From Chloroflexota bacterium (lineage in GTDB: Bacteria > Chloroflexota > UBA11872): 64,000 nt of DNA. Where the stretch lies: positions 26,296 through 90,295 of the forward strand of contig JAPPLN010000001.1 of assembly GCA_028874175.1 (NCBI GenBank). Reading direction: 5' to 3'. Below are positions 1 to 64,000 of this stretch, piece by piece (within the stretch, counting starts at the first letter, position 1; each line of letters opens with the position of its first letter). The translations under genes and the position numbers were made by a program. Under the pieces are notes generated by a model that saw only the letters and a program-made list of their open reading frames with translations, did not search any database and was not told the origin of the DNA.

Positions 1-39
1 TGGCGGGGGCTCTGATTTTTCAAAACCACCCACACGCCG

Positions 40-65
40 CCCCCCCCCCCCCCGGGGGGGGGGGG
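40..65. repeat. C14G12 homopolymer palindrome
   Basis: Fourteen C residues are followed directly by twelve G residues, a self-complementary run with no coding sense. Such runs are rare in real chromosomes and common where short-read assemblies end or are joined, so this may mark a contig edge. The remainder of positions 1-221 shows no gene. Confidence 0.8.
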
Positions 66-187
66 CTGGCCAGAGTCAGCTCCCCCCTTCACCCCCCGCC
101 CGAAATCCGCCCCGCACCCGCCGCCGGACTCGCGCCGGAGGGCCGCGAACCGCACGCCGGTCGTCACGCTGAGCCGAGAGGGGCCGT

Positions 188-196
188 TGCTAGACT
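188..196 (+). promoter_or_regulatory. extended -10 promoter candidate for the dehydratase gene
   Basis: The sequence TGCTAGACT has the extended -10 form TGnTAnnnT and lies 25 nt upstream of the ATG at 222. No good -35 box is seen 17 nt further upstream. The same nine bases precede the tRNA-Arg gene, and close variants precede the genes at 18774, 42715 and 57983. Confidence 0.45.
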
Positions 197-221
197 GAAT
201 TTCCAGTCCCCGAGGCACCCC

Positions 222-1247
222 ATGTCCGCGCGTCCCATCCTGTTGGTCACCGGCGGCGCCGGGTTTATTGGCGCCAATTTCGTGCATCACGTGCGGGCCG
301 TGCGTCCCGGCTGGGACGTGCGCGTGCTGGACGCCCTGACCTACGCGGGCGACCGCCGCCGGCTCGAAGGTGTCCACTGCGACCTGATCGTGGGCGACAT
401 TGCCGACACCGAGACCGCGCAGTCGGCGCTGGACGGTGCGACCTGGCTGGTCAACTTCGCCGCCGAGACCCACGTGGACCGCTCGCTGCTCGACGCCGAG
501 CCGTTCCTGCGCACCAACGTCACCGGGACCTACCGGCTGTTCGAGGCGGCGCGGCAGGCGGGGGTGGCCAAGGCCGTGCACGTCAGCACCGACGAGGTCT
601 ACGGCGAGACGCGCGGCGCGGCCTTCCGCGAGACCGACCCGCCGGCCCCCCGCAATCCTTACTCCGCCACCAAGGCCGCGGGCGACCTGATGGTGCTGGC
701 GGCGTGGCAGACCCACCGGTTCCCGGTCTGCATTACCCGAGGCGTCAACACCATCGGCCCCTGGCAGCACCCGGAGAAGGCCGTGCCGCTGTTCACCATC
801 AACGCCATGCGCGGTCAGCCCCTACCCCTGTACGGGCGCGGCGAACAGCAGCGGGACCGGCTGTACGTGGAGGACCACGCCAGCGCCATCCTGGCCGTGC
901 TGGAACGAGGCGAGCCCGGCGAGATCTACAACGTCGCCGCCGGCAACAACCGCGATAACCTTTCGGTTGCGCGTCAAATCTGCGAACGCGTCGGGGCGCC
1001 GCAGGACCTGATCCACTTCGTGGAGGACCGGACCGGCCACGACTGGAACTACGCGCTGGACAGCACCAAGCTCCGCTCGCTGGGCTGGTCGCGCCGCTAT
1101 GACTTCGAAGCGGCGATGGACGCAACAGTGGACTGGTATCTGGAAACGCAGGACTGGTGGGCGCCGATCCTTGACGGCGAGTTCCAGGCCTACTACGAGC
1201 GCCAATACGGCGAACGGCTGGCTGGTGCGGAGGCCTTCCGCGGCTAG
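222..1247 (+). CDS. rfbB: dTDP-glucose 4,6-dehydratase
   Basis: This 341-residue extended SDR enzyme should convert dTDP-glucose to dTDP-4-keto-6-deoxyglucose, the entry step to rhamnose and other deoxysugars for surface glycans. The Rossmann motif TGGAGFIG is at residues 10-17. The dehydratase signature STDEVYG is at 122-128, with the expected Thr-Asp-Glu acid/base set, and Tyr147/Lys151 form the YxxxK pair. Length is typical for RmlB. No rmlA, rmlC or rmlD is adjacent. Upstream lies only the homopolymer edge, so partner genes may be off-window. The ATG at 222 follows a weak gagg-type ribosome binding site. UDP-glucuronate-type relatives are the main alternative, but the TDE triad favours RmlB. 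Confidence 0.88.
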   Translation: MSARPILLVTGGAGFIGANFVHHVRAVRPGWDVRVLDALTYAGDRRRLEGVHCDLIVGDIADTETAQSALDGATWLVNFAAETHVDRSLLDAEPFLRTNVTGTYRLFEAARQAGVAKAVHVSTDEVYGETRGAAFRETDPPAPRNPYSATKAAGDLMVLAAWQTHRFPVCITRGVNTIGPWQHPEKAVPLFTINAMRGQPLPLYGRGEQQRDRLYVEDHASAILAVLERGEPGEIYNVAAGNNRDNLSVARQICERVGAPQDLIHFVEDRTGHDWNYALDSTKLRSLGWSRRYDFEAAMDATVDWYLETQDWWAPILDGEFQAYYERQYGERLAGAEAFRG

Positions 1248-1307
1248 CGAGGTCCGGCAAGCTCACCCTGAACGGAGACCCTTGCACAACTCCCCTCGTC
1301 CTCGAAG

Positions 1308-2105
1308 GTGCCGCGGTTCTTGTTCCCTCTCCTGGGGGAGAGGGTTGGGGTGAGGGGTCCTCCGGGCAACCACCCTTCGGGTTGCGCAAGTGTCTCTGAA
1401 CGGGGACAGCCGTCCTCCGGCCAGGCGCGGCTGCCGCGCTACACCTGGCGGGAGGCCTGGCGCTGGATGCGCTGGGACGTGCCGACCCGGGTCGCATTCC
1501 TGATCGGCGCCCCGCTGATCTGGATCGCGATTGCCGGCATCGACCCTTCGGCCATCGGACTCCAACTGGGCCTGGGCCTGCTGGACTGGGTGCTGATCGG
1601 CCTGTGGTCGATCGGCGTGATGCTGGTCACGCTGACCTATCGCCGCTGGCTCTGGCCGGTGCGGGTCGCGGGCGACCGCTCGGCACTGTTGCTGAACCTG
1701 CCGTTCTTCCTGGTCCTGAATCCGGTCGCCGAAGAACTGTTCTTCCGCGGCGCGGCGCTGTTCGGTCTGGCCAACCTGATCGGGATGCCGTGGTCGATCA
1801 TGGTGACGTCGCTGGTGTTCGGCCTGCACCACGGGCTGGACCGGCAGTTTCCGCGCTCGTTCCTGGTGCTGGGCACGCTGGGCGGCCTGCTGTTCGGGAT
1901 CTCGGCGGCGCACTTCGAGTCGGTGGCGCCGGCCATCGTCCTCCACATCGCCGCCGACGCCGTGATCTTCGTCGCCGCCGCGCCGATCCTGGAACGCCTG
2001 GGTGTGGGTCTACGTCTTCCGCAGCCGCCGGCGCCTACCCCTGCTGCGCCCGCGCCGGCAGATCATGCGTCGCAGTCCCGCCGCGCGGGCCCGTTGCTAG
2101 ACTGA
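1308..2105 (+). CDS. CPBP-family intramembrane metalloprotease
   Basis: This is a multi-spanning membrane protein of the CPBP (Abi/Rce1-like) family. The three metal-binding motifs are visible: EELFFRG, then FGLHHG, then VLHIAAD near the C-terminus. These supply the glutamates and histidines of the intramembrane active site. Proteolytic targets of such stand-alone bacterial members are generally unknown. The ORF start is doubtful, because its first 35 or so codons lie inside a GC-rich intergenic hairpin repeat (1325-1344). An ATG at 1467 (MRWDVPTRV) just before the first membrane helix is a plausible later start, although the RYTWREAWRW sequence before it also looks coding. The gene ends just upstream of the tRNA-Arg promoter. 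Confidence 0.78.
   Translation: MPRFLFPLLGERVGVRGPPGNHPSGCASVSERGQPSSGQARLPRYTWREAWRWMRWDVPTRVAFLIGAPLIWIAIAGIDPSAIGLQLGLGLLDWVLIGLWSIGVMLVTLTYRRWLWPVRVAGDRSALLLNLPFFLVLNPVAEELFFRGAALFGLANLIGMPWSIMVTSLVFGLHHGLDRQFPRSFLVLGTLGGLLFGISAAHFESVAPAIVLHIAADAVIFVAAAPILERLGVGLRLPQPPAPTPAAPAPADHASQSRRAGPLLD
1325..1376. repeat. dispersed GC-rich intergenic repeat with hairpin
   Basis: CCCTCTCC-TGGG-GGAGAGGG forms an 8-bp hairpin and is followed by a G-rich tail reading ggggtgaggggtcctccgggc. A related tail, ggggtgagggctcttccgggc, recurs at 62235. The element lies between genes and resembles the small dispersed repeats found in many high-GC genomes. Confidence 0.55.
2095..2103 (+). promoter_or_regulatory. 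extended -10 promoter of tRNA-Arg
   Basis: TGCTAGACT, identical to the element at 188-196, ends 9 nt before the first base of tRNA-Arg. This is the spacing expected for transcription starting at or just before the tRNA 5' end. No clear -35 box is visible. Confidence 0.55.
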
Positions 2106-2112
2106 TTTCCCT

Positions 2113-2186
2113 GACCCCGTAGCTCAGTTGGACAGAGCGTGTGGTTGCGGACCACAAGGCCGGAGGTTCGAGTCCTCTCGGGGTCG
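2113..2186 (+). tRNA. tRNA-Arg (anticodon GCG)
   Basis: A full cloverleaf can be drawn. The acceptor stem GACCCCG/CGGGGTC is perfect. The anticodon stem TGTGG/CCACA closes the loop TTGCGGA, giving anticodon GCG, which reads CGC. The T-arm contains TTCGAGT. The D-loop has an A after GG, consistent with the Arg identity base A20. The discriminator is G and CCA is not cleanly encoded. Most bacteria use ACG, edited to ICG, for this box, so a GCG anticodon is unusual. Confidence 0.9.
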
Positions 2187-2224
2187 CCCAACAACCGGAA
2201 GCCTGAGGGCGTTGCCGAACCCGC

Positions 2225-3211
2225 ATGACTGACGACCGAGTCCCGCGTCGTCGAATCGGAGCTTCGGATCTGGAAGCAGGCGCTGTCGGCGTCGGCACCT
2301 GGCAGTGGGGCGATCGGCGCTACTGGGACGATCACGACGGCCAGGAACCCACCGACATCGACGCGACGTACCACGCGACGATCGAGCGCGGCGCCGACTT
2401 CCTGGACACCGCGGAGCTCTACGGCTTCGGCGAGTCGGAGCGGGTGATCGGCAAGCTGCGCGCGGACGACTCCCGACCGGCCGTGGTGGCGACCAAGTAC
2501 ATGCCCTCGCCCACGCGCTGGCGTGTGCGCTCGGTGGACCACGCCATCGACGGCAGCCTCAGGCGCCTCGGAGTGGATCGCATCGATCACTACCAGGTCC
2601 ATTGGCCCTACAGCTTCGTCCCGCACCGCCGCCTGCTGGGCCAGCTGGCTCGGGCCGTCCATGACGGCCGACTGGCCTACGTCGGTGTCAGCAACTTCAC
2701 GGAACCGCAAATGCGCCGTGCGCACGCGGTGCTGGCCGATGCGGGAGTTCCGTTGGTTTCGAACCAGGTGTCGTACAGCTTGCTGCGACGGGCGCCCGAG
2801 GAGAACGGGGTGCTGGACGCCTGCCACGAACTGGACGTCACGCTCATCGCCTACAGCCCCCTGGCGCAGGGTCTGCTCAGCGGCAAGTACGGGCCGGGTG
2901 GTCGCCAACCGCGCCAGCGACCAATGCGGCGCCTGCTGCGGGCCAAGACACCGGAAACGGTGATGCCACTCTTGGAGAGTCTGCGACGGATTGGGGATTC
3001 CGCCGGGGCTACGGCCGGCCAGGTTGCCGTGGCCTGGACGCTGCGGGACTCGGCCGTGCTACCCATCGTGGGAGCGCGCACGGCCGGGCAGGCGGAATCC
3101 AATGCCGACGCCGCAATGATCGAACTCGACGACGAGGCCCTGCGCGAACTGGACGCCGCATCGCGTGTTTACCGCACGGCCAGCCCGTTGGCGCGCCGAC
3201 TTCGAGGCTGA
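2225..3211 (+). CDS. aldo/keto reductase
   Basis: This 328-residue TIM-barrel NADPH-dependent oxidoreductase has the family tetrad: Asp61 and Tyr66 in DTAELYG, Lys91 in ATKYM, and His126 in HYQVHW. It belongs to the YajO/Tas-like group that reduces aldehydes or ketones; the substrate cannot be told from sequence. The ATG at 2225 follows tRNA-Arg by 38 nt. A perfect inverted repeat, GAGGCT-gag-AGCCTC, spans the stop codon at 3204-3218 but lacks a T-tract. Confidence 0.88.
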   Translation: MTDDRVPRRRIGASDLEAGAVGVGTWQWGDRRYWDDHDGQEPTDIDATYHATIERGADFLDTAELYGFGESERVIGKLRADDSRPAVVATKYMPSPTRWRVRSVDHAIDGSLRRLGVDRIDHYQVHWPYSFVPHRRLLGQLARAVHDGRLAYVGVSNFTEPQMRRAHAVLADAGVPLVSNQVSYSLLRRAPEENGVLDACHELDVTLIAYSPLAQGLLSGKYGPGGRQPRQRPMRRLLRAKTPETVMPLLESLRRIGDSAGATAGQVAVAWTLRDSAVLPIVGARTAGQAESNADAAMIELDDEALRELDAASRVYRTASPLARRLRG

Positions 3212-3296
3212 GAGCCTCCCAAAGCAGGAAAACCTACAAACTCGCCGGGCTCTGGGGGCGTATCCTGAGTGCGAGGGCTCAAGGGGGAGCGCAAGC

Positions 3297-4871
3297 ATGT
3301 ACGACGCTCGTAAGGGACTAGGTCCCGTGCTCAGGCGTGAGTCGCGCCCGGCATTGGCCGGCCTGATTGCCGCCGGCGTGTCATTTGGGATCACCGAAAT
3401 CTTCGCCGGACTGATTTCCGGCGGTCCATCGCTCATCATCGCGGTTGGCTCGGGGGTCATCGACCTGTCGCCGAAGTTCGCCAAGGACTTCGCGATCGCG
3501 GTGTTTGGCACCAACGACAAGCTGGCGCTGCTCATCTCGATCGTGGTGATCGGACTGGGCCTGGGCGCGGTGGTCGGCGTGGCCGGGATGCGGAAGTTCT
3601 GGATCGCGCAGGTTGGGTTCGTGGTGTTCGGGATCGTGGCCGCCGCGGCCGGGATCGCCGAGCCCCAGCTCTCGCCCGTGCTGGCCCTGATCGGGGCCCT
3701 CCTGGCCACCTCCGCCGGCATGTGGACGCTGGCGATGCTGCTGAAGCTCGTGCAAGCGCAAGAACTGCCACAACCCGTTCGCGACCCTCGGCTGATGGGA
3801 CTCGGCCGCCGCTCGTTTATGCGGATGGCCGGAGCGTTTGCAGTCCTGGCGGTCGGAACCGCGGCCGGCGGGCGAGTGATGCTGGAGCGGGCGCGCACGA
3901 TCGCCTCGAGCCGTCTGGACGTGATCTTGCCCAAGCCGCGTGACGCCGCTCGGCCGGTACCCGCAGCCGCCATGGTCGACGCCGCGGGCATCGGCCCAAT
4001 CATCACGCCCAACGAGGACTTCTACCGGATCGACACGGCCCTGAGCATTCCGCAGGTCGATCTGTCCAGCTGGACGCTCAAGATCGAGGGCCTGGTGGAC
4101 CGGCCCTACGAACTGACCTACGACGAGCTGCTCGACCTTTCGCGCGTCGAGCGCCACGTCACCTTGTGTTGCGTCTCCAACGAGGTTGGCGGCGACCTGG
4201 TGGACAACGCGAAGTGGCTGGGTGTGCCGCTGACAGAGCTGCTGGATCGCGCCGGTCTGCAAGCGGAGGCGAGCCAAATCGTCGGAATGTCGGTGGACGG
4301 ATTTACCGCGGGGTTCCCGGTGGACACCGTCTACGACGGGCGCCAGGCGCTGGTGGCCGTGGGCATGAACGATGAGCCGCTGCCGCTGAAGCATGGCTTT
4401 CCGGCCCGGCTGGTCGTGGCGGGTCTCTACGGCTACGTCTCGGCCACGAAATGGCTGGACGCGATCGTGGTGAACCGGTGGGAGGAATTCGACGGCTACT
4501 GGATTCCACGCGGCTGGTCCAAGGAAGGACCGATCAAGACGCAGTCGCGCATCGACGTTCCCGGCAACGGCCGCACGCTAAAACCGGGCCTGCAGCCCAT
4601 CGCCGGCGTGGCCTGGGCGCAAGACCGGGGCATCTCCAAAGTCGAAGTCCAGATTGGTGACGGCGGCTGGCAGGAGACGCAGCTCGGCGAGGCGATATCC
4701 AAGGACACCTGGCTCCAGTGGGTGCTGCCCTGGGACGCCACGCCTGGCAGGCACGTCATCGCCGTGCGCGCCACCGACGCGACCGGCGAAACGCAGACCG
4801 CCGCCATCAGCTCATCCGATCCCGACGGCGCCACCGGGCACCACACGATCGTGGTGGACGTCAGCGAGTAG
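3297..4871 (+). CDS. membrane-anchored sulfite-oxidase-family molybdopterin oxidoreductase
   Basis: The protein has 524 residues from the ATG at 3297, which follows a strong AAGGGGGAG ribosome binding site; the track ORF begins 132 nt too early. The N-terminal ~160 residues form four or five hydrophobic helices. A linker and a further hydrophobic helix (FAVLAVGTAAGG) follow, and then a SUOX-fold molybdopterin domain. The Mo-ligand cysteine is probably Cys292 in TLCCVSNEVGG. The downstream stretch HGFPARLVVAGLYGYVSATKW is typical of the family, and the C-terminal ~110 residues match the dimerisation domain. It probably oxidises or reduces a small sulfur or nitrogen substrate at the outer membrane face. 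The exact substrate is unknown. Confidence 0.85.
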   Translation: MYDARKGLGPVLRRESRPALAGLIAAGVSFGITEIFAGLISGGPSLIIAVGSGVIDLSPKFAKDFAIAVFGTNDKLALLISIVVIGLGLGAVVGVAGMRKFWIAQVGFVVFGIVAAAAGIAEPQLSPVLALIGALLATSAGMWTLAMLLKLVQAQELPQPVRDPRLMGLGRRSFMRMAGAFAVLAVGTAAGGRVMLERARTIASSRLDVILPKPRDAARPVPAAAMVDAAGIGPIITPNEDFYRIDTALSIPQVDLSSWTLKIEGLVDRPYELTYDELLDLSRVERHVTLCCVSNEVGGDLVDNAKWLGVPLTELLDRAGLQAEASQIVGMSVDGFTAGFPVDTVYDGRQALVAVGMNDEPLPLKHGFPARLVVAGLYGYVSATKWLDAIVVNRWEEFDGYWIPRGWSKEGPIKTQSRIDVPGNGRTLKPGLQPIAGVAWAQDRGISKVEVQIGDGGWQETQLGEAISKDTWLQWVLPWDATPGRHVIAVRATDATGETQTAAISSSDPDGATGHHTIVVDVSE

Positions 4872-4883
4872 CCGGGTTCTGGC

Positions 4884-5753
4884 CTACGCGTAGTCTCCGT
4901 GGGCCCCGGTTCCGCTGGGGTCGGCGAGTTCGTCGGCGCCGCAGAGGTAGCGCCACCAGTCGGCGCGTTCCTGGGCGACGGCCGAAGATTCGCCGGTCAG
5001 GTTGTGGGCGTTCTTGTTCATGCGGAAGAAACGCCGGATTTCCTCGCTGTCCCAGCCGTCGGTGTTGAAGATGCCGCGCTGGGGGACCCGCGGGTTGTAG
5101 CGAATCTTGAACATGAAGCGCCACTGATCGATCTCGTTGGTCTGGGCGCAGTGCCAAAGGGCCTCGTGCATGAAGACGATGCGCCCGGCCTTGCCTGACA
5201 AGCGCTTCTGACCGGTGATGTTCTTGTAGCGGGCCACGTCGGGGCCCAGCACGGAGCGCATGTGCGAGCCGGGGAGCACCAGCGTGGGGCCCATCTCATG
5301 CGGGGTGTCGTGGGCGAAGTAGGCCGTGAGGATGTCGAACGACCAGGGGTGTACGCCCGGGAGCCGCACCTGGCGCCGACCGCCGGCGTCCACGTGCCAC
5401 TGCTGCGCCGTCGCCTGAAGCGGCCCGGTGCAGTGCAGCGCCGAGTGACTGGCCACGTGCCCGGGACCCAGCAAGCTCTGCAGCACGGCCTTCACGCGCG
5501 GAAGATTGTGCACGGCGCGCACGGCCGCGGATCGCTCGTAAAAGCCGTGCGGGTTGTCGGTGATGTGCCAGCGGACCTCGGGTATGGGGCCGTCCTCGTT
5601 GACCGATGCCAGTTCATCGGCATAGACGGCTTCGCTTAGTTCGTCCGGCACGAGGTCATCGAACTCGATGAAGCCATCGATGACGAAACGCGCCATCTGG
5701 TGCACGTCCAGGAGATCGCTTTGCGCCATGACTTCGGTCTCTGCGATGGCCAT
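4884..5753 (-). CDS. phytanoyl-CoA dioxygenase-family protein (PhyH 1)
   Basis: This 289-residue Fe(II)/2-oxoglutarate dioxygenase has His120-x-Asp122 in QQWHVDAGG. The distal iron-binding histidine is in ALWHCAQTN and is followed by RFMFKIRYNPR, which supplies the 2-oxoglutarate arginine. I chose the ATG at 5753 (MAIAETEV); the track's 76-residue extension is arginine-rich and antisense to the next gene. Substrates of such bacterial PhyH paralogues are mostly unknown and need not be phytanoyl-CoA. It lies 46 nt downstream of a small DGWR-motif protein on the same strand, an arrangement repeated at 44327-45537. Confidence 0.85.
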   Translation of the reverse strand: MAIAETEVMAQSDLLDVHQMARFVIDGFIEFDDLVPDELSEAVYADELASVNEDGPIPEVRWHITDNPHGFYERSAAVRAVHNLPRVKAVLQSLLGPGHVASHSALHCTGPLQATAQQWHVDAGGRRQVRLPGVHPWSFDILTAYFAHDTPHEMGPTLVLPGSHMRSVLGPDVARYKNITGQKRLSGKAGRIVFMHEALWHCAQTNEIDQWRFMFKIRYNPRVPQRGIFNTDGWDSEEIRRFFRMNKNAHNLTGESSAVAQERADWWRYLCGADELADPSGTGAHGDYA

Positions 5754-5799
5754 GCCTTGGCTCCTTACCGTTGCGGCGCTCAGGCGGCGCCGTCGACGT

Positions 5800-6084
5800 T
5801 TACCCCTCGACTTCGACGATGCGTTCCAGCCAGAACTCGTTCGCCAGTTGTCCCGTCCCGGTGCCCGCGCTGCGCTCGGGTTGGGGGCTGGCCTGGAATA
5901 CGCGCCAGCCGTCGCGCATGGCGTCCAGGACGGACTCGTATGGAACCTCGTACTCGCTGCCCGTCTGCATCTGCACGGCATCCGCCGGCAGCGCCCCGTC
6001 GTAGAGCGCCCAGGCGACGGTGGGCGAACCCAGGTCGCCCGACTGGAGATGCAGGATCAGAATCTGCTGCCGAACTGGCGACAT
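5800..6084 (-). CDS. small DGWR-motif protein, PhyH partner 1
   Basis: This 94-residue protein of unknown function has the core PYESVLDAMRDGWRVF and ends in FWLERIVEVEG. The same core (PYQTVLDAIQDGWRII, ending FVLEKIRSA) occurs in the protein at 45163-45537, which also sits directly upstream of a PhyH gene. There are no membrane segments or cysteine motifs. It is probably a small soluble alpha/beta protein. It is co-directional with PhyH 1 and divergent from PhyH 2, so it is flanked by two dioxygenases. A role as an accessory subunit or regulator of PhyH enzymes is inference from position only. Confidence 0.75.
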   Translation of the reverse strand: MSPVRQQILILHLQSGDLGSPTVAWALYDGALPADAVQMQTGSEYEVPYESVLDAMRDGWRVFQASPQPERSAGTGTGQLANEFWLERIVEVEG

Positions 6085-6147
6085 TCCGTCCCCTTGCGGC
6101 GAAGCGCGCGGCTCATGGTACCGAGGCGGCTCGAAACCGCGCCTCGA

Positions 6148-6153
6148 TATAAT
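6148..6153 (+). promoter_or_regulatory. TATAAT -10 box for PhyH 2
   Basis: A perfect TATAAT lies 29 nt before the ATG at 6183, in the divergent region between the small DGWR protein and PhyH 2. The -35 region is poor. Confidence 0.5.
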
Positions 6154-6182
6154 CGGGTGGCAGGCCGACAGGGGTGGGGCGC

Positions 6183-6953
6183 ATGGCCTTGCACACGCTT
6201 ACGGAGGATCAGGTCGCGTTCTACAACGAGCGCGGGTACCTGCGGCTTCAAGATGTTTTCTCTCCCGACGAGGTCGAATTCCAGTCAGTTGAACTTGAGC
6301 GCCTGATGCTCGAGTGGGCCCAACAGACGCCAGGCTGGCGCGGCCCCTGGCGCAAGGCCTACATGACGGCCGAGGAGGACGAACGCGCCCGGCTCACGGC
6401 CATGCACGAGTTGCAGAACTATTCCGAGGCCTTCGCGCGGGCGGTCGTGAACGACCGGCTTACCGGCGCCGTGGCCGACCTGATCGGCCCGCATGTGGAA
6501 CTGCATCACACGACGCTGCACGCCAAGGCCCCGGACATGGGAACGCCGTTTCCCATGCACCAGGACCACCCGTTTTATGAGCATGAGGGTCCGGCGTACG
6601 TGGACGCGATTGTGCATATCGATACGGCAAGCGAGCAGAACGGCTGCCTACAATTTCTTGAAGGGAGTCACAAGCTGGGGCCGCTCCAGCACATCCGAGG
6701 CCCCGAATCGAGCCCACACTTGCCGACGGACGAGTACCGCCTTGAGGACGCCGTGTCGGTTCCGGCCGACGCCGGGGACGTGGTGTTCTTCAGCTACTAC
6801 ACCATCCACGGCTCGGCGCCCAACCGGACGGACCAATGGCGTCGTCTCGTCCGGTTTGGCTACCGCGACCCTGACAACGTCCAGACGGCGGGCCAGGGAC
6901 TGGGGCGCGACGGGCTGATGGTGCGCGGCCAGAAACGGAATCGGGCGGCGTGA
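6183..6953 (+). CDS. phytanoyl-CoA dioxygenase-family protein (PhyH 2)
   Basis: This 256-residue Fe(II)/2-oxoglutarate dioxygenase has His126-x-Asp128 in PMHQDHPF. The second histidine is in YYTIHGSAPN and is followed by the arginine-rich strand RRLVRFGYRDP. The chosen ATG at 6183 is preceded by AGGGGTGGGG; the track begins 9 nt earlier at a GTG. It begins with the usual PhyH helix (LTEDQVAFYNERGYLRL). It is divergent from the DGWR protein and PhyH 1. Its substrate is unknown. Confidence 0.87.
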   Translation: MALHTLTEDQVAFYNERGYLRLQDVFSPDEVEFQSVELERLMLEWAQQTPGWRGPWRKAYMTAEEDERARLTAMHELQNYSEAFARAVVNDRLTGAVADLIGPHVELHHTTLHAKAPDMGTPFPMHQDHPFYEHEGPAYVDAIVHIDTASEQNGCLQFLEGSHKLGPLQHIRGPESSPHLPTDEYRLEDAVSVPADAGDVVFFSYYTIHGSAPNRTDQWRRLVRFGYRDPDNVQTAGQGLGRDGLMVRGQKRNRAA

Positions 6954-7018
6954 TTCATGAGATGTTGTAGTCCCGTTCGCGCGTCGGAGCGATTCATCGG
7001 CTTGGCAAGGACGACCCA

Positions 7019-8389
7019 ATGACGAGCCGGCAGCGCTACGCGGCGCTGGCTCTTGTGGTTGTCGCGGTGATCGGCGCCATCGCATTGATCGAGATCGTGG
7101 TATCGCCGCCCGACCCGACCGTCGGCGTTGGGCTGCCGGGCGCCGATGAGGCCCGGACATCCGCTCCAGCTGCCGAGACCCCTGTGCCTACCCAGGCGAT
7201 CGCGGCGGCGACCGTCGCGGCCACACCTCGCGCGCCAGCCGCCAGCGCGCTTACGCCCGCACCGGTGGCGCCGACGCCGGCCACCAGCGCACCGACGGCC
7301 GCGACCGGTGCGCCTATGGTGGTAACCAGTACGCCGGCACCTGTCACTGGTGAGCCCACACCGGATCCCACGCCGCAGGTGGTCGTCGGCCATCTACCCG
7401 AGTTACCGGTCATTGGCACCGCGCCCGAATTCGCTGGTATTACCGCGTGGCTCAACAGCGAAGTTCTGACGATGGACGAGTTGCGCGGGCGTCCGGTACT
7501 CATCGACTTCTGGACCTTCGGCTGCATCAACTGCGTCCGCACGCTGCCGCACGTTCGCGCCTGGCACGACGCCTATTCACCACACGGGCTGGTAATCGTC
7601 GGCGTGCACACGCCGGAGTTCAGGCACGAGTATGAGGAAGCGAACGTGCGCCAGTCGCTGCCGTCACGCGGCGTGATCTGGCCGGTCGCGATGGACAACG
7701 GCTACAAGACCTGGCGTGCCTACAACAACCGCTTCTGGCCGCACAAGTTCCTCATCGACCAGGAGGGGCAAATCCGCTTTCACCACATCGGCGAGGGTGC
7801 CTACCAGGAGACTGAAAAGGCGATCCGCGCGCTGCTGGCTGAAGCTGGAACCGACCTTTCCCACATCCCGCTTTCGAGCGCGTCCATCCCACACAAGGTG
7901 ACGCCCTCGCCGTCGACGGGACCTCGATCGCTCTTCGCGGGGAGCGGTTTCGCCTTCGGTTCCTACCTCGGCAACCCGGTCGGAACGCCCGAGGATGGGG
8001 CGCGCGTGTTCACCGACAACGTTGAGCACAATGCCGAGCGTCTCTATCTGGACGGACGCTGGGACTGGGTCCCGAATGCCGCCTTGGCGCTGCCCCAGGC
8101 CGAGCAGATTGCGCGCGTCAGCGTTCCGTTCCACGCCCAGAACGTATCCGCGAGCTTCGGCGCCTCCGGCGACGGGCCCGTTCGCGTGGCTGTGACGGTC
8201 GACGGCCAGCCGATTCCGACCGACCGTCAGGGCGGCGACGTACTGACCGGCCCTGACGGCCAGACGCACCTGCTCGTGGACCAGTTCCGTCTGTACGACA
8301 TCCTTCGTAACGGCGCGGAAAGCGTTGGCGAACTGCAATTCACGATTGCCGAACCCGGGTTGGCCATATACGCCATCTCGCTCACGTAG
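7019..8389 (+). CDS. membrane-anchored DipZ-type thioredoxin-like protein
   Basis: The 456 residues comprise an N-terminal membrane helix (about 6-28), a long Ala/Pro/Thr-rich spacer (about 35-125), a redoxin domain with the dithiol Cys169-Ile-Asn-Cys172 in FWTFGCINC, and a C-terminal beta-rich domain like that of DipZ proteins. Catalysis should occur outside the cytoplasmic membrane, with electrons supplied by the CcdA-like protein encoded 30 nt downstream. In mycobacterial DipZ these parts are fused; here they are split. The VIVGVHTPEF segment matches VVGVHTPKF in the candidate selenoprotein at 62301-63773, making this its Cys-containing relative. Confidence 0.87.
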   Translation: MTSRQRYAALALVVVAVIGAIALIEIVVSPPDPTVGVGLPGADEARTSAPAAETPVPTQAIAAATVAATPRAPAASALTPAPVAPTPATSAPTAATGAPMVVTSTPAPVTGEPTPDPTPQVVVGHLPELPVIGTAPEFAGITAWLNSEVLTMDELRGRPVLIDFWTFGCINCVRTLPHVRAWHDAYSPHGLVIVGVHTPEFRHEYEEANVRQSLPSRGVIWPVAMDNGYKTWRAYNNRFWPHKFLIDQEGQIRFHHIGEGAYQETEKAIRALLAEAGTDLSHIPLSSASIPHKVTPSPSTGPRSLFAGSGFAFGSYLGNPVGTPEDGARVFTDNVEHNAERLYLDGRWDWVPNAALALPQAEQIARVSVPFHAQNVSASFGASGDGPVRVAVTVDGQPIPTDRQGGDVLTGPDGQTHLLVDQFRLYDILRNGAESVGELQFTIAEPGLAIYAISLT

Positions 8390-8419
8390 GTTTCGGCCCG
8401 CGGGTGTTGGGCGTGTAGC

Positions 8420-9148
8420 GTGGATCAGACACTCAATGTCGGCCTGGCGTTCGTAGCCGGGATCGCTTCATTCATTGCGCCCTGCACGCTGGCGCTGGTG
8501 CCGGCCTACCTCGCCTACCTGGCCGGGTTCACGCTGACCGATCCGCGCAACGCCAGCCCCCGGCGGCAGCAGGCCGCCACCGTCCTGAACGTCGCCCTCT
8601 TCGCCGTGGGATTCACGGCCGTGTTCGTCGTGCTCGGGTCGTCGCTGGGTGCGCTGTCCAGCTTTGCGGGAGACCAGGCGGTCTGGCTCAACCGAATCGG
8701 GGGGCTTCTGATCATCGGCTTTGGCCTGATGACGCTCGGCCTGCTGCGCGTTCCGATCCTGGAGCGGGGATTCACGGTGGACGACCGGTTCGCCCGCCGC
8801 CTGCGTTACGCCGGTTCGCTGATCGTGGGCGGCACGTTTGCGGTGGGCTGGATTCCCTGCGTCGGGCCGATCCTAGGGGCGATCCTGGTGCTGGCGGCGA
8901 CGACGGCCTCCGCCGCTTCCGGCGCCGTGCTCCTCACCGCCTATTCGCTGGGGATCATGCTGCCGTTCGTGCTGGCGGGCGTGTTCTCGGGCTGGACGCG
9001 CGTGCTGCTGCGGCGCTATGGCCGGGCGCTGCAGGTTGCCGGCGCCAGTGGCGGCGTGCTTCTGATCGCGCTAGGCGTGATCGTGTTCACAAACCTCATG
9101 CCGGTCATCGCGTCAGCGGTACCGATGGGCGTTCCGCCAATCAGCTAA
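8420..9148 (+). CDS. ccdA: CcdA-family thiol-disulfide electron transporter
   Basis: This 242-residue protein has about six membrane helices and the two conserved cysteines of the CcdA/DsbD-beta family: Cys22 in FIAPCTLAL and Cys147 in GWIPCVGPI. It carries reducing equivalents from cytoplasmic thioredoxin across the membrane. The obvious recipient is the thioredoxin-like protein encoded just upstream. The start is the GTG at 8420, chosen because the first helix begins right after it. Confidence 0.9.
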   Translation: MDQTLNVGLAFVAGIASFIAPCTLALVPAYLAYLAGFTLTDPRNASPRRQQAATVLNVALFAVGFTAVFVVLGSSLGALSSFAGDQAVWLNRIGGLLIIGFGLMTLGLLRVPILERGFTVDDRFARRLRYAGSLIVGGTFAVGWIPCVGPILGAILVLAATTASAASGAVLLTAYSLGIMLPFVLAGVFSGWTRVLLRRYGRALQVAGASGGVLLIALGVIVFTNLMPVIASAVPMGVPPIS

Positions 9149-9252
9149 ATGCGCGGTCAAGCCAATTGCGCCGATGGGTCTTGCGCCCTCTTGTCGTACG
9201 ATGAAATCAAGGACACCGTGCGTGCGGTGTGTCGCGCTCTTAACTGAGGTCC

Positions 9253-10479
9253 ATGCCACCGACGAATGACGCGACAGCGGGCGGCGACGCGGGCGCGCGT
9301 CGGCGTCGGGTCCTGGCCGCACTCGCCGAGCTGTTCAACGAAGCGCTGACCGAGGAAGCGGATCGCCTGCCAAAGCTGGCCAACGTGGTGGAAGCGCTGG
9401 CGATGGCTTCCGATGCCCAGCCGCTGGAGCCGCTCGCGCCGGTGGGCGGCCACGTTGAGGGCGCCGTGCGCCTGGAGCGTGTGCGGCGCCGGATTGCGCT
9501 GTGGTTTGACAGCGACGATCACGCGGCGCTCGCCGAGGCCGCGCGCGAGCGCCAAGTCGACATCCTGATCGTCGTCCAGGGCTTCCCACTGCAGATGGCT
9601 GTGGACCCCGAATGGGCCGGCGAACTGGCGCTGCTGGACGGCCGCGACCTGACGCTCCTGCTGGAAGGCCGCTGGACGCTCGGGCAGGCGGTGCGTTTCA
9701 AGCACAGCGAACAGGCCGCGCACGGGCGCTTTATTTCCCTGCGCGTAGCCCCGCCGGCCGATCTGCCCGATCAGTCGGAGTCACAGTTCAGCCCTGATGA
9801 CGGGGAGATTCTGCGCTCCAACGTCGACGACATGCCGCCGGCCCATGACGAGGACGACGCTCGTCGAATCGACGATCCGAACATCTGGGATGTTGAATCC
9901 GGGCGTCAGGGCGATCCCGAGCCAGCCTCGGCCACCATACGTTCGAACATCGAGTCGCACGAGCAGTCATTTGCCGAGTCCGAGGCCTTCGAGCAGGCCG
10001 AGCAGCGACGGCTACGCCTGATTCGCACGGGCTTCATGCTGGCGGCCTTGTTTGCCGTGCTGATCGCGGTCTTCGTGGTGCGCGGACGGCAGGATGCCGA
10101 GGCGGCCAGCCTGGACCAGGCGACCGATACGGCCGTGCGGGCTGCCCGACTGGAGTTCGAGGCCTACCAATCGCTCGACTCAAGTGCACTTCGTTCGGTA
10201 TACGACGAATCCCTGGCGCAGGAGATCGAAGCACGGGTGCAGCAATTGCGCGCCAATGGGGTGTACCTGGAAAGCGATGTTTCGATTCAAGTGCTTGACG
10301 CCAGGCTTGATGGCGAGAGTGCCGGGGTTCTTGTCCGCGAGTCTGGAAACTTGGCTACTCGCCGCAGGGCGGACGGTGAGACCCTTCAGCGCGGACCTCT
10401 GAGCCAGGATGTCGGCTTTTTCCTCGCGCGTACCGCCGATCAAAGATGGCGCGTGGTGCAGCGCGCCCCGGTTGGCTAG
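9253..10479 (+). CDS. single-pass membrane protein, unknown function
   Basis: I do not recognise this 408-residue protein. The N-terminal ~170 residues look like a soluble alpha/beta domain. A charged, acidic linker follows, then one membrane helix (about 257-275, FMLAALFAVLIAVFVV). The C-terminal ~115-residue domain begins with paired helices and ends in beta strands (VGFFLARTADQRWRVVQRA), resembling an NTF2-like or Tim44-like fold. The topology suggests a cytosolic N-domain and an external C-domain. It follows ccdA by 104 nt and precedes tRNA-Cys. Confidence 0.75.
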   Translation: MPPTNDATAGGDAGARRRRVLAALAELFNEALTEEADRLPKLANVVEALAMASDAQPLEPLAPVGGHVEGAVRLERVRRRIALWFDSDDHAALAEAARERQVDILIVVQGFPLQMAVDPEWAGELALLDGRDLTLLLEGRWTLGQAVRFKHSEQAAHGRFISLRVAPPADLPDQSESQFSPDDGEILRSNVDDMPPAHDEDDARRIDDPNIWDVESGRQGDPEPASATIRSNIESHEQSFAESEAFEQAEQRRLRLIRTGFMLAALFAVLIAVFVVRGRQDAEAASLDQATDTAVRAARLEFEAYQSLDSSALRSVYDESLAQEIEARVQQLRANGVYLESDVSIQVLDARLDGESAGVLVRESGNLATRRRADGETLQRGPLSQDVGFFLARTADQRWRVVQRAPVG

Positions 10480-10509
10480 CGGGCTAATTCGGCTCCCGGC
10501 CGCAGTGTG

Positions 10510-10539
10510 TTGGCCGCGGCGCAGTGCTCTGGATATCCT
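10510..10539 (+). promoter_or_regulatory. promoter candidate for tRNA-Cys
   Basis: TTGGCC and TATCCT are separated by 18 nt. The -10 box ends 23 nt before the tRNA 5' end. Confidence 0.4.
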
Positions 10540-10562
10540 TTGCCAGGCACTGAACGCGTTTG

Positions 10563-10636
10563 GGCGACGTAGCCAAGTGGTAAGGCGGGGGTCTGCAAAA
10601 CCCCTATCCTGGGTTCGATTCCCAGCGTCGCCTCCA
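10563..10636 (+). tRNA. tRNA-Cys (anticodon GCA)
   Basis: The acceptor stem GGCGACG/CGTCGCC and anticodon stem GGGGT/ACCCC are perfect. The loop CTGCAAA gives anticodon GCA. The T-arm is CTGGG-TTCGATT-CCCAG. The discriminator is T, as expected for tRNA-Cys, and CCA is encoded at 10634-10636. Confidence 0.96.
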
Positions 10637-10700
10637 GTACCCGTCCGCTAGGTGCGCTGCCGGCGTTCATCGGCGAATCCCGGCGTGGAGCCGTGGCACT

Positions 10701-12509
10701 TCAGCCGGCGCTGGCCGCCTGACGCACCCGCCGCCACACGCGGTCCACGAATGCGCGAGAGAGGTCCGGATCCCACGCCATCGCGTCCGGATCGTCGGCA
10801 TGGGCGTGCAGCCAGGCCAGCACGATGTGCCGTTCGTAGTCGTCCTCGCGGGAGCCCGGTGGGGTCGCGCTACCAAGGCGCTGCAGGGCGGCGCGCACCG
10901 TGGGACGACGGGGGCGGCTGATGGACTCGATCGCGGCGATAGCGCCATTCTCGATTCGAACGAGCTCCGCATCGCCCGGCGTCGTGCCGGCGGTGATGGC
11001 CAGCATTGGCGCGGCACCCAGGCCGCCGCGCACTGGGTGGCGCAGCACGCGCACGCGCCGGATACGGCGTGCCAGGGCTTCTCGCTCCGATGCTCCTGCC
11101 TCGGCCACGTGTACGATCCGCAGAGCCGCCTCGCGGCTCATACCCAGGAAAGCAACGGCTGCGTCGCGTCGCCAGGCGGGGACCTGCTTGTCGGCCGACC
11201 GTCGCGACGGCAACTCGAAGATCCGGCGCGCCGCTTCGCTCGCCAGCCGTGCGTCCCTTGAGGTCGGAAACGGTCCCAGGTAGTCGGCTCCGTCGTCACG
11301 CGGAACGGCGGCGGCATGGGTTGCGGCGGACTCGGCCGGCCCAACCCGTACGAGTCGCCGACCAATTCGCCAGCGGCGGTTCCGGTTGTACGTGGGGGAG
11401 AGCGCGATGATCAGCTCGGCTTCGCGCACTAGAGCGCGCAGCTCCGAACCTGTCGGTTCCCACTCGATGGCGTCGATCTGCTCCAGCATCCCGTCACGAC
11501 GCCGAACGAACCCGGCCGAGTCCGTGAAATGGCTGCGCACCCGTCGCTGCAGCGAGGTGGACTTGCCGACGTACAGCGGCCGGCCGGCAGTGTCGCGAAA
11601 GATATAGACGCCCGGCGACGGCGGTAGATTGCGCGACGCCCAACGCGCCAGTTCCCGCGCGCGCCGCGGATGGCGGCTTTCCGGCCCACCCCGGGCTGCC
11701 AGCCGCCGCAGATCCTCCAGCGTTTGTGCCTCGCGGTCGGCCGCTTTGCCCAGGAGAAACTGAAACAGCTGGGCCGTGACCCCGGCGTCGTCCAGGGCTC
11801 GGTGGGTAGGTGTGTCTGAGATGCCCGCCGTTTCCAGCACGGTGGCCAGACCGGTCCCGGGCAGGTCGGGCAGCAGCGTGGCGCTCAACTCCATGGTGTC
11901 CAGGCCGTCGCCCGGAAACAGTGCCCGACCCGCCCACACGGCTTCACGGTTCAGGTAGCCGAGGTCCGTGGGCAGGTTGTGCGCCACCAGCACGCCGCCG
12001 GACTGGAACTCGCGGAACTCATCCAGCACCGTTTCGACGGGCGGCGCGTCCACCAGCATCTCGTCCGTGATGCCCGTATACCGCGTCACGAACTTCGACA
12101 CGCGGCCCGGTACGCGCACCAGCGAGGCGTAGCACGAGATTTCCCGACCCGCTCGAAGGCGGAGAGCTCCGACTTCGAGCACGCGATGCCGACCGCCGCG
12201 TCCGCCGTTGGTCTCGATGTCGAACACGACGAACTCGGTCTCGTCGATGGCGTCGGAGCGCTGCGACCAGGCCGCCAGCCCCCAGTGCCCCGCGGCCACG
12301 GTGGCCAAACGGTCGTCGCCTTCCAACAGCGGCGCCAGGATGCGCGCGCCAATGTGGGCGCCGCCGGCCTCCACGTGCAGCACGGCGCGCGCCAACTGCT
12401 GCAAGGTCATGGGGCGGCCCGCCTCCTCGAGCGTGGTGACCGCCGCCTCGACCAGGACGCTGCGCCGGGCTGGCGCGTCACTGTTTGAAGCCGCCGCTTC
12501 CAGGTTCAC
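10701..12509 (-). CDS. winged-helix / DEDDh exonuclease / GIY-YIG fusion nuclease
   Basis: This 602-residue DNA-processing fusion has three parts. Residues about 16-83 form a winged-helix domain resembling HARE-HTH. Residues about 92-260 are a DnaQ-like 3'-5' exonuclease, with Asp97/Glu99 in FDIET, AHNLPTDLGYLN, and HRALDDAGV for the last acidic/His motif. A GIY-YIG endonuclease related to UvrC/Cho follows (PGVYIFRDTAGRPLYVGKS). The remaining ~200 residues are uncharacterised. DnaQ-Cho fusions are known in Actinobacteria and others and are thought to act in excision-type repair; the N-terminal winged helix is less usual. It starts at a GTG that overlaps the holin-like gene's stop (GTGA). Confidence 0.82.
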   Translation of the reverse strand: MNLEAAASNSDAPARRSVLVEAAVTTLEEAGRPMTLQQLARAVLHVEAGGAHIGARILAPLLEGDDRLATVAAGHWGLAAWSQRSDAIDETEFVVFDIETNGGRGGRHRVLEVGALRLRAGREISCYASLVRVPGRVSKFVTRYTGITDEMLVDAPPVETVLDEFREFQSGGVLVAHNLPTDLGYLNREAVWAGRALFPGDGLDTMELSATLLPDLPGTGLATVLETAGISDTPTHRALDDAGVTAQLFQFLLGKAADREAQTLEDLRRLAARGGPESRHPRRARELARWASRNLPPSPGVYIFRDTAGRPLYVGKSTSLQRRVRSHFTDSAGFVRRRDGMLEQIDAIEWEPTGSELRALVREAELIIALSPTYNRNRRWRIGRRLVRVGPAESAATHAAAVPRDDGADYLGPFPTSRDARLASEAARRIFELPSRRSADKQVPAWRRDAAVAFLGMSREAALRIVHVAEAGASEREALARRIRRVRVLRHPVRGGLGAAPMLAITAGTTPGDAELVRIENGAIAAIESISRPRRPTVRAALQRLGSATPPGSREDDYERHIVLAWLHAHADDPDAMAWDPDLSRAFVDRVWRRVRQAASAG

Positions 12510-12916
12510 TCGTCCGTTGACCGGCCGCCGAACGCGAGCGACCCGAAGGCGCCCACCGCCGCTACGATCACGGTCCCGAGCAGGGCCGTCCCGATGTCCA
12601 CGATGGTGAAGTCGTCAACCAGCATGGTGGCGCCCCAGAAGACCAGCGCGCTGATCAAAAAGTGCGACAGCCCGAACGTCAGGATTTTCAAGAGGCAGCT
12701 GATCGGCTTCAGGACCAACCCGAGTGCCGGGCGCACATAGGAGTTCAAGACGGCCAGAGCCACCGCCAGGCTGAAGATCGCCAGCCAAAACCTGTCGCTG
12801 CCACGTTCCGGCAGCACGATGCCGTTCTCCAACAGCTGCGTGACAGCCAGCACGGCAAAAAAGTTCGTGACGAGCCGGGCCAGCAGAAAGCTGATTTCGC
12901 GACTAAGCCACCCCAT
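12506..12916 (-). CDS. 4-TM phage-holin-family IV membrane protein
   Basis: This 136-residue protein has four hydrophobic helices and matches the chromosomal phage_holin_4_2 family, including the NSYVRPALGLVLKPISCLLKILTFGL stretch seen in that group in shortened form. Members are widespread house genes and not evidence of prophage. Its function is unknown. Its 3' end overlaps the start of the nuclease fusion by 4 nt, implying translational coupling. Confidence 0.8.
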   Translation of the reverse strand: MGWLSREISFLLARLVTNFFAVLAVTQLLENGIVLPERGSDRFWLAIFSLAVALAVLNSYVRPALGLVLKPISCLLKILTFGLSHFLISALVFWGATMLVDDFTIVDIGTALLGTVIVAAVGAFGSLAFGGRSTDE

Positions 12917-13053
12917 GCGTCAGAGGCTGAACCCGGCAATGCCTTCGTGCGTCCTATCAGCAGACGACTGTTTCGCCATGCAGGTGACGGGCGGCAGGGC
13001 GAGGCGCTTCACCCGCAAACCCTTTCCACAGTCCTGGCCCGCGACAGTTAAGG

Positions 13054-13953
13054 CTAGCCCGCCTCCGGTTCCGTGACCTCCACGCCCACGATTTCCTCCA
13101 GGCGCTTGAAGGTGGCAGCCGCGTCCAGGTCACCCCAGCCCATGGCCCGGATCTCCTGGTAGATCGCGTCCGCCTGGGCCGTGGCCACCAACGGCACGCC
13201 GCTCTGGCGACCCACCTCCAGCGCCAGCCCCAGGTCCTTCAGCAACAGGTCGACGGCAAAGTTGGCGCTGTAATCCTGCGGAAGGACCAGGTTCGGGATA
13301 TCCACTTCCATGCAGCGGCTGGCGGCAAAAGCCCCCATCAGCGTGTCGTAGAGCTGGCGCGGGTTCAGGCCGTTCTTGACCGCCAGCACAAAGGCCTCGG
13401 CGTTGGCCTGGCGGACGCTTGCGATGATCATCTGGTTGGTCAGCTTGGCAATGCAGCCGGCGCCAGCCGGACCGAAGTGCTCGATCTTCCCGCCGATGAC
13501 GTCCAGGATCTCGCTGCCCTGCGCAAACGATTCCTCGGTGCCGCCCACGAACACGGCCAGGGTCCCGGCCTGTGCGCCGCCTGGTCCTCCGCTGACCGGC
13601 GCGTCCAGGTAGTTCACGCCCTTCGCCGCCGCGGCCTCGGCGCACGCTTGGGCCGTGTCGGGGCCGTTGGTGCCGAAGTCGATCCACAGCTGGCCCTGGC
13701 GGGCGCTCTCTATCGCGCCGTTCGCGCCCAGTAGCAGCTCCAGGGAGACTTCCGGGGTCGGCACGTTCACGCAGACCACGTCTGACTGCGCCGCCACCTC
13801 GGCCGCCGTGCTGGCGGCCACGCCGCCATCGGCCACGAAGTCGTCGACCTTGCCGCGGCTGCGGTTGTGCACGATCAGGTCGTGGCCCGCCGCGCGCAGG
13901 TTGATCGCCATGGGCATGCCCATCTTCCCGAGCCCGATGTAGCCGATTCGCAT
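13054..13953 (-). CDS. 3-hydroxyisobutyrate dehydrogenase-family oxidoreductase
   Basis: This 299-residue beta-hydroxyacid dehydrogenase has the dinucleotide-binding start YIGLGKMG at 5-12. The substrate-binding segment DAPVSGGPGGAQAGTL follows, and the catalytic lysine is in CIAKLTNQM (about Lys171). The family includes 3-hydroxyisobutyrate, tartronate semialdehyde and 6-phosphogluconate-like dehydrogenases. The adjacent isomerase, DHDPS-like aldolase and SDR suggest a sugar-acid or related carboxylic acid catabolic cluster. The ATG start places the Rossmann strand at residue 3. Confidence 0.88.
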   Translation of the reverse strand: MRIGYIGLGKMGMPMAINLRAAGHDLIVHNRSRGKVDDFVADGGVAASTAAEVAAQSDVVCVNVPTPEVSLELLLGANGAIESARQGQLWIDFGTNGPDTAQACAEAAAAKGVNYLDAPVSGGPGGAQAGTLAVFVGGTEESFAQGSEILDVIGGKIEHFGPAGAGCIAKLTNQMIIASVRQANAEAFVLAVKNGLNPRQLYDTLMGAFAASRCMEVDIPNLVLPQDYSANFAVDLLLKDLGLALEVGRQSGVPLVATAQADAIYQEIRAMGWGDLDAAATFKRLEEIVGVEVTEPEAG

Positions 13954-13985
13954 GTCGGTTTGTCCCCTCGCTGCCGTGCCTGGCG

Positions 13986-14888
13986 CTAGACCTGCGCCCA
14001 GGCGAGTTGGAACGTGCGCTTGCAGTTGCCGATTATCGCGTTCGCCGACTGGTCCGGCGCGGGCTTCATCTCAAACGAGACGAGCGGCATTGGCGTCGGT
14101 AGGTCGCGTTCGAAGTACCCGATCTCCATCAACGTCTTAAGGTACGCCGTCAGCTCCGGTACATCGTTCTCACCCGCCGGGTCCCCGAAGACCGGATGCT
14201 GGTCGCCGTATTGCGGATGCTCGCGGTCGCGCATGATGCAATTGCCGATGTGCGCCTGGATCAGGTGCTCGCCGGCCGCACGTAGTGAGGTCGGCGGGTG
14301 TTCGTCCAGTAGCGGCAGGTGGCTCAGGTCCAGGCACAGCCCGAAGTTCGGGGTGGACGCGCGGACCATCTCGCTGACCCGCACGCAGAGGTCGATCGGT
14401 CCCAGCAATGAGTTCTTCTCGATCGCCCGGTCGAACTGCTCCAGCGCGATCCAGATGTTCTGACGGCCGGCGTAGTCGCACAGTTCGGTCAGCGACTCCA
14501 CGACGCTTTCGACTGCGGCTGCTTCGCCGCCCGGCGCGGGCGCCGAATTGGGCCCGTCCAGCAGCGTCACCATCGTGATGCCCAGTTCCGCCGCCTCGTC
14601 GATGGCGCCTTTGACCTGGGAAACCGCGTCTCCTCGCGCTCCCGCATCGGTTGAGGCGAGATTCAGGCCGCCGCTGAGGATCAGCGGGTGCGCGCCGTAG
14701 CCCAGCGTTAGGTGCGCGGCTTCTGCCAGCCGGCGCATGGCGGCGCGCTGCGCCGGATCGTTGATGCGAGCGATCTCCAGCGCGTGGAAGAATCCGTCGG
14801 CCGCCAGCGTCTCGGCAGCTTCCACGGCGGGTCCGTCGCCGCTCTGGAGGTCGGGGTGCAGCATGAACTGCACGATCCCGATGTGCAT
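13986..14888 (-). CDS. sugar phosphate isomerase/epimerase-like TIM barrel
   Basis: This protein of about 300 residues is of the xylose-isomerase-like TIM-barrel family. Its N-terminal strand is MHIGIVQFML. Metal-site candidates include FGLCLDLSHLPL and IQAHIGNC, where Asp/His residues sit as in family active sites. The ATG at 14888 has a CGAGG site upstream; a GTG at 14912, with GAGAGAGG, is an alternative adding eight residues. It lies within a minus-strand run between the dehydrogenase and the aldolase-like gene. The precise substrate is unknown. Confidence 0.82.
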   Translation of the reverse strand: MHIGIVQFMLHPDLQSGDGPAVEAAETLAADGFFHALEIARINDPAQRAAMRRLAEAAHLTLGYGAHPLILSGGLNLASTDAGARGDAVSQVKGAIDEAAELGITMVTLLDGPNSAPAPGGEAAAVESVVESLTELCDYAGRQNIWIALEQFDRAIEKNSLLGPIDLCVRVSEMVRASTPNFGLCLDLSHLPLLDEHPPTSLRAAGEHLIQAHIGNCIMRDREHPQYGDQHPVFGDPAGENDVPELTAYLKTLMEIGYFERDLPTPMPLVSFEMKPAPDQSANAIIGNCKRTFQLAWAQV

Positions 14889-15006
14889 GTAGGCCTCGGG
14901 CGGTCGATTCACGTCGGCGAACCTCTCTCAGTCGGTCGGGCGCGCGGCATCCCAATCGTGACGCGAGCCCATCGGGCGTGTCGAACGATTCCGTTGACGA
15001 CGGCGT

Positions 15007-15930
15007 TCAGACGCCAACCGCCACGGGCTCGTATTCCGGCAGGAACTCGCGCACGGCCTCGAATGCCTCGTCGATAGCCGCGTCGTCCAGCGAAGTCTTC
15101 GGCGGCGCCACCCACGGTTCCATGATCCCCAGCCGGCTCAGCACGCCCTTGGCCGTGGCCTGCATGAACGGCGAGGCTCCGCTCAACTCGCGCAGGAAAG
15201 CGTGCTGCCGGTTCTGGGCAGCCGCGGCGGCGGCCAGGTCACCGTCGCACCAGGCGTTGTAGATGGCACAGACCAGCTGGGGCGCCACGTTGGGCGCGGG
15301 GCCGGTGGTGCCGGCGGCGCCCGAGTTGAGCGCGTGCAGCAGCGTCGCGTCCCCGCCCACGATCACTCGAAAGTCGTCGCCGCGCATCGCGTCCAGATAG
15401 TCCAGCAGGTTCTGCGGACTGCCTGAGCTGTCCTTGGTGCCCTGGACTCCCACGTCCCGTAGACGCAGCAGCGTGGCCGCGTCCACCGACACCTTGGTCA
15501 TGCCCGGGATGTTGTACAGCAGCACCGGAACGGGCGATGCGGCCACGAGGTCCTCGAAGTAGCGGACGACCTCGTCATTGCTCATGGGGAAGTAGAACGG
15601 CGGATTGACCAGCAGGCCGTCGGCGCCCAGGTCGCCGGCCTGGACCGCCTGTTGGTGCGTGCGCTCCACGCACGGCTGCCCGCAGGCCACGATGACCGGG
15701 ACCTCGCCGTCGGCTTCCTCGACGCCCGCGCGAATCGCCACCGCGCGCTGGTCGTCGTTGATCGCCGCGAACTCGCCGGTCGTGCCCAGCAGCACGTAGC
15801 CGTGACAGCCGGCGTCCAGAACTCGTCGCGCCAGCCGACGCATCGCGGGGCCGTCCACCGCCAGGTCCGCGGTCAACGGCGTGAGGAGGGCCGGAATCAC
15901 GCCGTGCAGGCGTTCCTGGAACCGAGTCAT
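15007..15930 (-). CDS. dihydrodipicolinate synthase/N-acetylneuraminate lyase-family aldolase
   Basis: This 307-residue class I aldolase has the GTTGE loop at 49-53, Tyr139 in LLYNIPG and the Schiff-base Lys166 in GTKDSSG. These residues condense or cleave pyruvate-containing substrates. Given its neighbours (dehydrogenase, isomerase, SDR), a catabolic keto-deoxy sugar acid aldolase or dehydratase role fits better than lysine synthesis, but this is inference. It ends about 120 nt before the isomerase gene. Confidence 0.86.
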   Translation of the reverse strand: MTRFQERLHGVIPALLTPLTADLAVDGPAMRRLARRVLDAGCHGYVLLGTTGEFAAINDDQRAVAIRAGVEEADGEVPVIVACGQPCVERTHQQAVQAGDLGADGLLVNPPFYFPMSNDEVVRYFEDLVAASPVPVLLYNIPGMTKVSVDAATLLRLRDVGVQGTKDSSGSPQNLLDYLDAMRGDDFRVIVGGDATLLHALNSGAAGTTGPAPNVAPQLVCAIYNAWCDGDLAAAAAAQNRQHAFLRELSGASPFMQATAKGVLSRLGIMEPWVAPPKTSLDDAAIDEAFEAVREFLPEYEPVAVGV

Positions 15931-15981
15931 AGTCTGAGCGCCCCAATCGGGTCGGTGGCTCGAAGTATAGGAGTCGCCGCC

Positions 15982-16755
15982 TCAGACGTTCGCGCGCGTC
16001 TGGCCGCCGTCGACGTTTATGCAGGCGCCTGTTACCAGGCTGGCCAGATCCGAGGTAAGGAACGCCACCACCGCGGCGACCTCCTCGGGCCGGCCGAATC
16101 TCCCCATAGGGAAGTCCTGCCGCAGAAACTCCGCCATGCCTTCCGGATCAGCCTGCATGCGCTGTTCCCAGCCGCCCCCCGGAAAGATGATCGAACCCGG
16201 CGCCACCGCGTTCACCGTGACTCCCTCCGGCGCCAGCTCGCGGGCCATCGTCTTGGACAGGCTGTTCATGGCCGACTTGGCGGCGTTGTACGTCGGCGGA
16301 CCGCCCTGCTCGCGTCCATAGATCGACGTGATGTGGATGATCCGCCCGGCGCCCTGGGCCCGCATGTGGGGCAGGGCCGCACGGCTGGCCCGGATGGCGG
16401 GCCACAGGTTCACGTCCAGCGTCGCGGCCCAGTCGTCATCGGTCGCTTCCCCGAACGTCCGGCCGCCCGTCGATCCGCCCACGTTGTTCACCAGCACGTC
16501 CAGCCGTCCAAAGGCTTCAACGGTCTGCTCGACCGCCTGCGCGGACGCCGCCGCCTCGGCCATGTCCAACTCGAACCCGGCCGCCTGCACCCCCGCCGCT
16601 TCGATCTCGCTAACCGTTTGCTCCAGCCGTTCTCGCCCGCGGGCTGTTATCGCCACATTGCAGCCTTCCGCCGCCAGCGCGAACGCAATTGACCGCCCGA
16701 TCCCCCGACTTCCGCCGGTTACCAGCGCGGCCTTGCCGCTCAGTCCCAGATCCAT
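15982..16755 (-). CDS. SDR-family oxidoreductase
   Basis: This 257-residue classical short-chain dehydrogenase has TGGSRGIG at 13-20, NNVGG at about 90-94, Ser144, and Tyr156/Lys160 in the YNAAK motif. It ends with the common LVTGACINVDGGQT tail. It probably acts on a hydroxy or keto intermediate of the neighbouring catabolic genes. It begins 12 nt after the polX stop and shares its direction. Confidence 0.9.
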   Translation of the reverse strand: MDLGLSGKAALVTGGSRGIGRSIAFALAAEGCNVAITARGRERLEQTVSEIEAAGVQAAGFELDMAEAAASAQAVEQTVEAFGRLDVLVNNVGGSTGGRTFGEATDDDWAATLDVNLWPAIRASRAALPHMRAQGAGRIIHITSIYGREQGGPPTYNAAKSAMNSLSKTMARELAPEGVTVNAVAPGSIIFPGGGWEQRMQADPEGMAEFLRQDFPMGRFGRPEEVAAVVAFLTSDLASLVTGACINVDGGQTRANV

Positions 16756-16767
16756 GCGTGCACTCCC

Positions 16768-18522
16768 TTAATCGCTCTTGGCCGTGGGCATCCAGCGCCG
16801 CGGCTTCGGCCGCGCCAGCCAAGCCAGTAACTCGTTCAGTGAAAGCGTGTTTATCACGTCCTCGGCCCGCAGCCAGGCCCTTCGAGCCGTCAGCACGCCA
16901 TAGCGCATGTAGGCCAGGCTGTCGGGATGGTGGGCGTCGCTGTTGATGGAGATGGGCACGCCCAGTTCGGCGGCCCGCCGCGCCGTTGTGTCGTCCAGGT
17001 CCAGCCGCTCCGGCGCGGCGTTGATTTCCAGCGCGGTACCAGTGGCAGCGGCGGCGTTCAGCACGGCCTCCACGTCGAATGTATAGCCGTCCCGCAGCCC
17101 CAGCATGCGCCCCGTGGGATGCCCGATGATGTCCACGTGCGGGTTCTCGATTGCCGCGACGAGCCGCTCCGTCATCTGCTCCGGCGGCTGGTTGAAGTTG
17201 CTGTGAACCGAGGCCACCACCACGTCCAGGGACGCCAGGATCTCGTCGCTGAAGTCCAGGCTGCCGTCGGCCAGGATCTCCACCTCGCTGCCGTGCAGCA
17301 GGCGAACATCAGGGGAAGCCTCCCGTTCCCGCGCAATCTCCTCGGTCTGCTCCGCCAGCCGCTCCGGGCTCAGCCCGTTGGCCACAAGCAGGCTGCCCGA
17401 GTGGTCGGTCACCGCGAAGTAGGCCAGTCCGCGTCGCCTCGCGACATCCACCATCTGGCCGATCGACGCTGCCCCGTCGCTCCACAGCGAGTGCCCGTGC
17501 AACTCGCCCTTGATGTCGCCAAGCTCGATCAGCCTCGGCAGCGCCCCCGCCTCGGCCGCCTCGATCTCTCCCCGGTTCTCGCGCAGCGCCGGATCGATCC
17601 AGGGCAGATCCACCGCCGCGTAGACATCCTCCTCGGTCGCCGCCGGTCGTCGCTGCCCGGTTTCGGCGTCCAGGAACCCGCGCTCGTTCAGCGACAGCCC
17701 GCGCTGCAGCGCCCGCGCCCGGATCTCGATGTTGTGTTCCTTCGACCCCGTGAAGTACGCCAGCGCCGCCCCAAACTCGTCCGGCGCCACCACCAGCAAG
17801 TCCACCTGGAACCCGCCGTTGACCAGCACCGCCGTCTTGGTCCCGCCGGTACCTACCACCTCTTCCACGTCTTCGGCGGCAATGAAGTGCTCCATGACCG
17901 GTCCCGGACTCTCCGCAGCCGCCAGGATGTCCAGGTCGCCGATCGTCTCCCGACCCCGCCGCAGGCTGCCCGCGTACTGCACGGTCTGAACCCCAGGCGC
18001 GCCCTCCACGTGCGCAATCAGCCGCTCGGCGATCGGCAGCACGTCCCCCAATCGCCGCCGGGCAATGCGCTCCCGGAATCGACCCAGCTCCCGCAGCAGC
18101 CGCGCCTGGCGCTTGGCCCCAATCGTCCGGATTCCCGCCAACTCCCCTGCCCGCGCCGCCGCCTCCAGCGCGTCCACGCTGTCGATTCCGTGCTTGTTGT
18201 ACAGCGTGGCGGCCGTCTTCGGACCCAAACCCGGAATCAACAGCATCTCGAAAACGCTGTCGGGAATCTCGGCCCGCATCTCCTCGTACTCGTCCACGCG
18301 GCCCTTTTCGACGAATTCGCCCAGCACCCCCGCGATGCCCTTGCCGATCCCCCGCACCTTGGAAATCTCGCCGCTCTCCACCAATTCCGCTACGTCCGTG
18401 GTCAGCGAATCCACCCGCCGCGCCGCGTTGCGAAACGCCCGTACCCGAAACGTATTCGCCCCACGAATCTCCAGCGCGTCGGCAAAGCCCTCCAGCAATT
18501 CGGCGGCCGCCTTGTTCAGCAT
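16768..18522 (-). CDS. polX: DNA polymerase X with PHP phosphoesterase domain
   Basis: This 584-residue family X polymerase begins at the ATG at 18522 (MLNKAAAELL). The 948-residue track ORF is wrong upstream, where its frame overlaps another gene. N-terminal helix-hairpin-helix segments include PGLGPKTA at 97-104. The nucleotidyltransferase motif GSLRRG is at 185-190, with catalytic Asp196, Asp198 and Asp240. A C-terminal PHP domain starts near residue 340 (LHGHSLWSDG, TDHSG, HGSEVEI, INSDAHHP) and provides 3'-5' exonuclease activity. It acts in base excision and gap-filling repair. It is first in the minus-strand run. Confidence 0.93.
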   Translation of the reverse strand: MLNKAAAELLEGFADALEIRGANTFRVRAFRNAARRVDSLTTDVAELVESGEISKVRGIGKGIAGVLGEFVEKGRVDEYEEMRAEIPDSVFEMLLIPGLGPKTAATLYNKHGIDSVDALEAAARAGELAGIRTIGAKRQARLLRELGRFRERIARRRLGDVLPIAERLIAHVEGAPGVQTVQYAGSLRRGRETIGDLDILAAAESPGPVMEHFIAAEDVEEVVGTGGTKTAVLVNGGFQVDLLVVAPDEFGAALAYFTGSKEHNIEIRARALQRGLSLNERGFLDAETGQRRPAATEEDVYAAVDLPWIDPALRENRGEIEAAEAGALPRLIELGDIKGELHGHSLWSDGAASIGQMVDVARRRGLAYFAVTDHSGSLLVANGLSPERLAEQTEEIAREREASPDVRLLHGSEVEILADGSLDFSDEILASLDVVVASVHSNFNQPPEQMTERLVAAIENPHVDIIGHPTGRMLGLRDGYTFDVEAVLNAAAATGTALEINAAPERLDLDDTTARRAAELGVPISINSDAHHPDSLAYMRYGVLTARRAWLRAEDVINTLSLNELLAWLARPKPRRWMPTAKSD

Positions 18523-18739
18523 CGCTTGAGACTCCCAGGGCGTACAGGCACTCCGCATTGTGTCCCATTCGGCACGACTGCTACGTGCAGTCGTCGGGGC
18601 CGCCCGTACGACCTTCATGCCTCGCGCAGCTCGAGAACCGGCCAGGCTGGCTCGATCAGGATCGCCATACGGAACGATGGCGCGGGAGCGACCGAAGTGC
18701 GGAAGTCGCGCCGCCTCATAGGCGAAGCAGCTTTGCGAC

Positions 18740-18768
18740 CTGACAAAAAACGAACGTGCTGCTAGGAT
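18740..18768 (+). promoter_or_regulatory. near-consensus promoter for the zinc-ribbon gene
   Basis: CTGACA and TAGGAT are separated by exactly 17 nt, and the -10 is extended (TGCTAGGAT). The predicted start point falls at about 18775, on top of the ATG at 18774, so the transcript would be leaderless or nearly so. Confidence 0.7.
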
Positions 18769-18773
18769 GCCAT

Positions 18774-18983
18774 ATGAATACCGAACGAACATTTGCCGTA
18801 CGCATGGCGGGGTACGAGGGGAGGCCTTCGCCAGGCGTGGCGACCGCGGAACGTTCGACGCCGCAATGGCGCGGTGAGGGGCGGGTTTGGGCGGCGCAGG
18901 CGTGTCCGGACTGTGGGGTTCCGTTACGGCCTTTGGGTCGGTGCCTGAGCTGCCCGGCCTGCGGTTGGGGGGCGTGCGGCTAG
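18774..18983 (+). CDS. small six-cysteine zinc-ribbon protein
   Basis: This 69-residue protein ends in a compact cysteine cluster, CPDCG then CLSCPACGWGAC (Cys44, 47, 57, 60, 63, 68). The cluster resembles the C-terminal zinc ribbon of class II (B12-dependent) ribonucleotide reductases and similar rubredoxin-like knuckles. The N-terminal 40 residues are unstructured-looking. No reductase gene is adjacent, so it may be a stand-alone zinc-ribbon protein or a separated NrdJ tail. It has its own strong promoter. Its stop overlaps the stop of the convergent gene at 18980 through the shared palindrome CTAG. Confidence 0.65.
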   Translation: MNTERTFAVRMAGYEGRPSPGVATAERSTPQWRGEGRVWAAQACPDCGVPLRPLGRCLSCPACGWGACG

Positions 18984-19864
18984 AGCGGCCGGTACCAGCG
19001 CCGCGGCTTATTGGATTTTCGCCGGACCGGCCTGGTGCCGAGCTGTTGGCGGACCAGGTGCAGGTCGTTCCGAAAGAGTTGGCGCGGGTCGGCTGGTGGA
19101 TTGGAGTCGCGACCCCAGCTCGAGCCGCCGATGTAGCCGCCTTCGAGAATCGCGAAGAGGTCGAGTTCGCGCCGCGAAACTTCAGCGAGCACCTGCGGCC
19201 AGTCGGTGAAGCCGTCGGTGAGCACGGCCGGCGCTCGGGACCAGCCGTCAGGGCCGGACTCGACGGCGGAATTGGTGATGCTGAGGGCTTGCACGTGCTC
19301 ATCGAGCGCATCGAGATCCAGCTGCCACGCTTCCGTAGCCACGGGGCCGAACTCGCCAGGCGCAAGACACATGCCCACGTAACCGGACAGGCGGCCGTGC
19401 AGCAGGGCGGCGGCATGGCCGGACTGTTCCTGGAAGGATCCGGGAAGTTGGCGCACGAGCGCCCGCAGGTTGTGTCGGCGGCAGAGGGTTTCCAGCCCAC
19501 GCAGGCCGGCTCGGGCGGCTTGCAGGGAATCCAGGTAGGGCACACCGTCGAGTCGCGTCCAAGCGCCATAACGGATGTATGGGACTCGCGCTTCTTCACA
19601 GCCGCGGTGGACATCTTCGGCGTGGTCGTCGAAGGGCGAGGTCAGCTCGGTCGTGACCATGACGACCTGGACGCCGGCGTCCTCGCAGTCGACGGTGACT
19701 TCGATTAGGTCGATGGCTTCCGAGGGGTCAACCTGCCCGCCGGGGGCGACCACGAGGTCGACGGCATCCAGCTCCAGCGCGCGGGCTTCGGCGACGAGGT
19801 CGGCGGAAGAGTGGCCCGGGAACGCAACGCCGGAGAGCAGGTAGCGGGGGAATCTGAGCGCCAT
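18980..19864 (-). CDS. TIM-barrel sugar phosphate isomerase/epimerase-like protein
   Basis: This 294-residue protein has the repeating strand-helix pattern of AP-endonuclease-family-2 TIM barrels (DAVDLVVAP, VQVVMVTTELTSP, VPYIRYGAW, LFAILEGGYIGG). Metal ligands are less clear than in the proteins at 13986 and 43474, so activity may be lost or changed. The C-terminus is unusually basic (RRKSNKPRRWYRP). It is convergent with the zinc-ribbon gene and lies downstream of the large membrane protein gene. Confidence 0.65.
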   Translation of the reverse strand: MALRFPRYLLSGVAFPGHSSADLVAEARALELDAVDLVVAPGGQVDPSEAIDLIEVTVDCEDAGVQVVMVTTELTSPFDDHAEDVHRGCEEARVPYIRYGAWTRLDGVPYLDSLQAARAGLRGLETLCRRHNLRALVRQLPGSFQEQSGHAAALLHGRLSGYVGMCLAPGEFGPVATEAWQLDLDALDEHVQALSITNSAVESGPDGWSRAPAVLTDGFTDWPQVLAEVSRRELDLFAILEGGYIGGSSWGRDSNPPADPRQLFRNDLHLVRQQLGTRPVRRKSNKPRRWYRPL

Positions 19865-19895
19865 CTGGCCAACCCGGACGGGACGGGATGCGAGC

Positions 19896-22676
19896 TTACT
19901 GCCAGTCCAGCAAGGGACGGACTGGCATGTCGAAGACGTAGGTCTGACGGAGGGACTGCGCGGCAGTCAATGCGCCTTCCCGCAGGCTGTAGTCCATGAG
20001 CGGGAATGACAGGTCGTCGATCTGGCCGCGCGAGAGGGGGAGGCTCAGCCGGTAGTCGCCGGTAGGCTCCGTCTGGCGGGCTACCTGCAGGGGATAGCTC
20101 CGGCCGTCGACCGTTTCCGTCAAGGTTCGGGCTGTCGGATCGTAGTGAAACTCGATTCGCTGCGCCGGCGCGGTGATGTGCGCGGCGCTCTGCCAGAAGC
20201 CATGTGAGGCGGGCGCATCGTTGCGCGGGCTTTCCTGGTAAGCCAGACCGACGTTGCCTCCCGTGCCGGTAGGGTTGGTGGTGATGATGACGCCACTGAC
20301 GACGCCGTTGTTTGCGCGCACGTCAACTGAGACAACGTGGCGCGTGACGTGCTCGGTGGTTACAAACGCCTCCGCGGCTTCCGGCGTCAACCTCGCCGCA
20401 ACAATCTGAGGCCGGAATCTGCGGCCCACCGCACTGATCTCCAGCACGGAACCGGTGATTGGCGGCGCGGTGATCCAGGTAAGACCACGATCAACGGCGA
20501 CCTCGGCCGAGCTCACTGTAATGACTCCGTGTGTGGCGGCGACAACGCCAAACAGGATGGGCTGACTGGCTGGTTGCAGTTGGGCGCCGGTCGCCAGTCG
20601 GTCATTGCGCAGACCTAGCTGCAAGCCGCCGTCCGACGGGATATCCAGCGAGCCAAGGGCGTTGCCCAGGTCATTGGCCGTGAGCCGACGCTTCAGCGCG
20701 TCCTGGTAGATCGTCCAGTAGGGCGTGATATGGATCGCATCGGATGCCAGCAAGCCGTGAATGCGCGGATCGTCGGTGCTGTTAAGCACCAGATAGTCGC
20801 TGTCCGGGTCGGTTAGCTGGTCGTGGGAAAACGCCAGAGCGCTCACAAAGCCGCGCAGCTCGCGTCCAACAAGCAGGCCCATCCACACGCTACGGGTTCG
20901 GCCAGCCCAGGTGGAGGTTTGATGCCTCGGAAAGTGAAATCCCAGCACGTGGTCGCTTAGCCGCCGCCGGGCATCCGGAACGGGGTAGGTTAGGTGAGGA
21001 CCGAAATACACGCGGCTGCCCGGCGGAACCTCGTCGGCCACGGCCCGCGCGTCATGCGCAATGCGGCGCTCGACGTTCCAGCCCACGCCCTGCCAGTTCC
21101 ACCAGACGCTGAGATAGGTGTTGTAGATCATCGCAACGGAAAGGATGGCCAGGATGGTGACGGCGACACGGCTGAGGGCGGGTTCGTAGGGCGCCAGCCG
21201 TGCCTCAAGACGGCGTGTCGCCGCATCGTTCCAAAGCTTGAATTCGCCGTGGTAAATGTTGGCAATGCCCGAGGCCAGGAGAACCGTGACCAGGAACGCT
21301 ACATAGGACAGGTTCTTGAAGTGGCCGTAGTGGTAGCCAGCGCCCGCGGCGACCCAGAGCATGAAACCGGCGAAACCCGCGGCAAGGGCCAGGGTCACGC
21401 GCTGATTGCCGCGGACGGTCAGCGCACCCAGCAGGGCCAGGGCCAGCGCGGGCCAGAACAGGGCGCCAAGGACCGCTTCAAGGGCGTCCGTGCCGCCCGT
21501 GCCCAGCAGCGACTCAAGCGGGCCGTCGCGCGGGATGAGGCGGTAGGCCTCCAAGCCAAAGGCCAGTTCCACGTTGGCGAATTGGCGGTCGCCCCAGGCG
21601 TTGCCGAACTGGCCGTTGAGGTCGCCGGCGATGTCGACAAGCTGTGGCAGAGCCCAGACGAGGAGCCAGACAATTCCGGGGGCGCCCAGGACGGCCGTTC
21701 CAGCGCCCAAGGCCACGGCGCGACGCAGGGTGGTGCGTCGCCGGCCGGCGGTAACCACGAGCACCGCGACCAGCGTTACCGCCACGGCCAGGTAGACGGC
21801 CGAGATGGCCCAGAAGTAGGACACCAGCAGGGCGGCGCTGATCAGCGCCGCCAAGGCCAGGGCCCGCGCGTCGCCGCGCCGAAGAGCCACGATGCCCGTC
21901 GCGGCCGCCAGCGGGAAGAGCGCGAAGGCGACGGTGTGGGGTCCGAAGCCCATGCCGGCGAACCAGAGAGGCAAGCCGTGGATCGCGTAGAGCGTGGCTG
22001 CCAGGCCGGATGGGCGTTCGGACATCTGCAGACCGGCTCGGGCAAAGATGTAGACGGCGGGCACGCTGGCGGCGAGCAGCAGGTACAGCAGCGGCGCGTA
22101 GGCGTGGAACGCGGGCGCATTGGAGAGGATCGAACCGATGGACAGCAGGTACGGGAATCCCCAGCCGCGGGAGTGGTTCCGCAGGCTTTGGAACTCTTCC
22201 TGGAACGGTCCTTCGGTCAGCCCGTGCATGAATACGGTGTTCCACTTGAGGGCTTCGGCCAGGGGTACGTAGAGGTCTTCGTCGATATTGAGTCCCAACA
22301 TCGCACCGGACCGGCCGTGCAGGTGCGGGAGAAAGGCTGTTACCAGCAGAAGTGCGCCCGCGACCAGGGTGATGGCCTGCGGCTTGGTCGGCCGCGGCAG
22401 CCACCAGCCGTCCCGACGTACCGTCCAAGCCGACAGCGCGGTACCAGCGCCTAGCAGAACGGCGGTGGTGATCCGCAGATCCACCAACAGATTGAGCGCA
22501 TAGGCGCCGACGATTAGCGCGGCCGCGCCCATGAGCGGAACCAGGAGGAATCCAGTGGCCCTTAGCTCTGGTGGCGCCACCAGACGGGTGAGCCCGTAGC
22601 CAACGACCAGGCAGGCCGCGGACATGGCCAGCACCACGGTTGCCGCTTCGAGACCGACGGCCAACATCTCAGGCAT
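19896..22676 (-). CDS. large polytopic membrane protein, GT-C-like
   Basis: This 926-residue protein has about 12-13 predicted membrane helices in the first ~580 residues, then a large external beta-rich domain (about 600-926). The N-terminal layout, with a loop after the early helices carrying acidic residues (NIDEDLYVPLAEALK), resembles polyprenyl-phosphate-sugar-dependent GT-C glycosyltransferases. No family signature is certain. It may act in surface glycan or glycoprotein assembly. A long ORF on the opposite strand (20994-22454) is a shadow. Confidence 0.7.
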   Translation of the reverse strand: MPEMLAVGLEAATVVLAMSAACLVVGYGLTRLVAPPELRATGFLLVPLMGAAALIVGAYALNLLVDLRITTAVLLGAGTALSAWTVRRDGWWLPRPTKPQAITLVAGALLLVTAFLPHLHGRSGAMLGLNIDEDLYVPLAEALKWNTVFMHGLTEGPFQEEFQSLRNHSRGWGFPYLLSIGSILSNAPAFHAYAPLLYLLLAASVPAVYIFARAGLQMSERPSGLAATLYAIHGLPLWFAGMGFGPHTVAFALFPLAAATGIVALRRGDARALALAALISAALLVSYFWAISAVYLAVAVTLVAVLVVTAGRRRTTLRRAVALGAGTAVLGAPGIVWLLVWALPQLVDIAGDLNGQFGNAWGDRQFANVELAFGLEAYRLIPRDGPLESLLGTGGTDALEAVLGALFWPALALALLGALTVRGNQRVTLALAAGFAGFMLWVAAGAGYHYGHFKNLSYVAFLVTVLLASGIANIYHGEFKLWNDAATRRLEARLAPYEPALSRVAVTILAILSVAMIYNTYLSVWWNWQGVGWNVERRIAHDARAVADEVPPGSRVYFGPHLTYPVPDARRRLSDHVLGFHFPRHQTSTWAGRTRSVWMGLLVGRELRGFVSALAFSHDQLTDPDSDYLVLNSTDDPRIHGLLASDAIHITPYWTIYQDALKRRLTANDLGNALGSLDIPSDGGLQLGLRNDRLATGAQLQPASQPILFGVVAATHGVITVSSAEVAVDRGLTWITAPPITGSVLEISAVGRRFRPQIVAARLTPEAAEAFVTTEHVTRHVVSVDVRANNGVVSGVIITTNPTGTGGNVGLAYQESPRNDAPASHGFWQSAAHITAPAQRIEFHYDPTARTLTETVDGRSYPLQVARQTEPTGDYRLSLPLSRGQIDDLSFPLMDYSLREGALTAAQSLRQTYVFDMPVRPLLDWQ

Positions 22677-22714
22677 GGCGTGCTAGCCGAGGTCGCTCTG
22701 GGTGCGTGGGTCGT

Positions 22715-23653
22715 TCAGTGCGTGGAATTGGCCGAAGCCCGCAGGAGACCGGTGCCTCCGGCAACTCCAAACATATGGCCGAGGCTCACCGCGGCGCCAA
22801 TCGCGGCGCCCAAGCCGGTGAAGACGATGACCACCGCGACGAAGTCGCCGGCGGACACGGCAAAGGATCCTTGCACCAGCGGTGCCCAGAACCGCAGCAG
22901 GATCAGTTCGGTTGCGCCGGCGAGCTGAGTCGCCGAAACCATGGCCAGTGCTAGGACGACGCCGCCAAGGCCGACGCCGGTCACCATCCCCGCCAATATC
23001 AGCACGCTGGCCATCGACGTTGCGGTCCACGCTGGGCGTTCTCGGAGTCGAGCCAAGACCTCGTTGTACGCCGCGCCGGCGGGACGCCCCGCAACCATTA
23101 CATGGGGGATCACTGTCCAGAGAAAGACGTTCACGCCGGCCAGCACGATGGCATCGATCAGGAACAGGACCACAAAGATCGCGGCGATCAGGGCCACCGG
23201 TCGCTCGGTGGTAATTACAGTGTCAGGCGGACGCGTGAATCCGAAGACGGCGACTTGCACGACGGCCAACGCGCCAACGACTAGGAGAAGCGGCAGCGAG
23301 GCCAGCGCCAATGCGGGAACTTGGCGCCAAGCGTCCTGCAGCGCGCGCCTGGCCGACGTGTCGCGCTCATCGGTGGCACGATCGGCAATCAGTGCGGCGG
23401 CACCCAGCGCACACGGCCACAGAATCAGGACGAGGACCGCCGCCAGAGGGACGACCACCAGAGCTGCGGGCGACCGGATGAACGCCAGTCCCCCGGCGAG
23501 CCCTGCCAGCGCTCCGGCGGTCGCACCGACACCCAGTCCTATCGCCAGCGCTCCCGGCTGCGCCACGGTCGACACGGCGGTACCGAGCGGCTCGAGGAGG
23601 TGTAGCGGATCGTTCAGCCTCGTGGCTGGCTGCAACGGGTCGGGTCGAGACAT
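22715..23653 (-). CDS. multi-pass membrane protein, unknown function
   Basis: This 312-residue protein has six to seven hydrophobic segments rich in Ala, Val and Gly. It resembles glycerophosphoryl-diester-phosphodiesterase-type or DUF4013-type membrane modules in helix layout, but I cannot assign a family. It lies 38 nt upstream of the large membrane protein gene and is probably co-transcribed with it. A TATACT hexamer on the minus strand (forward 23669-23674) is a possible -10. Confidence 0.65.
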   Translation of the reverse strand: MSRPDPLQPATRLNDPLHLLEPLGTAVSTVAQPGALAIGLGVGATAGALAGLAGGLAFIRSPAALVVVPLAAVLVLILWPCALGAAALIADRATDERDTSARRALQDAWRQVPALALASLPLLLVVGALAVVQVAVFGFTRPPDTVITTERPVALIAAIFVVLFLIDAIVLAGVNVFLWTVIPHVMVAGRPAGAAYNEVLARLRERPAWTATSMASVLILAGMVTGVGLGGVVLALAMVSATQLAGATELILLRFWAPLVQGSFAVSAGDFVAVVIVFTGLGAAIGAAVSLGHMFGVAGGTGLLRASANSTH

Positions 23654-23726
23654 TGCTGAGTTACCGGCAGTATATCGGCGGAGCGTGCGGATACGTCGGC
23701 TTCACATTGACCGTAGCTGAGGTGCA

Positions 23727-24689
23727 GTGACCATGAGGGAGAGGCCGTCCGGCGAAGGTTCCCGCGCCGCCGTGATCGGCGCGGGGCGTATGGGGCATGG
23801 CATTGCACTGGAGGCCGCGCGCGGCGGTTTCGCGGTCGCCATCCATGACTCGCAGCCAGGTCGGGCCGAGGTCGCCATTGCAGAGGCCGAGGCCGACGCG
23901 CAGGATCTGGTGGCCGCCGGACTGATTCGGACGTGCGACATTCCAACGATCGTCGGCCGGCTCATGCCCACAGCCAATCTTGAGAGCGCCGCCGCAGGCG
24001 CCGAGGTCGTCTTCGAGGCCGTGGCTGAGGACCTGGAGGTCAAGCGCAGCGTATTTGCCCGGCTTGACCGGGCGGCGCCGCCGGGCGCTCTGTTGCTCTC
24101 AAACACTTCCAGCTTGGGCATCAGCGCGATCGCCTCGGCCTGCCGGAGACCCGAGCGGGTGGCGCTGGCGCACTGGATTCTGCCGCCGCACCTGATTCCC
24201 GCGGTGGAGGTCGCGCCCGGGCCCAAGACCAGCCCGGCCACCATTGAGGCCGTGCGCGACCTGCTGGACCGGTTGGGCAAGTGGCCTGTGGTGTTGGAAC
24301 GCGAAATGCCGGGCTATCTGATCAACCGCCTGCAGTTCGCCCTGCTGCGCGAGGCGATGGACCTGGTCGGGCAGGGGGTGGCTTCGGCCGAGGAGATCGA
24401 CCGCGCGGTGCGCGGGTCCATCGCGCGCCGTATGCCCGTAATGGGCCTCTTTGGGCAGGCCGACTTGGCCGGGCTGGACGTGTATCGGCAAATCTTCCGG
24501 TACCTGGCGGCAGACCTGAGCACGATTGACGGCCCGCCTGCGGCGCTGGATGAGGCAGTGGAGTCGGGGCGTACAGGGGCTGCCGTCGGCCAGGGGTTTT
24601 ATTCGTGGACCACGGACCGGCGCGACGAGGCCCTGCGCCGTCGCAATGCCGAGCTGATCCGGCTACTTCGGGCGGACCGGGGCGGCTGA
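23727..24689 (+). CDS. 3-hydroxyacyl-CoA dehydrogenase-family protein
   Basis: This 320-residue NAD-dependent dehydrogenase has a Rossmann start AAVIGAGRMGHGIA at about 12-25. The central catalytic region ALAHWILPPHLIPAVEV contains the histidine, followed by a C-terminal 3HCDH helical domain (PGYLINRLQFALLREAMDLV). It oxidises 3-hydroxyacyl-CoA or a related beta-hydroxy acid. It starts at a GTG at 23727 or the ATG at 23733. Its last 27 nt overlap the 3' end of the convergent flippase gene. Confidence 0.87.
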   Translation: MTMRERPSGEGSRAAVIGAGRMGHGIALEAARGGFAVAIHDSQPGRAEVAIAEAEADAQDLVAAGLIRTCDIPTIVGRLMPTANLESAAAGAEVVFEAVAEDLEVKRSVFARLDRAAPPGALLLSNTSSLGISAIASACRRPERVALAHWILPPHLIPAVEVAPGPKTSPATIEAVRDLLDRLGKWPVVLEREMPGYLINRLQFALLREAMDLVGQGVASAEEIDRAVRGSIARRMPVMGLFGQADLAGLDVYRQIFRYLAADLSTIDGPPAALDEAVESGRTGAAVGQGFYSWTTDRRDEALRRRNAELIRLLRADRGG

Positions 24690-26030
24690 GTCGGACTTGC
24701 CGGCGACTGGGCGGGTGGCCGGGTCCATGCCAAAGAAGCGACGACCGACCAGGTAGGCGGCTCCCGCCTCGGTGCCCATGGCTGCGATCCGGGCCACGGC
24801 GCCCACGCCGGCGCCTGTCCAACCGGCCAACGGCGTAATCAGGAACAGGAACGACGCCATCATCAGCAGCCGCGAGAAGGCGGTGAAAGCAACCCGGCGC
24901 GTGCGGCGCTGGTTCATCGTCATCGACTGATAGAACTGGCGCACCGCCATCAGCAGCGGGAAGACCGACAGGATTTTGAGCGCGGTGATGGCGTCGGGCA
25001 CCAGGGCCTCGGGGGCGCCCACCAGTTCGGCGATCACGACGCGATTCAGCGGGGTAAAGGCGATCAAGCCCATGAAGCCGCCCATGCCCAGTCCCACGCC
25101 GTAGACGAAGCGCCGGGCGCGGCGCTGCTGATCGGCATCGCGTCCGAGCACGAGCACGACCTGCCGCAGGGCCGCCATGGCGGTGAGCGGCAACATGCCG
25201 AGGCTGAAGGCGATGCGGAACGCGCCAACCGTGGCCTCCGGATCGGGAAGCCGCAGCAGCCCGGCATTCACCATGGGATGGCCAATGGTCAGGGCGAACT
25301 GGGTGATGATCAGCGGGATCAGGAAGCCGGTCAGGTAGCGGAAGTCCAGGGGCGCTTCGCCCGCGGGGTCGGGGGCGTAGGGCGCTGTTCGGTCCACCTG
25401 GCGGACGAGCAGCACGGCCAGCACGCCCTCGATTACCGCCACGATTACCCAGACCACGGCGGCGCTGTATATACCCGGAACCGGAAGCTGCGGGACGACG
25501 CCCAGGCCGAGCGCGATCAGCACAACCTGGCCCACGGCCGGGGCTACCCAGATCAAGTTGGAGCGACGCCGATGCGCCAGCTGCGCCAGGTTGAACACGC
25601 GCAGCAGATTGAAGAGCGGAATGGCCAGCGAGATGCGCATCATGGTCATCACCTCCGGCAGCAGGCTCTCGGGCGTCCCCATCGCGAAGCGGAAGAAGGT
25701 CTCGCCGATTCCGGGCAGGGCAAACAGCGTGCTGATCCCGGTGATGACCGCCATGTACAGCAACATGTATCGCTGGATGACGGCGAAGGACTGGCGGCCG
25801 CGCACCAGCACCAGGTAGGCGCTCTGAATCGCCGTACCGGACGCGCTGAGGATCTGGACGACACTGGCCACGATCGCGAAGGCCGCGAGCGACGTTTCGG
25901 GGTCGACCGCCCGGGAGATGCCAGCGTCCAGCACGGGATTGCGCAGTGTCTGGAATACCTGGGCGGCCGCCAGCGGCAGGAAAAAGACCGCCATCGCGCG
26001 GTAGGTTGTTGGAGCCGACGTACTGGCCAC
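24663..26030 (-). CDS. MOP-superfamily (MATE-like) membrane transporter or flippase
   Basis: This 455-residue protein has about 12 membrane helices in two halves, each with the helix pattern of MatE/polysaccharide-flippase proteins. Likely roles are export of a small molecule or flipping of a lipid-linked sugar; no substrate motif is decisive. The GTG start at 26030 has AGGGGA 8 nt upstream. The gene converges with the 3-hydroxyacyl-CoA dehydrogenase gene. The 269 nt upstream, up to the epimerase stop, hold nothing I can identify. Confidence 0.7.
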   Translation of the reverse strand: MASTSAPTTYRAMAVFFLPLAAAQVFQTLRNPVLDAGISRAVDPETSLAAFAIVASVVQILSASGTAIQSAYLVLVRGRQSFAVIQRYMLLYMAVITGISTLFALPGIGETFFRFAMGTPESLLPEVMTMMRISLAIPLFNLLRVFNLAQLAHRRRSNLIWVAPAVGQVVLIALGLGVVPQLPVPGIYSAAVVWVIVAVIEGVLAVLLVRQVDRTAPYAPDPAGEAPLDFRYLTGFLIPLIITQFALTIGHPMVNAGLLRLPDPEATVGAFRIAFSLGMLPLTAMAALRQVVLVLGRDADQQRRARRFVYGVGLGMGGFMGLIAFTPLNRVVIAELVGAPEALVPDAITALKILSVFPLLMAVRQFYQSMTMNQRRTRRVAFTAFSRLLMMASFLFLITPLAGWTGAGVGAVARIAAMGTEAGAAYLVGRRFFGMDPATRPVAGKSDSAAPVRPK

Positions 26031-26299
26031 GCACGAATCCCCTGCAAGCGCCAGCCTGACTATGACGAAGCGCAGGCCATTCGCTCAAACGCCGCGTTCG
26101 TAGACAGGTCACATCCATCGACGCTATGCGTTCGCGGGGCCGGCAGGTCGCCACCATGGGCGGCTTGCAGCAGGAATACCGGGATACGGGGACCTACGCG
26201 ACATGACCGCGGGCGAAGGGCAGACCACGACCCTCCCCACCGGCCCAGCCTCCGTCAGCGCCGGTCTGCGTTGCTGGAGAGGCTGGAAGCTAAGGAACG

Positions 26300-27250
26300 C
26301 TAACCAGCGGCCTGTTCTGCCTGCAACTCCGCCAGCACCGCATCCGTCATGCCCTCCAGATCGAACCTGGGCGCCCAGCCCCAGTCGGCGCGTGCGCTGG
26401 TGTCGTCCATGTTCGAGGCCCAGCTGTCCACGACGCCGGCTGGCACGGGGTCGGGATCGAATGTCAGCCGCACGTACGGTATCCGCCGTTGCACCGCGTC
26501 GGCCATCTCCTGGACCGTCGGGTTGGACCCCATCACCTGGTAGACCCGGCGACTGAGACTGCTGGCTGGCGTGTCGTGCAGTTGCAGCATGGCCCCCACC
26601 ACGTCCTCCACCCATACCAGTGGGATGCGGCTGTGGGGATAGACCTTGAACGTGTACGCGCCCTCGCGCACCGCCCCCATGTAGAGTTCGCACACGAACG
26701 CGCTGGCCGCGCCCGCCGCCGGCGCCGTCGGCGCCACCATCGCCGACAGCCGCACACACCGGAAGTCCACGCCAAACCGCTGGAAGTAGTACACCCCCAG
26801 CCGCTCGCCCAGCACCTTCGTCACGCCGTACAGGCCCGCCGGCCACTGCGGGCTGTCGTCGGTCACCGTGTCGCCCACGCCCAGGCCAAACGTAGCCACC
26901 GAGCTAGGAAACAGCACCCGCCCCACGCCGTGAACCCGCGCCGCTTCCAGCACGTAACGGATGCCGTCCAGGTTCACCCGCCAGGCCAACTCCGAGTCGG
27001 TCTCCGAGCTTCCCGAAAGAAGCGAGGCCAGGTGATACACAGCGTCGGGTCGGGTTTCGGCGACGATGTCGTCAATAAACCCTGGAACCTGCGTTTCCCC
27101 CACCCGGATGTCCGCGCGCTCGAAGGCCGCCGAAGGCGCCACCGGATCCGTCCGCACGTCCACCACGGTCACCTTGTCGCCCCGCTCGATCAGCGCGGCC
27201 GCCAACCGCGAACCAATGCTGCCGGCACCACCGGTAATCAGCGCGTGCAT
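26300..27250 (-). CDS. NAD-dependent epimerase, L-threonine dehydrogenase-like
   Basis: This 316-residue extended SDR protein has TGGAGSIGSR at 6-15. The segment VYHLASLLSGSSE is characteristic of SDR-type threonine 3-dehydrogenases and close epimerases. A Ser-Ser pair and YGVTK supply the catalytic Ser/Tyr/Lys. It probably oxidises threonine or acts on a nucleotide sugar; the HLASLLS signature favours the TDH-like branch. It is monocistronic by position. Confidence 0.82.
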   Translation of the reverse strand: MHALITGGAGSIGSRLAAALIERGDKVTVVDVRTDPVAPSAAFERADIRVGETQVPGFIDDIVAETRPDAVYHLASLLSGSSETDSELAWRVNLDGIRYVLEAARVHGVGRVLFPSSVATFGLGVGDTVTDDSPQWPAGLYGVTKVLGERLGVYYFQRFGVDFRCVRLSAMVAPTAPAAGAASAFVCELYMGAVREGAYTFKVYPHSRIPLVWVEDVVGAMLQLHDTPASSLSRRVYQVMGSNPTVQEMADAVQRRIPYVRLTFDPDPVPAGVVDSWASNMDDTSARADWGWAPRFDLEGMTDAVLAELQAEQAAG

Positions 27251-27470
27251 GGGTCGCGCGCCTCACGGATGTTCCAGAGCCTGCCTGAAACACCGTCCAT
27301 TGTGCCCTGAATTATGGGCACTTGCCTTGAGTGCTTATAGCGGTTGCCCTATCCGGTGGAAGCGTAGGTTGACGGCTGTTCCCGCCGGGGTCGCTGGAGG
27401 ATCGCGGATTGAAGGACCGTCCTCGGGCTTATTGGAACGAGGTGGGGGACAACCGCGCGTCTGCTCGAGG

Positions 27471-29756
27471 TCACTTGGAACTCTGCAGCGCCAATTCGAG
27501 GTTTCCCTTCGCCGACTGAAGCGTTGGGTCCAGCTCGAGGGCCTGCTCAAAGCTCCGAATGGCCTCGTCCTTCCTCCCCAGATGGATCAGTGCGACTCCC
27601 AGATCGGAGCGGATGGTTGCGTCAGCTGGGAATCGTTCGGCGGCGGCCATGAGAAACCTCACCGCGTCTGCATAGTTCGCCTTCGTGATGCTCAGTTTTC
27701 CCAGGCCGTGCAGCACGATGTTGTCTCCCAGACCCAGACGCATCGCCTGCCGCAAGTGTCGCTCCGCCTCGTCATAGTTTTCGCGTGCCAGTTCGATTAC
27801 TCCCATATCTCGGTGAGGCTCGGCGTAGCCGGGATGCGCGTTCGCGGCTGTCCGATACAGGTCCATCGCTTCGTCGTAGCGCCCGTTATGCCGCAGCATT
27901 CCGGCCAGGTAGGTCAGCGAATCCTTGTTTGCTGGGTCGACTTGTAAGGCGAGACGTTGGTATCGCTCTGCCTCTTCGTGGCGCTCTAGTCGCCACGCCG
28001 CCACGCCCGCGTAGAACAGTGAAGCGGCGTCTCTGGGATTCCGTTCGATGGCGCTGCGGGAAGTGGCCAGTACTTCCTCATAACGATCCTCATGTATCAA
28101 CGCTATGTTGAGGTTAGAAAGAGCCCGCCGGTTATCTGGATTGATCTCCAGCGTGCGACGGTAGAACTCGATCGCCTCTGCAGCCCGGCTTGATCGCTGG
28201 AGCGCAAGGCCGCGATTGAAGTTTGCACTGGCATCGTCGGGCAGGTGCTGCAGCGCCGTGCGGGTCGACACCAGCGCTTCGTCGTATCGGCCTTGATCGA
28301 GCAGCTCTTTGTTCAGGTTGTTGTACGCGCCGTGCCCCTTCGGATTGAGCGACACGATGTGCCTGAAGAGAGTCTCCTCGTTTCGGAAGATCGATGCGTG
28401 CTGCCATGACAGCACGCTCAGGATGGCTAACACGGCCACGGGTACCCCTACCGCAACCATCCGGAGCCGTTCAGGCAGTCTGCGCGCACCCCATACCGCC
28501 ACGCCGATGACCACCGCAATGACGCCGATGCCCGCCAGGTACTGAAACCGGTCGGCTACATATGAGAACTGCATGTAGCCAAAATCGATAAAGCCGAGCG
28601 TTGGCGACAGCGTGACCGCAAAGAACAGGAAGCCCGCCAGCGGTCCCCGCCCGATTCGGTCGCGGAAGCGCCAGAGCAGTGCGGGCACGGCGACGCCGAG
28701 AACGAGATACCCCCAGGCCAATGGATCTGCCGCGTTGACGTCCCAGTGCGGATATATCACCGCCAGGTTGTCCGGCCATAGCAGCTTGGTTGCGTAGAAC
28801 CACAGCGCGCGGGCCGCAAGAAATGGCCGCTCGATGAGCGAGAGATCTGACACAAAAGACTCGCGGGGCCGGTAATACGCGAAGTCACCTAGGGTGATGG
28901 CCAGCCCGACCACAAAGAACGGAACTGTTTGCAGCAGGTCGTTACGGTTCAGTCGCCCTAGTCGCCACCAGCGCAGAATCAGCAGAGCAACCGGAAGCGT
29001 AACCACCACGGACTTGGACAGAAGGCCCACCGCAAACAGCCCTAGGGCCAGTAAGTAATGCCGACCTTTCTTCGTTGCCTCGTATCGCATCCAGGCAAGG
29101 ATGGCAGTTAGATAGAACAGCGCCGAGAGCACGTCCTTGCGTTCGATCACCCACGCTACCGATTCGACGTGGAGCGGATGGACGGCGAAAACGGCCGCAA
29201 CAAGCCACGCTCCGGGCACGGCCAGCCGCGCGAGAATACGCCAGAGCAGAAGAGTGTTGATAATGTGCAGCAGGATGTTGACGATGTGGTAGCCGGCCGG
29301 ATTGAGGCCCCAGATCTTGTGCTCCAGCCAGAAGGTGGTATAGGTGAGAGGCCAGTAATGCCCTTCGTTCTCGATGTAACCCGGATCGAGCCAGATATGC
29401 CATATGTCGCCCCATTCCTGGACCGCTCGGTTCTGGGTGAAGATGATATCGTCCCAGACGAAGCCTGCCTGAAACGCGGGTAAATAGCTTATGATAGTTA
29501 TCATAATAATGGCAGCAAAACCTAGAATCTTTCCGATCCTTATCCCGAATCTAATAGCCTCTGTATTGACCAAATATTCTGGTAGCTGAACCGCTCGCAC
29601 GGGGACGACGGCGTGCGGCTGTTGACTCGTTGGCTTCTCTGATCGTTCTGGCTGCCGCTGCTCGGCGGCTGGATCGGTGGATGCGCCGGTGCGCCTCTGG
29701 GTCGCTGGTTTCCCTGATCGTTTGCCGTGTCGGCGGCGTCGTTTCCTTTCGGCCAT
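27471..29756 (-). CDS. TMTC-like polytopic membrane protein with TPR repeats
   Basis: This 761-residue protein has a lysine/arginine-rich N-tail, about ten membrane helices up to residue ~470, then eight or so tetratricopeptide repeats to the end. The luminal-type motif HPLHVESVAWVIERKDVLS is the hallmark of TMTC-like GT-C proteins, which in eukaryotes carry O-mannosyltransferase activity. The bacterial members probably glycosylate proteins outside the membrane, with the TPRs binding partners. The bases around 29480-29580 are noticeably AT-richer than the surroundings. Confidence 0.82.
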   Translation of the reverse strand: MAERKRRRRHGKRSGKPATQRRTGASTDPAAEQRQPERSEKPTSQQPHAVVPVRAVQLPEYLVNTEAIRFGIRIGKILGFAAIIMITIISYLPAFQAGFVWDDIIFTQNRAVQEWGDIWHIWLDPGYIENEGHYWPLTYTTFWLEHKIWGLNPAGYHIVNILLHIINTLLLWRILARLAVPGAWLVAAVFAVHPLHVESVAWVIERKDVLSALFYLTAILAWMRYEATKKGRHYLLALGLFAVGLLSKSVVVTLPVALLILRWWRLGRLNRNDLLQTVPFFVVGLAITLGDFAYYRPRESFVSDLSLIERPFLAARALWFYATKLLWPDNLAVIYPHWDVNAADPLAWGYLVLGVAVPALLWRFRDRIGRGPLAGFLFFAVTLSPTLGFIDFGYMQFSYVADRFQYLAGIGVIAVVIGVAVWGARRLPERLRMVAVGVPVAVLAILSVLSWQHASIFRNEETLFRHIVSLNPKGHGAYNNLNKELLDQGRYDEALVSTRTALQHLPDDASANFNRGLALQRSSRAAEAIEFYRRTLEINPDNRRALSNLNIALIHEDRYEEVLATSRSAIERNPRDAASLFYAGVAAWRLERHEEAERYQRLALQVDPANKDSLTYLAGMLRHNGRYDEAMDLYRTAANAHPGYAEPHRDMGVIELARENYDEAERHLRQAMRLGLGDNIVLHGLGKLSITKANYADAVRFLMAAAERFPADATIRSDLGVALIHLGRKDEAIRSFEQALELDPTLQSAKGNLELALQSSK

Positions 29757-29967
29757 CTTCCGTGCTGGACCTCAGCTAAAGAGGGCTTGGCTTTCCCGGC
29801 GCGTCGTGTCCATGGACGCGCTCAAGGCAAGGCCGTCGGCCGGCTCCCAGTTGGTCCGACCCACTGCGGCTCTCCGCATGCCAACGCCCCGATCTGTGAT
29901 TTCGAGCGGAGGAGGGACCTCAAGCGCCCGCCTGCGATCGACGGTTTCCCACGCCACGTACAAATGG

Positions 29968-31428
29968 TCAGTTGACTCTACTGTGGTCCAGCCCGATCCG
30001 CGCGGCACTCAGGCGTTCAAGAGTCCCCGGCGTTGCGTCGTGGGCAGCCAGCCATGCCAGCATTTCGGCGTGAATTCGCTGTGCTTCATCGCGGGCGCTG
30101 TCAATTAGATTCACCGACTCGCCTGGATCGTCGGCGATCCGATAAAGCTCAGGACCGCCGTCGCCATCGCCTTCATCCACGAGCAGCTTCCACTCGCCAT
30201 CGGTAACGGCCGGCGCGCGGGTATGCACCCAGCCGCCGCCTATATCGGTGGTCGTCGCGGTGATTGCCAGCGCACGAGGCCCGTCCGACGCGCCCTCCAG
30301 CAATGGAACGAGACTGCTGCCTTCCAGGTCCACGTCGTCCGGCACCGAGATGTCGCACAGCTCCAGCACCGTCGGCGCCAGGTCCGGCGCCTGCACCAGG
30401 CCTGCCAGCCGCGATCCCGGCGCGACCGTTGCCCGATTCAGCGACGCCGGCACATGCATCGACCAGCAGATCCGGTTGATCTCACAGTGGAACGGGAACA
30501 CGCTCCGCGCGTCGGCCTGGATGCCCGACTTCCCCGTGCGGCCCCGCTCGCCCAGGTACATCCCGTGGTCCGACATGAACACCACGATCGAGTTCTCCAG
30601 CAGCCCTGCGTCCTCGACCGTGCGCAGCATCCGCCCCACCGCCTTGCTCAGCAGCGTGCACATCGCCTTGTAGCGGGCCTGCATGTTCCCCAGCTCGGCC
30701 GGCGTGTAGACGCTCGCCTCGCGGTAGTTCGGCTGCGCGATCGGCTGTCCGTCGTATGTCGGGTCGTACAGATCCAGCAGGTATCGCGGCGGGAACCACG
30801 GCTCGTGCACGTCAAAGCAGTCCACCCACAGCATGAACGGCTGCGGGCTGGCGTAGCAGTCTTCAAGGAACCGGCACACGTCGTCCGCCATCCGCATCGG
30901 CTGCGACTGGTCCTCGTAGCGCCGCCAGTAGTTCGTATGCGCGTGGATGTCGGGCAGCACTGGCGTATACGAATGGTTCCCAAACTCCACCCGCGTCTTG
31001 CGCGGATCCTCCACTACGTGCTCGATCGGTTCGTTCAGCCGCAGAAACTTGCCGTCGCCTTCATGCCCCCGGTTGAAGTGATGGCGATCGAACCGGTGAA
31101 AGAAGTGCGAGTTCATCAGGTGCGTCGTGTCCGCGATCAGCTGCGTGCGGTACCCATTCGCCCCAAGCACCTCCGGCAGCGTCACCGCCATCGGATCCAG
31201 GTTGCGCCAGCCGTGGCGCGGGTGACCGAATCGCCCCGTAAACCAGTCCGTCCGCATCGGAATTGTCGGAAAACTCGACACCGTCGCCTGCTCAAACGTC
31301 ACGCTCCGCCCCAGCCAGTCGTCCAACTCCGGCGTAACCACGTCCGGATGCCCATTCGCCGCAATGTGGTCGGGCCGGTATGTGTCGCTGACGATGACGA
31401 TGACATTCGGTCGCTCGCGGCTGGACAT
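29968..31428 (-). CDS. sulfatase-like hydrolase with Thr at the nucleophile position
   Basis: This 486-residue alkaline-phosphatase-superfamily protein starts at the ATG at 31428 (MSSRERPNVIVIVSDTYRPD). The metal-binding aspartates are visible near Asp15 and in VVFMSDHGMYLGERG. At the sulfatase CxPxR site it reads Thr55-Ile-Pro-Met-Arg59 followed by TDWFTG. The formylglycine cysteine is therefore replaced by Thr, and classical sulfatase activity is doubtful. Thr nucleophiles occur in related phosphodiesterases and phosphoethanolamine transferases. It has no signal peptide and is probably cytoplasmic. Confidence 0.85.
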   Translation of the reverse strand: MSSRERPNVIVIVSDTYRPDHIAANGHPDVVTPELDDWLGRSVTFEQATVSSFPTIPMRTDWFTGRFGHPRHGWRNLDPMAVTLPEVLGANGYRTQLIADTTHLMNSHFFHRFDRHHFNRGHEGDGKFLRLNEPIEHVVEDPRKTRVEFGNHSYTPVLPDIHAHTNYWRRYEDQSQPMRMADDVCRFLEDCYASPQPFMLWVDCFDVHEPWFPPRYLLDLYDPTYDGQPIAQPNYREASVYTPAELGNMQARYKAMCTLLSKAVGRMLRTVEDAGLLENSIVVFMSDHGMYLGERGRTGKSGIQADARSVFPFHCEINRICWSMHVPASLNRATVAPGSRLAGLVQAPDLAPTVLELCDISVPDDVDLEGSSLVPLLEGASDGPRALAITATTTDIGGGWVHTRAPAVTDGEWKLLVDEGDGDGGPELYRIADDPGESVNLIDSARDEAQRIHAEMLAWLAAHDATPGTLERLSAARIGLDHSRVN

Positions 31429-31568
31429 GGGAGCGGCTCTCCGGGGCACTTGAGCAGATCGACCGCATTCTTGCGCACGAGCGCTCCGAAGCACCCAATA
31501 GCTGCGTGTTCGTTTCTGGATAGCGCTGCGCTGCTTGACTTTGCCCGCCTTGTGCGCAGGTTCTCGAC

Positions 31569-32732
31569 TTAGACCGGTTCCGTCCCCTCCATCAGGTCGG
31601 ATAGGTAGCGGTCATACGCAAAGAGCCGGTTTCGGCGCCTACCGGTCAATTCACGGGCGACTTCAAGCTCGACGAGCAGGCTCATCGCTGATGAGACGGC
31701 CGGTATCGAGAGGCCGGTCGCGTTTGCAGCGCTGGTGATTGAGTGGATGGGACGACTTTTGAGCGCTTCGTGGACCCGTGAAGCTGAACCCGCACGGCGA
31801 CCTGTCCGCTCAATCGTCATTCGGTCCTTCGTGAACATGGCTTCCAGACGCTCAACATCTGCGACTGCCTCCGTGGCAACGTGCCGCACCCCGTCGAAAA
31901 AGAACTCGAGCCAAGCTTCCCAGTCCCCCTCATGCCGCACGCGATTCAGCAGGTCGTAGTAGGCCGCGCGGTGCTGCTTGAAGTACAGGCTGAGATAGAG
32001 CAGGGGCTCGCGAAGTACCCCGCCGTGATGAAGCAGAAACGTGATCAGGAGACGGCCGACACGTCCATTGCCGTCCAGGAATGGGTGAATGGTCTCGAAC
32101 TGAACGTGCGCCAGTCCAGCTCGAACCAGCAGCGGCAATCCATCTTCCTCCGCGTGAAGAAAGCGCTCGAGCGCCGTCATGCAGTCGGGGACGGCAGTGT
32201 GGGGCGGCGGCACGAAGCGTGCATTGCCTGGCCGCGTTCCTCCGATCCAGTTCTGCGAGCGCCGGAACTCGCCCGGATCCTGTTCACTGCCGCGCCCGCG
32301 TGAGAGCAGTACGCCGTGAATCTCCCGAATCAACCGGTTCGAGAGCGGGAAGTCCGCACGCAGGCGCGTGATGCCATGGTCAAGCGCTGCGACATAGTTA
32401 GACACCTCGGCCACATCGTCGCTTGGCACGCCCGGCGCTTGGTCAAGTTCATGAAGCAGCAGGTCCGAGAGCGAAGACTGCGTGCCCTCGATTTGCGAGG
32501 ACAGCACCGCCTCTTTGCGAACGTAGCTGTAGATGAAGAAGTCGGGATCCGGCAGCAGCGTCGTGATGCTGTCGAGGCGTCCCAGCGCGAGTAGCGCCTG
32601 CTCCAGCTCCTGTTGCAGCTTCCCGTCGAGCGCAAGCGGTGGGGCTGGCGGCAAGGGGAAGGGCACAAACGCGTCAAACTGTTCGCCGACCGTGGCCGAA
32701 CTCTGATATCGGCCAGTGACGCCGCGTTTCAT
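31569..32732 (-). CDS. Fic-family protein with inhibitory helix and winged helix
   Basis: This 387-residue Fido-domain protein has the catalytic loop HPFLDGNGRVGR, used for AMP transfer onto target hydroxyls. An N-terminal inhibitory helix reads SSQIEGTQSS, matching the [ST]xxxE[GN] motif, so it is a self-inhibited class II Fic. The C-terminal ~80 residues form a winged-helix DNA-binding segment (IHSITSAANATGLSIPAVSSAMSLL). It lies directly downstream of the repeat array at 32760-32920, which may be its own operator. It is not paired with a toxin or antitoxin gene. Confidence 0.9.
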   Translation of the reverse strand: MKRGVTGRYQSSATVGEQFDAFVPFPLPPAPPLALDGKLQQELEQALLALGRLDSITTLLPDPDFFIYSYVRKEAVLSSQIEGTQSSLSDLLLHELDQAPGVPSDDVAEVSNYVAALDHGITRLRADFPLSNRLIREIHGVLLSRGRGSEQDPGEFRRSQNWIGGTRPGNARFVPPPHTAVPDCMTALERFLHAEEDGLPLLVRAGLAHVQFETIHPFLDGNGRVGRLLITFLLHHGGVLREPLLYLSLYFKQHRAAYYDLLNRVRHEGDWEAWLEFFFDGVRHVATEAVADVERLEAMFTKDRMTIERTGRRAGSASRVHEALKSRPIHSITSAANATGLSIPAVSSAMSLLVELEVARELTGRRRNRLFAYDRYLSDLMEGTEPV

Positions 32733-32759
32733 TTCGCGAGGAGTGATCCGTTGTTACGC

Positions 32760-32920
32760 AACTCTGAATAACGGTTTCCGTTATTCAGACTTAGGCCATG
32801 AAGTCTAAATAACCATCCCGCGGAGGTCTAGGCCTTCTGCACGTGGATGCTGGTCCATTGCTAAGTAAAACTGAATAACAGGATCAGCTATTCAGACTTC
32901 AGTCAGGAAGTGTGAATAAC
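32760..32920. repeat. duplicated array of six 13-bp half-sites
   Basis: Six copies of a half-site close to AAGTCTGAATAAC are arranged in two 54-bp blocks. In each block the order is forward, 7-nt gap, reverse, 8-nt gap, forward. Block 1 sites are 32760-32772, 32780-32792 (reverse) and 32801-32813. Block 2 sites are 32867-32879, 32887-32899 (reverse) and 32908-32920. The blocks start 107 bp apart. The array is AT-rich in a GC-rich region and fills the intergenic space between the Fic gene (start 32732) and the GH172 gene (start 33070). The best reading is an operator array. The remaining intergenic bases show nothing else. Confidence 0.85.
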
Positions 32921-33069
32921 AGCGTTTCCGAACCACAAATCTCTCCGGGCCGGCAACGTCCGATCCGGACGGAAAGGCCACTTCTCCATCTGAGCCTTCC
33001 CAAAAGTCGCCAATGGGGCTCGGCGCACCCAGAATACGCTCGTCGCGTTCCAGATCCGGAAGTCCCACC

Positions 33070-34188
33070 ATGACCCCCTTCAACGGCCTCAACCTCCACC
33101 TCGGCAACCTCTCCCGCCTCTCGTCGGCCCAGTCCCGCTCCATCTCCGCCGAAAACCCGCGCGGCGAACGCGGCGGCGGCGCCAGGGCCGAAGCCGATCC
33201 CAACGGCCCCTCCCGCCACCTGGGCCGTGGCTGGAAGTGCCGTCCCGCCGTCTCGATAGACCCGGGCGAGACCCTGGAAATGGCCGACATCCAGGGCCCC
33301 GGCGCCATCCAGAGCATCTGGATCACCGGCTCCGTCTCCCGCAACCTCATCCTGCGCATGTACTGGGACGATCAGCAGCAGCCCGCCGTCGAGGTCCCGC
33401 TACCCGACTTCTTTGCCGTGCCCTGGGCGACCAGGGAGGACGACCTGAAAGACCACTTTGCCCAGGTCTCTGCCCTGCCCATCGTCGTCAATCCGGGCTG
33501 CGGCCTGAACTGCTTCTGGCAGATGCCATTCCGGCGTCACTGCCGCATCACGCTCGAAAACCAGCACCCGGCTCAAGCGCAGCGCTGCTTCTACCAGGTC
33601 AACTACACCCTCACGGACGTCCCCGACGCCGCCGCCTACTTCCACGCCCAGTTCCGCCGCGCCAACCCCGTGCCCTATGGCGAGGAGTACTCCATCGTCG
33701 ACGGCATCCGCGGCCGCGGCCACTACGTCGGCACCTCGCTCGGCTGGGGCGTGCTGGACGACCGCTGGTGGGGCGAAGGCGAAATCAAGTTCTTCATGGA
33801 TGGTGACGCGGAGTTTCCAACCATCTGCGGCACCGGAACCGAGGACTATGTCGGCGGCTCCTACGACTGGAGCGTGGCCGGCGAATACCGCACCTACACC
33901 ACCCCCTTCCTCGGCATGCACCAGGTCATCAAGCCCGACGGCCACATGCTCAACAAGCACCGCCACGCCATGTACCGATTCCACGTCCTCGACCCGATCC
34001 GGTTTCAGCGCGATCTCCGCGTCACCATCCAGGACCTCGGCTTCCATCCCGATCGGGACTTCGACGGCAAGGGCAAGCTGTTTATGGCCCGCCAGGACGA
34101 CATCTGCTCCGTCGCCTACTGGTACCAGGCCCTGCCAACCGCGCCGTTCCCCGAGTTGCCCGACCGCATGTTCCTGACCCTGCCGTGA
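33070..34188 (+). CDS. DUF2961 / GH172-family glycoside hydrolase-like protein
   Basis: This 372-residue protein starts at the ATG at 33070; the track start at 33013 is within the regulatory spacer. It belongs to the DUF2961 family, now classed as GH172, whose characterised members act on fructofuranose or arabinofuranose linkages. Visible family signatures are IQGPGAIQSIWIT near the N-terminus, an FFAVPWA stretch, and GTGTEDYVGGSYDW (Glu258 in the likely catalytic motif). There is no signal peptide, so it may be cytoplasmic. It lies downstream of the half-site array, divergent from the Fic gene. Confidence 0.85.
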   Translation: MTPFNGLNLHLGNLSRLSSAQSRSISAENPRGERGGGARAEADPNGPSRHLGRGWKCRPAVSIDPGETLEMADIQGPGAIQSIWITGSVSRNLILRMYWDDQQQPAVEVPLPDFFAVPWATREDDLKDHFAQVSALPIVVNPGCGLNCFWQMPFRRHCRITLENQHPAQAQRCFYQVNYTLTDVPDAAAYFHAQFRRANPVPYGEEYSIVDGIRGRGHYVGTSLGWGVLDDRWWGEGEIKFFMDGDAEFPTICGTGTEDYVGGSYDWSVAGEYRTYTTPFLGMHQVIKPDGHMLNKHRHAMYRFHVLDPIRFQRDLRVTIQDLGFHPDRDFDGKGKLFMARQDDICSVAYWYQALPTAPFPELPDRMFLTLP

Positions 34189-34380
34189 GAATGCGGAGCG
34201 GCCATCCGCGTTGAAAGCAATTGCGCGAGATCAGCAAGGTGTCCGGTTTTCCGTGGCACACTCGTTGGGTACTGATCTGCGGCCGCTGGAGCCGACCCTC
34301 TGACCGCATCCGATCAACCGATAGATCCCACCGCGCACGATCACGGCCCCGGCTGCCAATGCGCCGGACGCTGCGACGCC

Positions 34381-35658
34381 GTGCTCTTCGACGTGCCCGG
34401 CCTGCGCGTGGCGTCGCGTCGTGGTTTCCTGCGCGCCGCCCTGGCCGGCGCCGCCGTAGCTGGCGCCACCCCGTTGATCGCCCGCGCCGTGACGGAGGAG
34501 GAAATCGAGACGGCGGAGCGCGAGCAGGCGGAGCTCGAACGCCTGGCCCAGGAAGAGCAAACCCTTCTGGCGGCCGCCCAGGCGCGTGAGGGTGCGCTCC
34601 AACAGCAACTCGCCGTCATCGACCGGCAGCGCTTCGCGGCGGTCGAGCGCCTGCGCGACGTCAATCGGCAGCTCGAGACTGTGGAGCTCGAGGTCTTTGA
34701 CATCAACGCGTCCATCGCCAACCTCAATCGGGCCCTGGCTCGCGAGACCGACAACCTGGGCGCCCGCGTTCGGTCGCTCTACAAGGCGGGGCGCACATCC
34801 ATGTTGGAGACGGTGCTCTCGTCCTCGTCATTCTCCGAAGCTCTCGACCGGGCCACCTCGCTTGAGCGCGCCCTGGCCCAGGACCTTGAGGAGATCGATG
34901 CTCTGCGCCGCAGCCGCCAGACCGTCCACCTGCGAACGGCCGACCTGGCGGCCCGCCTCCAGCAGATGGACGAACTACGCCAGGAAGCGGCCGTGATCGA
35001 GTCTGAACTCCAGCGCCGCTCCCAGGAACAGCAGGACCTCATCTTCGGCGTCCAGCAAGAACAAACCTCCCTGGACGCCAACGTCGACGCCTTCCAGGCT
35101 GAAGCCGCCGTCGTCGGAAGCCGCATCCTGGTGCTGCGCGACATTCGCCAGCGAGAACTCGCCCAGCTCGAACGCATCCTGGCATTGCAGCAGGCCCAGG
35201 AGCAGGCGCGCGAACTTGCCCGTCAGGTCGCCGCGACTCAGGGAACCTCGGTGGCTGGCGTCTACACCTGGCCGCTGTGGGGCCTCATCACCACCGAGTT
35301 CGGCGGGTGCACCTTCGGCCAGTGTCCGCACATCGGCATCGACATTGCCGAGGACATGCTGGCGCCCGTCGTGGCCGCCAACGACGGCATCGTGCTGGTG
35401 GCCGACTATGTGGTGCCGGGCAACCGCCAGGCCTCCTACGGGATGATCGTCGTCATTGCCCACAACCAGAACGAGGAGACCCTTTACGCTCACCTGGATG
35501 ACTGGACCTCACCGCCGCCCGTCTCCCCGGGCCAGTTCGTCAGCCGCGGCCAGGTCATCGGCTACGTCGGCCTCACCGGCTGGACCACCGGTCCCCACCT
35601 GCACTTCGAATACCGCGTAAACGGCGTGGCGCAGAATCCCCGCAACGTTCTGGTCTGA
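34381..35658 (+). CDS. Tat-exported M23 peptidase with coiled coil (EnvC/LytM-like)
   Basis: The 425 residues begin with a twin-arginine signal (SRRGFLRAALAGAAVAGA, about 12-29). A long coiled coil follows (about 38-275, rich in Glu/Gln/Arg/Leu), then an M23 LytM domain. His317 and Asp321 are in HIGID and His406/His408 in GPHLHF; all are zinc or catalytic positions. It should cleave or activate cleavage of peptidoglycan peptides during growth or division. The start is a GTG at 34381; a second GTG nine codons on is possible. Use of Tat rather than Sec for such a protein is somewhat unusual. Confidence 0.88.
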   Translation: MLFDVPGLRVASRRGFLRAALAGAAVAGATPLIARAVTEEEIETAEREQAELERLAQEEQTLLAAAQAREGALQQQLAVIDRQRFAAVERLRDVNRQLETVELEVFDINASIANLNRALARETDNLGARVRSLYKAGRTSMLETVLSSSSFSEALDRATSLERALAQDLEEIDALRRSRQTVHLRTADLAARLQQMDELRQEAAVIESELQRRSQEQQDLIFGVQQEQTSLDANVDAFQAEAAVVGSRILVLRDIRQRELAQLERILALQQAQEQARELARQVAATQGTSVAGVYTWPLWGLITTEFGGCTFGQCPHIGIDIAEDMLAPVVAANDGIVLVADYVVPGNRQASYGMIVVIAHNQNEETLYAHLDDWTSPPPVSPGQFVSRGQVIGYVGLTGWTTGPHLHFEYRVNGVAQNPRNVLV

Positions 35659-35799
35659 CCGACAACGCCGACGTTTACGGTCCTCCTGCCCCCCGCGCGG
35701 CGGGGAGCGCAATCGAAAGGGCTCGTATCATGGCGCCTCACCCCTCGTTTGACCTGGAGAACTCAGCGACCGGCCGCGGCCGCTAAGGAATCGTCACGG

Positions 35800-36141
35800 A
35801 TGGACAGCGCCACCGATACGCCCGTCGCCTTCCAACTGAAATACGACGTGGCCGGCCTCATTCCGGCTATCTGTCAGGACGACGCCAGCGGCGACATCCT
35901 CATGCTCGGCTACATGAACCTCGAGGCCTTTGCGTGCACGCTCGACTCCGGCACGGTCTGGTTCTACAGCCGCAGCCGTCAGGAACTCTGGAACAAGGGT
36001 TCGACCTCCGGGAACTACCTCCACGTCGTCGAGCTTGTGGCTGACTGTGACCGCGATGCCCTGCTGGTCAAGGTCAACCCTGCCGGTCCCACCTGTCACA
36101 CCGGCGCTCGCTCATGCTTCCACAACCCGCTCGACCGCTGA
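35800..36141 (+). CDS. hisI: phosphoribosyl-AMP cyclohydrolase
   Basis: This 113-residue protein matches single-domain HisI, which opens the adenine ring of phosphoribosyl-AMP in histidine synthesis. Family signatures are [28 protein letters not shown], the metal-binding DCDRDALL, and [12 protein letters not shown] with the zinc cysteines. The start ATG at 35800 follows AAGGA; the track start at 35749 is too early. No HisE domain or other his gene is adjacent; it is followed within 41 nt by gmhA. Confidence 0.93.
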
Positions 36142-36181
36142 TGCCGGGCTGGAAGCCACGAATGCCGGCCGGCTGACAGCC

Positions 36182-36751
36182 GTGACCGACCTCGTGGGCG
36201 CCCACTTGCGGGCGCTGAGTCGGCAGGTTTCCGACCTCTCAGCTGCCAAGATTGAACCCTTGGCCTCGGCGATCGAAGCGGCATGGCGCGGCGACCGCAC
36301 GATATTCATTGCCGGCAACGGCGGCAGCGCAGCCACCGCGTCCCACTTCGCCACGGACCTGACCAAGACCACGATCCCGAACGCCCCTGGAGCACGAAGG
36401 ATCCGTGCGGTGGCCCTCACCGACAACGTCGGGTTGCTGACGGCCTGGGCTAACGACTTTTCGTATGAACTCGTCTTTGCCGAGCAACTCCGCAACCTCG
36501 CGCGGCGCGACGACCTTCTCGTCGCCATCAGCACGCGCGGCGAGTCGTCCAACCTCCTTGCGGCCGTCGCGGCCGCTGGCGAGTGCGGCGTTCAAAGCCT
36601 GGCCCTGGCGCCACCGGCCTCCGCGTTGGCGCGGCGCGCTGAAATCGTGGTCCCCATCGAAGCCGAATCCGTCCAGGTTGCCGAGGACCTGCACCACATC
36701 GTCTGCCACGCGGTCACCGTGCACATGGCGGCTGTCCTCGCTGCCGCGTAG
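36182..36751 (+). CDS. gmhA: phosphoheptose isomerase-like SIS protein
   Basis: This 189-residue SIS-domain protein starts at the GTG at 36182. The longer track ORF overlaps hisI in another frame and is not real there. The phosphosugar-binding loop AGNGGSA is at 44-50, followed by ASHFATDL. The SxxR/S loop is STRGESSN and the C-terminal helix is EDLHHIVCHAV, all as in GmhA. It converts sedoheptulose 7-phosphate to heptose 7-phosphate. The following kinase gene supports that role. Confidence 0.86.
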   Translation: MTDLVGAHLRALSRQVSDLSAAKIEPLASAIEAAWRGDRTIFIAGNGGSAATASHFATDLTKTTIPNAPGARRIRAVALTDNVGLLTAWANDFSYELVFAEQLRNLARRDDLLVAISTRGESSNLLAAVAAAGECGVQSLALAPPASALARRAEIVVPIEAESVQVAEDLHHIVCHAVTVHMAAVLAAA

Positions 36752-36812
36752 CCATGACCACGGCCCCCGCTGCGTCCGCACCAGATGTTCCCGGTTCTCC
36801 CGATAGCGCTCG

Positions 36813-37790
36813 ATGATCGTCACCCAGACGCCCCTCCGCCTGAGCTTCTTCGGCGGCGGTACCGACTTCCCCGACTACTACCGAGTGAGCGGTGGTGCCG
36901 TGCTCACGACGGCGATCGACAAGTACGTCTACGTCATCGTCAAGGAACGCTTCGACGACGACATCTACATCAACTACTCAATCAAGGAGATCGTCCAGTC
37001 GGTCGACGCCATCCGGCACGAACTCGTGCGCGAAGCCATGCGAATGACTGGCGTGGAGCGCGGCGTCGAGATTACGACCCTGGCCGACGTGCCCAGCACT
37101 GGGACCGGACTCGGATCCTCCGCCGCCGTCACCGTAGGCCTCCTGCATGCGCTGCACACCTACCGCGGGCGACTGGTGGACGCCCGCACCCTCGCGGAAC
37201 AGGCCTGCCGCATTGAGGTGGAGATCCTGGACCGACCGATTGGCAAACAGGACCAATACATTTCAGCCTTCGGCGGCCTGCGCGCCGTTGACTTCCGTCC
37301 CGACGAAGCAATCGACGTGGAGCGTGTCCAGGCGTCCCCTGCCACTACTCGGCGGCTCCAGGACCGACTGCTGGTGTTCTTCACGGGCCGAACGCGATCG
37401 GCGGCGGCCATCCTCGACCATCAGCAGCAACGTATTGAGCAGTCTCGAACCGACCTCGATCGCCTCAAAGCCTGTGCCCACGAGGCTCGCGACCTGCTCA
37501 TCCGCGGCCGGCTGGACGAATTTGGCCAGTTGCTCGACACCGCCTGGCGCCACAAGAAGGCCCTTGCCGAGGGCGTTTCGGACTCCGCCATCGACGAGCT
37601 GTACACGCGGGCCCGTGCCGCTGGCGCCTTGGGCGGAAAAATCGCTGGCGCGGGCGGCGGCGGGTTCCTCCTTTTCTACGTCCCACCGTCCCGGCAGGAC
37701 GACGTGCGCCGAGCACTTGCACCGCTGCGTGAACTCCCGGTCGCCTTCGATCCGGGCGGCGCCCGAGTCGTGTTCAATATCCACCGCTAG
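36813..37790 (+). CDS. hddA: GHMP kinase, heptose 7-phosphate kinase-like
   Basis: This 325-residue GHMP-fold sugar kinase begins with MIVTQTPLRLSFFGGGTDFP, typical of HddA-type heptose 7-phosphate and L-fucose kinases. The ATP loop PSTGTGLGSS is at 94-103 and the C-terminal GGKIAGAGGGGFLLFY is motif 3. With gmhA it supplies phosphorylated heptose for GDP- or ADP-heptose. No heptose nucleotidyltransferase or bisphosphate phosphatase is in view, so the pathway is partial here. Confidence 0.87.
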   Translation: MIVTQTPLRLSFFGGGTDFPDYYRVSGGAVLTTAIDKYVYVIVKERFDDDIYINYSIKEIVQSVDAIRHELVREAMRMTGVERGVEITTLADVPSTGTGLGSSAAVTVGLLHALHTYRGRLVDARTLAEQACRIEVEILDRPIGKQDQYISAFGGLRAVDFRPDEAIDVERVQASPATTRRLQDRLLVFFTGRTRSAAAILDHQQQRIEQSRTDLDRLKACAHEARDLLIRGRLDEFGQLLDTAWRHKKALAEGVSDSAIDELYTRARAAGALGGKIAGAGGGGFLLFYVPPSRQDDVRRALAPLRELPVAFDPGGARVVFNIHR

Positions 37791-37807
37791 GCGCAGGATT
37801 CCGGGAG

Positions 37808-37823
37808 TTTTTCACGTGAAACA
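37808..37823. promoter_or_regulatory. parS-like ParB binding site
   Basis: TTTTTCACGTGAAACA matches the bacterial parS consensus TGTTTCACGTGAAACA at 15 of 16 positions. It lies in the 100-nt intergenic gap between the heptose kinase and epimerase genes. Clustered copies would mark the origin-proximal chromosome region. Confidence 0.65.
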
Positions 37824-37890
37824 TCGTCCGAATTCCCGCGGCGCTCGCCCTCCACCGTGGGACGCCGTGCGCTCATGAGCGACTGAATCG

Positions 37891-39009
37891 ATGCACGTCC
37901 TTGTAACTGGTGGAGCCGGCTTCATCGGCTCGCACGTTGTCGATGCGCTACTGCGGCGTGGTCACACCGTCACCGTCCTGGACAGCCTGGTATCGCGCGT
38001 CCACCCGGACCGGACCTGGCCCGACGGCTTGGCTGCCGTCCGGCGCATTCGCGGCGACGTCACCCAACGCGACGACTGGCGGGTGGCGCTGAATGGCGCC
38101 GACGCCGTCGTGCACCTGGCCGCCTACCAGGACTACCAGGCCGACTTCAGTCGCTTCGCCCTCGTCAACGACGCCGGCACGGCCCTGCTTTACGAGCTAC
38201 TGGTGGAGCGCAAGCAGCCTGTCCAGCGGGTCGTCGTGGCCAGTTCCCAGGCCGTCTACGGCGAAGGCGCCTACCAATGCCCTGACCATGGGCGGCAGTA
38301 CCCCCCGCCTCGCTCGTTGGAGCAGCTGGCCCGTGGCGTCTGGGACCCGGCGTGCGCTGCCTGTGGAGCGCCGCTCGAACCGACCGCATCATCTGAACGA
38401 CATCCGGTGCCCACCAACGCCTACGGCATCTCCAAGCTGGCTGGCGAGTCCTACGCGCTCACCCTGGGCGCCCGACATGGCATCCCTACCTCGGCCCTCA
38501 GATTCAGCATCATCCAGGGACCGCGCCAGAGTCCGGCTAATGCCTATTCAGGCGTGCTGCGGGCCTTCGTGGGCCACATCCGGCATGGCCGGCGTCCCGT
38601 CGTCTATGAGGATGGCCGCCAGCGACGCGACTACACCCACATTCGAGACGCGATATCCGCCGTCGAGCTCGTGCTCGAGCATCCGGATGCGGTCGGACAG
38701 GCCTTCAACGTTGGCGGCGGCCAGGTCACAACCGTCCTCGAATACGCTGAGGCAGTGCTCGCGGCCATGGGTTCCAATGCCGAGCCCGATGTCAGCGGCC
38801 GCTATCGGCTTGGCGACACCCGCCACGTCTGGTCCGACACGGCCCGCATCCGCGCGCTGGGCTGGCGGCCGACCGGAACGCTCCACGAGATCATCCGTGA
38901 CTACCTGGCCTGGATCGACGCCGCACCCGAGGGCGAAGACTGGACCGCCCGGGCCCTCGCGCGCATGGAAGCCGGCGGCGTGGTGCGCCAGATAGCACAG
39001 GGCGACTGA
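37891..39009 (+). CDS. NAD-dependent nucleotide-sugar epimerase with cysteine-containing insert
   Basis: This 372-residue extended SDR enzyme has TGGAGFIGSH at 6-15, SSQAVYGEG and AYGISK (catalytic Tyr/Lys). Between them is an insert of about 55 residues with cysteines in CPDHG and CAACG, possibly a zinc site. This insert is typical of the group annotated as dTDP-L-rhamnose 4-epimerase. It follows the heptose genes and probably modifies a nucleotide sugar for surface polysaccharide. The exact substrate is unproven. Confidence 0.85.
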   Translation: MHVLVTGGAGFIGSHVVDALLRRGHTVTVLDSLVSRVHPDRTWPDGLAAVRRIRGDVTQRDDWRVALNGADAVVHLAAYQDYQADFSRFALVNDAGTALLYELLVERKQPVQRVVVASSQAVYGEGAYQCPDHGRQYPPPRSLEQLARGVWDPACAACGAPLEPTASSERHPVPTNAYGISKLAGESYALTLGARHGIPTSALRFSIIQGPRQSPANAYSGVLRAFVGHIRHGRRPVVYEDGRQRRDYTHIRDAISAVELVLEHPDAVGQAFNVGGGQVTTVLEYAEAVLAAMGSNAEPDVSGRYRLGDTRHVWSDTARIRALGWRPTGTLHEIIRDYLAWIDAAPEGEDWTARALARMEAGGVVRQIAQGD

Positions 39010-39071
39010 TCGAGCGTTCCGGCAAGGACGGGCCGGGCAGCCTCGTCTTCTGAACGAAGCAACCCTCGCCG

Positions 39072-40211
39072 CTAGGAGCGAAGGGCCGCCCCGTGCTCCT
39101 CGATCGGCACCGGCAACGCCTGCCCGGCAACCGACGGATACCGCAGAAACAGCTCGCCCCACGGCCCCTGCATCGCCCGCCGAACCCGCCCGCGCCCGAT
39201 CGCGTTGTACCAATAGACGTCGTGATAAAGCCTCGACGCCGCGTACGACCAAGGCGCGATCACCGTCCGTAGCAGCACCTTCTCCAGCCGCTTCAGCGGT
39301 CCCCAGTAGATCGCCTTCTGCCCGCGGCTGGCGAACGTGTCCTGGCGGGCCGCCACCTGCCAGCGCACCTCATCGATGTCGGCGCCCACCACCTCGATTT
39401 CACGCGCATCCGCCGTTCCCAGGCCGTCCTCGTGCGCCATCCGCAGGAACGGAATCTCGAACGGATCCAGGCCCATCAGGCGCGCGCTGGTCGCGTCCAC
39501 GGCCACCTGGTCGGCGCCCGCCAGCATCAGATTCCGCTCGTGCACCCGCAAGCAGCGCGGCCCCGGCCCTTCGCCCGCCAACGTGCCGTCCATCACTGCA
39601 AAGACGCCCGGGTGAATCTCCTTCTGGATCATCAACAGATCCACCAGGGTTTCGTGAATGGTCGCGTGGCAGTAGTGCCGCTTCTCGAACAGCAACCCGC
39701 CAAACGCATTCTTCATCGCACCGGTGATCGTGGTGAACACGTGCGTCTTTACGGTCGGCAAGTGAATGATGTTTGCCCCGATGAGCCGCTGCGGAATCCG
39801 AATGCCCTCCGGGTACACGTCGTGCAGCGTGCGCAGTCGGCCCCTTGGCTCATATCGAACCCACGCGTCGTCCTCGTACAGATGTACGTTGCGGAGGGCG
39901 TGCGCCGTCACCACCGGCAAATGCTTGTTCCGGCGCTCGCCCACGTGCGCGCTCACGGTTACCGTTCGATTGTGCGCGGCGAACAGCGACTCGGGCGCGT
40001 ACGCATCGGCTCGCAGCTTCCGAATTACACCGTCCAGCTGCCAGGGCGTGGTGGAGCAGGCCGGGTACCAGTGGTGCCACGAGACGTTGATCTTCAGCGC
40101 GGTCTCGGCGCTGCGACTCAGCGCCGAGGCGTAGCCTGCGGCGTCCATCGCTCGGTCTATGTCATCCAGCACGCTCTCGGGCGTGGTCTGAATCAGGGCG
40201 ACACGAGACAT
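39072..40211 (-). CDS. DUF362-family protein
   Basis: This 379-residue protein has the DUF362 signatures: LPTVKTHVFTTITGAMKNAFG in the middle and AVMDGTLAGEGPGPR further on, followed by a conserved aspartate in AVDATSARLMG. The function of this family is unsettled; many members are linked to iron-sulfur proteins, but no ferredoxin domain or cysteine cluster is present here. It converges with the epimerase gene and is divergent from the Gfo/Idh gene. Confidence 0.85.
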   Translation of the reverse strand: MSRVALIQTTPESVLDDIDRAMDAAGYASALSRSAETALKINVSWHHWYPACSTTPWQLDGVIRKLRADAYAPESLFAAHNRTVTVSAHVGERRNKHLPVVTAHALRNVHLYEDDAWVRYEPRGRLRTLHDVYPEGIRIPQRLIGANIIHLPTVKTHVFTTITGAMKNAFGGLLFEKRHYCHATIHETLVDLLMIQKEIHPGVFAVMDGTLAGEGPGPRCLRVHERNLMLAGADQVAVDATSARLMGLDPFEIPFLRMAHEDGLGTADAREIEVVGADIDEVRWQVAARQDTFASRGQKAIYWGPLKRLEKVLLRTVIAPWSYAASRLYHDVYWYNAIGRGRVRRAMQGPWGELFLRYPSVAGQALPVPIEEHGAALRS

Positions 40212-40342
40212 TCACGCGAGTCCTGGCTGGACGGGTCGCGTCCGATCTTACGGTGCGTCCGCCCGCGCCCATGTGGGGCGACCAGGCTCCCCGCGCTCAG
40301 GCATCATGCGCGCATCAGCCGTGTCTCCCGCCGGAGTCCGTC

Positions 40343-41482
40343 ATGCCGACCTACCGCGCCGCTGCCATAGCCGATTCCACGCTCGAACGCGCCTACGGAC
40401 ACGCCATTCACCAGGCGTTCTACGAACTGCCCAACGTCGAGCTGACAGCCCTGGCCGACCCCGTGGCCGAGCCCCGGGCAGAGCGCGCGGCCGAAATCGG
40501 CAACCCCAAGCAGTACGACGACTACCGCGACATGCTCGCTGCCGAGTCTCCCGACCTGGTCTCGATATGCCCGCACCACTTCAAGCACCACGGGCGCTGG
40601 CTCCTCGACGTCATCGAGTCCGGCGTCAGGGGCATCTACATCGAGAAGCCCATCACCGCCAGCCTCGACGAAGCCGACGCCGTCCTGGAGGCGGCCGACG
40701 CCGCCGGAACCAAGATCGCCGTCGCCCACCAGAACCGCTACCGCCCGGGAACGCACCGCGTGGCCGAGCTTGTCCGCGAGGGCGCCATCGGAACCCTTCG
40801 CTACATACACGCCGTCGGCAAGTGCGACCAGCGCGGCGGCACCCACGACCTTCGCGTGCTCGGCACCCACGTGCTGGACGCCCTCCGCTTCATCGCCGGC
40901 GACGTGGCCTGGGCCACCGGCCACATGCAGGTCAACGGACGCGACGTCACGGTCGACGACGTTTTCGACGGCCCCGAGGGCCTCGGCCAGATGGCCGGCG
41001 ACGCGCTCACGGGCTACTTCACATTCGAGTCCGGCGCCATCGCCCGCTTCGACACCTACACGCGCCCAGCTGGCGGTCCGTCCCCGTGGTTCGGCTACGA
41101 ACTCTGGGGCACCGAGGGCGGCATCTCGGTGCGAGATGCGGGCCGCACCATCCTTCGCTATCCCGCGCCCGCCAACCTTCCGGGCGACTCGTCGCTTTCC
41201 TGGGAACCCGTCGATGTTGCAGACCTCGCCTACCCGGACGGCAGGCCGGCCACCGACGCCCAATTGCTCGATGCCCTCAACCGCCACGCCGCCGCCGACA
41301 TCATCGACTGCATTGAAAATGGCGGCGAACCGGTCTCCAGCGCCCGCCAGGCAACCGCCGCCCTCGAAATGGTCATGGCCATCCTCGAAGGCCACCGCAC
41401 CGGCGCCCGCGTCTCGTTCCCCATGCAAACCCGCGCCAACCCCCTGGCGGTCTGGCAGATTGAAGAAAGAGCCGACGGCTGA
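40343..41482 (+). CDS. Gfo/Idh/MocA-family oxidoreductase
   Basis: This 379-residue protein starts at the ATG at 40343. The dehydrogenase signature EKPI is at 101-104 and the substrate region GTHVLDALRFIAG follows the family pattern. The N-terminal strand AAAIADSTLERAYGH lacks the usual GxGxxG nucleotide-binding loop, so cofactor binding may be altered. Such proteins oxidise or epimerise sugars and inositols. It is followed by an SGNH esterase and may work on the same glycan. Confidence 0.85.
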   Translation: MPTYRAAAIADSTLERAYGHAIHQAFYELPNVELTALADPVAEPRAERAAEIGNPKQYDDYRDMLAAESPDLVSICPHHFKHHGRWLLDVIESGVRGIYIEKPITASLDEADAVLEAADAAGTKIAVAHQNRYRPGTHRVAELVREGAIGTLRYIHAVGKCDQRGGTHDLRVLGTHVLDALRFIAGDVAWATGHMQVNGRDVTVDDVFDGPEGLGQMAGDALTGYFTFESGAIARFDTYTRPAGGPSPWFGYELWGTEGGISVRDAGRTILRYPAPANLPGDSSLSWEPVDVADLAYPDGRPATDAQLLDALNRHAAADIIDCIENGGEPVSSARQATAALEMVMAILEGHRTGARVSFPMQTRANPLAVWQIEERADG

Positions 41483-41533
41483 ACGGAGTCCAGCGCATAA
41501 GGCGTCGCTGAGGTTCCCGCGCGGTTGCATACC

Positions 41534-42559
41534 ATGATCGGCATGCGCTGGTTGGACGCGCTCGACCCCGAACTGGAATACCGCGGCCTCGTCGGCGAAC
41601 GCCGCGCCTTGCTGCATCGTGTACCCGCCGCGTGGCGTGAGCGACTGCCGGCCGACACCTGGATGCGTCTCTGCGCCGCTTCAGGCGTGCGCGTGGCATT
41701 CCGCACGGACAGCCCCACCATCGCCGTGCGCGCCGAATGGGTGTCCCAGCAGACCAACCGGGCGAACGCCGAAATCGACCTCTACCAGAATGGCGAGTTC
41801 TACGGCCAGCTTCGCAGCCAGGGCCTGGGCGCCGCTGAGGGCGTGGTCTACGACGGACCGTCGCGCGCCCGCTGCGTCGAGCTCTACATGCCGCCCTACG
41901 GCGAAGTCAGGTTCGCGGGCGTCGGCGTCGCCCAAGACGCCCATGTCCAGGCACCACCGCCCGTGGCGGGTCCGCGGCTACTGTTCTACGGCGACTCCAT
42001 CACCCACGGCAGCACAACCGTGCGGCCGGGCACGACCTATCCGGCCCGCATAGCCCGCGGTCTTGGGGTGGACTTCGTCAACCTGGGCGTCGGCGGCTCC
42101 GCCCGCGGCGAGCCGGCCATGGCCGAGATTGCCGCTTCCCTGCGAGCCGACGTCATCGTGCTCGCCTACGGCGTCAACACCTTCGGCTCCAGTTACGAGG
42201 AGCCGCGCGCCTTTGAGCGCACCTATGACACGTTCCTGGCCATCCTTCGCTGGCGCCAGCCGGACGTCCCCATCCTGATGGTCACGCCCCTCTTCCACAC
42301 CTGCGAGTTCGAGCAGACCACCCACGGCGGCGCCAAGCTCGAGGAATACCGCCGCGTCATCCGCGAAGTCGTCTACCGCCGCCAGAGCTTCGGCGACGCC
42401 AACCTGATCCTGCTCGAGGGCCACGGCCTCATCGGCCCCGGCCAGGGTGACCTCCTCGCCGACCATGTCCACCCCAACGACGCCGGCTTCGCCGCCATCG
42501 CTGACGGCCTCGGTGCCCAGATCCAGCGCGTGCTCAGCCTCACGGCGAGCACGACCTGA
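41534..42559 (+). CDS. two-domain SGNH/GDSL esterase
   Basis: This protein of about 341 residues has a beta-rich N-terminal domain (to about residue 145) and a C-terminal SGNH hydrolase. Block I is FYGDSITHG with the nucleophile serine, block II LGVGGSARG, block III YGVNTFG, and block V DHVHPND with the catalytic Asp/His. The layout resembles CE2/CE3-like carbohydrate esterases, so removal of acyl groups from sugars is likely. The start is uncertain among a TTG at 41525 and ATGs at 41534 and 41543. It lies 51 nt after the Gfo/Idh gene. Confidence 0.85.
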   Translation: MIGMRWLDALDPELEYRGLVGERRALLHRVPAAWRERLPADTWMRLCAASGVRVAFRTDSPTIAVRAEWVSQQTNRANAEIDLYQNGEFYGQLRSQGLGAAEGVVYDGPSRARCVELYMPPYGEVRFAGVGVAQDAHVQAPPPVAGPRLLFYGDSITHGSTTVRPGTTYPARIARGLGVDFVNLGVGGSARGEPAMAEIAASLRADVIVLAYGVNTFGSSYEEPRAFERTYDTFLAILRWRQPDVPILMVTPLFHTCEFEQTTHGGAKLEEYRRVIREVVYRRQSFGDANLILLEGHGLIGPGQGDLLADHVHPNDAGFAAIADGLGAQIQRVLSLTASTT

Positions 42560-42627
42560 CCGGGGCACGTCCCGCCCCGCTCCAAATGTGCAACGGGCTG
42601 GCTGCGAGGCCCCTTGAAACGGTGCAT

Positions 42628-42636
42628 TGCTAGAGT
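42628..42636 (+). promoter_or_regulatory. extended -10 promoter candidate
   Basis: TGCTAGAGT matches the extended -10 form seen elsewhere in the window and precedes the aspartic-protease bicistron by about 80 nt. No good -35 is at the usual distance. Confidence 0.35.
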
Positions 42637-42714
42637 TGTCGAGCGGTTCACCCTCAGGGCGCGTGGGAGGTTGTGCCGAGTTCGTGTGGACACTCAGCGA
42701 AAGGTGAGCCTTCA

Positions 42715-42975
42715 GTGGCGACAGGGCACAAGAGCGTGGCGTCCCGAGGCAAGGAGCTCTACGTCACCAGGATCCGCGAACTGACCCGCGCGACGGCGAA
42801 AGGCGACTTCGTCGTGATCGACATTCGCAGCGGGGACTTCGAGGTCGATTCCGACGACTTGGCGGCAACGATGCGGCTGATGGAGCGGCGCCCGGACGCA
42901 ATTACATGGGCGGAGCGTGTCGGCTATCCAGCGGCATACAACTTACAGGGCGGGATATTGGCTCGTACTGAATGA
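42715..42975 (+). CDS. small protein, partner of clan AA aspartic protease
   Basis: This protein of about 86 residues has the core GKELYVTRIRELTRATAKGDFVVIDI and the tail AERVGYPAAYNLQGGI. This form is commonly encoded immediately before a clan AA aspartic-protease-like gene in cyanobacteria and other phyla. The GTG start at 42715 is preceded by AAGGTGAG; an in-frame GTG at 42673 is possible. Its stop overlaps the next start (ATGA). The pair looks like a small two-gene module; the function is not established. Confidence 0.7.
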   Translation: MATGHKSVASRGKELYVTRIRELTRATAKGDFVVIDIRSGDFEVDSDDLAATMRLMERRPDAITWAERVGYPAAYNLQGGILARTE

Positions 42976-43343
42976 TTCGCGGGCGGGTAAACCAACGCCT
43001 GGAGCCCGTAGTCAGTGTTTCGATTCTCGACGATTACGACACCGAGCACAGCTTCGAATTCATTCTGGATACCGGATTCAGCGGCCACTTGACCCTGCCA
43101 TCGGATGTCATCAGACGGCTTGGTCTCGATTACAGCGGTCAGCGAGCGATAGCTACGGCCGACGGGTTCACACACAACGTCGACGTATTCACAGCCAGGG
43201 TGTTGCTGCACGAGAATGTGAGGCCGGTATTCGTCATTCGGTTGGATAGTCCGCCGCTGCTCGGAATGCGCTCCCTATTGGGATGCAGGCTGTCCATGAA
43301 CGTGCACGCTGGCGGCCGCGTCGTAGTCGAAGAGACGTTCTGA
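42972..43343 (+). CDS. clan AA (retropepsin-like) aspartic protease
   Basis: This 123-residue single-lobe aspartic protease-like protein has the catalytic triad Asp33-Thr-Gly35 in FILDTGFSGHLTLP and a C-terminal hydrophobic-Gly segment LLGMRSLLGC, as in retropepsin monomers. It should act as a homodimer in the cytoplasm. It is translationally coupled to the small protein upstream by a 4-nt overlap, making that protein a likely partner or substrate. Confidence 0.8.
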   Translation: MIRGRVNQRLEPVVSVSILDDYDTEHSFEFILDTGFSGHLTLPSDVIRRLGLDYSGQRAIATADGFTHNVDVFTARVLLHENVRPVFVIRLDSPPLLGMRSLLGCRLSMNVHAGGRVVVEETF

Positions 43344-43473
43344 GCTGCTTTCACAGCGCACGCTTGGCTTGCGAGCGGACAGCCGGTTTCAAGAGCCGGT
43401 GCATTCACCGTTCGACCCGCTCGCCTCGCCGCCCTACGCTTAGTCTGCCGACCCACTACCGGAGACGCGCCCC

Positions 43474-44307
43474 ATGCTGAGGCTCAGCATCCTCACCCTC
43501 TCCTACCGCCAGGCCTTCGACGACGGCCGCATGGACCTGATGCGCTTCCTAGACACCTGTCGCGAACTGAGTGTTGAGGGAGTCGACCTCCACGACTCCG
43601 CGTTCCCGGCGGAAGACCGTGCCTCGCTGCTGGCCGTCAAGCGCGCCTGCCTGGACCGCAGCCTGGACATCCCCTGCATCGCCATCTCAAACAACTTCGC
43701 GCGCCCCGCCGAGGACCTTGCCGCCGACGTCCAGCGCACCAAGACCTGGATCGAACGCGCCGCCCTTTTCGGCGCTCCCCAGGTCCGCGTCTTCAGCGGG
43801 AAACCGTTTACCGAAGACGATCGCGCCGCCTCCTGGGACCGCTGCGCCGACGCCCTGCGCGAGTGCGCCGAGTTCGGCGCCGAGGTTGGCGTGGTCGTTT
43901 CTCTCCAGAACCACAACCACAACCAGATCGCGCCCGACGGCGAAGACGTGCTGCGCCTGATCCGCCAGGTCGACCACCCCAACCTGGGCCATGTGCTGGA
44001 CACGGGCCAATACGCCGGGTCTCCCGGCGCCTCGGGCTTCGCCGACGACGAGCAGCGTGAGGGCCACGATTACCTGAACAGCATTGCCCTCACCGCGCCG
44101 CTGGCCACCGCCGTCCGCGCCAAGCTCTATCGCATCGCCACCGGCCGCGAAGAATCGCTGGACTACGACACCATCTTCCAGACCATCCGCGGCGTCCGCT
44201 ACAACGGCTGGGTCAGCCTCGTCTACGAAGGCCGCGACGATCCCATCGAGGTCATCCCGCTCGGCGTCCGATTTCTTCGGGAATACCTGCCCGCGGCGTC
44301 CACCTAG
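43474..44307 (+). CDS. sugar phosphate isomerase/epimerase
   Basis: This 277-residue xylose-isomerase-like TIM barrel has strands LRLSILTLSY, VEGVDLHD and PQVRVFSGKPF. Metal-site residues are recognisable in VVSLQNHNHN, LGHVLDTGQY and WVSLVYEGRDDP. Members interconvert sugars or inosose-type compounds. The ATG at 43474 has GGAG upstream. The gene converges with PhyH 3, 19 nt away. Confidence 0.87.
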   Translation: MLRLSILTLSYRQAFDDGRMDLMRFLDTCRELSVEGVDLHDSAFPAEDRASLLAVKRACLDRSLDIPCIAISNNFARPAEDLAADVQRTKTWIERAALFGAPQVRVFSGKPFTEDDRAASWDRCADALRECAEFGAEVGVVVSLQNHNHNQIAPDGEDVLRLIRQVDHPNLGHVLDTGQYAGSPGASGFADDEQREGHDYLNSIALTAPLATAVRAKLYRIATGREESLDYDTIFQTIRGVRYNGWVSLVYEGRDDPIEVIPLGVRFLREYLPAAST

Positions 44308-44326
44308 GGCTATCCGCCGGCGCCGC

Positions 44327-45163
44327 TCAGTACCTGGCTGCGGTGGGCTCCCCGGGGAAGCCTCTGGGCGATGCGTTGCGGTGGCCGGGCATGGGCCAGC
44401 CCTGGCCGCCCATGGTCTGGTACTCACCGGACTTGCCGCACAGCCAGAAAAACATCTCGGACGCATCCAGGGCGTCCCGAAACTGCTGCCGCAATCCCCG
44501 CAGGACGAACGCGTAGTCGGCCTGGGCAAAGTCGAAGTCCGGCTCGATCACCCAGTCGCGCGCCGGCGGTGACGTGCGCCAGTAGTTGTACTTGAGGAGA
44601 TTGCGGACTCCCCGCGCCGTCGATACGGAGCGCCGATGCCAGATGGAATAGACGGTGAGAAAGATTGAGCCGGCGGACGCGACGGTCTTGACGGCGTGTC
44701 GGAGGTTTCCGTAATGCCCCATCATGCTGGAGTGCTGGAACAGGAAGTGCGAACCGGGGAGCACCTCGGTAGGCCCCATCTCGGCCGTGCATGCCTCGGG
44801 GTAGTAGAAGACCTGCAAGTAGTGGAGCGCAGGTCCATAGCGTGACCCGCCGTCACGATGCCAGCCTTGCGCCGGCGCCGGCATGTGCACGCGGTGGTTG
44901 CTCATTAGGACGGGCGTCTCGAACCCCACGCCCAGCAGCGAGCGGACGGCGCCGGCGGCCGCGGGATTGAGGATTACGTTCTCGACAAACCAGTCCTCGG
45001 CCAGGATGTCGGTTGGCTCGAGGGAAGTGTTGTGGTCGACGAAGGCGACGGTCTTGCGGTTGATCTCCTCCGGCACCACGCCGTCGAGGAGCAGATAGCC
45101 GTGTTTACAAAACTCCAGGACTTCGGTGTCGGTCAGCGTCGGCGCGATGTGCGAGGTATCCAT
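44327..45163 (-). CDS. phytanoyl-CoA dioxygenase-family protein (PhyH 3)
   Basis: This 278-residue Fe(II)/2-oxoglutarate dioxygenase has His102-x-Asp104 in QGWHRDGG. The distal histidine is in SIWHRRSV and is followed by the arginine of ARGVRNLLKYNYW. The start codon overlaps the stop of the small DGWR protein (TGATG), so the two are translationally coupled. Its substrate is unknown. The proline-rich C-terminus (MPGHRNASPRGFPGEPT) is probably disordered. Confidence 0.86.
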   Translation of the reverse strand: MDTSHIAPTLTDTEVLEFCKHGYLLLDGVVPEEINRKTVAFVDHNTSLEPTDILAEDWFVENVILNPAAAGAVRSLLGVGFETPVLMSNHRVHMPAPAQGWHRDGGSRYGPALHYLQVFYYPEACTAEMGPTEVLPGSHFLFQHSSMMGHYGNLRHAVKTVASAGSIFLTVYSIWHRRSVSTARGVRNLLKYNYWRTSPPARDWVIEPDFDFAQADYAFVLRGLRQQFRDALDASEMFFWLCGKSGEYQTMGGQGWPMPGHRNASPRGFPGEPTAARY

Positions 45164-45537
45164 CAGGCGCTCCGAATCTTCTCGAGTACAAACTCGGCCC
45201 CGTAGGCATACGTGCGCGACTCGTCGAGCAACAGCGCGAGGTTGGGAAACTCAATGATGCGCCAGCCGTCTTGGATGGCGTCCAGAACGGTCTGATAGGG
45301 CCAGTCGTCGGGATCGTTCGCGCCATCCGAAAGTTCGCCGTCAATCACCGTCCGCATGCCGATCACCTGGGTGTCCAGGGCCGTGCCGGCGGCTTGCAGG
45401 TACAGCAGATCCTGGCGGGCATTGCCAGCGGCAGTCAGTTCGTCCCGAATGGTCGCGAGCCTGGACTCAGTTAAGGTTCCGGCGCGAAGCTCCGCAATTC
45501 CCTGATCGAGCTTCGTTGTAATCGCTTCGAGCCTCAT
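45163..45537 (-). CDS. small DGWR-motif protein, PhyH partner 2
   Basis: This 124-residue protein starts at the ATG at 45537; the track's 69-residue extension runs antisense to a gene remnant. The N-terminal half is helical (MRLEAITTKLDQGIAELRAG). The C-terminal half carries PYQTVLDAIQDGWRII and FVLEKIRSA, shared with the protein at 5800-6084. Its TGA overlaps the PhyH 3 ATG. The recurrence of this pair suggests that the proteins function together. The biochemical role is unknown. Confidence 0.78.
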   Translation of the reverse strand: MRLEAITTKLDQGIAELRAGTLTESRLATIRDELTAAGNARQDLLYLQAAGTALDTQVIGMRTVIDGELSDGANDPDDWPYQTVLDAIQDGWRIIEFPNLALLLDESRTYAYGAEFVLEKIRSA

Positions 45538-45651
45538 TGTTTTGTTCCCGGATCGTGTCGACGGATTGTCTCGCACACGTCGAGGTCTCGGGCGCCCAAC
45601 CCAATCACCGCACGGTGTCAACCTCTGCAGCCGGTCCTCGGCAGCGCCGAA

Positions 45652-45849
45652 TTGTCGCCCGCTGACCAACGCGCTCCGATCGGTGTCCTCGGTGCCGGTC
45701 TCATGGGCCACGGCATTGCCCAGGTATTTGCCCTTGCCGGCCAAAAGGTCGCCGTCCTCGACGCCAACCCCGCTGCCTTCGACGCCGCCCGTGGCAAGGT
45801 CGCCCGCAACCTCGACCTGAGCGTGCGAACTCTGAGGCGCGGGCGCTAG
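45652..45849 (+). pseudogene. 3-hydroxyacyl-CoA dehydrogenase N-terminal remnant
   Basis: The 65-codon ORF contains a clear Rossmann start, GVLGAGLMGHGIAQVFALAG, and the next strand-helix (VAVLDANPAAF), matching the first ~55 residues of 3-hydroxyacyl-CoA dehydrogenase. It then stops where the convergent rarA gene ends. The rest of the ~280-residue enzyme is missing. This is most likely a deletion remnant. It is not a fragment of the intact copy at 23727, whose sequence differs. Confidence 0.75.
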
Positions 45850-47189
45850 GGCAGATCCGGGTCACTACCGGCTGTAGGTGGTCGTGCGCCGCGCTTTTGG
45901 AGGCGCTGCCACAGTTCTCGCTCCTCGCCGCCGCCTCGGCCGTCGTAGAAGCGCTGGCGGCCGGGCATGTATTTCTGCGGCACCCAGTTGCCCGGGAAGT
46001 CGTGCGGGTACCGGTACCCCACGCTCTGGCCGTGCGCCTCCGCCAGCCCCGGATGCGCCGCCCCGCGCAGATGCAGCGGCACCTCCAGGTTCGCGCCCCG
46101 GCGGATCGCCTGCTCCGCCGCCCCCAGCGCTCGCCCCGCCGCGTTGCTCTTGGGCGCCGCGGCTAGGTAGATGGTGGCCTGCGCCAGCGCATAGCGCGCT
46201 TCTGGCAACCCCAGCCGCTCCACCGCGCTGGCCGCCGCCACCGCCAGCGGCAGCGCGTGGGGATCGGCATTCCCGATGTCCTCCGAAGCCAGGATCACGA
46301 TCCGCCGCGCCATGAACTCCGGCGCTTCGCCCCCTTCCAGCATCTTCGCCAGCCAGAACAGCGCCGCGTCCGGGTCGGACCCGCGCACGCTCTTGATGTA
46401 CGCCGAAATCGTGTCGTAATGCTCGTCCGCCGCCCGGTCGTACCGAACCTGACGCGTCAGCGCCGCCTCCGTCGCGACACCGGCCGTCACGCAGTCCAGC
46501 CCGCGTTCCCGCGCAAACGCCGTCGCCGACTCGATCCAGTTCAACGCCACCCGCGCGTCCCCGCCCGATGCCGCCACCGCCTGCTCCACAGCCTCGTCGT
46601 CAAACCTCGGCGCGTTCTCGCCCAGCCCATCCTCCGAGTCAAGCGCCCGTCGCACGATCGCCCGCAGGTCCCCGGCCTCCAGTGGCTGCAACCGCAACAC
46701 CCGCATCCGCGACAGCAGCGGCGCGTTCAGCTCGAAATACGGGTTCTCCGTCGTCGCGCCCCACAGCGCGATCACACCGTCTTCTACGGCCGGAAGCAGC
46801 ACGTCTTGCTGCGCCTTGTTGAACCGGTGAATCTCGTCCAGGAAGACCAATGTCCGCTTGCGGTACATGTCCCGCTCGCTCGCCGCCTGCGCGATCACCC
46901 CGCGCACGTCTCGCACCGTGGCCGACACCGCGCTGAGTTCCACGAACCGTCGTTCGGTCATCGCCGCCGCAATTCGCGCCAGGCTCGTTTTTCCCGTACC
47001 CGGCGAACCCCACAGCACCACCGACCACATCTCGTCGCGTTCCAGCGCAGTTCGCAACGGCGCGCCCGGCCCTACCAGGTCGGAATGCCCGCTGAACTCG
47101 TCCAGCCTCCGGGGTCGCATCCGCGCCGCCAGCGGCATCGCCGCCGCCTGCTCGCGGGCGCCGGCGTGCGCGAACAGATCCTTAGTCAT
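45846..47189 (-). CDS. rarA: replication-associated recombination protein A
   Basis: This 447-residue AAA+ ATPase of the RarA/MgsA family starts at the ATG at 47189 (MTKDLFAHAG). Walker A GSPGTGKTS is at 61-69 and Walker B LVFLDEIHRFNKAQQD and the sensor ATTENPYFELN follow. The C-terminal region with AHPGLAEAHGQ and YRYPHDFPGNWVPQKY is diagnostic. It acts at stalled replication forks. Its start overlaps the end of the DUF4129 gene by 8 nt. Confidence 0.93.
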   Translation of the reverse strand: MTKDLFAHAGAREQAAAMPLAARMRPRRLDEFSGHSDLVGPGAPLRTALERDEMWSVVLWGSPGTGKTSLARIAAAMTERRFVELSAVSATVRDVRGVIAQAASERDMYRKRTLVFLDEIHRFNKAQQDVLLPAVEDGVIALWGATTENPYFELNAPLLSRMRVLRLQPLEAGDLRAIVRRALDSEDGLGENAPRFDDEAVEQAVAASGGDARVALNWIESATAFARERGLDCVTAGVATEAALTRQVRYDRAADEHYDTISAYIKSVRGSDPDAALFWLAKMLEGGEAPEFMARRIVILASEDIGNADPHALPLAVAAASAVERLGLPEARYALAQATIYLAAAPKSNAAGRALGAAEQAIRRGANLEVPLHLRGAAHPGLAEAHGQSVGYRYPHDFPGNWVPQKYMPGRQRFYDGRGGGEERELWQRLQKRGARPPTAGSDPDLP

Positions 47190-48765
47190 CGGGCGGAGCC
47201 TGCAGAGCCCGGCCGACCTCGGCCTGCAGGCGGCGCGCGCGTTCCACTTCGTGGTCCGGCCCAAGCTCCGGCGCATAGCGGGCGGCCATGTACATCTCCG
47301 TCAGACCGCTCACCGCCGCCCTCGCCCCGGTACAGCGCGCGGCCAGCCGCTCCCCGTACTCGCTGGGCGTCGCCGACGGCCCCCGGTGCACCCCACGGGC
47401 CGAGGCCTCGTCCACCGTCTCGGCGTAGATCTCGTGCAACTGCTGCCGAAGCGTCCCGCCGCCCCCTCGCCGCATCGACCCCAGGCCCGCCTGCATAGCC
47501 CGTCGTCGACCCGCCAGCGCCCGCACCGACGCCCCTACCGCCTGCGCCACCGTGCGCGTCCATCCAAACAGTCCAAGGAGCGACGCCAGCAGTGCCTGTA
47601 GGATCAACAACAAGTGGGTCAGCAGCGAGCGGCTGGCTCGTTGCGCCGACACCCGCTGGTAATTTCGCTGCACCGCTCGAAACAGCCAGTACAGCGAGAA
47701 CCCGCCGGCGATCAGCACGATGATCGCCGCGATAAACAGCCCGAAGTCGATGCCTTCGCCCTCCGCCTGCAACAACTCCTCGGGCGGCAGCGGTTCGGTG
47801 AAGCCCCCGCCCTCCGGTCGCATCAGCTCGATCAGCCGCGCAATCAGGCTCAGGATCAGCAGCCCAAACGCCAGCACGATCCGCGCCACCCAGAGCATTC
47901 CGTCCAGGATCAGCAGGCCCAACCCGGCAAACAGGTCCGTGTCCGCCGCCGGTATCAGCAGCGCCACCACCAGCGCTACCACCAGCAGGAATATCGCGGA
48001 GCGAATCCAGGTCCCTGTTAGGCCCGGCGCCTGCGCCGCCAACTCCAGCGACCACTGCGAGGTCCGCCGTACCAGGTTCGCGTAGCTCAGCAACAGCAGC
48101 ACGCTCACGTAGTACAGCACCATGATGATCAGCGCCGTCTGCACCACACCCGCCTGCTGCGTCTCCGACCCGACCGCCACGTTGAACGCCGTCAACCCAA
48201 CCAGGATGCCCCCGGCCGTCGCGGCCAGTTGGGTCAGTTCACCAATCGCCGCCGAGCGGTCCACGTACCGCCCCCGGTCGTTCAGCCACTCGTAGTACTG
48301 CGGCGAGCGCTTCGACGGCGGGATCTCCGAGCTTTGCGGATGCAGGAGTTCGATATTCCGCAGCACCCGCATCCCGGCCATCCAGGTCAGCGACAGGATC
48401 ATGATCAGCATCAACGACGTCAGGTCCAGCAACCCGGCGACGATGCCCAATGCCCCGTCGCGGGCATCGGGCGGCGCCCCAAAAAACGCCGTGATGCGGA
48501 CCAGCAGCAGAATGGGAATGACCAACGCCGCCCAGTGCTTCCAGCTATAGCTCCCTGCCGAGTGCCGCCCCCCGTACGCCGCCACCACCATTGAGACCAC
48601 GAACACGAGCGTCATGATCACCAGGAACGCGTACGCCCGATCCGCGCCGACCGTGATCGTCTGCATCCACAGCGCCAGCCCCGCGCCGAACAGCCCGAAG
48701 CAGAGGGTGGCGATCGCGCCCAGGATGGTCCGGCTAAACGGCCGCTCGGTCGTCTCGCCAGACAC
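47182..48765 (-). CDS. polytopic membrane protein with DUF4129 domain
   Basis: This 527-residue protein has about nine membrane helices and a cytoplasmic C-terminal DUF4129-type tail (RRGGGGTLRQQLHEIYAETVDEASARG onward, shortened here). The GTG at 48765 is preceded by AAGGAG and is preferred to the track start. It overlaps the DUF58 gene by 32 nt. DUF4129 proteins accompany MoxR and DUF58 proteins in conserved operons of unclear, possibly envelope-complex maturation, function. Confidence 0.82.
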   Translation of the reverse strand: MSGETTERPFSRTILGAIATLCFGLFGAGLALWMQTITVGADRAYAFLVIMTLVFVVSMVVAAYGGRHSAGSYSWKHWAALVIPILLLVRITAFFGAPPDARDGALGIVAGLLDLTSLMLIMILSLTWMAGMRVLRNIELLHPQSSEIPPSKRSPQYYEWLNDRGRYVDRSAAIGELTQLAATAGGILVGLTAFNVAVGSETQQAGVVQTALIIMVLYYVSVLLLLSYANLVRRTSQWSLELAAQAPGLTGTWIRSAIFLLVVALVVALLIPAADTDLFAGLGLLILDGMLWVARIVLAFGLLILSLIARLIELMRPEGGGFTEPLPPEELLQAEGEGIDFGLFIAAIIVLIAGGFSLYWLFRAVQRNYQRVSAQRASRSLLTHLLLILQALLASLLGLFGWTRTVAQAVGASVRALAGRRRAMQAGLGSMRRGGGGTLRQQLHEIYAETVDEASARGVHRGPSATPSEYGERLAARCTGARAAVSGLTEMYMAARYAPELGPDHEVERARRLQAEVGRALQAPPDD

Positions 48766-49975
48766 GCACGTGCTCCTTGTCCGTAATCGCAAACGCCGTC
48801 AGGCCGGCGGCCCGCGCGGCCCCGGCGGCCAGCGTGGCTGCCGATCCGTCGGTGAACACGACGATCACTCGGTGGCCCAGTTTGCGCTGCGCCATCAAGC
48901 TCGCCAACAACTCATTTGACCTGAGTCCCGTCAGCACGATCAGCGTCGCTCCCCACGGCATCGACCGGCCCGCCGTCGTCACCGCCTGCGCCGAATTTTC
49001 TCCCGCCAGCAGCTCAACCCGTGCCAGCAGGTCCAGGCACGACATCAGGTGCCCGCGCCCCCGCCCGATGGGCACGTGCGGAACCCGTCCGGCCATTCGC
49101 TCCCGCATATCCTCGTGCGAGCCGCCGCGCACCCCGCCCAGGTAGATCGGATCCAGCCCGTTCACCACGATTCCTACGCTCTGCCGGTTCTCCAGCATGA
49201 ACGTCGCCAGCGACGCCGCCGCCGTCACCGCCATCTCCGAGGCCGGCCCCCGCCACATCCGGCTGTAGCTGGCGTGGTCAAGGTCCACCAGGATCTGCAC
49301 CTCGTGGCTCACCGCCGGCTCCAGGTTCCGAACCATCAGGTGCCCCACCGTTGCGGTCGCCTTCCAGTTGATCAACCGCTGCGAGTCCCCCGGCTCATAG
49401 TCCCGCGATCCCACCACCCGAATCGGATCGTGATAGATCCGCTGATGCGAGCGCATGTCCCCAAACGGCGTATTCGACTCCACGTGAAACGCCTCGATCG
49501 GCACCACTTGCGGGTACACGATCACGAACTCCGCCGTATCGATCAGCAGGTCCTGGCTGGCAAGCCCAAACACGTCCCCAAACCGAACCTGCAACGGCCC
49601 CAGCCGGTGATACCCACGATGCGTGGCCGGCAGCGTGTACTCGATGGTGGTCGACCCTTTTGGCCTCAGCCGCACCACCTGCCGAAGGGCGTCATACGTC
49701 GCGATTCTCGTCGGCAGCGCCTCCCGCACGCTCAGCCACGGCACTGGCAGCAGTGACCCGTTCTCAATGTGAATGGTGACCGCAACCGTCTCGTCCTGGA
49801 ACACCCGCGGCGCAAACTCCCGCCGTACCTGCAACCCTCGCCGCATCCGCCAGACCCACAGGTGCGTCAGCACCAGCACGGCTATCAACAGATATGCGGC
49901 CAGGAACAGAAAGGGCAACCGCGTAAAGAACGCTGCCCCCAGCAGCACCATTGTCAGAATGATCAGGCTAGGCAT
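48734..49975 (-). CDS. DUF58-domain protein
   Basis: This 413-residue protein has two N-terminal membrane helices, a beta-rich middle and the DUF58 signature RDYEPGDSQRLINWKATA, which precedes a vWA-like fold (VQILVDLDHAS). It lies between moxR and the DUF4129 gene on the minus strand. The MoxR ATPase probably acts on this vWA-like partner. Confidence 0.88.
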   Translation of the reverse strand: MPSLIILTMVLLGAAFFTRLPFLFLAAYLLIAVLVLTHLWVWRMRRGLQVRREFAPRVFQDETVAVTIHIENGSLLPVPWLSVREALPTRIATYDALRQVVRLRPKGSTTIEYTLPATHRGYHRLGPLQVRFGDVFGLASQDLLIDTAEFVIVYPQVVPIEAFHVESNTPFGDMRSHQRIYHDPIRVVGSRDYEPGDSQRLINWKATATVGHLMVRNLEPAVSHEVQILVDLDHASYSRMWRGPASEMAVTAAASLATFMLENRQSVGIVVNGLDPIYLGGVRGGSHEDMRERMAGRVPHVPIGRGRGHLMSCLDLLARVELLAGENSAQAVTTAGRSMPWGATLIVLTGLRSNELLASLMAQRKLGHRVIVVFTDGSAATLAAGAARAAGLTAFAITDKEHVRVWRDDRAAV

Positions 49976-50091
49976 GCCGCAAGCTCACGCAGGTTGGCGC
50001 TCTGAGGCGACCTGGTTTCGGGTGGGACCCGTGGCGATGAGTCTGGGCACACTAACGCACAGCCAAAGCAACGGTAAGTCGGCCAAAGAAA

Positions 50092-51063
50092 TCAGGCCGC
50101 GCCGTCACCCTCGTCAACCAGGCGCAACTCGGTCGATTCCATCAGCGAGCGCACCAGCGCATCCGAGGTAACCCCACGCAGCGAATGCTCGGCCGAGACC
50201 AGCACGCGATGAGCCAGGATTGAAGGCGCCAGTTCCTTCACGTCGTCGGGCAGCACGTAACTGCGGCCCCGAATCGCCGCCAGGGCCTGTGCGGCCCGAT
50301 GCAGCGCCAGCGAGCCTCGCGGGCTTGCCCCCAGCGCCACTTCCGGCCGGTCGCGCGTCGCCCGCACCAGCCGCAAGAGGTACTCGATGACCGTGTCGTC
50401 GACATGCACGTCGCCAACGCCACGTTGCAGGTCGGCCAGCGTTTGCAGGTCGGAGACCTGTCGCAAGTCGTCAATGGGGTGCCCGTGTCGCTGCCCGTCC
50501 AGGACGTTCCGCTCGTCGTCGAAGGTCGGATAGCCCAGCGACAACCGCATCATGAAACGGTCCAGCTGCGCTTCCGGCAGCGGAAACGTGCCCTCAAACT
50601 CCACCGGGTTCTGCGTGGCCAGCACGATGAAGGGGGTCGGTAGCGGCCGGGTAACACCGTCGACGCTGACCTGCGTTTCGCTCATCGCCTCCAGCAGCGC
50701 CGACTGCGTCCGTGGCGTCGCCCTATTGATCTCGTCGGCCAGCAGCACGTTCGCGAACACCGGCCCGGCCCGAAACTCGAACTCGCCGGACCTCTGGTTG
50801 TAAACCGATACGCCCGTCACGTCGTTCGGCAGCAGGTCCGGCGTGAACTGGATGCGCCGGAACTCACCGCCAAGCGAGATGGCAATCGACCGGGCCAGCA
50901 TGGTCTTCCCAGTGCCAGGCACGTCGTCCAGCAGCACGTGGCCGCGACACAGCAGCGCCACCAGGATGTGCTCGATCTCGGCCTCTTTGCCCAGGATGAC
51001 TTTGCCAACGTTCGTGCTCAGGGTCTGCCGCAATTCGGCAAATGGGGCCGGGTCAATGGCCAC
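50092..51063 (-). CDS. MoxR-family AAA+ ATPase (copy 1)
   Basis: This 323-residue MoxR ATPase has Walker A GTGKTMLARS, Walker [23 protein letters not shown], and the sensor region [22 protein letters not shown]. It is thought to act as a chaperone that inserts cofactors or assembles vWA-domain partners. It lies 18 nt after htrA and 116 nt before the DUF58 gene, within one minus-strand operon. Confidence 0.93.
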   Translation of the reverse strand: MAIDPAPFAELRQTLSTNVGKVILGKEAEIEHILVALLCRGHVLLDDVPGTGKTMLARSIAISLGGEFRRIQFTPDLLPNDVTGVSVYNQRSGEFEFRAGPVFANVLLADEINRATPRTQSALLEAMSETQVSVDGVTRPLPTPFIVLATQNPVEFEGTFPLPEAQLDRFMMRLSLGYPTFDDERNVLDGQRHGHPIDDLRQVSDLQTLADLQRGVGDVHVDDTVIEYLLRLVRATRDRPEVALGASPRGSLALHRAAQALAAIRGRSYVLPDDVKELAPSILAHRVLVSAEHSLRGVTSDALVRSLMESTELRLVDEGDGAA

Positions 51064-51081
51064 GCCGGGCCTCCGTTCTAG

Positions 51082-52317
51082 CTATTGATCGGGACGCTGC
51101 CCCAATCTAACCCGAGATTCCTGCGGCTGATCGTCGCCATCCGGCCGGACAAACCGAACCACGACCTCATCGCCCGGGCCGTAATGTGCCAGAACTCGGC
51201 TCAGCGCGCCCGCATCGGGCACTGGTTCTTCGTTGATTGCCAGGAGTATGTCTCGCACGCGAAGCCCAGCCTCGTCGGCGGGACTGTCTGCTGTGATCTG
51301 CACAACGATGATCCCCTCGCTGACCGGGAGATCGAAGTGTCGTGCGAGGCTGCGGGTGATAGTCGCCGGTCCGATGCCCAGGAAGCCGCGCACCACCTGC
51401 CCGCTCTCGATCAACTCGTCGATTACCAACCGAGCGCCGTCGATGGCTATCGCGAACCCAATGCCCGTCGCCGAACCCGCACCGGCGGAATTCACCCCAA
51501 CGACCTCGCCATAGCGGTTCAGCAGGGGCCCGCCGCTGTTGCCTGGATTGATGGACGCGTCAGTCTGGATCAAGTCGCTCAGCGTCAACCGCTGGGGACC
51601 TACATTCGTGATGGTTCGGTCAAGTGCGCTCACGACACCAACCGTGACCGTGGGCCCGCCGGGCAGGTCAAGCGCATGGCCGATCGCGACCACGGACTCA
51701 CCGATCCGAAGATCTGAGGACCGGCCGAGCGCAATCGGCGGCAGGCTGGAGGCCTCCATGCGCAACACCGCCAAGTCGGTCTGCGGATCGCGGCCAACCA
51801 CCGTTGCGTCATACAGATCCCCGGCGTAGGTCGTCACCACAATCTGTTCCGCGCCGGCTACCACGTGGTCGTTCGTGACGATCAAGCCCTCGGTATCGAT
51901 CACGAATCCGGTTCCAACGCCGCCGGCCGGCATAGTTCGACCACTGTTGTCGCGGGCAACCGATTCCGTGGCAACGTGCACAATTGACGGGCGAGCCAGT
52001 TGCACCAAGTCCTCGGTCCGGAGTTCCTGCCGGGAGTCGGACCTCGAAGGCGTCGGTACCGAAGTCTCATCCCTGGTCGACGTTGAAACGTCGAGACTCG
52101 TCGGGGGTAAGACACTCGAGGGAATCTGTACCTGAGCCATCGCGGCCGGATTCGCCTCAAGCTGACTGGCTGGTTCCGGCCCTGTCGCATCAACCGACGA
52201 TAGCCCGATGCCGTCAAGCGTTTGGCATGCGGCGACCAGTGCGATCAGCGCGGCGACCACCCCGCTGACACACAGGAATCGCGTCAGCCGCCACGCGCTA
52301 CCCACACATCGGTCCAT
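51082..52317 (-). CDS. HtrA/DegP-like serine protease lipoprotein
   Basis: This 411-residue trypsin-like protease starts at the ATG at 52317. A lipoprotein signal ends in LIALVAAC, so lipidation at Cys31 is likely. A disordered linker runs to about residue 100. The catalytic triad is His151 (TNDHVVAG), Asp181 (DPQTDLAVL) and Ser261 (NPGNSGGPLL). One PDZ domain follows (about 300-395). It performs envelope protein quality control. It heads the moxR-DUF58-DUF4129-rarA run. Confidence 0.92.
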   Translation of the reverse strand: MDRCVGSAWRLTRFLCVSGVVAALIALVAACQTLDGIGLSSVDATGPEPASQLEANPAAMAQVQIPSSVLPPTSLDVSTSTRDETSVPTPSRSDSRQELRTEDLVQLARPSIVHVATESVARDNSGRTMPAGGVGTGFVIDTEGLIVTNDHVVAGAEQIVVTTYAGDLYDATVVGRDPQTDLAVLRMEASSLPPIALGRSSDLRIGESVVAIGHALDLPGGPTVTVGVVSALDRTITNVGPQRLTLSDLIQTDASINPGNSGGPLLNRYGEVVGVNSAGAGSATGIGFAIAIDGARLVIDELIESGQVVRGFLGIGPATITRSLARHFDLPVSEGIIVVQITADSPADEAGLRVRDILLAINEEPVPDAGALSRVLAHYGPGDEVVVRFVRPDGDDQPQESRVRLGQRPDQ

Positions 52318-52383
52318 GCCACCAACGTGACCTGCGGCAGGTACGATTTCAGCGAGAACGACCACCGTTCTCACCAAACACTT

Positions 52384-52683
52384 ATGAACGCGAGCCCAAC
52401 CGACCCTGAGGCATTCCTGCAGCCGGCCGCCATCACGCTGCCGAAGGGTGACTGGTACGTGGAACCGCCCGTGGACGGCGACTACGACATCAGCGCCCAG
52501 ACCGACGGCGCGCGCGGCCAGTACATCAGCATGACCTATCCCGAGGGCTTCCAGGCCTGCGTCCACATTGATGACCTGGGCGTCCTGCGCTGCCAGCTCT
52601 ACCGCTACAACGGTGCCTGGCCTTGCGACGTCGACTACGCCAACCTGCGCATCCGCTTCCGCGGCGTCCCGGCGGCCTCGTGA
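52384..52683 (+). CDS. small conserved-looking protein coupled to nadC
   Basis: The 99 residues from the ATG at 52384 contain patterned aromatic and acidic residues (GDWYVEPPVDGDYDI, YPEGFQACVHIDDLG) and no membrane segment. I do not recognise the family. Its stop codon overlaps the GTG start of nadC, so translation is coupled. It could be a small accessory protein; nothing in the sequence shows a catalytic role. Confidence 0.65.
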   Translation: MNASPTDPEAFLQPAAITLPKGDWYVEPPVDGDYDISAQTDGARGQYISMTYPEGFQACVHIDDLGVLRCQLYRYNGAWPCDVDYANLRIRFRGVPAAS

Positions 52684-53534
52684 AATCGCCCACGCCGGCC
52701 CCGGCAATCGTCGCCCAGGCCGTAGAGCTTGCCCTGGCCGAAGACATCGGCGCCGGCGACCTCACCAGCCAGTCCGTGGTCCCCGAGCACGCACGCTTCC
52801 GCGCCGCCCTCACCGCCCGCGAGCCGCTCACGCTGGCCGGCCTGCCTGTCGTGCACGAGGTCTACCGGCAACTTGGCGACCCCGAGGCCCTCGACGACGC
52901 CAGCCCGGAAGGCGGGCAACTTCAGATCGGCGAGGCCGCCGGAATCGTCGATACCAACGCCCGCCTGGCCCTCACCGGCGAACGCACCGCCCTCAACTTC
53001 CTCCAGCGTCTCAGCGGCATCGCCACGCTCACCCGCACATTCGTCGACGCGGTCGCCGGAACCGGCGCCGCCATCCTCGACACTCGAAAGACCGTCCCCG
53101 GCCTCCGTGCGCTGGACAAGTACGCGGTCGCCCTGGGCGGCGGCGTCAACCACCGCTTCGGACTCTTCGATGCTGTCCTCATCAAGGACAACCACATCGC
53201 CGCCGCCGGCGGCGTCACCGCCGCCCTGCACGCCGTGCACGCGGCCAACCGGAACGGTGTTCGTGTCCAGATTGAGGTGGACACGCTCGACCAGCTCGAC
53301 GAAGCCCTGGCCGCCGGCGCGCAGTTCGTCCTGCTGGACAACATGACGCCGGCCCAGGTTCAGAACGCCGTGGACCGGGCGGCTGGCCGAGCCCGCCTGG
53401 AGGTCAGCGGGCTCGTCAACCTGGGCAACGTCCGTGCCTACGCCGAAACCGGAGTCGACGACATTTCCATCGGCTCGCTCACCCACTCCGCCCGCGCCGT
53501 TGACATCGGGCTGGACGCTACCGAGCTGCCCTAG
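52680..53534 (+). CDS. nadC: nicotinate-nucleotide pyrophosphorylase (carboxylating)
   Basis: This 284-residue quinolinate phosphoribosyltransferase is of the NAD de novo pathway. Signatures are ILDTRKTVPGLRALDKYAV, the substrate loop GGGVNHRFGL, VLIKDNH and VLLDNMTPAQV. Start is the GTG at 52680, coupled to the upstream gene. nadA and nadB are not in the window. Confidence 0.93.
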   Translation: MKSPTPAPAIVAQAVELALAEDIGAGDLTSQSVVPEHARFRAALTAREPLTLAGLPVVHEVYRQLGDPEALDDASPEGGQLQIGEAAGIVDTNARLALTGERTALNFLQRLSGIATLTRTFVDAVAGTGAAILDTRKTVPGLRALDKYAVALGGGVNHRFGLFDAVLIKDNHIAAAGGVTAALHAVHAANRNGVRVQIEVDTLDQLDEALAAGAQFVLLDNMTPAQVQNAVDRAAGRARLEVSGLVNLGNVRAYAETGVDDISIGSLTHSARAVDIGLDATELP

Positions 53535-53568
53535 CCGTCCATCTCAATCGGTCGGTAGAACCGCCGGC

Positions 53569-54180
53569 TCACCCGACGAACAACGGCGCCGTTCGTGGCC
53601 ATGAGCGTTCGTGCGCCAGCAGGCGCCGCTTCACGTCCAGACCCCGCGAATAGCCTCCCAGCCCGCGAGCGGCCACGACCCGGTGGCAGGGAACGAACAC
53701 GAGCAGCTCGTTCGCCCCAATCGCCGTCCCCACCGCCCGCGTGGCCCGCGGCTGGGCTAGCTCACTGGCAACCCAGCGGTAGCTTTCGACTTCGCCAAAA
53801 GGAATCTTGCGCAGCACATCCCACGTTCGCTGCTGGAACTCCGTTCCCGCCCGCCGATCCAGCGGAATCTCAAGCCGTTGCCGTCCGGTCGTCAGGTATT
53901 CCCACAGCTGCTCCAGCCCGTTCCCCGCGATTTGATGAGCGCTCCAGCCCGCAGCGGCGACCGGGGATTCCGCCAACCGGCGCGCGTGCAAGCGCTGAGC
54001 GCCCCTGGACCGGTGACGCGCCGCCGTTGACGCCGCCCGCAGTGCATCCATGCAGGCCGCCTCTGAGGCATGCGCCAGCGTGGCACTCACAAGGCCCACC
54101 TCGGTCGCGGCCACCCCGCACCAGTCCCACGACTCAATGCGGCGGGCGACCAGGGCGATTTCCTGGACCTCGCCCGCCAT
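53569..54180 (-). CDS. ogt: methylated-DNA--protein-cysteine methyltransferase
   Basis: This 203-residue O6-alkylguanine DNA repair protein has the acceptor cysteine in VPCHRVV, preceded by the helix-turn-helix (FGEVESYRWVASEL) and the ATRAVGTAIGAN segment. It removes alkyl groups from guanine by self-alkylation. It lies 3 nt downstream of the second moxR gene and probably shares its transcript. Confidence 0.9.
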   Translation of the reverse strand: MAGEVQEIALVARRIESWDWCGVAATEVGLVSATLAHASEAACMDALRAASTAARHRSRGAQRLHARRLAESPVAAAGWSAHQIAGNGLEQLWEYLTTGRQRLEIPLDRRAGTEFQQRTWDVLRKIPFGEVESYRWVASELAQPRATRAVGTAIGANELLVFVPCHRVVAARGLGGYSRGLDVKRRLLAHERSWPRTAPLFVG

Positions 54181-54183
54181 CGG

Positions 54184-55131
54184 TCAGGCGGCTGACGCGC
54201 CCGGCACCGGAACGAAGTCGAGAATGCCCGCTACGATGGCGCGCGTGTCCACGCTGCGAATGCGCGCCGCCGGACTCACGATCACCCGGTGCGACAGCAC
54301 TGACTCCGCCAGCCGCTTGACGTCGTCCGGAACCACGTAGTCGCGTCCGCCGACGGCCGCCATCGCCTGTCCGGAGCGATACAGGCCCAGGCTGCCGCGC
54401 GGACTGGCGCCCAGGTACACGTCGTTGTGCTCGCGCGTCGCGCGGCTGATGTCCACGATGTAGTTGGATACCAGCGGGTCCACATACACGTCCTTCACCG
54501 CTTCCTGCGCGGCAAAGACCTCCTCCAGCGTGACGACCTGCTGGATGTCGTCGATCGGCTGCTCGCGCTGCCGTGTCGCCAGCACTTGCAACTCGTCCTG
54601 CCGCTCCGGATAGCCCAGATTCACCCGCATCAGAAACCGGTCCAACTGCGCCTCCGGCAACGGAAACGTGCCTTCGTACTCGATCGGGTTCTGCGTCGCC
54701 AGCACCAGAAACGGCTCGGGCAGCACGTAGGTCGCCCCGTCGACGGTGATCTGCCGCTCCTCCATCGCCTCCAGCAACGCCGACTGCGTCTTGGGCGTGG
54801 CCCGGTTCACCTCGTCCGCCAGCACGATCTGGGCCATCACCGGGCCTTCGCGAAACTCGAACTCGCTCGTCTTTTGGTTGAAGATCGTCACGCCGGTCAC
54901 GTCGCTGGGCAGCAGGTCCGGCGTGAACTGGACGCGCTTGAAGCTCAGCCCGACCGAGCGGGCGATGGCCTTAGCCAGCGTCGTCTTGCCCACGCCCGGT
55001 ACGTCCTCGATCAGGATGTGCCCGTCCGAAAGCAGTGCCACGACCACAAGCTCAATGGCGTCGCGCTTACCCACGATGACGGTGGCCACGTTGTCGATGA
55101 TCCGGTTCGCGACCGTGCGAATGTCTTGCAT
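54184..55131 (-). CDS. MoxR-family AAA+ ATPase (copy 2)
   Basis: This 315-residue MoxR ATPase is a paralogue of the protein at 50092. Walker A is [15 protein letters not shown] and Walker B is [22 protein letters not shown]. It is separated from any DUF58 or vWA gene and sits with ogt instead. Its partner is therefore off-site or shared with the operon at 47-51 kb. Confidence 0.92.
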
Positions 55132-55233
55132 GCGGGTTCTCAGCCGAGGCCGCTGGCCCCGGGAGTGACGGTCCGGGAAGGTGCGGCAATATAGCCGACC
55201 GGCGCCGAACGGCTCTCCGGTCGCGACGGCGAA

Positions 55234-55262
55234 TTGACGCCCCGCGCCAACGCCGTCACATT
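55234..55262 (+). promoter_or_regulatory. promoter candidate for tRNA-Gly
   Basis: TTGACG is followed 17 nt later by CACATT. The -10 box ends 26 nt before tRNA-Gly. The -35 is good and the -10 is weak. Confidence 0.35.
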
Positions 55263-55288
55263 AGTGGCGCCGCGCGCGGCGGCGGCCG

Positions 55289-55359
55289 GCGGGGATAGTT
55301 GAGTGGTACAACATGGGCTTCCCAAGCCTAAAACGCGGGTTCGATTCCCGTTCCCCGCT
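55289..55359 (+). tRNA. tRNA-Gly (anticodon CCC)
   Basis: The acceptor stem GCGGGGA/TCCCCGC is perfect. The anticodon stem TGGGC/GCCTA has one G-T pair, and its loop TTCCCAA gives anticodon CCC, reading GGG. The T-arm CGGG-TTCGATT-CCCG is present and the discriminator is T, as in bacterial tRNA-Gly. CCA is not encoded. Confidence 0.93.
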
Positions 55360-55433
55360 CCGAACACACGGCGCCTACGCCCCGACTATCCGTAGGCCGC
55401 CAAAGGGACGCTGCGCCGCCCTGGCCCAGGCGC

Positions 55434-57857
55434 CTACGCCCCGTCCTGAATCGTCGGCAGCACAAACTGCCGAACCGAATCCTTCCCCAGCACGATCAGC
55501 TTGCCGTCGATCTCGCTCACCCAGATCGACCGGATGTCCGCAAAGAAATCGTCCGACCCGGCGTACTTGAACTGCCGCACGAACTCGCCGGCGGATTCCT
55601 CCCGCTTGTCGATTTCAACAATCCGTTTGTTGGCCGAATCAATCAGGTAGAGGCTGTCGGTTTCGACCTCGGTGAATAGGCGCGTGGCCTTCAGCGTGTC
55701 TCCGTCGAGGCCCTTGATCTCAAACGGCTCGCGCTGCCCGCCCCGCAGTCGCAGCACCGACGCATCCGACATCAGCACGAAAATGTCGCCGTCAATCGCC
55801 ATGTCGATGGCGCTGCTGATGTCGATGTCTGCCGTGGCCAAGACGTAGGGGCTCGGCGCGACTTCGTACCCGCCCGCCGTCGCCTGGTACTTGTGGATCG
55901 TATTGGCGCCTGGGTCCAGGACGTAGAAGTTGTTGTTGAAGTTGTCGAACGCCACCGGCGTCCGCCACGTCTCCGTTCCCGTAATCCGCAACAGCCGTGG
56001 ATTTTGGTCGGGTTGCAGGCTCACCAGGTTGTAGCGGCTGTCCAGCACCAGCACGTTCAGGGCTCGGTTCACCACCGCGATGGGGTCCTGCACCGTGATA
56101 CTGCTCACCACGTCGCCCTTGCGCAGCACCGTGGCGCCTTGCCTGGCCGTTTCGAAGGACACGACCCGACCTGTGGTGGCGTCGATCACGTACTTGGCGT
56201 CGACGCGCACGTCCATCTGCTCCGCCGCGCTGCCCACCCCCGCGCTGTCGAAGTCGCCGATGGTGGCGCTGGTCACCACCGTTCGGACCCGGTTGAGGCG
56301 ATCCTCTTCACGACCGATTTGGCTGAGCAATCGGTTGATGTCTGGCGCCAGCGTGCGCTCCACGTCCGCCGTCAGCGCTTGGTTCGCCAGGTCCTTGGCG
56401 TCGCGAAGGACCAGCAGCGTGGCCGCGCGATTCTCGTCAGGGTCCCGAGCCAGCGCTTCGCGGTAACGGGTTTCGGCGTCGGCGAACAGCGTGGCGGCAC
56501 GCTCCGCGCCCACCAGTGGCGACTCCGCGGTTACGGCGGCAACGCCCGCCTGACCCGCCGACGCGTCCTCGGCCGAGCCGGCGTCCAGCGAACCCGGCGC
56601 CGATTCGCTGTTGCGCAGAAACAGCACGGCGGCCATGACCACCAGCAGCACCAGCGAGACCCCGAAGAGCAGCGTGCCCGGGCCCGGCAGCGATCGCCGT
56701 GGCCGGTATCGATACGCATCCTGGCCGCCCCGGAACGGCTCGCCGACCGCGCTCAGGGCTGGCGCCGCCTCTGGCGGTGTCGCCCTCAAACGCTCGCCGC
56801 CGCCGGGCCCGGCCGCTCGCAGCGAGCGTAGACTCGACCAATCGTCCTCCGCCACGCCGGGCCCGCCCGCGGCGGCCGGGGTCGACGATGGAGCGGGTGA
56901 CGGCATCGTCGGTTGCACCGGATCCGAGCGACCGGTAATCAGGCGCACCAGCCCGCGCACTGCCACGACCGGCAGCACCAGGATCATTAACAGCACTGTG
57001 AGCGGAACCCCGACGATCCGCTGCACCGGCGAGCGCTGTGGCGGGACGCTCGCCGCTCGCTCCTGCGGATAGCCGGCGCCGTCCCAGTCGGCCTCGGGCG
57101 CCGCCGGAGGCTGCGCGCGCCCGGCCCGGCCATTGGTGGACATCGCGCCCGCCGGGCCGGCCGACGTCCAGGCAGGCTCGGCCACCGGTTCCGCGACAGG
57201 CGCCAGCGTCTCGGCGCCAATCCCCAGCACCACCACGCCGCACGTCGTGCCGCCCCGCTGGGCCGCGACCGAACACAAGTCGTGGGCTGCCCGTTGCGCG
57301 CTCCGGCCCTGCAGCAAGCCTTGGATTTCGCGCTCCGTCAGCGCCCGGCCAAACTCTGTTGACGCCAGCACCACTACGTCGTGCGGATCCAACTCCACCC
57401 GGAATATCTCCACATCCTGATCGGGAACCGGATCACGGAAGCTCTCGGGCTGGGGCTCCGCCGGCAGCGCGTTGAGGACGCCGTCGCGCAACACGAACAC
57501 CTGGCTCGGCAGCAACTGGGCCAGGTAAAGCTGGTCGCCTGCGTGCACGGCGCCGGTTGCTCCCAGCGTCTCGCCCGGACTGGCCAGGTCCATGTCGATC
57601 GACACGCTCTGGGCCGCCTGGCGCATGCTCTGCACCAGCGCGCTGGCGATCCCCTCGGATTCGTCCGAGTAGTAGCTCGAGGCCACGGCCTGGCCGAACG
57701 AGGCGGCCTGCCCGTCACTCCCGCCCTGGACCAGCAGATACAGGTCGCCCAGCCCGGGACGATCCGCCGGCTCGCGCTGCGCGTGGATCCGGGGGCTGTC
57801 CTGCCGCGTAATACCGCCGCTGAGAGCGGCCGCCCCTACGTCAACAGCGAGCGCCAT
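55434..57857 (-). CDS. phosphatase-like / transmembrane / beta-propeller protein
   Basis: This 807-residue protein has three parts. The N-terminal ~215 residues resemble a PPM (PP2C)-type phosphatase domain, but the metal-binding DGMGG motif is degenerate (VQGGSDGQ), so it may be inactive. A Pro/Ala-rich region with hydrophobic helices near residues 280 and 400 follows. The C-terminal ~270 residues carry repeating propeller-like blades (FYVLDPGANTIHKY, SLYLIDSANKRIVEID). It may sense outside and signal inside, but no ligand is evident. It follows tRNA-Gly in convergent orientation. Confidence 0.7.
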   Translation of the reverse strand: MALAVDVGAAALSGGITRQDSPRIHAQREPADRPGLGDLYLLVQGGSDGQAASFGQAVASSYYSDESEGIASALVQSMRQAAQSVSIDMDLASPGETLGATGAVHAGDQLYLAQLLPSQVFVLRDGVLNALPAEPQPESFRDPVPDQDVEIFRVELDPHDVVVLASTEFGRALTEREIQGLLQGRSAQRAAHDLCSVAAQRGGTTCGVVVLGIGAETLAPVAEPVAEPAWTSAGPAGAMSTNGRAGRAQPPAAPEADWDGAGYPQERAASVPPQRSPVQRIVGVPLTVLLMILVLPVVAVRGLVRLITGRSDPVQPTMPSPAPSSTPAAAGGPGVAEDDWSSLRSLRAAGPGGGERLRATPPEAAPALSAVGEPFRGGQDAYRYRPRRSLPGPGTLLFGVSLVLLVVMAAVLFLRNSESAPGSLDAGSAEDASAGQAGVAAVTAESPLVGAERAATLFADAETRYREALARDPDENRAATLLVLRDAKDLANQALTADVERTLAPDINRLLSQIGREEDRLNRVRTVVTSATIGDFDSAGVGSAAEQMDVRVDAKYVIDATTGRVVSFETARQGATVLRKGDVVSSITVQDPIAVVNRALNVLVLDSRYNLVSLQPDQNPRLLRITGTETWRTPVAFDNFNNNFYVLDPGANTIHKYQATAGGYEVAPSPYVLATADIDISSAIDMAIDGDIFVLMSDASVLRLRGGQREPFEIKGLDGDTLKATRLFTEVETDSLYLIDSANKRIVEIDKREESAGEFVRQFKYAGSDDFFADIRSIWVSEIDGKLIVLGKDSVRQFVLPTIQDGA

Positions 57858-57914
57858 GGGTTCCGGTGAACTGGGGACGTGACTTGGCTTCGCGAACTAA
57901 TGGATCGAAATACA

Positions 57915-57943
57915 TTGTCCCGCGCATACCCCTATGCTAGCGT
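57915..57943 (+). promoter_or_regulatory. infC promoter candidate
   Basis: TTGTCC and TAGCGT are separated by exactly 17 nt, with an extended -10 (TGCTAGCGT). The predicted start near 57950 would give a leader of about 33 nt before the TTG at 57983. Confidence 0.6.
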
Positions 57944-57982
57944 GAATCGTTCGGCCGGCTCGTTGCCGACCAGTTCCGGGAG

Positions 57983-58546
57983 TTGCCCCTGCGTTCACCA
58001 TCACCTCGCGCCGACCAGCGGCCGCATCAGCGCGGCCCGCGAATCAATGAGCACATTCGTATTCGCCATGTCCGTCTGATTGACGAAAACGGCGAACAGA
58101 TCGGAATTACCCCCACCCCCGTAGCGTTGGATATGGCGCGTGAGCGCGGCCTTGATCTGGTTGAGATCGCCCCGAACTCGCAACCTCCGGTCGCCAAGAT
58201 CCTCGACTTCGGCAAGTTCCGCTACGAGCAGAATCGGCGCAAGGCCGAAAACAAGCGCCGGCAGAAGGCCGGGACTGTCAAGGAAGTCCGCTTCGGACCC
58301 CGCACTGGCGATCACGACATCCAGTTCAAGATCAAGCGGCTCGAAAAGTTCCTGCGCGAGGGCAACAAGGTGAAAGCCTGGGTCCGCATGCGCGGACGCG
58401 AACTCGCCCACCCGGAAGTCGCCCTGCGCGTCCTGGAACGGGTCAAGGCCAGCCTGGAACCCCACGGGGTAATAGAGCGAGACATCACCCGCGAGCAGGA
58501 TGGCCGCGTCTTGAGCATCATCATGGCCCCGCAAGGGAAGAACTAG
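57983..58546 (+). CDS. infC: translation initiation factor IF-3
   Basis: This 187-residue IF-3 has the N-domain INEHIRIRHVRLIDENGEQIGI from residue 21, the linker rich in Arg/Lys (RRKAENKRRQKA), and the C-domain ending in LSIIMAPQGK. It prevents premature subunit joining during initiation. The start is a TTG at 57983; infC genes commonly use non-AUG starts for autoregulation, and a rare codon nearer the INEH segment cannot be excluded. The usual rpmI-rplT genes do not follow. Confidence 0.92.
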   Translation: MPLRSPSPRADQRPHQRGPRINEHIRIRHVRLIDENGEQIGITPTPVALDMARERGLDLVEIAPNSQPPVAKILDFGKFRYEQNRRKAENKRRQKAGTVKEVRFGPRTGDHDIQFKIKRLEKFLREGNKVKAWVRMRGRELAHPEVALRVLERVKASLEPHGVIERDITREQDGRVLSIIMAPQGKN

Positions 58547-58574
58547 CGGCAGCAACCCTGCGGCTGGAGACCGT

Positions 58575-59201
58575 ATGCCCGCGTCGGTGCGATGGCACCC
58601 GGAGGAACAGCGCAATCCTGATGGCAGCGTGCGCCGCGTCCAGGCGGCCTGGCTGGTCGCCGAACCCACCGCTGACGAGCCCCGTCCTCGCTATCTGGCC
58701 TACCTCGGCAACAGTCCCCACGTGACCCAGCAGGTCCGGGAGGAATGCCAGGTTCTGTATCCTGAGATCCGGATTGACTGGACCGCCGTGGCGCGGGCCC
58801 TTGAACACCCCCCGCCCATCGAAGGACTCGACCTTGAGACGCTGGCGCAGCGCTGGGCGCAAATGGCCGCCAACCAGGGGCTCGACCCCATGGAAGTCGA
58901 AATCCGCATCGGCGGCGGCTGGAAACGACCGCTCTCCAACCTTGCGCGCCTCCTCTCGGATTCAGCGGCCGTCGCCCGCATGGAACGCACGTCCGGCTCC
59001 ATCCTGGCCTACATGCTCGAGTTTCATTCCGACTACGCCTACGCCCTCGCCAAGCTGGGCCTGCTCATGACCGGCCAGCACACCGAACTTGAGCAGTTGG
59101 AAGCCGAGGAGGCCACCGTTCTGGAAGGCGCGCCGCGCGCCCGTCAGGTCGAATTCTGGCGAGCCTCGGCTGAGCGGATCGCAACCTCGCTGAATACCTA
59201 G
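58575..59201 (+). CDS. unknown protein downstream of infC
   Basis: I do not recognise this 208-residue protein. It begins with short beta strands (ASVRWHPEE, RRVQAAWLVAEP, PRYLAYLGNSP) and continues as mostly helical sequence with many Ala/Leu/Glu residues. There is no membrane segment or metal motif. It lies 28 nt after infC and 69 nt before aspS in the same direction, so it may be co-transcribed with them. Confidence 0.7.
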   Translation: MPASVRWHPEEQRNPDGSVRRVQAAWLVAEPTADEPRPRYLAYLGNSPHVTQQVREECQVLYPEIRIDWTAVARALEHPPPIEGLDLETLAQRWAQMAANQGLDPMEVEIRIGGGWKRPLSNLARLLSDSAAVARMERTSGSILAYMLEFHSDYAYALAKLGLLMTGQHTELEQLEAEEATVLEGAPRARQVEFWRASAERIATSLNT

Positions 59202-59270
59202 CCGCGTTCCTGCGGCCGCATCTTCCGATCATTGCCAATGCCGTCGTCACTCGAAAACTCGGAGGTCCCC

Positions 59271-61067
59271 ATGTCCACCCTGCCTGCATCCACCTGGTCA
59301 CGCCGCACCCATACCTGCGGCGCGCTGCGGCGCGCTGACGCCGGCGCCACCGTCGTCCTCAACGGCTGGGTGCACCGCCGCCGCGATCAAGGCGGCCTGA
59401 TCTTCGTCGACCTCCGCGACCGCTACGGCATCACCCAGGTCGTCATCAACCGCGACGACAACGCCCAAGCCCACGAAGCGGCCTCAGGCGTCCGCTCCGA
59501 ATACGTCCTGGCCGTCACCGGCCAGGTCCGCGAACGCCCTGCCGGAACCACCAACCCCGACCTCGCCACCGGCGAAATCGAAGTCGGCCAGATCGAACGC
59601 GTCGAGATATTGGCCGCCTCCCAGCCTCCCCCCTTCGAGATCACGTCCGACCGCGATATCGACGAGTCCGTCCGCCTCACCCACCGTTACCTGGACCTCC
59701 GGCGCATCCGCATGCGCGAGCTCACCGAACTCCGCTTCAACATCTCCCGCGTCATTCGTGAGCATCTTTGGGAGCGCGACTTCCTGGAACTCGAGACTCC
59801 CACCCTGGTCAAGAGCACGCCCGAGGGCGCCCGCGACTTCATCGTGCCCAGCCGTCACTACCCCGGCCAGGCCTACGCCCTCCCCCAGTCGCCCCAGCAG
59901 CTCAAGCAACTGCTCATGGTCGCCGGGCTGGACCGCTACTTTCAGCTCGCCCGCTGCTACCGCGACGAGGACCTCCGCGCCGACCGCACCGCCGAGTTCA
60001 CCCAGCTCGACATCGAGATGGCCTTCGTCGAGCGCGAGGACATCCTCGAGCTCATCGAAACCCTCTACCTGCGGCTCGCCCGCGAACTCTCCACCAAGCG
60101 CCTCTTGCAGGAACCGTTCCCCCGCATCACCTACGCCGACGCCATGGAACGCTACGGCACAGACAAGGCCGACCTGCGCTTCGGCCTGGAGCTCGTGGAT
60201 GTCAGCCACGCCGCCGCCGGCCACGGCTTCCGCGTCTTCGACCAGGTCGTCCAGTCGGGCGGCGTCGTCAAGGCCGTCGTCGCCCCCGGATCCGCCGCCT
60301 TCACCCGCCGCGAGGTCGACCGGCTGCAGGATGTGGTCAAGGCGAACGGTGCCGCCGGACTCGCCACCGTCGCCCTCAACAGCGACGGCACCCTCCGTTC
60401 GCCCCTTGCCCGCTTCTTCGGCGATGACGCCCTGCGCGAACTCGCCCAGGCCGCCGGCGCCGAGCAGGGCGACCTGGTCTGCCTCGTCGCCGACAAGCGC
60501 GAGACCGCCAACGCCGCCCTCGGCGAGCTACGCCTCGCCCTGGGCGAAAAGCTGGACCTGATCGACCCCGACGTCCTGGCCTTCGGCTGGATCATCGACT
60601 TCCCGCTCTTCGAGCCCAACGAGGAAACCGGCGGTCTCACCTTCTCCCACAACCCCTTCTGCTCGCCCGCCGACGATTCCTTCGATCTCCTCTACACCGA
60701 CCCCGCCAAAGCCACCGCCAAGCAATACGACCTCGTCTGCAACGGCCACGAGATCGGCGGCGGCTCCATCCGCGCCCACCGCGCGAAAGACCTGCACCGC
60801 ATCTACCAGGTCATGGGTTTCGACGAGGACAGCATCCAGGAACAGATCGGCCACATGCTCCAGGCCTTCGAATACGGCGCCCCGCCCCACGGCGGCATCG
60901 CCATGGGCCTCGACCGCATCGCCATGATCTTCGGCGACACCGCCAACCTCCGCGATGTCACCGTCTTCCCCAAGAACCAGGCCGGCGTCGACCTCATGCT
61001 CCAATCTCCCTCCCCCATCGACGCCGCGCAGTTGGACGAACTGGGGTTGGCGGCTAAGGAGTCATAG
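59271..61067 (+). CDS. aspS: aspartyl-tRNA synthetase (bacterial type)
   Basis: This 598-residue class II synthetase starts at the ATG at 59271 after a GGAGGT site; the track begins 39 nt early. It has an OB-fold anticodon-binding domain (VLNGWVHRRRDQGGLIFVDLRD), motif 2 (FQLARCYRDEDLRADR), the bacterial GAD insertion domain (about 295-420) and motif 3 (GIAMGLDRIAMI). It charges tRNA-Asp. Its 3' end overlaps the convergent esterase gene by 14 nt. Confidence 0.96.
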   Translation: MSTLPASTWSRRTHTCGALRRADAGATVVLNGWVHRRRDQGGLIFVDLRDRYGITQVVINRDDNAQAHEAASGVRSEYVLAVTGQVRERPAGTTNPDLATGEIEVGQIERVEILAASQPPPFEITSDRDIDESVRLTHRYLDLRRIRMRELTELRFNISRVIREHLWERDFLELETPTLVKSTPEGARDFIVPSRHYPGQAYALPQSPQQLKQLLMVAGLDRYFQLARCYRDEDLRADRTAEFTQLDIEMAFVEREDILELIETLYLRLARELSTKRLLQEPFPRITYADAMERYGTDKADLRFGLELVDVSHAAAGHGFRVFDQVVQSGGVVKAVVAPGSAAFTRREVDRLQDVVKANGAAGLATVALNSDGTLRSPLARFFGDDALRELAQAAGAEQGDLVCLVADKRETANAALGELRLALGEKLDLIDPDVLAFGWIIDFPLFEPNEETGGLTFSHNPFCSPADDSFDLLYTDPAKATAKQYDLVCNGHEIGGGSIRAHRAKDLHRIYQVMGFDEDSIQEQIGHMLQAFEYGAPPHGGIAMGLDRIAMIFGDTANLRDVTVFPKNQAGVDLMLQSPSPIDAAQLDELGLAAKES

Positions 61068-61797
61068 GCGGAGGAATCGAGTCGAGTAGCCGGTTGAGCC
61101 ACGACCTAGCCTCAGCCATCTCCTCCGCGCTCACCTGGTGCGCCATCGGGTACTCGCGGTAGGTCAGGTCAATCCCATGCCGCTCCAGCAGGTCGCGCGT
61201 CCGCCGCCCGGCCTCCACGGGAATGATGTCGTCATGCACCCCGTGCGCCACGAACGCCGGGGCTCCCACCAGGTTGCCGGCATCGGATTCCACCTCGATC
61301 GGGAAGTAGCCGCTCAGCGCAATCACCCCGGCCACGCTCTCCGGCCGCAACGCCTGCGCCCCCAGCGACATCACCGCCCCCTGGCTGAACCCCAGCAGCA
61401 CGACCCGCTCGGGATCGACCGGGTAGCCCGCCTTCACCGTTTCTAGGAACTCCGCCAGCGCATCCAGGCTGGCCCGCAGCGTGGCTTCGTCCAGGCGCCT
61501 GGGTTCACGCAGCCGGTACCACTCGTACCCACCCGCCATCACCCCACCCAGCTCAAGCGGCGCCTGCACCGAAATCACCAGCAAATCCTCCCGCTCGAAC
61601 TCATAAGCCAGCGGAAGAATCCCCGCCGCGCTATCCCCCCGCCCATGCAGCAACACCAACGTCGGATGGGCATCCGCCCGCGTCGATGGCGCGATGAGTT
61701 CGTGGTGCAGGTTGGCCTGAATCGGCTCAATGCGTTGTGTCACGAATTCGATTCCTCGTTTTTCGGTGAGTCCTTGTGCCCCGCTGTCGCCGGTCAA
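61054..61797 (-). CDS. alpha/beta-hydrolase, phospholipase/carboxylesterase type
   Basis: This 247-residue serine hydrolase has the oxyanion strand VLLHGRGDSA, the nucleophile elbow GFSQG, Asp in HGVHDDIIP and the catalytic His in PMAHQVS. It is of the YpfH/EstB type, active on short acyl esters. There is no signal peptide, so it is cytoplasmic. It overlaps aspS convergently at its 3' end. Confidence 0.88.
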   Translation of the reverse strand: MTGDSGAQGLTEKRGIEFVTQRIEPIQANLHHELIAPSTRADAHPTLVLLHGRGDSAAGILPLAYEFEREDLLVISVQAPLELGGVMAGGYEWYRLREPRRLDEATLRASLDALAEFLETVKAGYPVDPERVVLLGFSQGAVMSLGAQALRPESVAGVIALSGYFPIEVESDAGNLVGAPAFVAHGVHDDIIPVEAGRRTRDLLERHGIDLTYREYPMAHQVSAEEMAEARSWLNRLLDSIPPPMTP

Positions 61798-61824
61798 TCA
61801 GCTCGGGGTTGCCTGGCCCGACGA

Positions 61825-62058
61825 CTAGACCTGGGGCCACACGCCCTCGCGAGTCCACCCGGCAAGCTCAGCGCCTAGCGCGTCGGCATCGTCGTAGCCC
61901 GCGCGATAACGAAGGGCAATGTCCTCCGCATCCTTCCGTGCCAGGTACGTGGCCGCCGCCTCCCGCAACACCGCCGAACGGCCCCGCTCCCGCACCGCAG
62001 GATCCCGGTCCAGCCGCTCCAGCAGCGCCTCTTCAAACGTCACCTGGATAGCTTTCAT
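61825..62058 (-). CDS. ribbon-helix-helix antitoxin-like protein (orphan)
   Basis: The 77 residues from the ATG at 62058 have an N-terminal beta strand and two helices typical of RHH DNA-binding (KAIQVTFEEALLERLDRDPA, then SAVLREAAATYLA). The C-terminal tail is acidic with paired tryptophans, like MazF-binding antitoxin tails. The 27-nt gap downstream leaves no room for a toxin gene, and none is adjacent. It is therefore an orphan antitoxin or a stand-alone regulator. Confidence 0.75.
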   Translation of the reverse strand: MKAIQVTFEEALLERLDRDPAVRERGRSAVLREAAATYLARKDAEDIALRYRAGYDDADALGAELAGWTREGVWPQV

Positions 62059-62224
62059 GTCCATCAGCATCCCATATCGACAATTCACATCCTCATCCTG
62101 TATTGAGTTCCCACGCCTCTCCAATTCCGCCCCCACTCATCCCGACAGCCCGCCTGAATGTGTAAACCATGTATCCGGTCTGGACAGGAAAGGTGGTTGA
62201 AGCCTGCCCCGGACGCGATCCGGG

Positions 62225-62256
62225 GGACGCGATCCCGGGGTGAGGGCTCTTCCGGG
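62225..62256. repeat. second copy of the dispersed intergenic repeat tail
   Basis: The segment ending in ggggtgagggctcttccgggc is closely related to ggggtgaggggtcctccgggc at 1348. It lies in the 240-nt gene-free gap between the antitoxin start and the NHL gene stop. The rest of that gap shows no gene. Confidence 0.5.
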
Positions 62257-62300
62257 CAAAGCGCCCCAAGAAACCACTAGGCTGTCGGCGGAGCCCCCGC

Positions 62301-63773
62301 CTACAGCCCACTCACCTTCACCGTCGAGACCCGGCGCTCAGCCAAGTGCACCCGCCGCACCACGTGGTTATTCGTATCCGCCACAAACAGCACCCCGTCC
62401 GCCAGCGACACCCCGCCCGGCTCATGAAACCTGGCCTCCGCCAGCCCGCCGTCCGCGTCCCCGTGCTCCGTATCCCCCGCAAACGACGTAATCAGTCGTC
62501 CAGCCGGATCCACCGCCTTGAGCTTGTTGTTGTACGTATCCGCGATAAACACGCCCTCCGCCCCCGCTGCCACCCCCAGCGGATGCTGCAACCGGATCGA
62601 CGTCCCCTGCCCGTCCACGTCCCCAAAGTCGAATAGCCCCACGCCCGCGATCGTCCGCGCGTCGCCCCGACCGTCCAGCGGCAACGTGCGAATCGCGCTC
62701 GTCTCGCTATCCGCCACCAGCAGACGGTCCCCGTGCACCGCCAGCCCGCTCGGCTGCGCCAGCTGCGCCGTGTCCAGCGGCCCGTCCTGCAAATTCTCGA
62801 TCCCCGAGCCCGCGTACGGCCCAACCATCCCGTCCGCCGGATCCATCGCCCAGACCTGGTGCATCCCCGCCATGGCGATGAACAGCCGCCCGTCGTGCCA
62901 GGCCAGATCCCACGGTGAGGCCAGTTCGGCTGTTGCCGCGGGGTGCGACCCCGGCGCCGGATACCCCCGAGCCCCCGTCCCCGCCACAGTCGACACCTCG
63001 CCCGATCCAAGGTCGATCCGACGAATCCGGTGGTTCTCCGTATCCGCCACATATAGGTCGTCGCCAACCACCGCCAGCCCCTGCGGATACGTAAACCGCG
63101 CCTCGGAGGCCGCCCCGTCCCGGTGCCCCTCCTCCGACGACCCGAACACTCGCCGCACCGCGCCCTCGTGGTCCGTCTCGATAATCCGGTGATGCCCCGA
63201 GTCCGCGATATACAGCGCGTCGCCGGTCGCCAGCACCTTCCCTGGAAACGCCAGCCCCGTCTCCGAGTCCGGCGCCCGCTCCATCACGTCCAGCGGCGCA
63301 TCCGTCACCACGCCATTCGGCCGGTGCTCGTTCAGGATGCGCGTCACTGCCCGGTCCAGCGCCTCGAACGGTGCCTCGCCCGAATGAAACCCGATCACGT
63401 GCCCCAGCGGGTCCACAAACACCATCGTCGGCCACGCCCGCACCCCGTACGTCTGCCAGATCTGGAAATCCCGGTCATTCACCACCGGGTGCTCCAGCCG
63501 GTGACGCCGCGCCGCGTAGCGCACATTGAAGGTCTCGCGCTCCGCCGGGAACTTCGGCGTGTGCACCCCCACCACCGCCAGCGCCGGACCATGCTTCTCT
63601 TCGAGTTTCCGCAACTGCGGAAATAGCTGCAGGCAGTTAATTCAGCAGAACGTCCAGAAGTCCAGGATCACCAGCCGGCCCTGCAGGTCCGCCATGCGAA
63701 CCGGCCGCCGCGTATTGGCCCACTCCAACCCCTCCGGAAACTCCGGCGCCGGAATCGGCGTCTGCGTCGCCAT
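62301..63773 (-). CDS. candidate selenoprotein: UxxC thioredoxin-like protein with NHL propeller
   Basis: This gene reads as 490 residues from the ATG at 63773 (GGAGGG upstream) if the in-frame TGA at codon 44 is translated as selenocysteine. The track shows only the part after the TGA. Residues ~1-150 form a thioredoxin-like domain, with LVILDFWTFC43-U44-INC47 as the redox site, VVGVHTPKF, and the cis-Pro segment VRAWPTMVFVD. From ~175 to the end are about six NHL blades (LYIADSGHHRIIE, LYVADTENHRIRR, VFIADTYNNKLKA). The layout matches NHLRC2-like proteins, which carry CCINC at this site. It is probably a cytosolic redox protein. A TGC-to-TGA mutation or sequencing error is the alternative. 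Confidence 0.75.
63606..63623 (-). promoter_or_regulatory. bacterial SECIS-like hairpin downstream of the TGA
   Basis: On the coding strand TTTCCGC-AGTT-GCGGAAA forms a perfect 7-bp stem with a 4-nt loop. The loop has G at its second position followed by U. The loop begins 26 nt after the TGA, inside the 16-37 nt window known for bacterial SECIS elements, and the hairpin lies within the coding frame. Confidence 0.6.
63642..63644 (-). other. in-frame TGA, predicted selenocysteine codon
   Basis: The TGA is codon 44 of the NHL-thioredoxin frame. It sits exactly where the Cys relative at 7019-8389 has the first Cys of its CINC redox motif. Frames on both sides are open and family-consistent. Confidence 0.7.
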
Positions 63774-63886
63774 CCACCCACCCTCCAATCATCCCTCCCC
63801 AGTCTCCCACGCCCCCGAACATTCATGGCTTGTGGCCCAGGCTGCGCGCAGCCTGGGACCTCCCCAACCCGTTCGTCGTGAGCCGG

Positions 63887-63940
63887 CCTGAAGTCTGTCG
63901 AAGAGCCTGCTCCGAGCCCGTCGCGGAGCCTGCCCTGAGT
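63887..63940. repeat. degenerate intergenic repeat at the window end
   Basis: Two related segments, cctgaagtctgtcgaagagcc and cctgccctgagttcgccgaa, resemble the dispersed CCTGAGCTTGTCGAAGG-type intergenic repeat of many environmental genomes. Positions 63774-64000 otherwise show no gene. Confidence 0.4.
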
Positions 63941-64000
63941 TCGCCGAATGGGGCCCGAGTAGAGCCACATCCGTCAACCCACCTGCAACCCAGCGCCGTC

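Follow-up and report, generated by a model that had tools for sequence, protein, structure and literature searches.

The PhyH family of 2-oxoglutarate oxygenases (PF05721) includes EctD, SptF, PHYHD1, proline hydroxylase H11 and phytanoyl-CoA dioxygenase. In Poribacteria, PhyH genes exceed 1.9% of all genes, and most of these are without an assigned function (PMC3909097). The PHYHD1/FJS 2'-O-methylnucleoside demethylases, also of the PhyH type, have methylated ribose as their target (PMC12709175). The closest described system with a partner protein is TlxI/TlxJ of talaromyolide biosynthesis (PDB 7VBQ), a heterodimeric 2-oxoglutarate oxygenase in which kcat/Km rises from 0.02 to 1.63 min-1 uM-1 when the incompetent partner is present (reviewed in PMC12141560). 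A literature search for described partners of PhyH proteins returned TlxIJ-type cases only; the pairing of a PhyH protein with the small DGWR protein considered here was not found, which is not proof of its absence. We think it likely that one subfamily of PhyH-type Fe(II)/2-oxoglutarate oxygenases has the DGWR protein as its dedicated non-catalytic subunit, docking on the PhyH protein and probably serving sugar- or cyclitol-type catabolism.

The window, by which is meant the whole 64,000-nucleotide stretch of Chloroflexota DNA that was analysed, carries two such small genes. Copy 1 (5800..6084, minus strand) specifies a protein of 94 aa, the short form, with the core motif PYESVLDAMRDGWRVF at 5896..5943 (minus strand), predicted to form a helix and the strand after it. 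By the ORF calls, the gene for its partner 2-oxoglutarate oxygenase, PhyH1 (4884..5753, minus strand; 289 aa, with HxD residues H120/D122, H201 and R212), starts 46 nt downstream on the same strand, while a further PhyH gene, PhyH2 (6174..6953, plus strand), is divergent. Both PhyH1 (E 3.1e-08) and PhyH2 (E 3e-35) match PF05721 above the Pfam cut-off, and the ORFs and these matches agree with the original prediction of a 94-residue protein placed between a same-strand and a divergent PhyH gene. The small ORF of copy 1 shows dN values of 0.014-0.22 across relatives, far below the dS values of 0.11-1.4 or saturated, and is therefore a real gene; PhyH1 behaves alike. Of the two-PhyH setting originally envisaged, the link to PhyH1 stood and that to PhyH2 did not. 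Among 12 relatives from the genus, PhyH2 adjoins the DGWR/PhyH1 pair in 10 and is about 2 kb away in two. It is outside the partner score group, being absent from the three matches at E 1e-30 or better given by the partner-PhyH profile in genome G000. It belongs to a different PhyH subfamily and is a neighbour within the genus only, no part of the conserved pair.

Copy 2 (45163..45537, minus strand; 124 aa) is of the long form, with an N-terminal extension and the core motif PYQTVLDAIQDGWRII at 45253..45300 (minus strand). Its stop codon overlaps by one base the start codon of its PhyH partner (44327..45163, minus strand; 278 aa), which also matches PF05721; the scores of this partner (25.9 bits) and of PhyH1 (34.6 bits) exceed the gathering score of 22 bits. 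The proteins of copies 1 and 2 align over 42 residues (E 1e-07), and a core common to a second small protein that precedes a PhyH gene, as first proposed, was recovered together with the gene overlap. At the DNA level the motif is not rare (2 seen vs 1.7 expected), so that the evidence sits at the protein level. A third copy in the host genome (L002) also overlaps a PhyH gene. Adjoining the second pair in convergent orientation is a gene for a xylose isomerase-like TIM barrel protein (PF01261; 43474..44307, plus strand), which provides pathway context only, and a few kb from the pair lies a 409-aa ORF (40253-41482) that, by inspection, resembles a Gfo/Idh/MocA-type oxidoreductase.

The small protein has no match above cut-off in Pfam (both window copies and 16 further members) and none in NCBIfam or PADLOC (window copies). 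The family occurs in two forms: members of the short one have about 90-97 aa, and those of the long one have about 120-125 aa and carry an N-terminal extension. Positions with little or no variation hold A, W, L, Q, P, Y, D, G and E, with no Cys or His among them. It spans at least nine phyla. Members in the Chloroflexota include those of Caldilineaceae, SAR202 and the host lineage, although the distribution there is sporadic (32/400 genomes), and other member genomes are titled Latescibacterota, Poribacteria, Gemmatimonadetes, Acidobacteria, Zixibacteria, Spirochaetia, Planctomycetota, Myxococcota and Actinomycetota. With few exceptions, the genomes are metagenome bins. Searches of phages and plasmids gave no phage member and one Streptomyces plasmid. 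Several candidate relationships were considered and rejected. DUF4177 (PF13783) is of similarly small size and shares a conserved Gly-Trp and basic residues at the end of its C-terminal strand, but the resemblance is one of motif only, with an hhalign probability of 0.8%, an alignment out of register and no Pfam match. When PDB sequences were searched, 14-3-3 proteins came up at E 0.055 or worse, which was taken as chance, and the match between TacA1 and one member (E 0.021) is below cut-off and covers the N-terminal extension only. The long open frames at L114 and L126, which might have been domain fusions, are read-through of overlapping frames.

Gene linkage was assessed on 227 loci, reduced to 156 distinct domain sequences, two of which could not be judged because of contig ends. 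In 148 of the 154 judgeable family members, the next gene downstream, on the same strand, is a PhyH gene, as it is in 25/25 members from a further group of 291 genomes. The 156 include 62 members, from 23 genomes, that were found by profile with no selection by DNA motif; of the 61 judgeable ones, 58 were immediately linked. The linkage between DGWR and PhyH genes is near-obligate and specific; the original prediction had inferred a functional link from the repeated neighbourhood, and pointed to a family mostly unlinked to PhyH genes elsewhere as the result that would speak against it, but the gene-neighbourhood analysis supports the link. Of the six exceptions, two (L070, L116) have a divergent partner-type PhyH gene nearby, one (L188) has a partner-type PhyH gene beyond one intervening gene, and three (L090, L144, L202) have no PhyH gene within reach. 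The PhyH-less DGWR gene of L090 (4001-4357) is situated between genes that look, from their sequence, like gcvPA and gcvPB (glycine decarboxylase subunits). As a background, the 3.3 Mb host genome has 31 PhyH genes, about 1% of its genes, and other genomes have anything between a single PhyH gene and 80 or more; the Myxococcota genome G405 has just one in its 6 Mb, and this is the DGWR partner. On the Streptomyces sp. NBC_00316 plasmid (NZ_CP108024.1; L240 7183-8261), the order of the PhyH and DGWR genes is reversed and they overlap by four bases, and this speaks against the pairing being an accident of how the genes are ordered. The proteins of this pair are WP_267009352.1 (PhyH) and WP_267009353.1 (DGWR). 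In six Caldilineaceae loci (L065, L066, L067, L069, L083 and L089), the DGWR gene is separated from the typical partner gene by a second, divergent PhyH gene.

The association is also reciprocal. A partner profile made from 46 PhyH proteins was run over 25 genomes, and separated a group of 89 PhyH genes scoring 249 bits and above from the next, at 224 bits and below. A DGWR gene was found within 2.5 kb of 79 of these 89, immediately upstream in 71 cases, leaving ten partner-subfamily genes without one in that distance, whereas the 17 PhyH genes ranking next in similarity had none immediately upstream (0/17). The partner is therefore one PhyH subfamily and not PhyH proteins generally. All 46 scanned partners match PF05721 at E 0.001 or better, and H120, D122, H201 and R212, which correspond to the Fe(II) facial triad HxD...H and the 2-oxoglutarate-binding Arg, are invariant among them. 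Judged by these residues, the iron and 2-oxoglutarate site of the partner is complete, and the partner is predicted to be an active oxygenase. Six of the 46 show weak matches to NCBIfam TIGR04436, SpoChoClust_3 (best 2.7e-06), a possible named relative. That the small gene overlaps the larger one could also be expected of a passive operon habit, or of a toxin-antitoxin or defence pair, but such an explanation is hardly credible: the linkage is kept over many phyla and survives reversal of gene order, the partner retains the residues of an active oxygenase, PADLOC gave no match for the window copies, and the reciprocity (79/89 vs 0/17) contradicts it. The tree distances of the two proteins are correlated over 95 pairs (Mantel r 0.61) and over the 86 typical partners (r 0.82), the maximum r in 2000 shuffles of the full set being 0.12. 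Adjacent genes co-evolve, whether their products bind or not, and as shared inheritance explains part of the correlation, it supports long-term pairing and not binding as such.

AlphaFold2 modelled the small domain alone with a pLDDT of 88.2 and a pTM of 0.79, as a fold of five strands and one short helix, and Foldseek found nothing significant for this model in the PDB or BFVD (viral) structure libraries. Structure prediction of the complex, originally suggested as a check, was carried out on the relative L026, in which the two genes are in frame and reading through the single stop codon gives a 12-residue link. The linked pair gave a pLDDT of 87.4 and a pTM of 0.86, values that apply to the true pair of L026 alone and to an alignment of mostly unpaired rows, with 15 paired. 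The PhyH part of the model resembles SptF, EctD and proline hydroxylase H11. By our estimate, pTM would reach a ceiling of about 0.72 were the small domain left unplaced; the value obtained is higher, and docking of the small domain on the PhyH protein is thus predicted. Protein hydroxylation by 2-oxoglutarate oxygenases is known, and the small protein might instead be a substrate of its PhyH neighbour, with the conserved Pro-Tyr or the Asp of the core motif as examples of residues to be hydroxylated. Conservation of P48, Y49 and D58 in at least 90% of members would fit this; however, the conserved residues are spread through a compact, confidently predicted fold and do not sit in an exposed variable core peptide, and the surrounding genes are metabolic, so that we regard a substrate role as very unlikely.

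The neighbouring genes offer some indication of function. Xylose isomerase-like TIM barrels (PF01261) account for 8 of 106 neighbour ORFs, compared with about 1% of genes, and other neighbours include Gfo/Idh/MocA oxidoreductases, short-chain dehydrogenases, UxuA and MR_MLE proteins. At the Streptomyces locus (L240), the genes beside the pair are iolB, iolC and iolD, together with one of Gfo/Idh/MocA type and one for a TIM barrel. This locus (HTH_18), L062 and L126 (both confirmed by Pfam) each have an AraC-type regulator in divergent orientation to the pair. Regulators of AraC-like appearance are divergent from short-form pairs at L057, L058, L060, L061, L062 and L126, with Pfam confirmation for L062 and L126 only, and genes resembling BNR-repeat sialidases, as recognised by eye, occur near the long-form pairs of L028 and L018. 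The context probably, if weakly, points to the catabolism of sugars, sugar acids or cyclitols, and to no one substrate. Small mutarotase-like proteins are common in sugar-type operons, and with neighbourhoods so rich in sugar-type enzymes, PF01261 included, the DGWR protein could be a separate component of the pathway, such as a binding protein, a mutarotase- or isomerase-like enzyme or a substrate carrier, which handles the same compound and forms no stable complex with PhyH. This is an unlikely reading, since the link to PhyH itself persists across varied operons, the small protein is without conserved Cys or His for catalysis, and AlphaFold docks it on PhyH (pTM 0.86).

If the DGWR protein is indeed a dedicated subunit, the two proteins would be made together from overlapping or closely spaced genes, and the small protein, with its five strands and one short helix, would dock stably on the oxygenase, where it would probably shape or close the substrate pocket, or else stabilise the enzyme. 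Catalysis would be left to the PhyH partner, with its full iron and 2-oxoglutarate site, and the pair would probably take part in the catabolism of sugars, sugar acids or cyclitols. The chances are evenly balanced for a broader proposal, in which these pairs constitute a widespread class of two-component 2-oxoglutarate oxygenases whose activity or specificity depends on a small subunit of previously uncatalogued fold, and which serve the catabolism of sugars or cyclitols in some Streptomyces and in many uncultivated bacteria from soil, the sea and sponges. Since the pair of one Streptomyces strain lies next to inositol catabolism genes, its function is directly testable. In practical terms, the DGWR protein marks one PhyH subfamily and so provides a handle on it, and a PhyH protein of this kind expressed alone may fail or mislead, should a subunit be missing.

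Compared with the described PF05721 oxygenases, the DGWR partners belong to the same family and keep the HxD...H...R site, but form a score group of their own, and no listed solved relative is labelled as having a comparable small partner. The PHYHD1/FJS enzymes set a precedent for sugar-type substrates, although the abstract of PMC12709175 mentions no DGWR-type partner for them. TlxI/TlxJ is alike in that a catalytically incompetent protein is paired with a PhyH-type oxygenase, the complex being a predicted one in the present case. However, TlxI is fungal, and is a full-size PhyH-type protein that has lost its 2-oxoglutarate-binding residue, whereas the DGWR protein is bacterial, has 90-125 aa, and matches PhyH neither in sequence nor in fold. 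The DGWR protein would add a non-homologous small partner to a family whose known auxiliary, TlxI, is itself of PhyH type, and by analogy TlxI/TlxJ is the nearest precedent, similar in its presumed way of working but with an unrelated type of partner.
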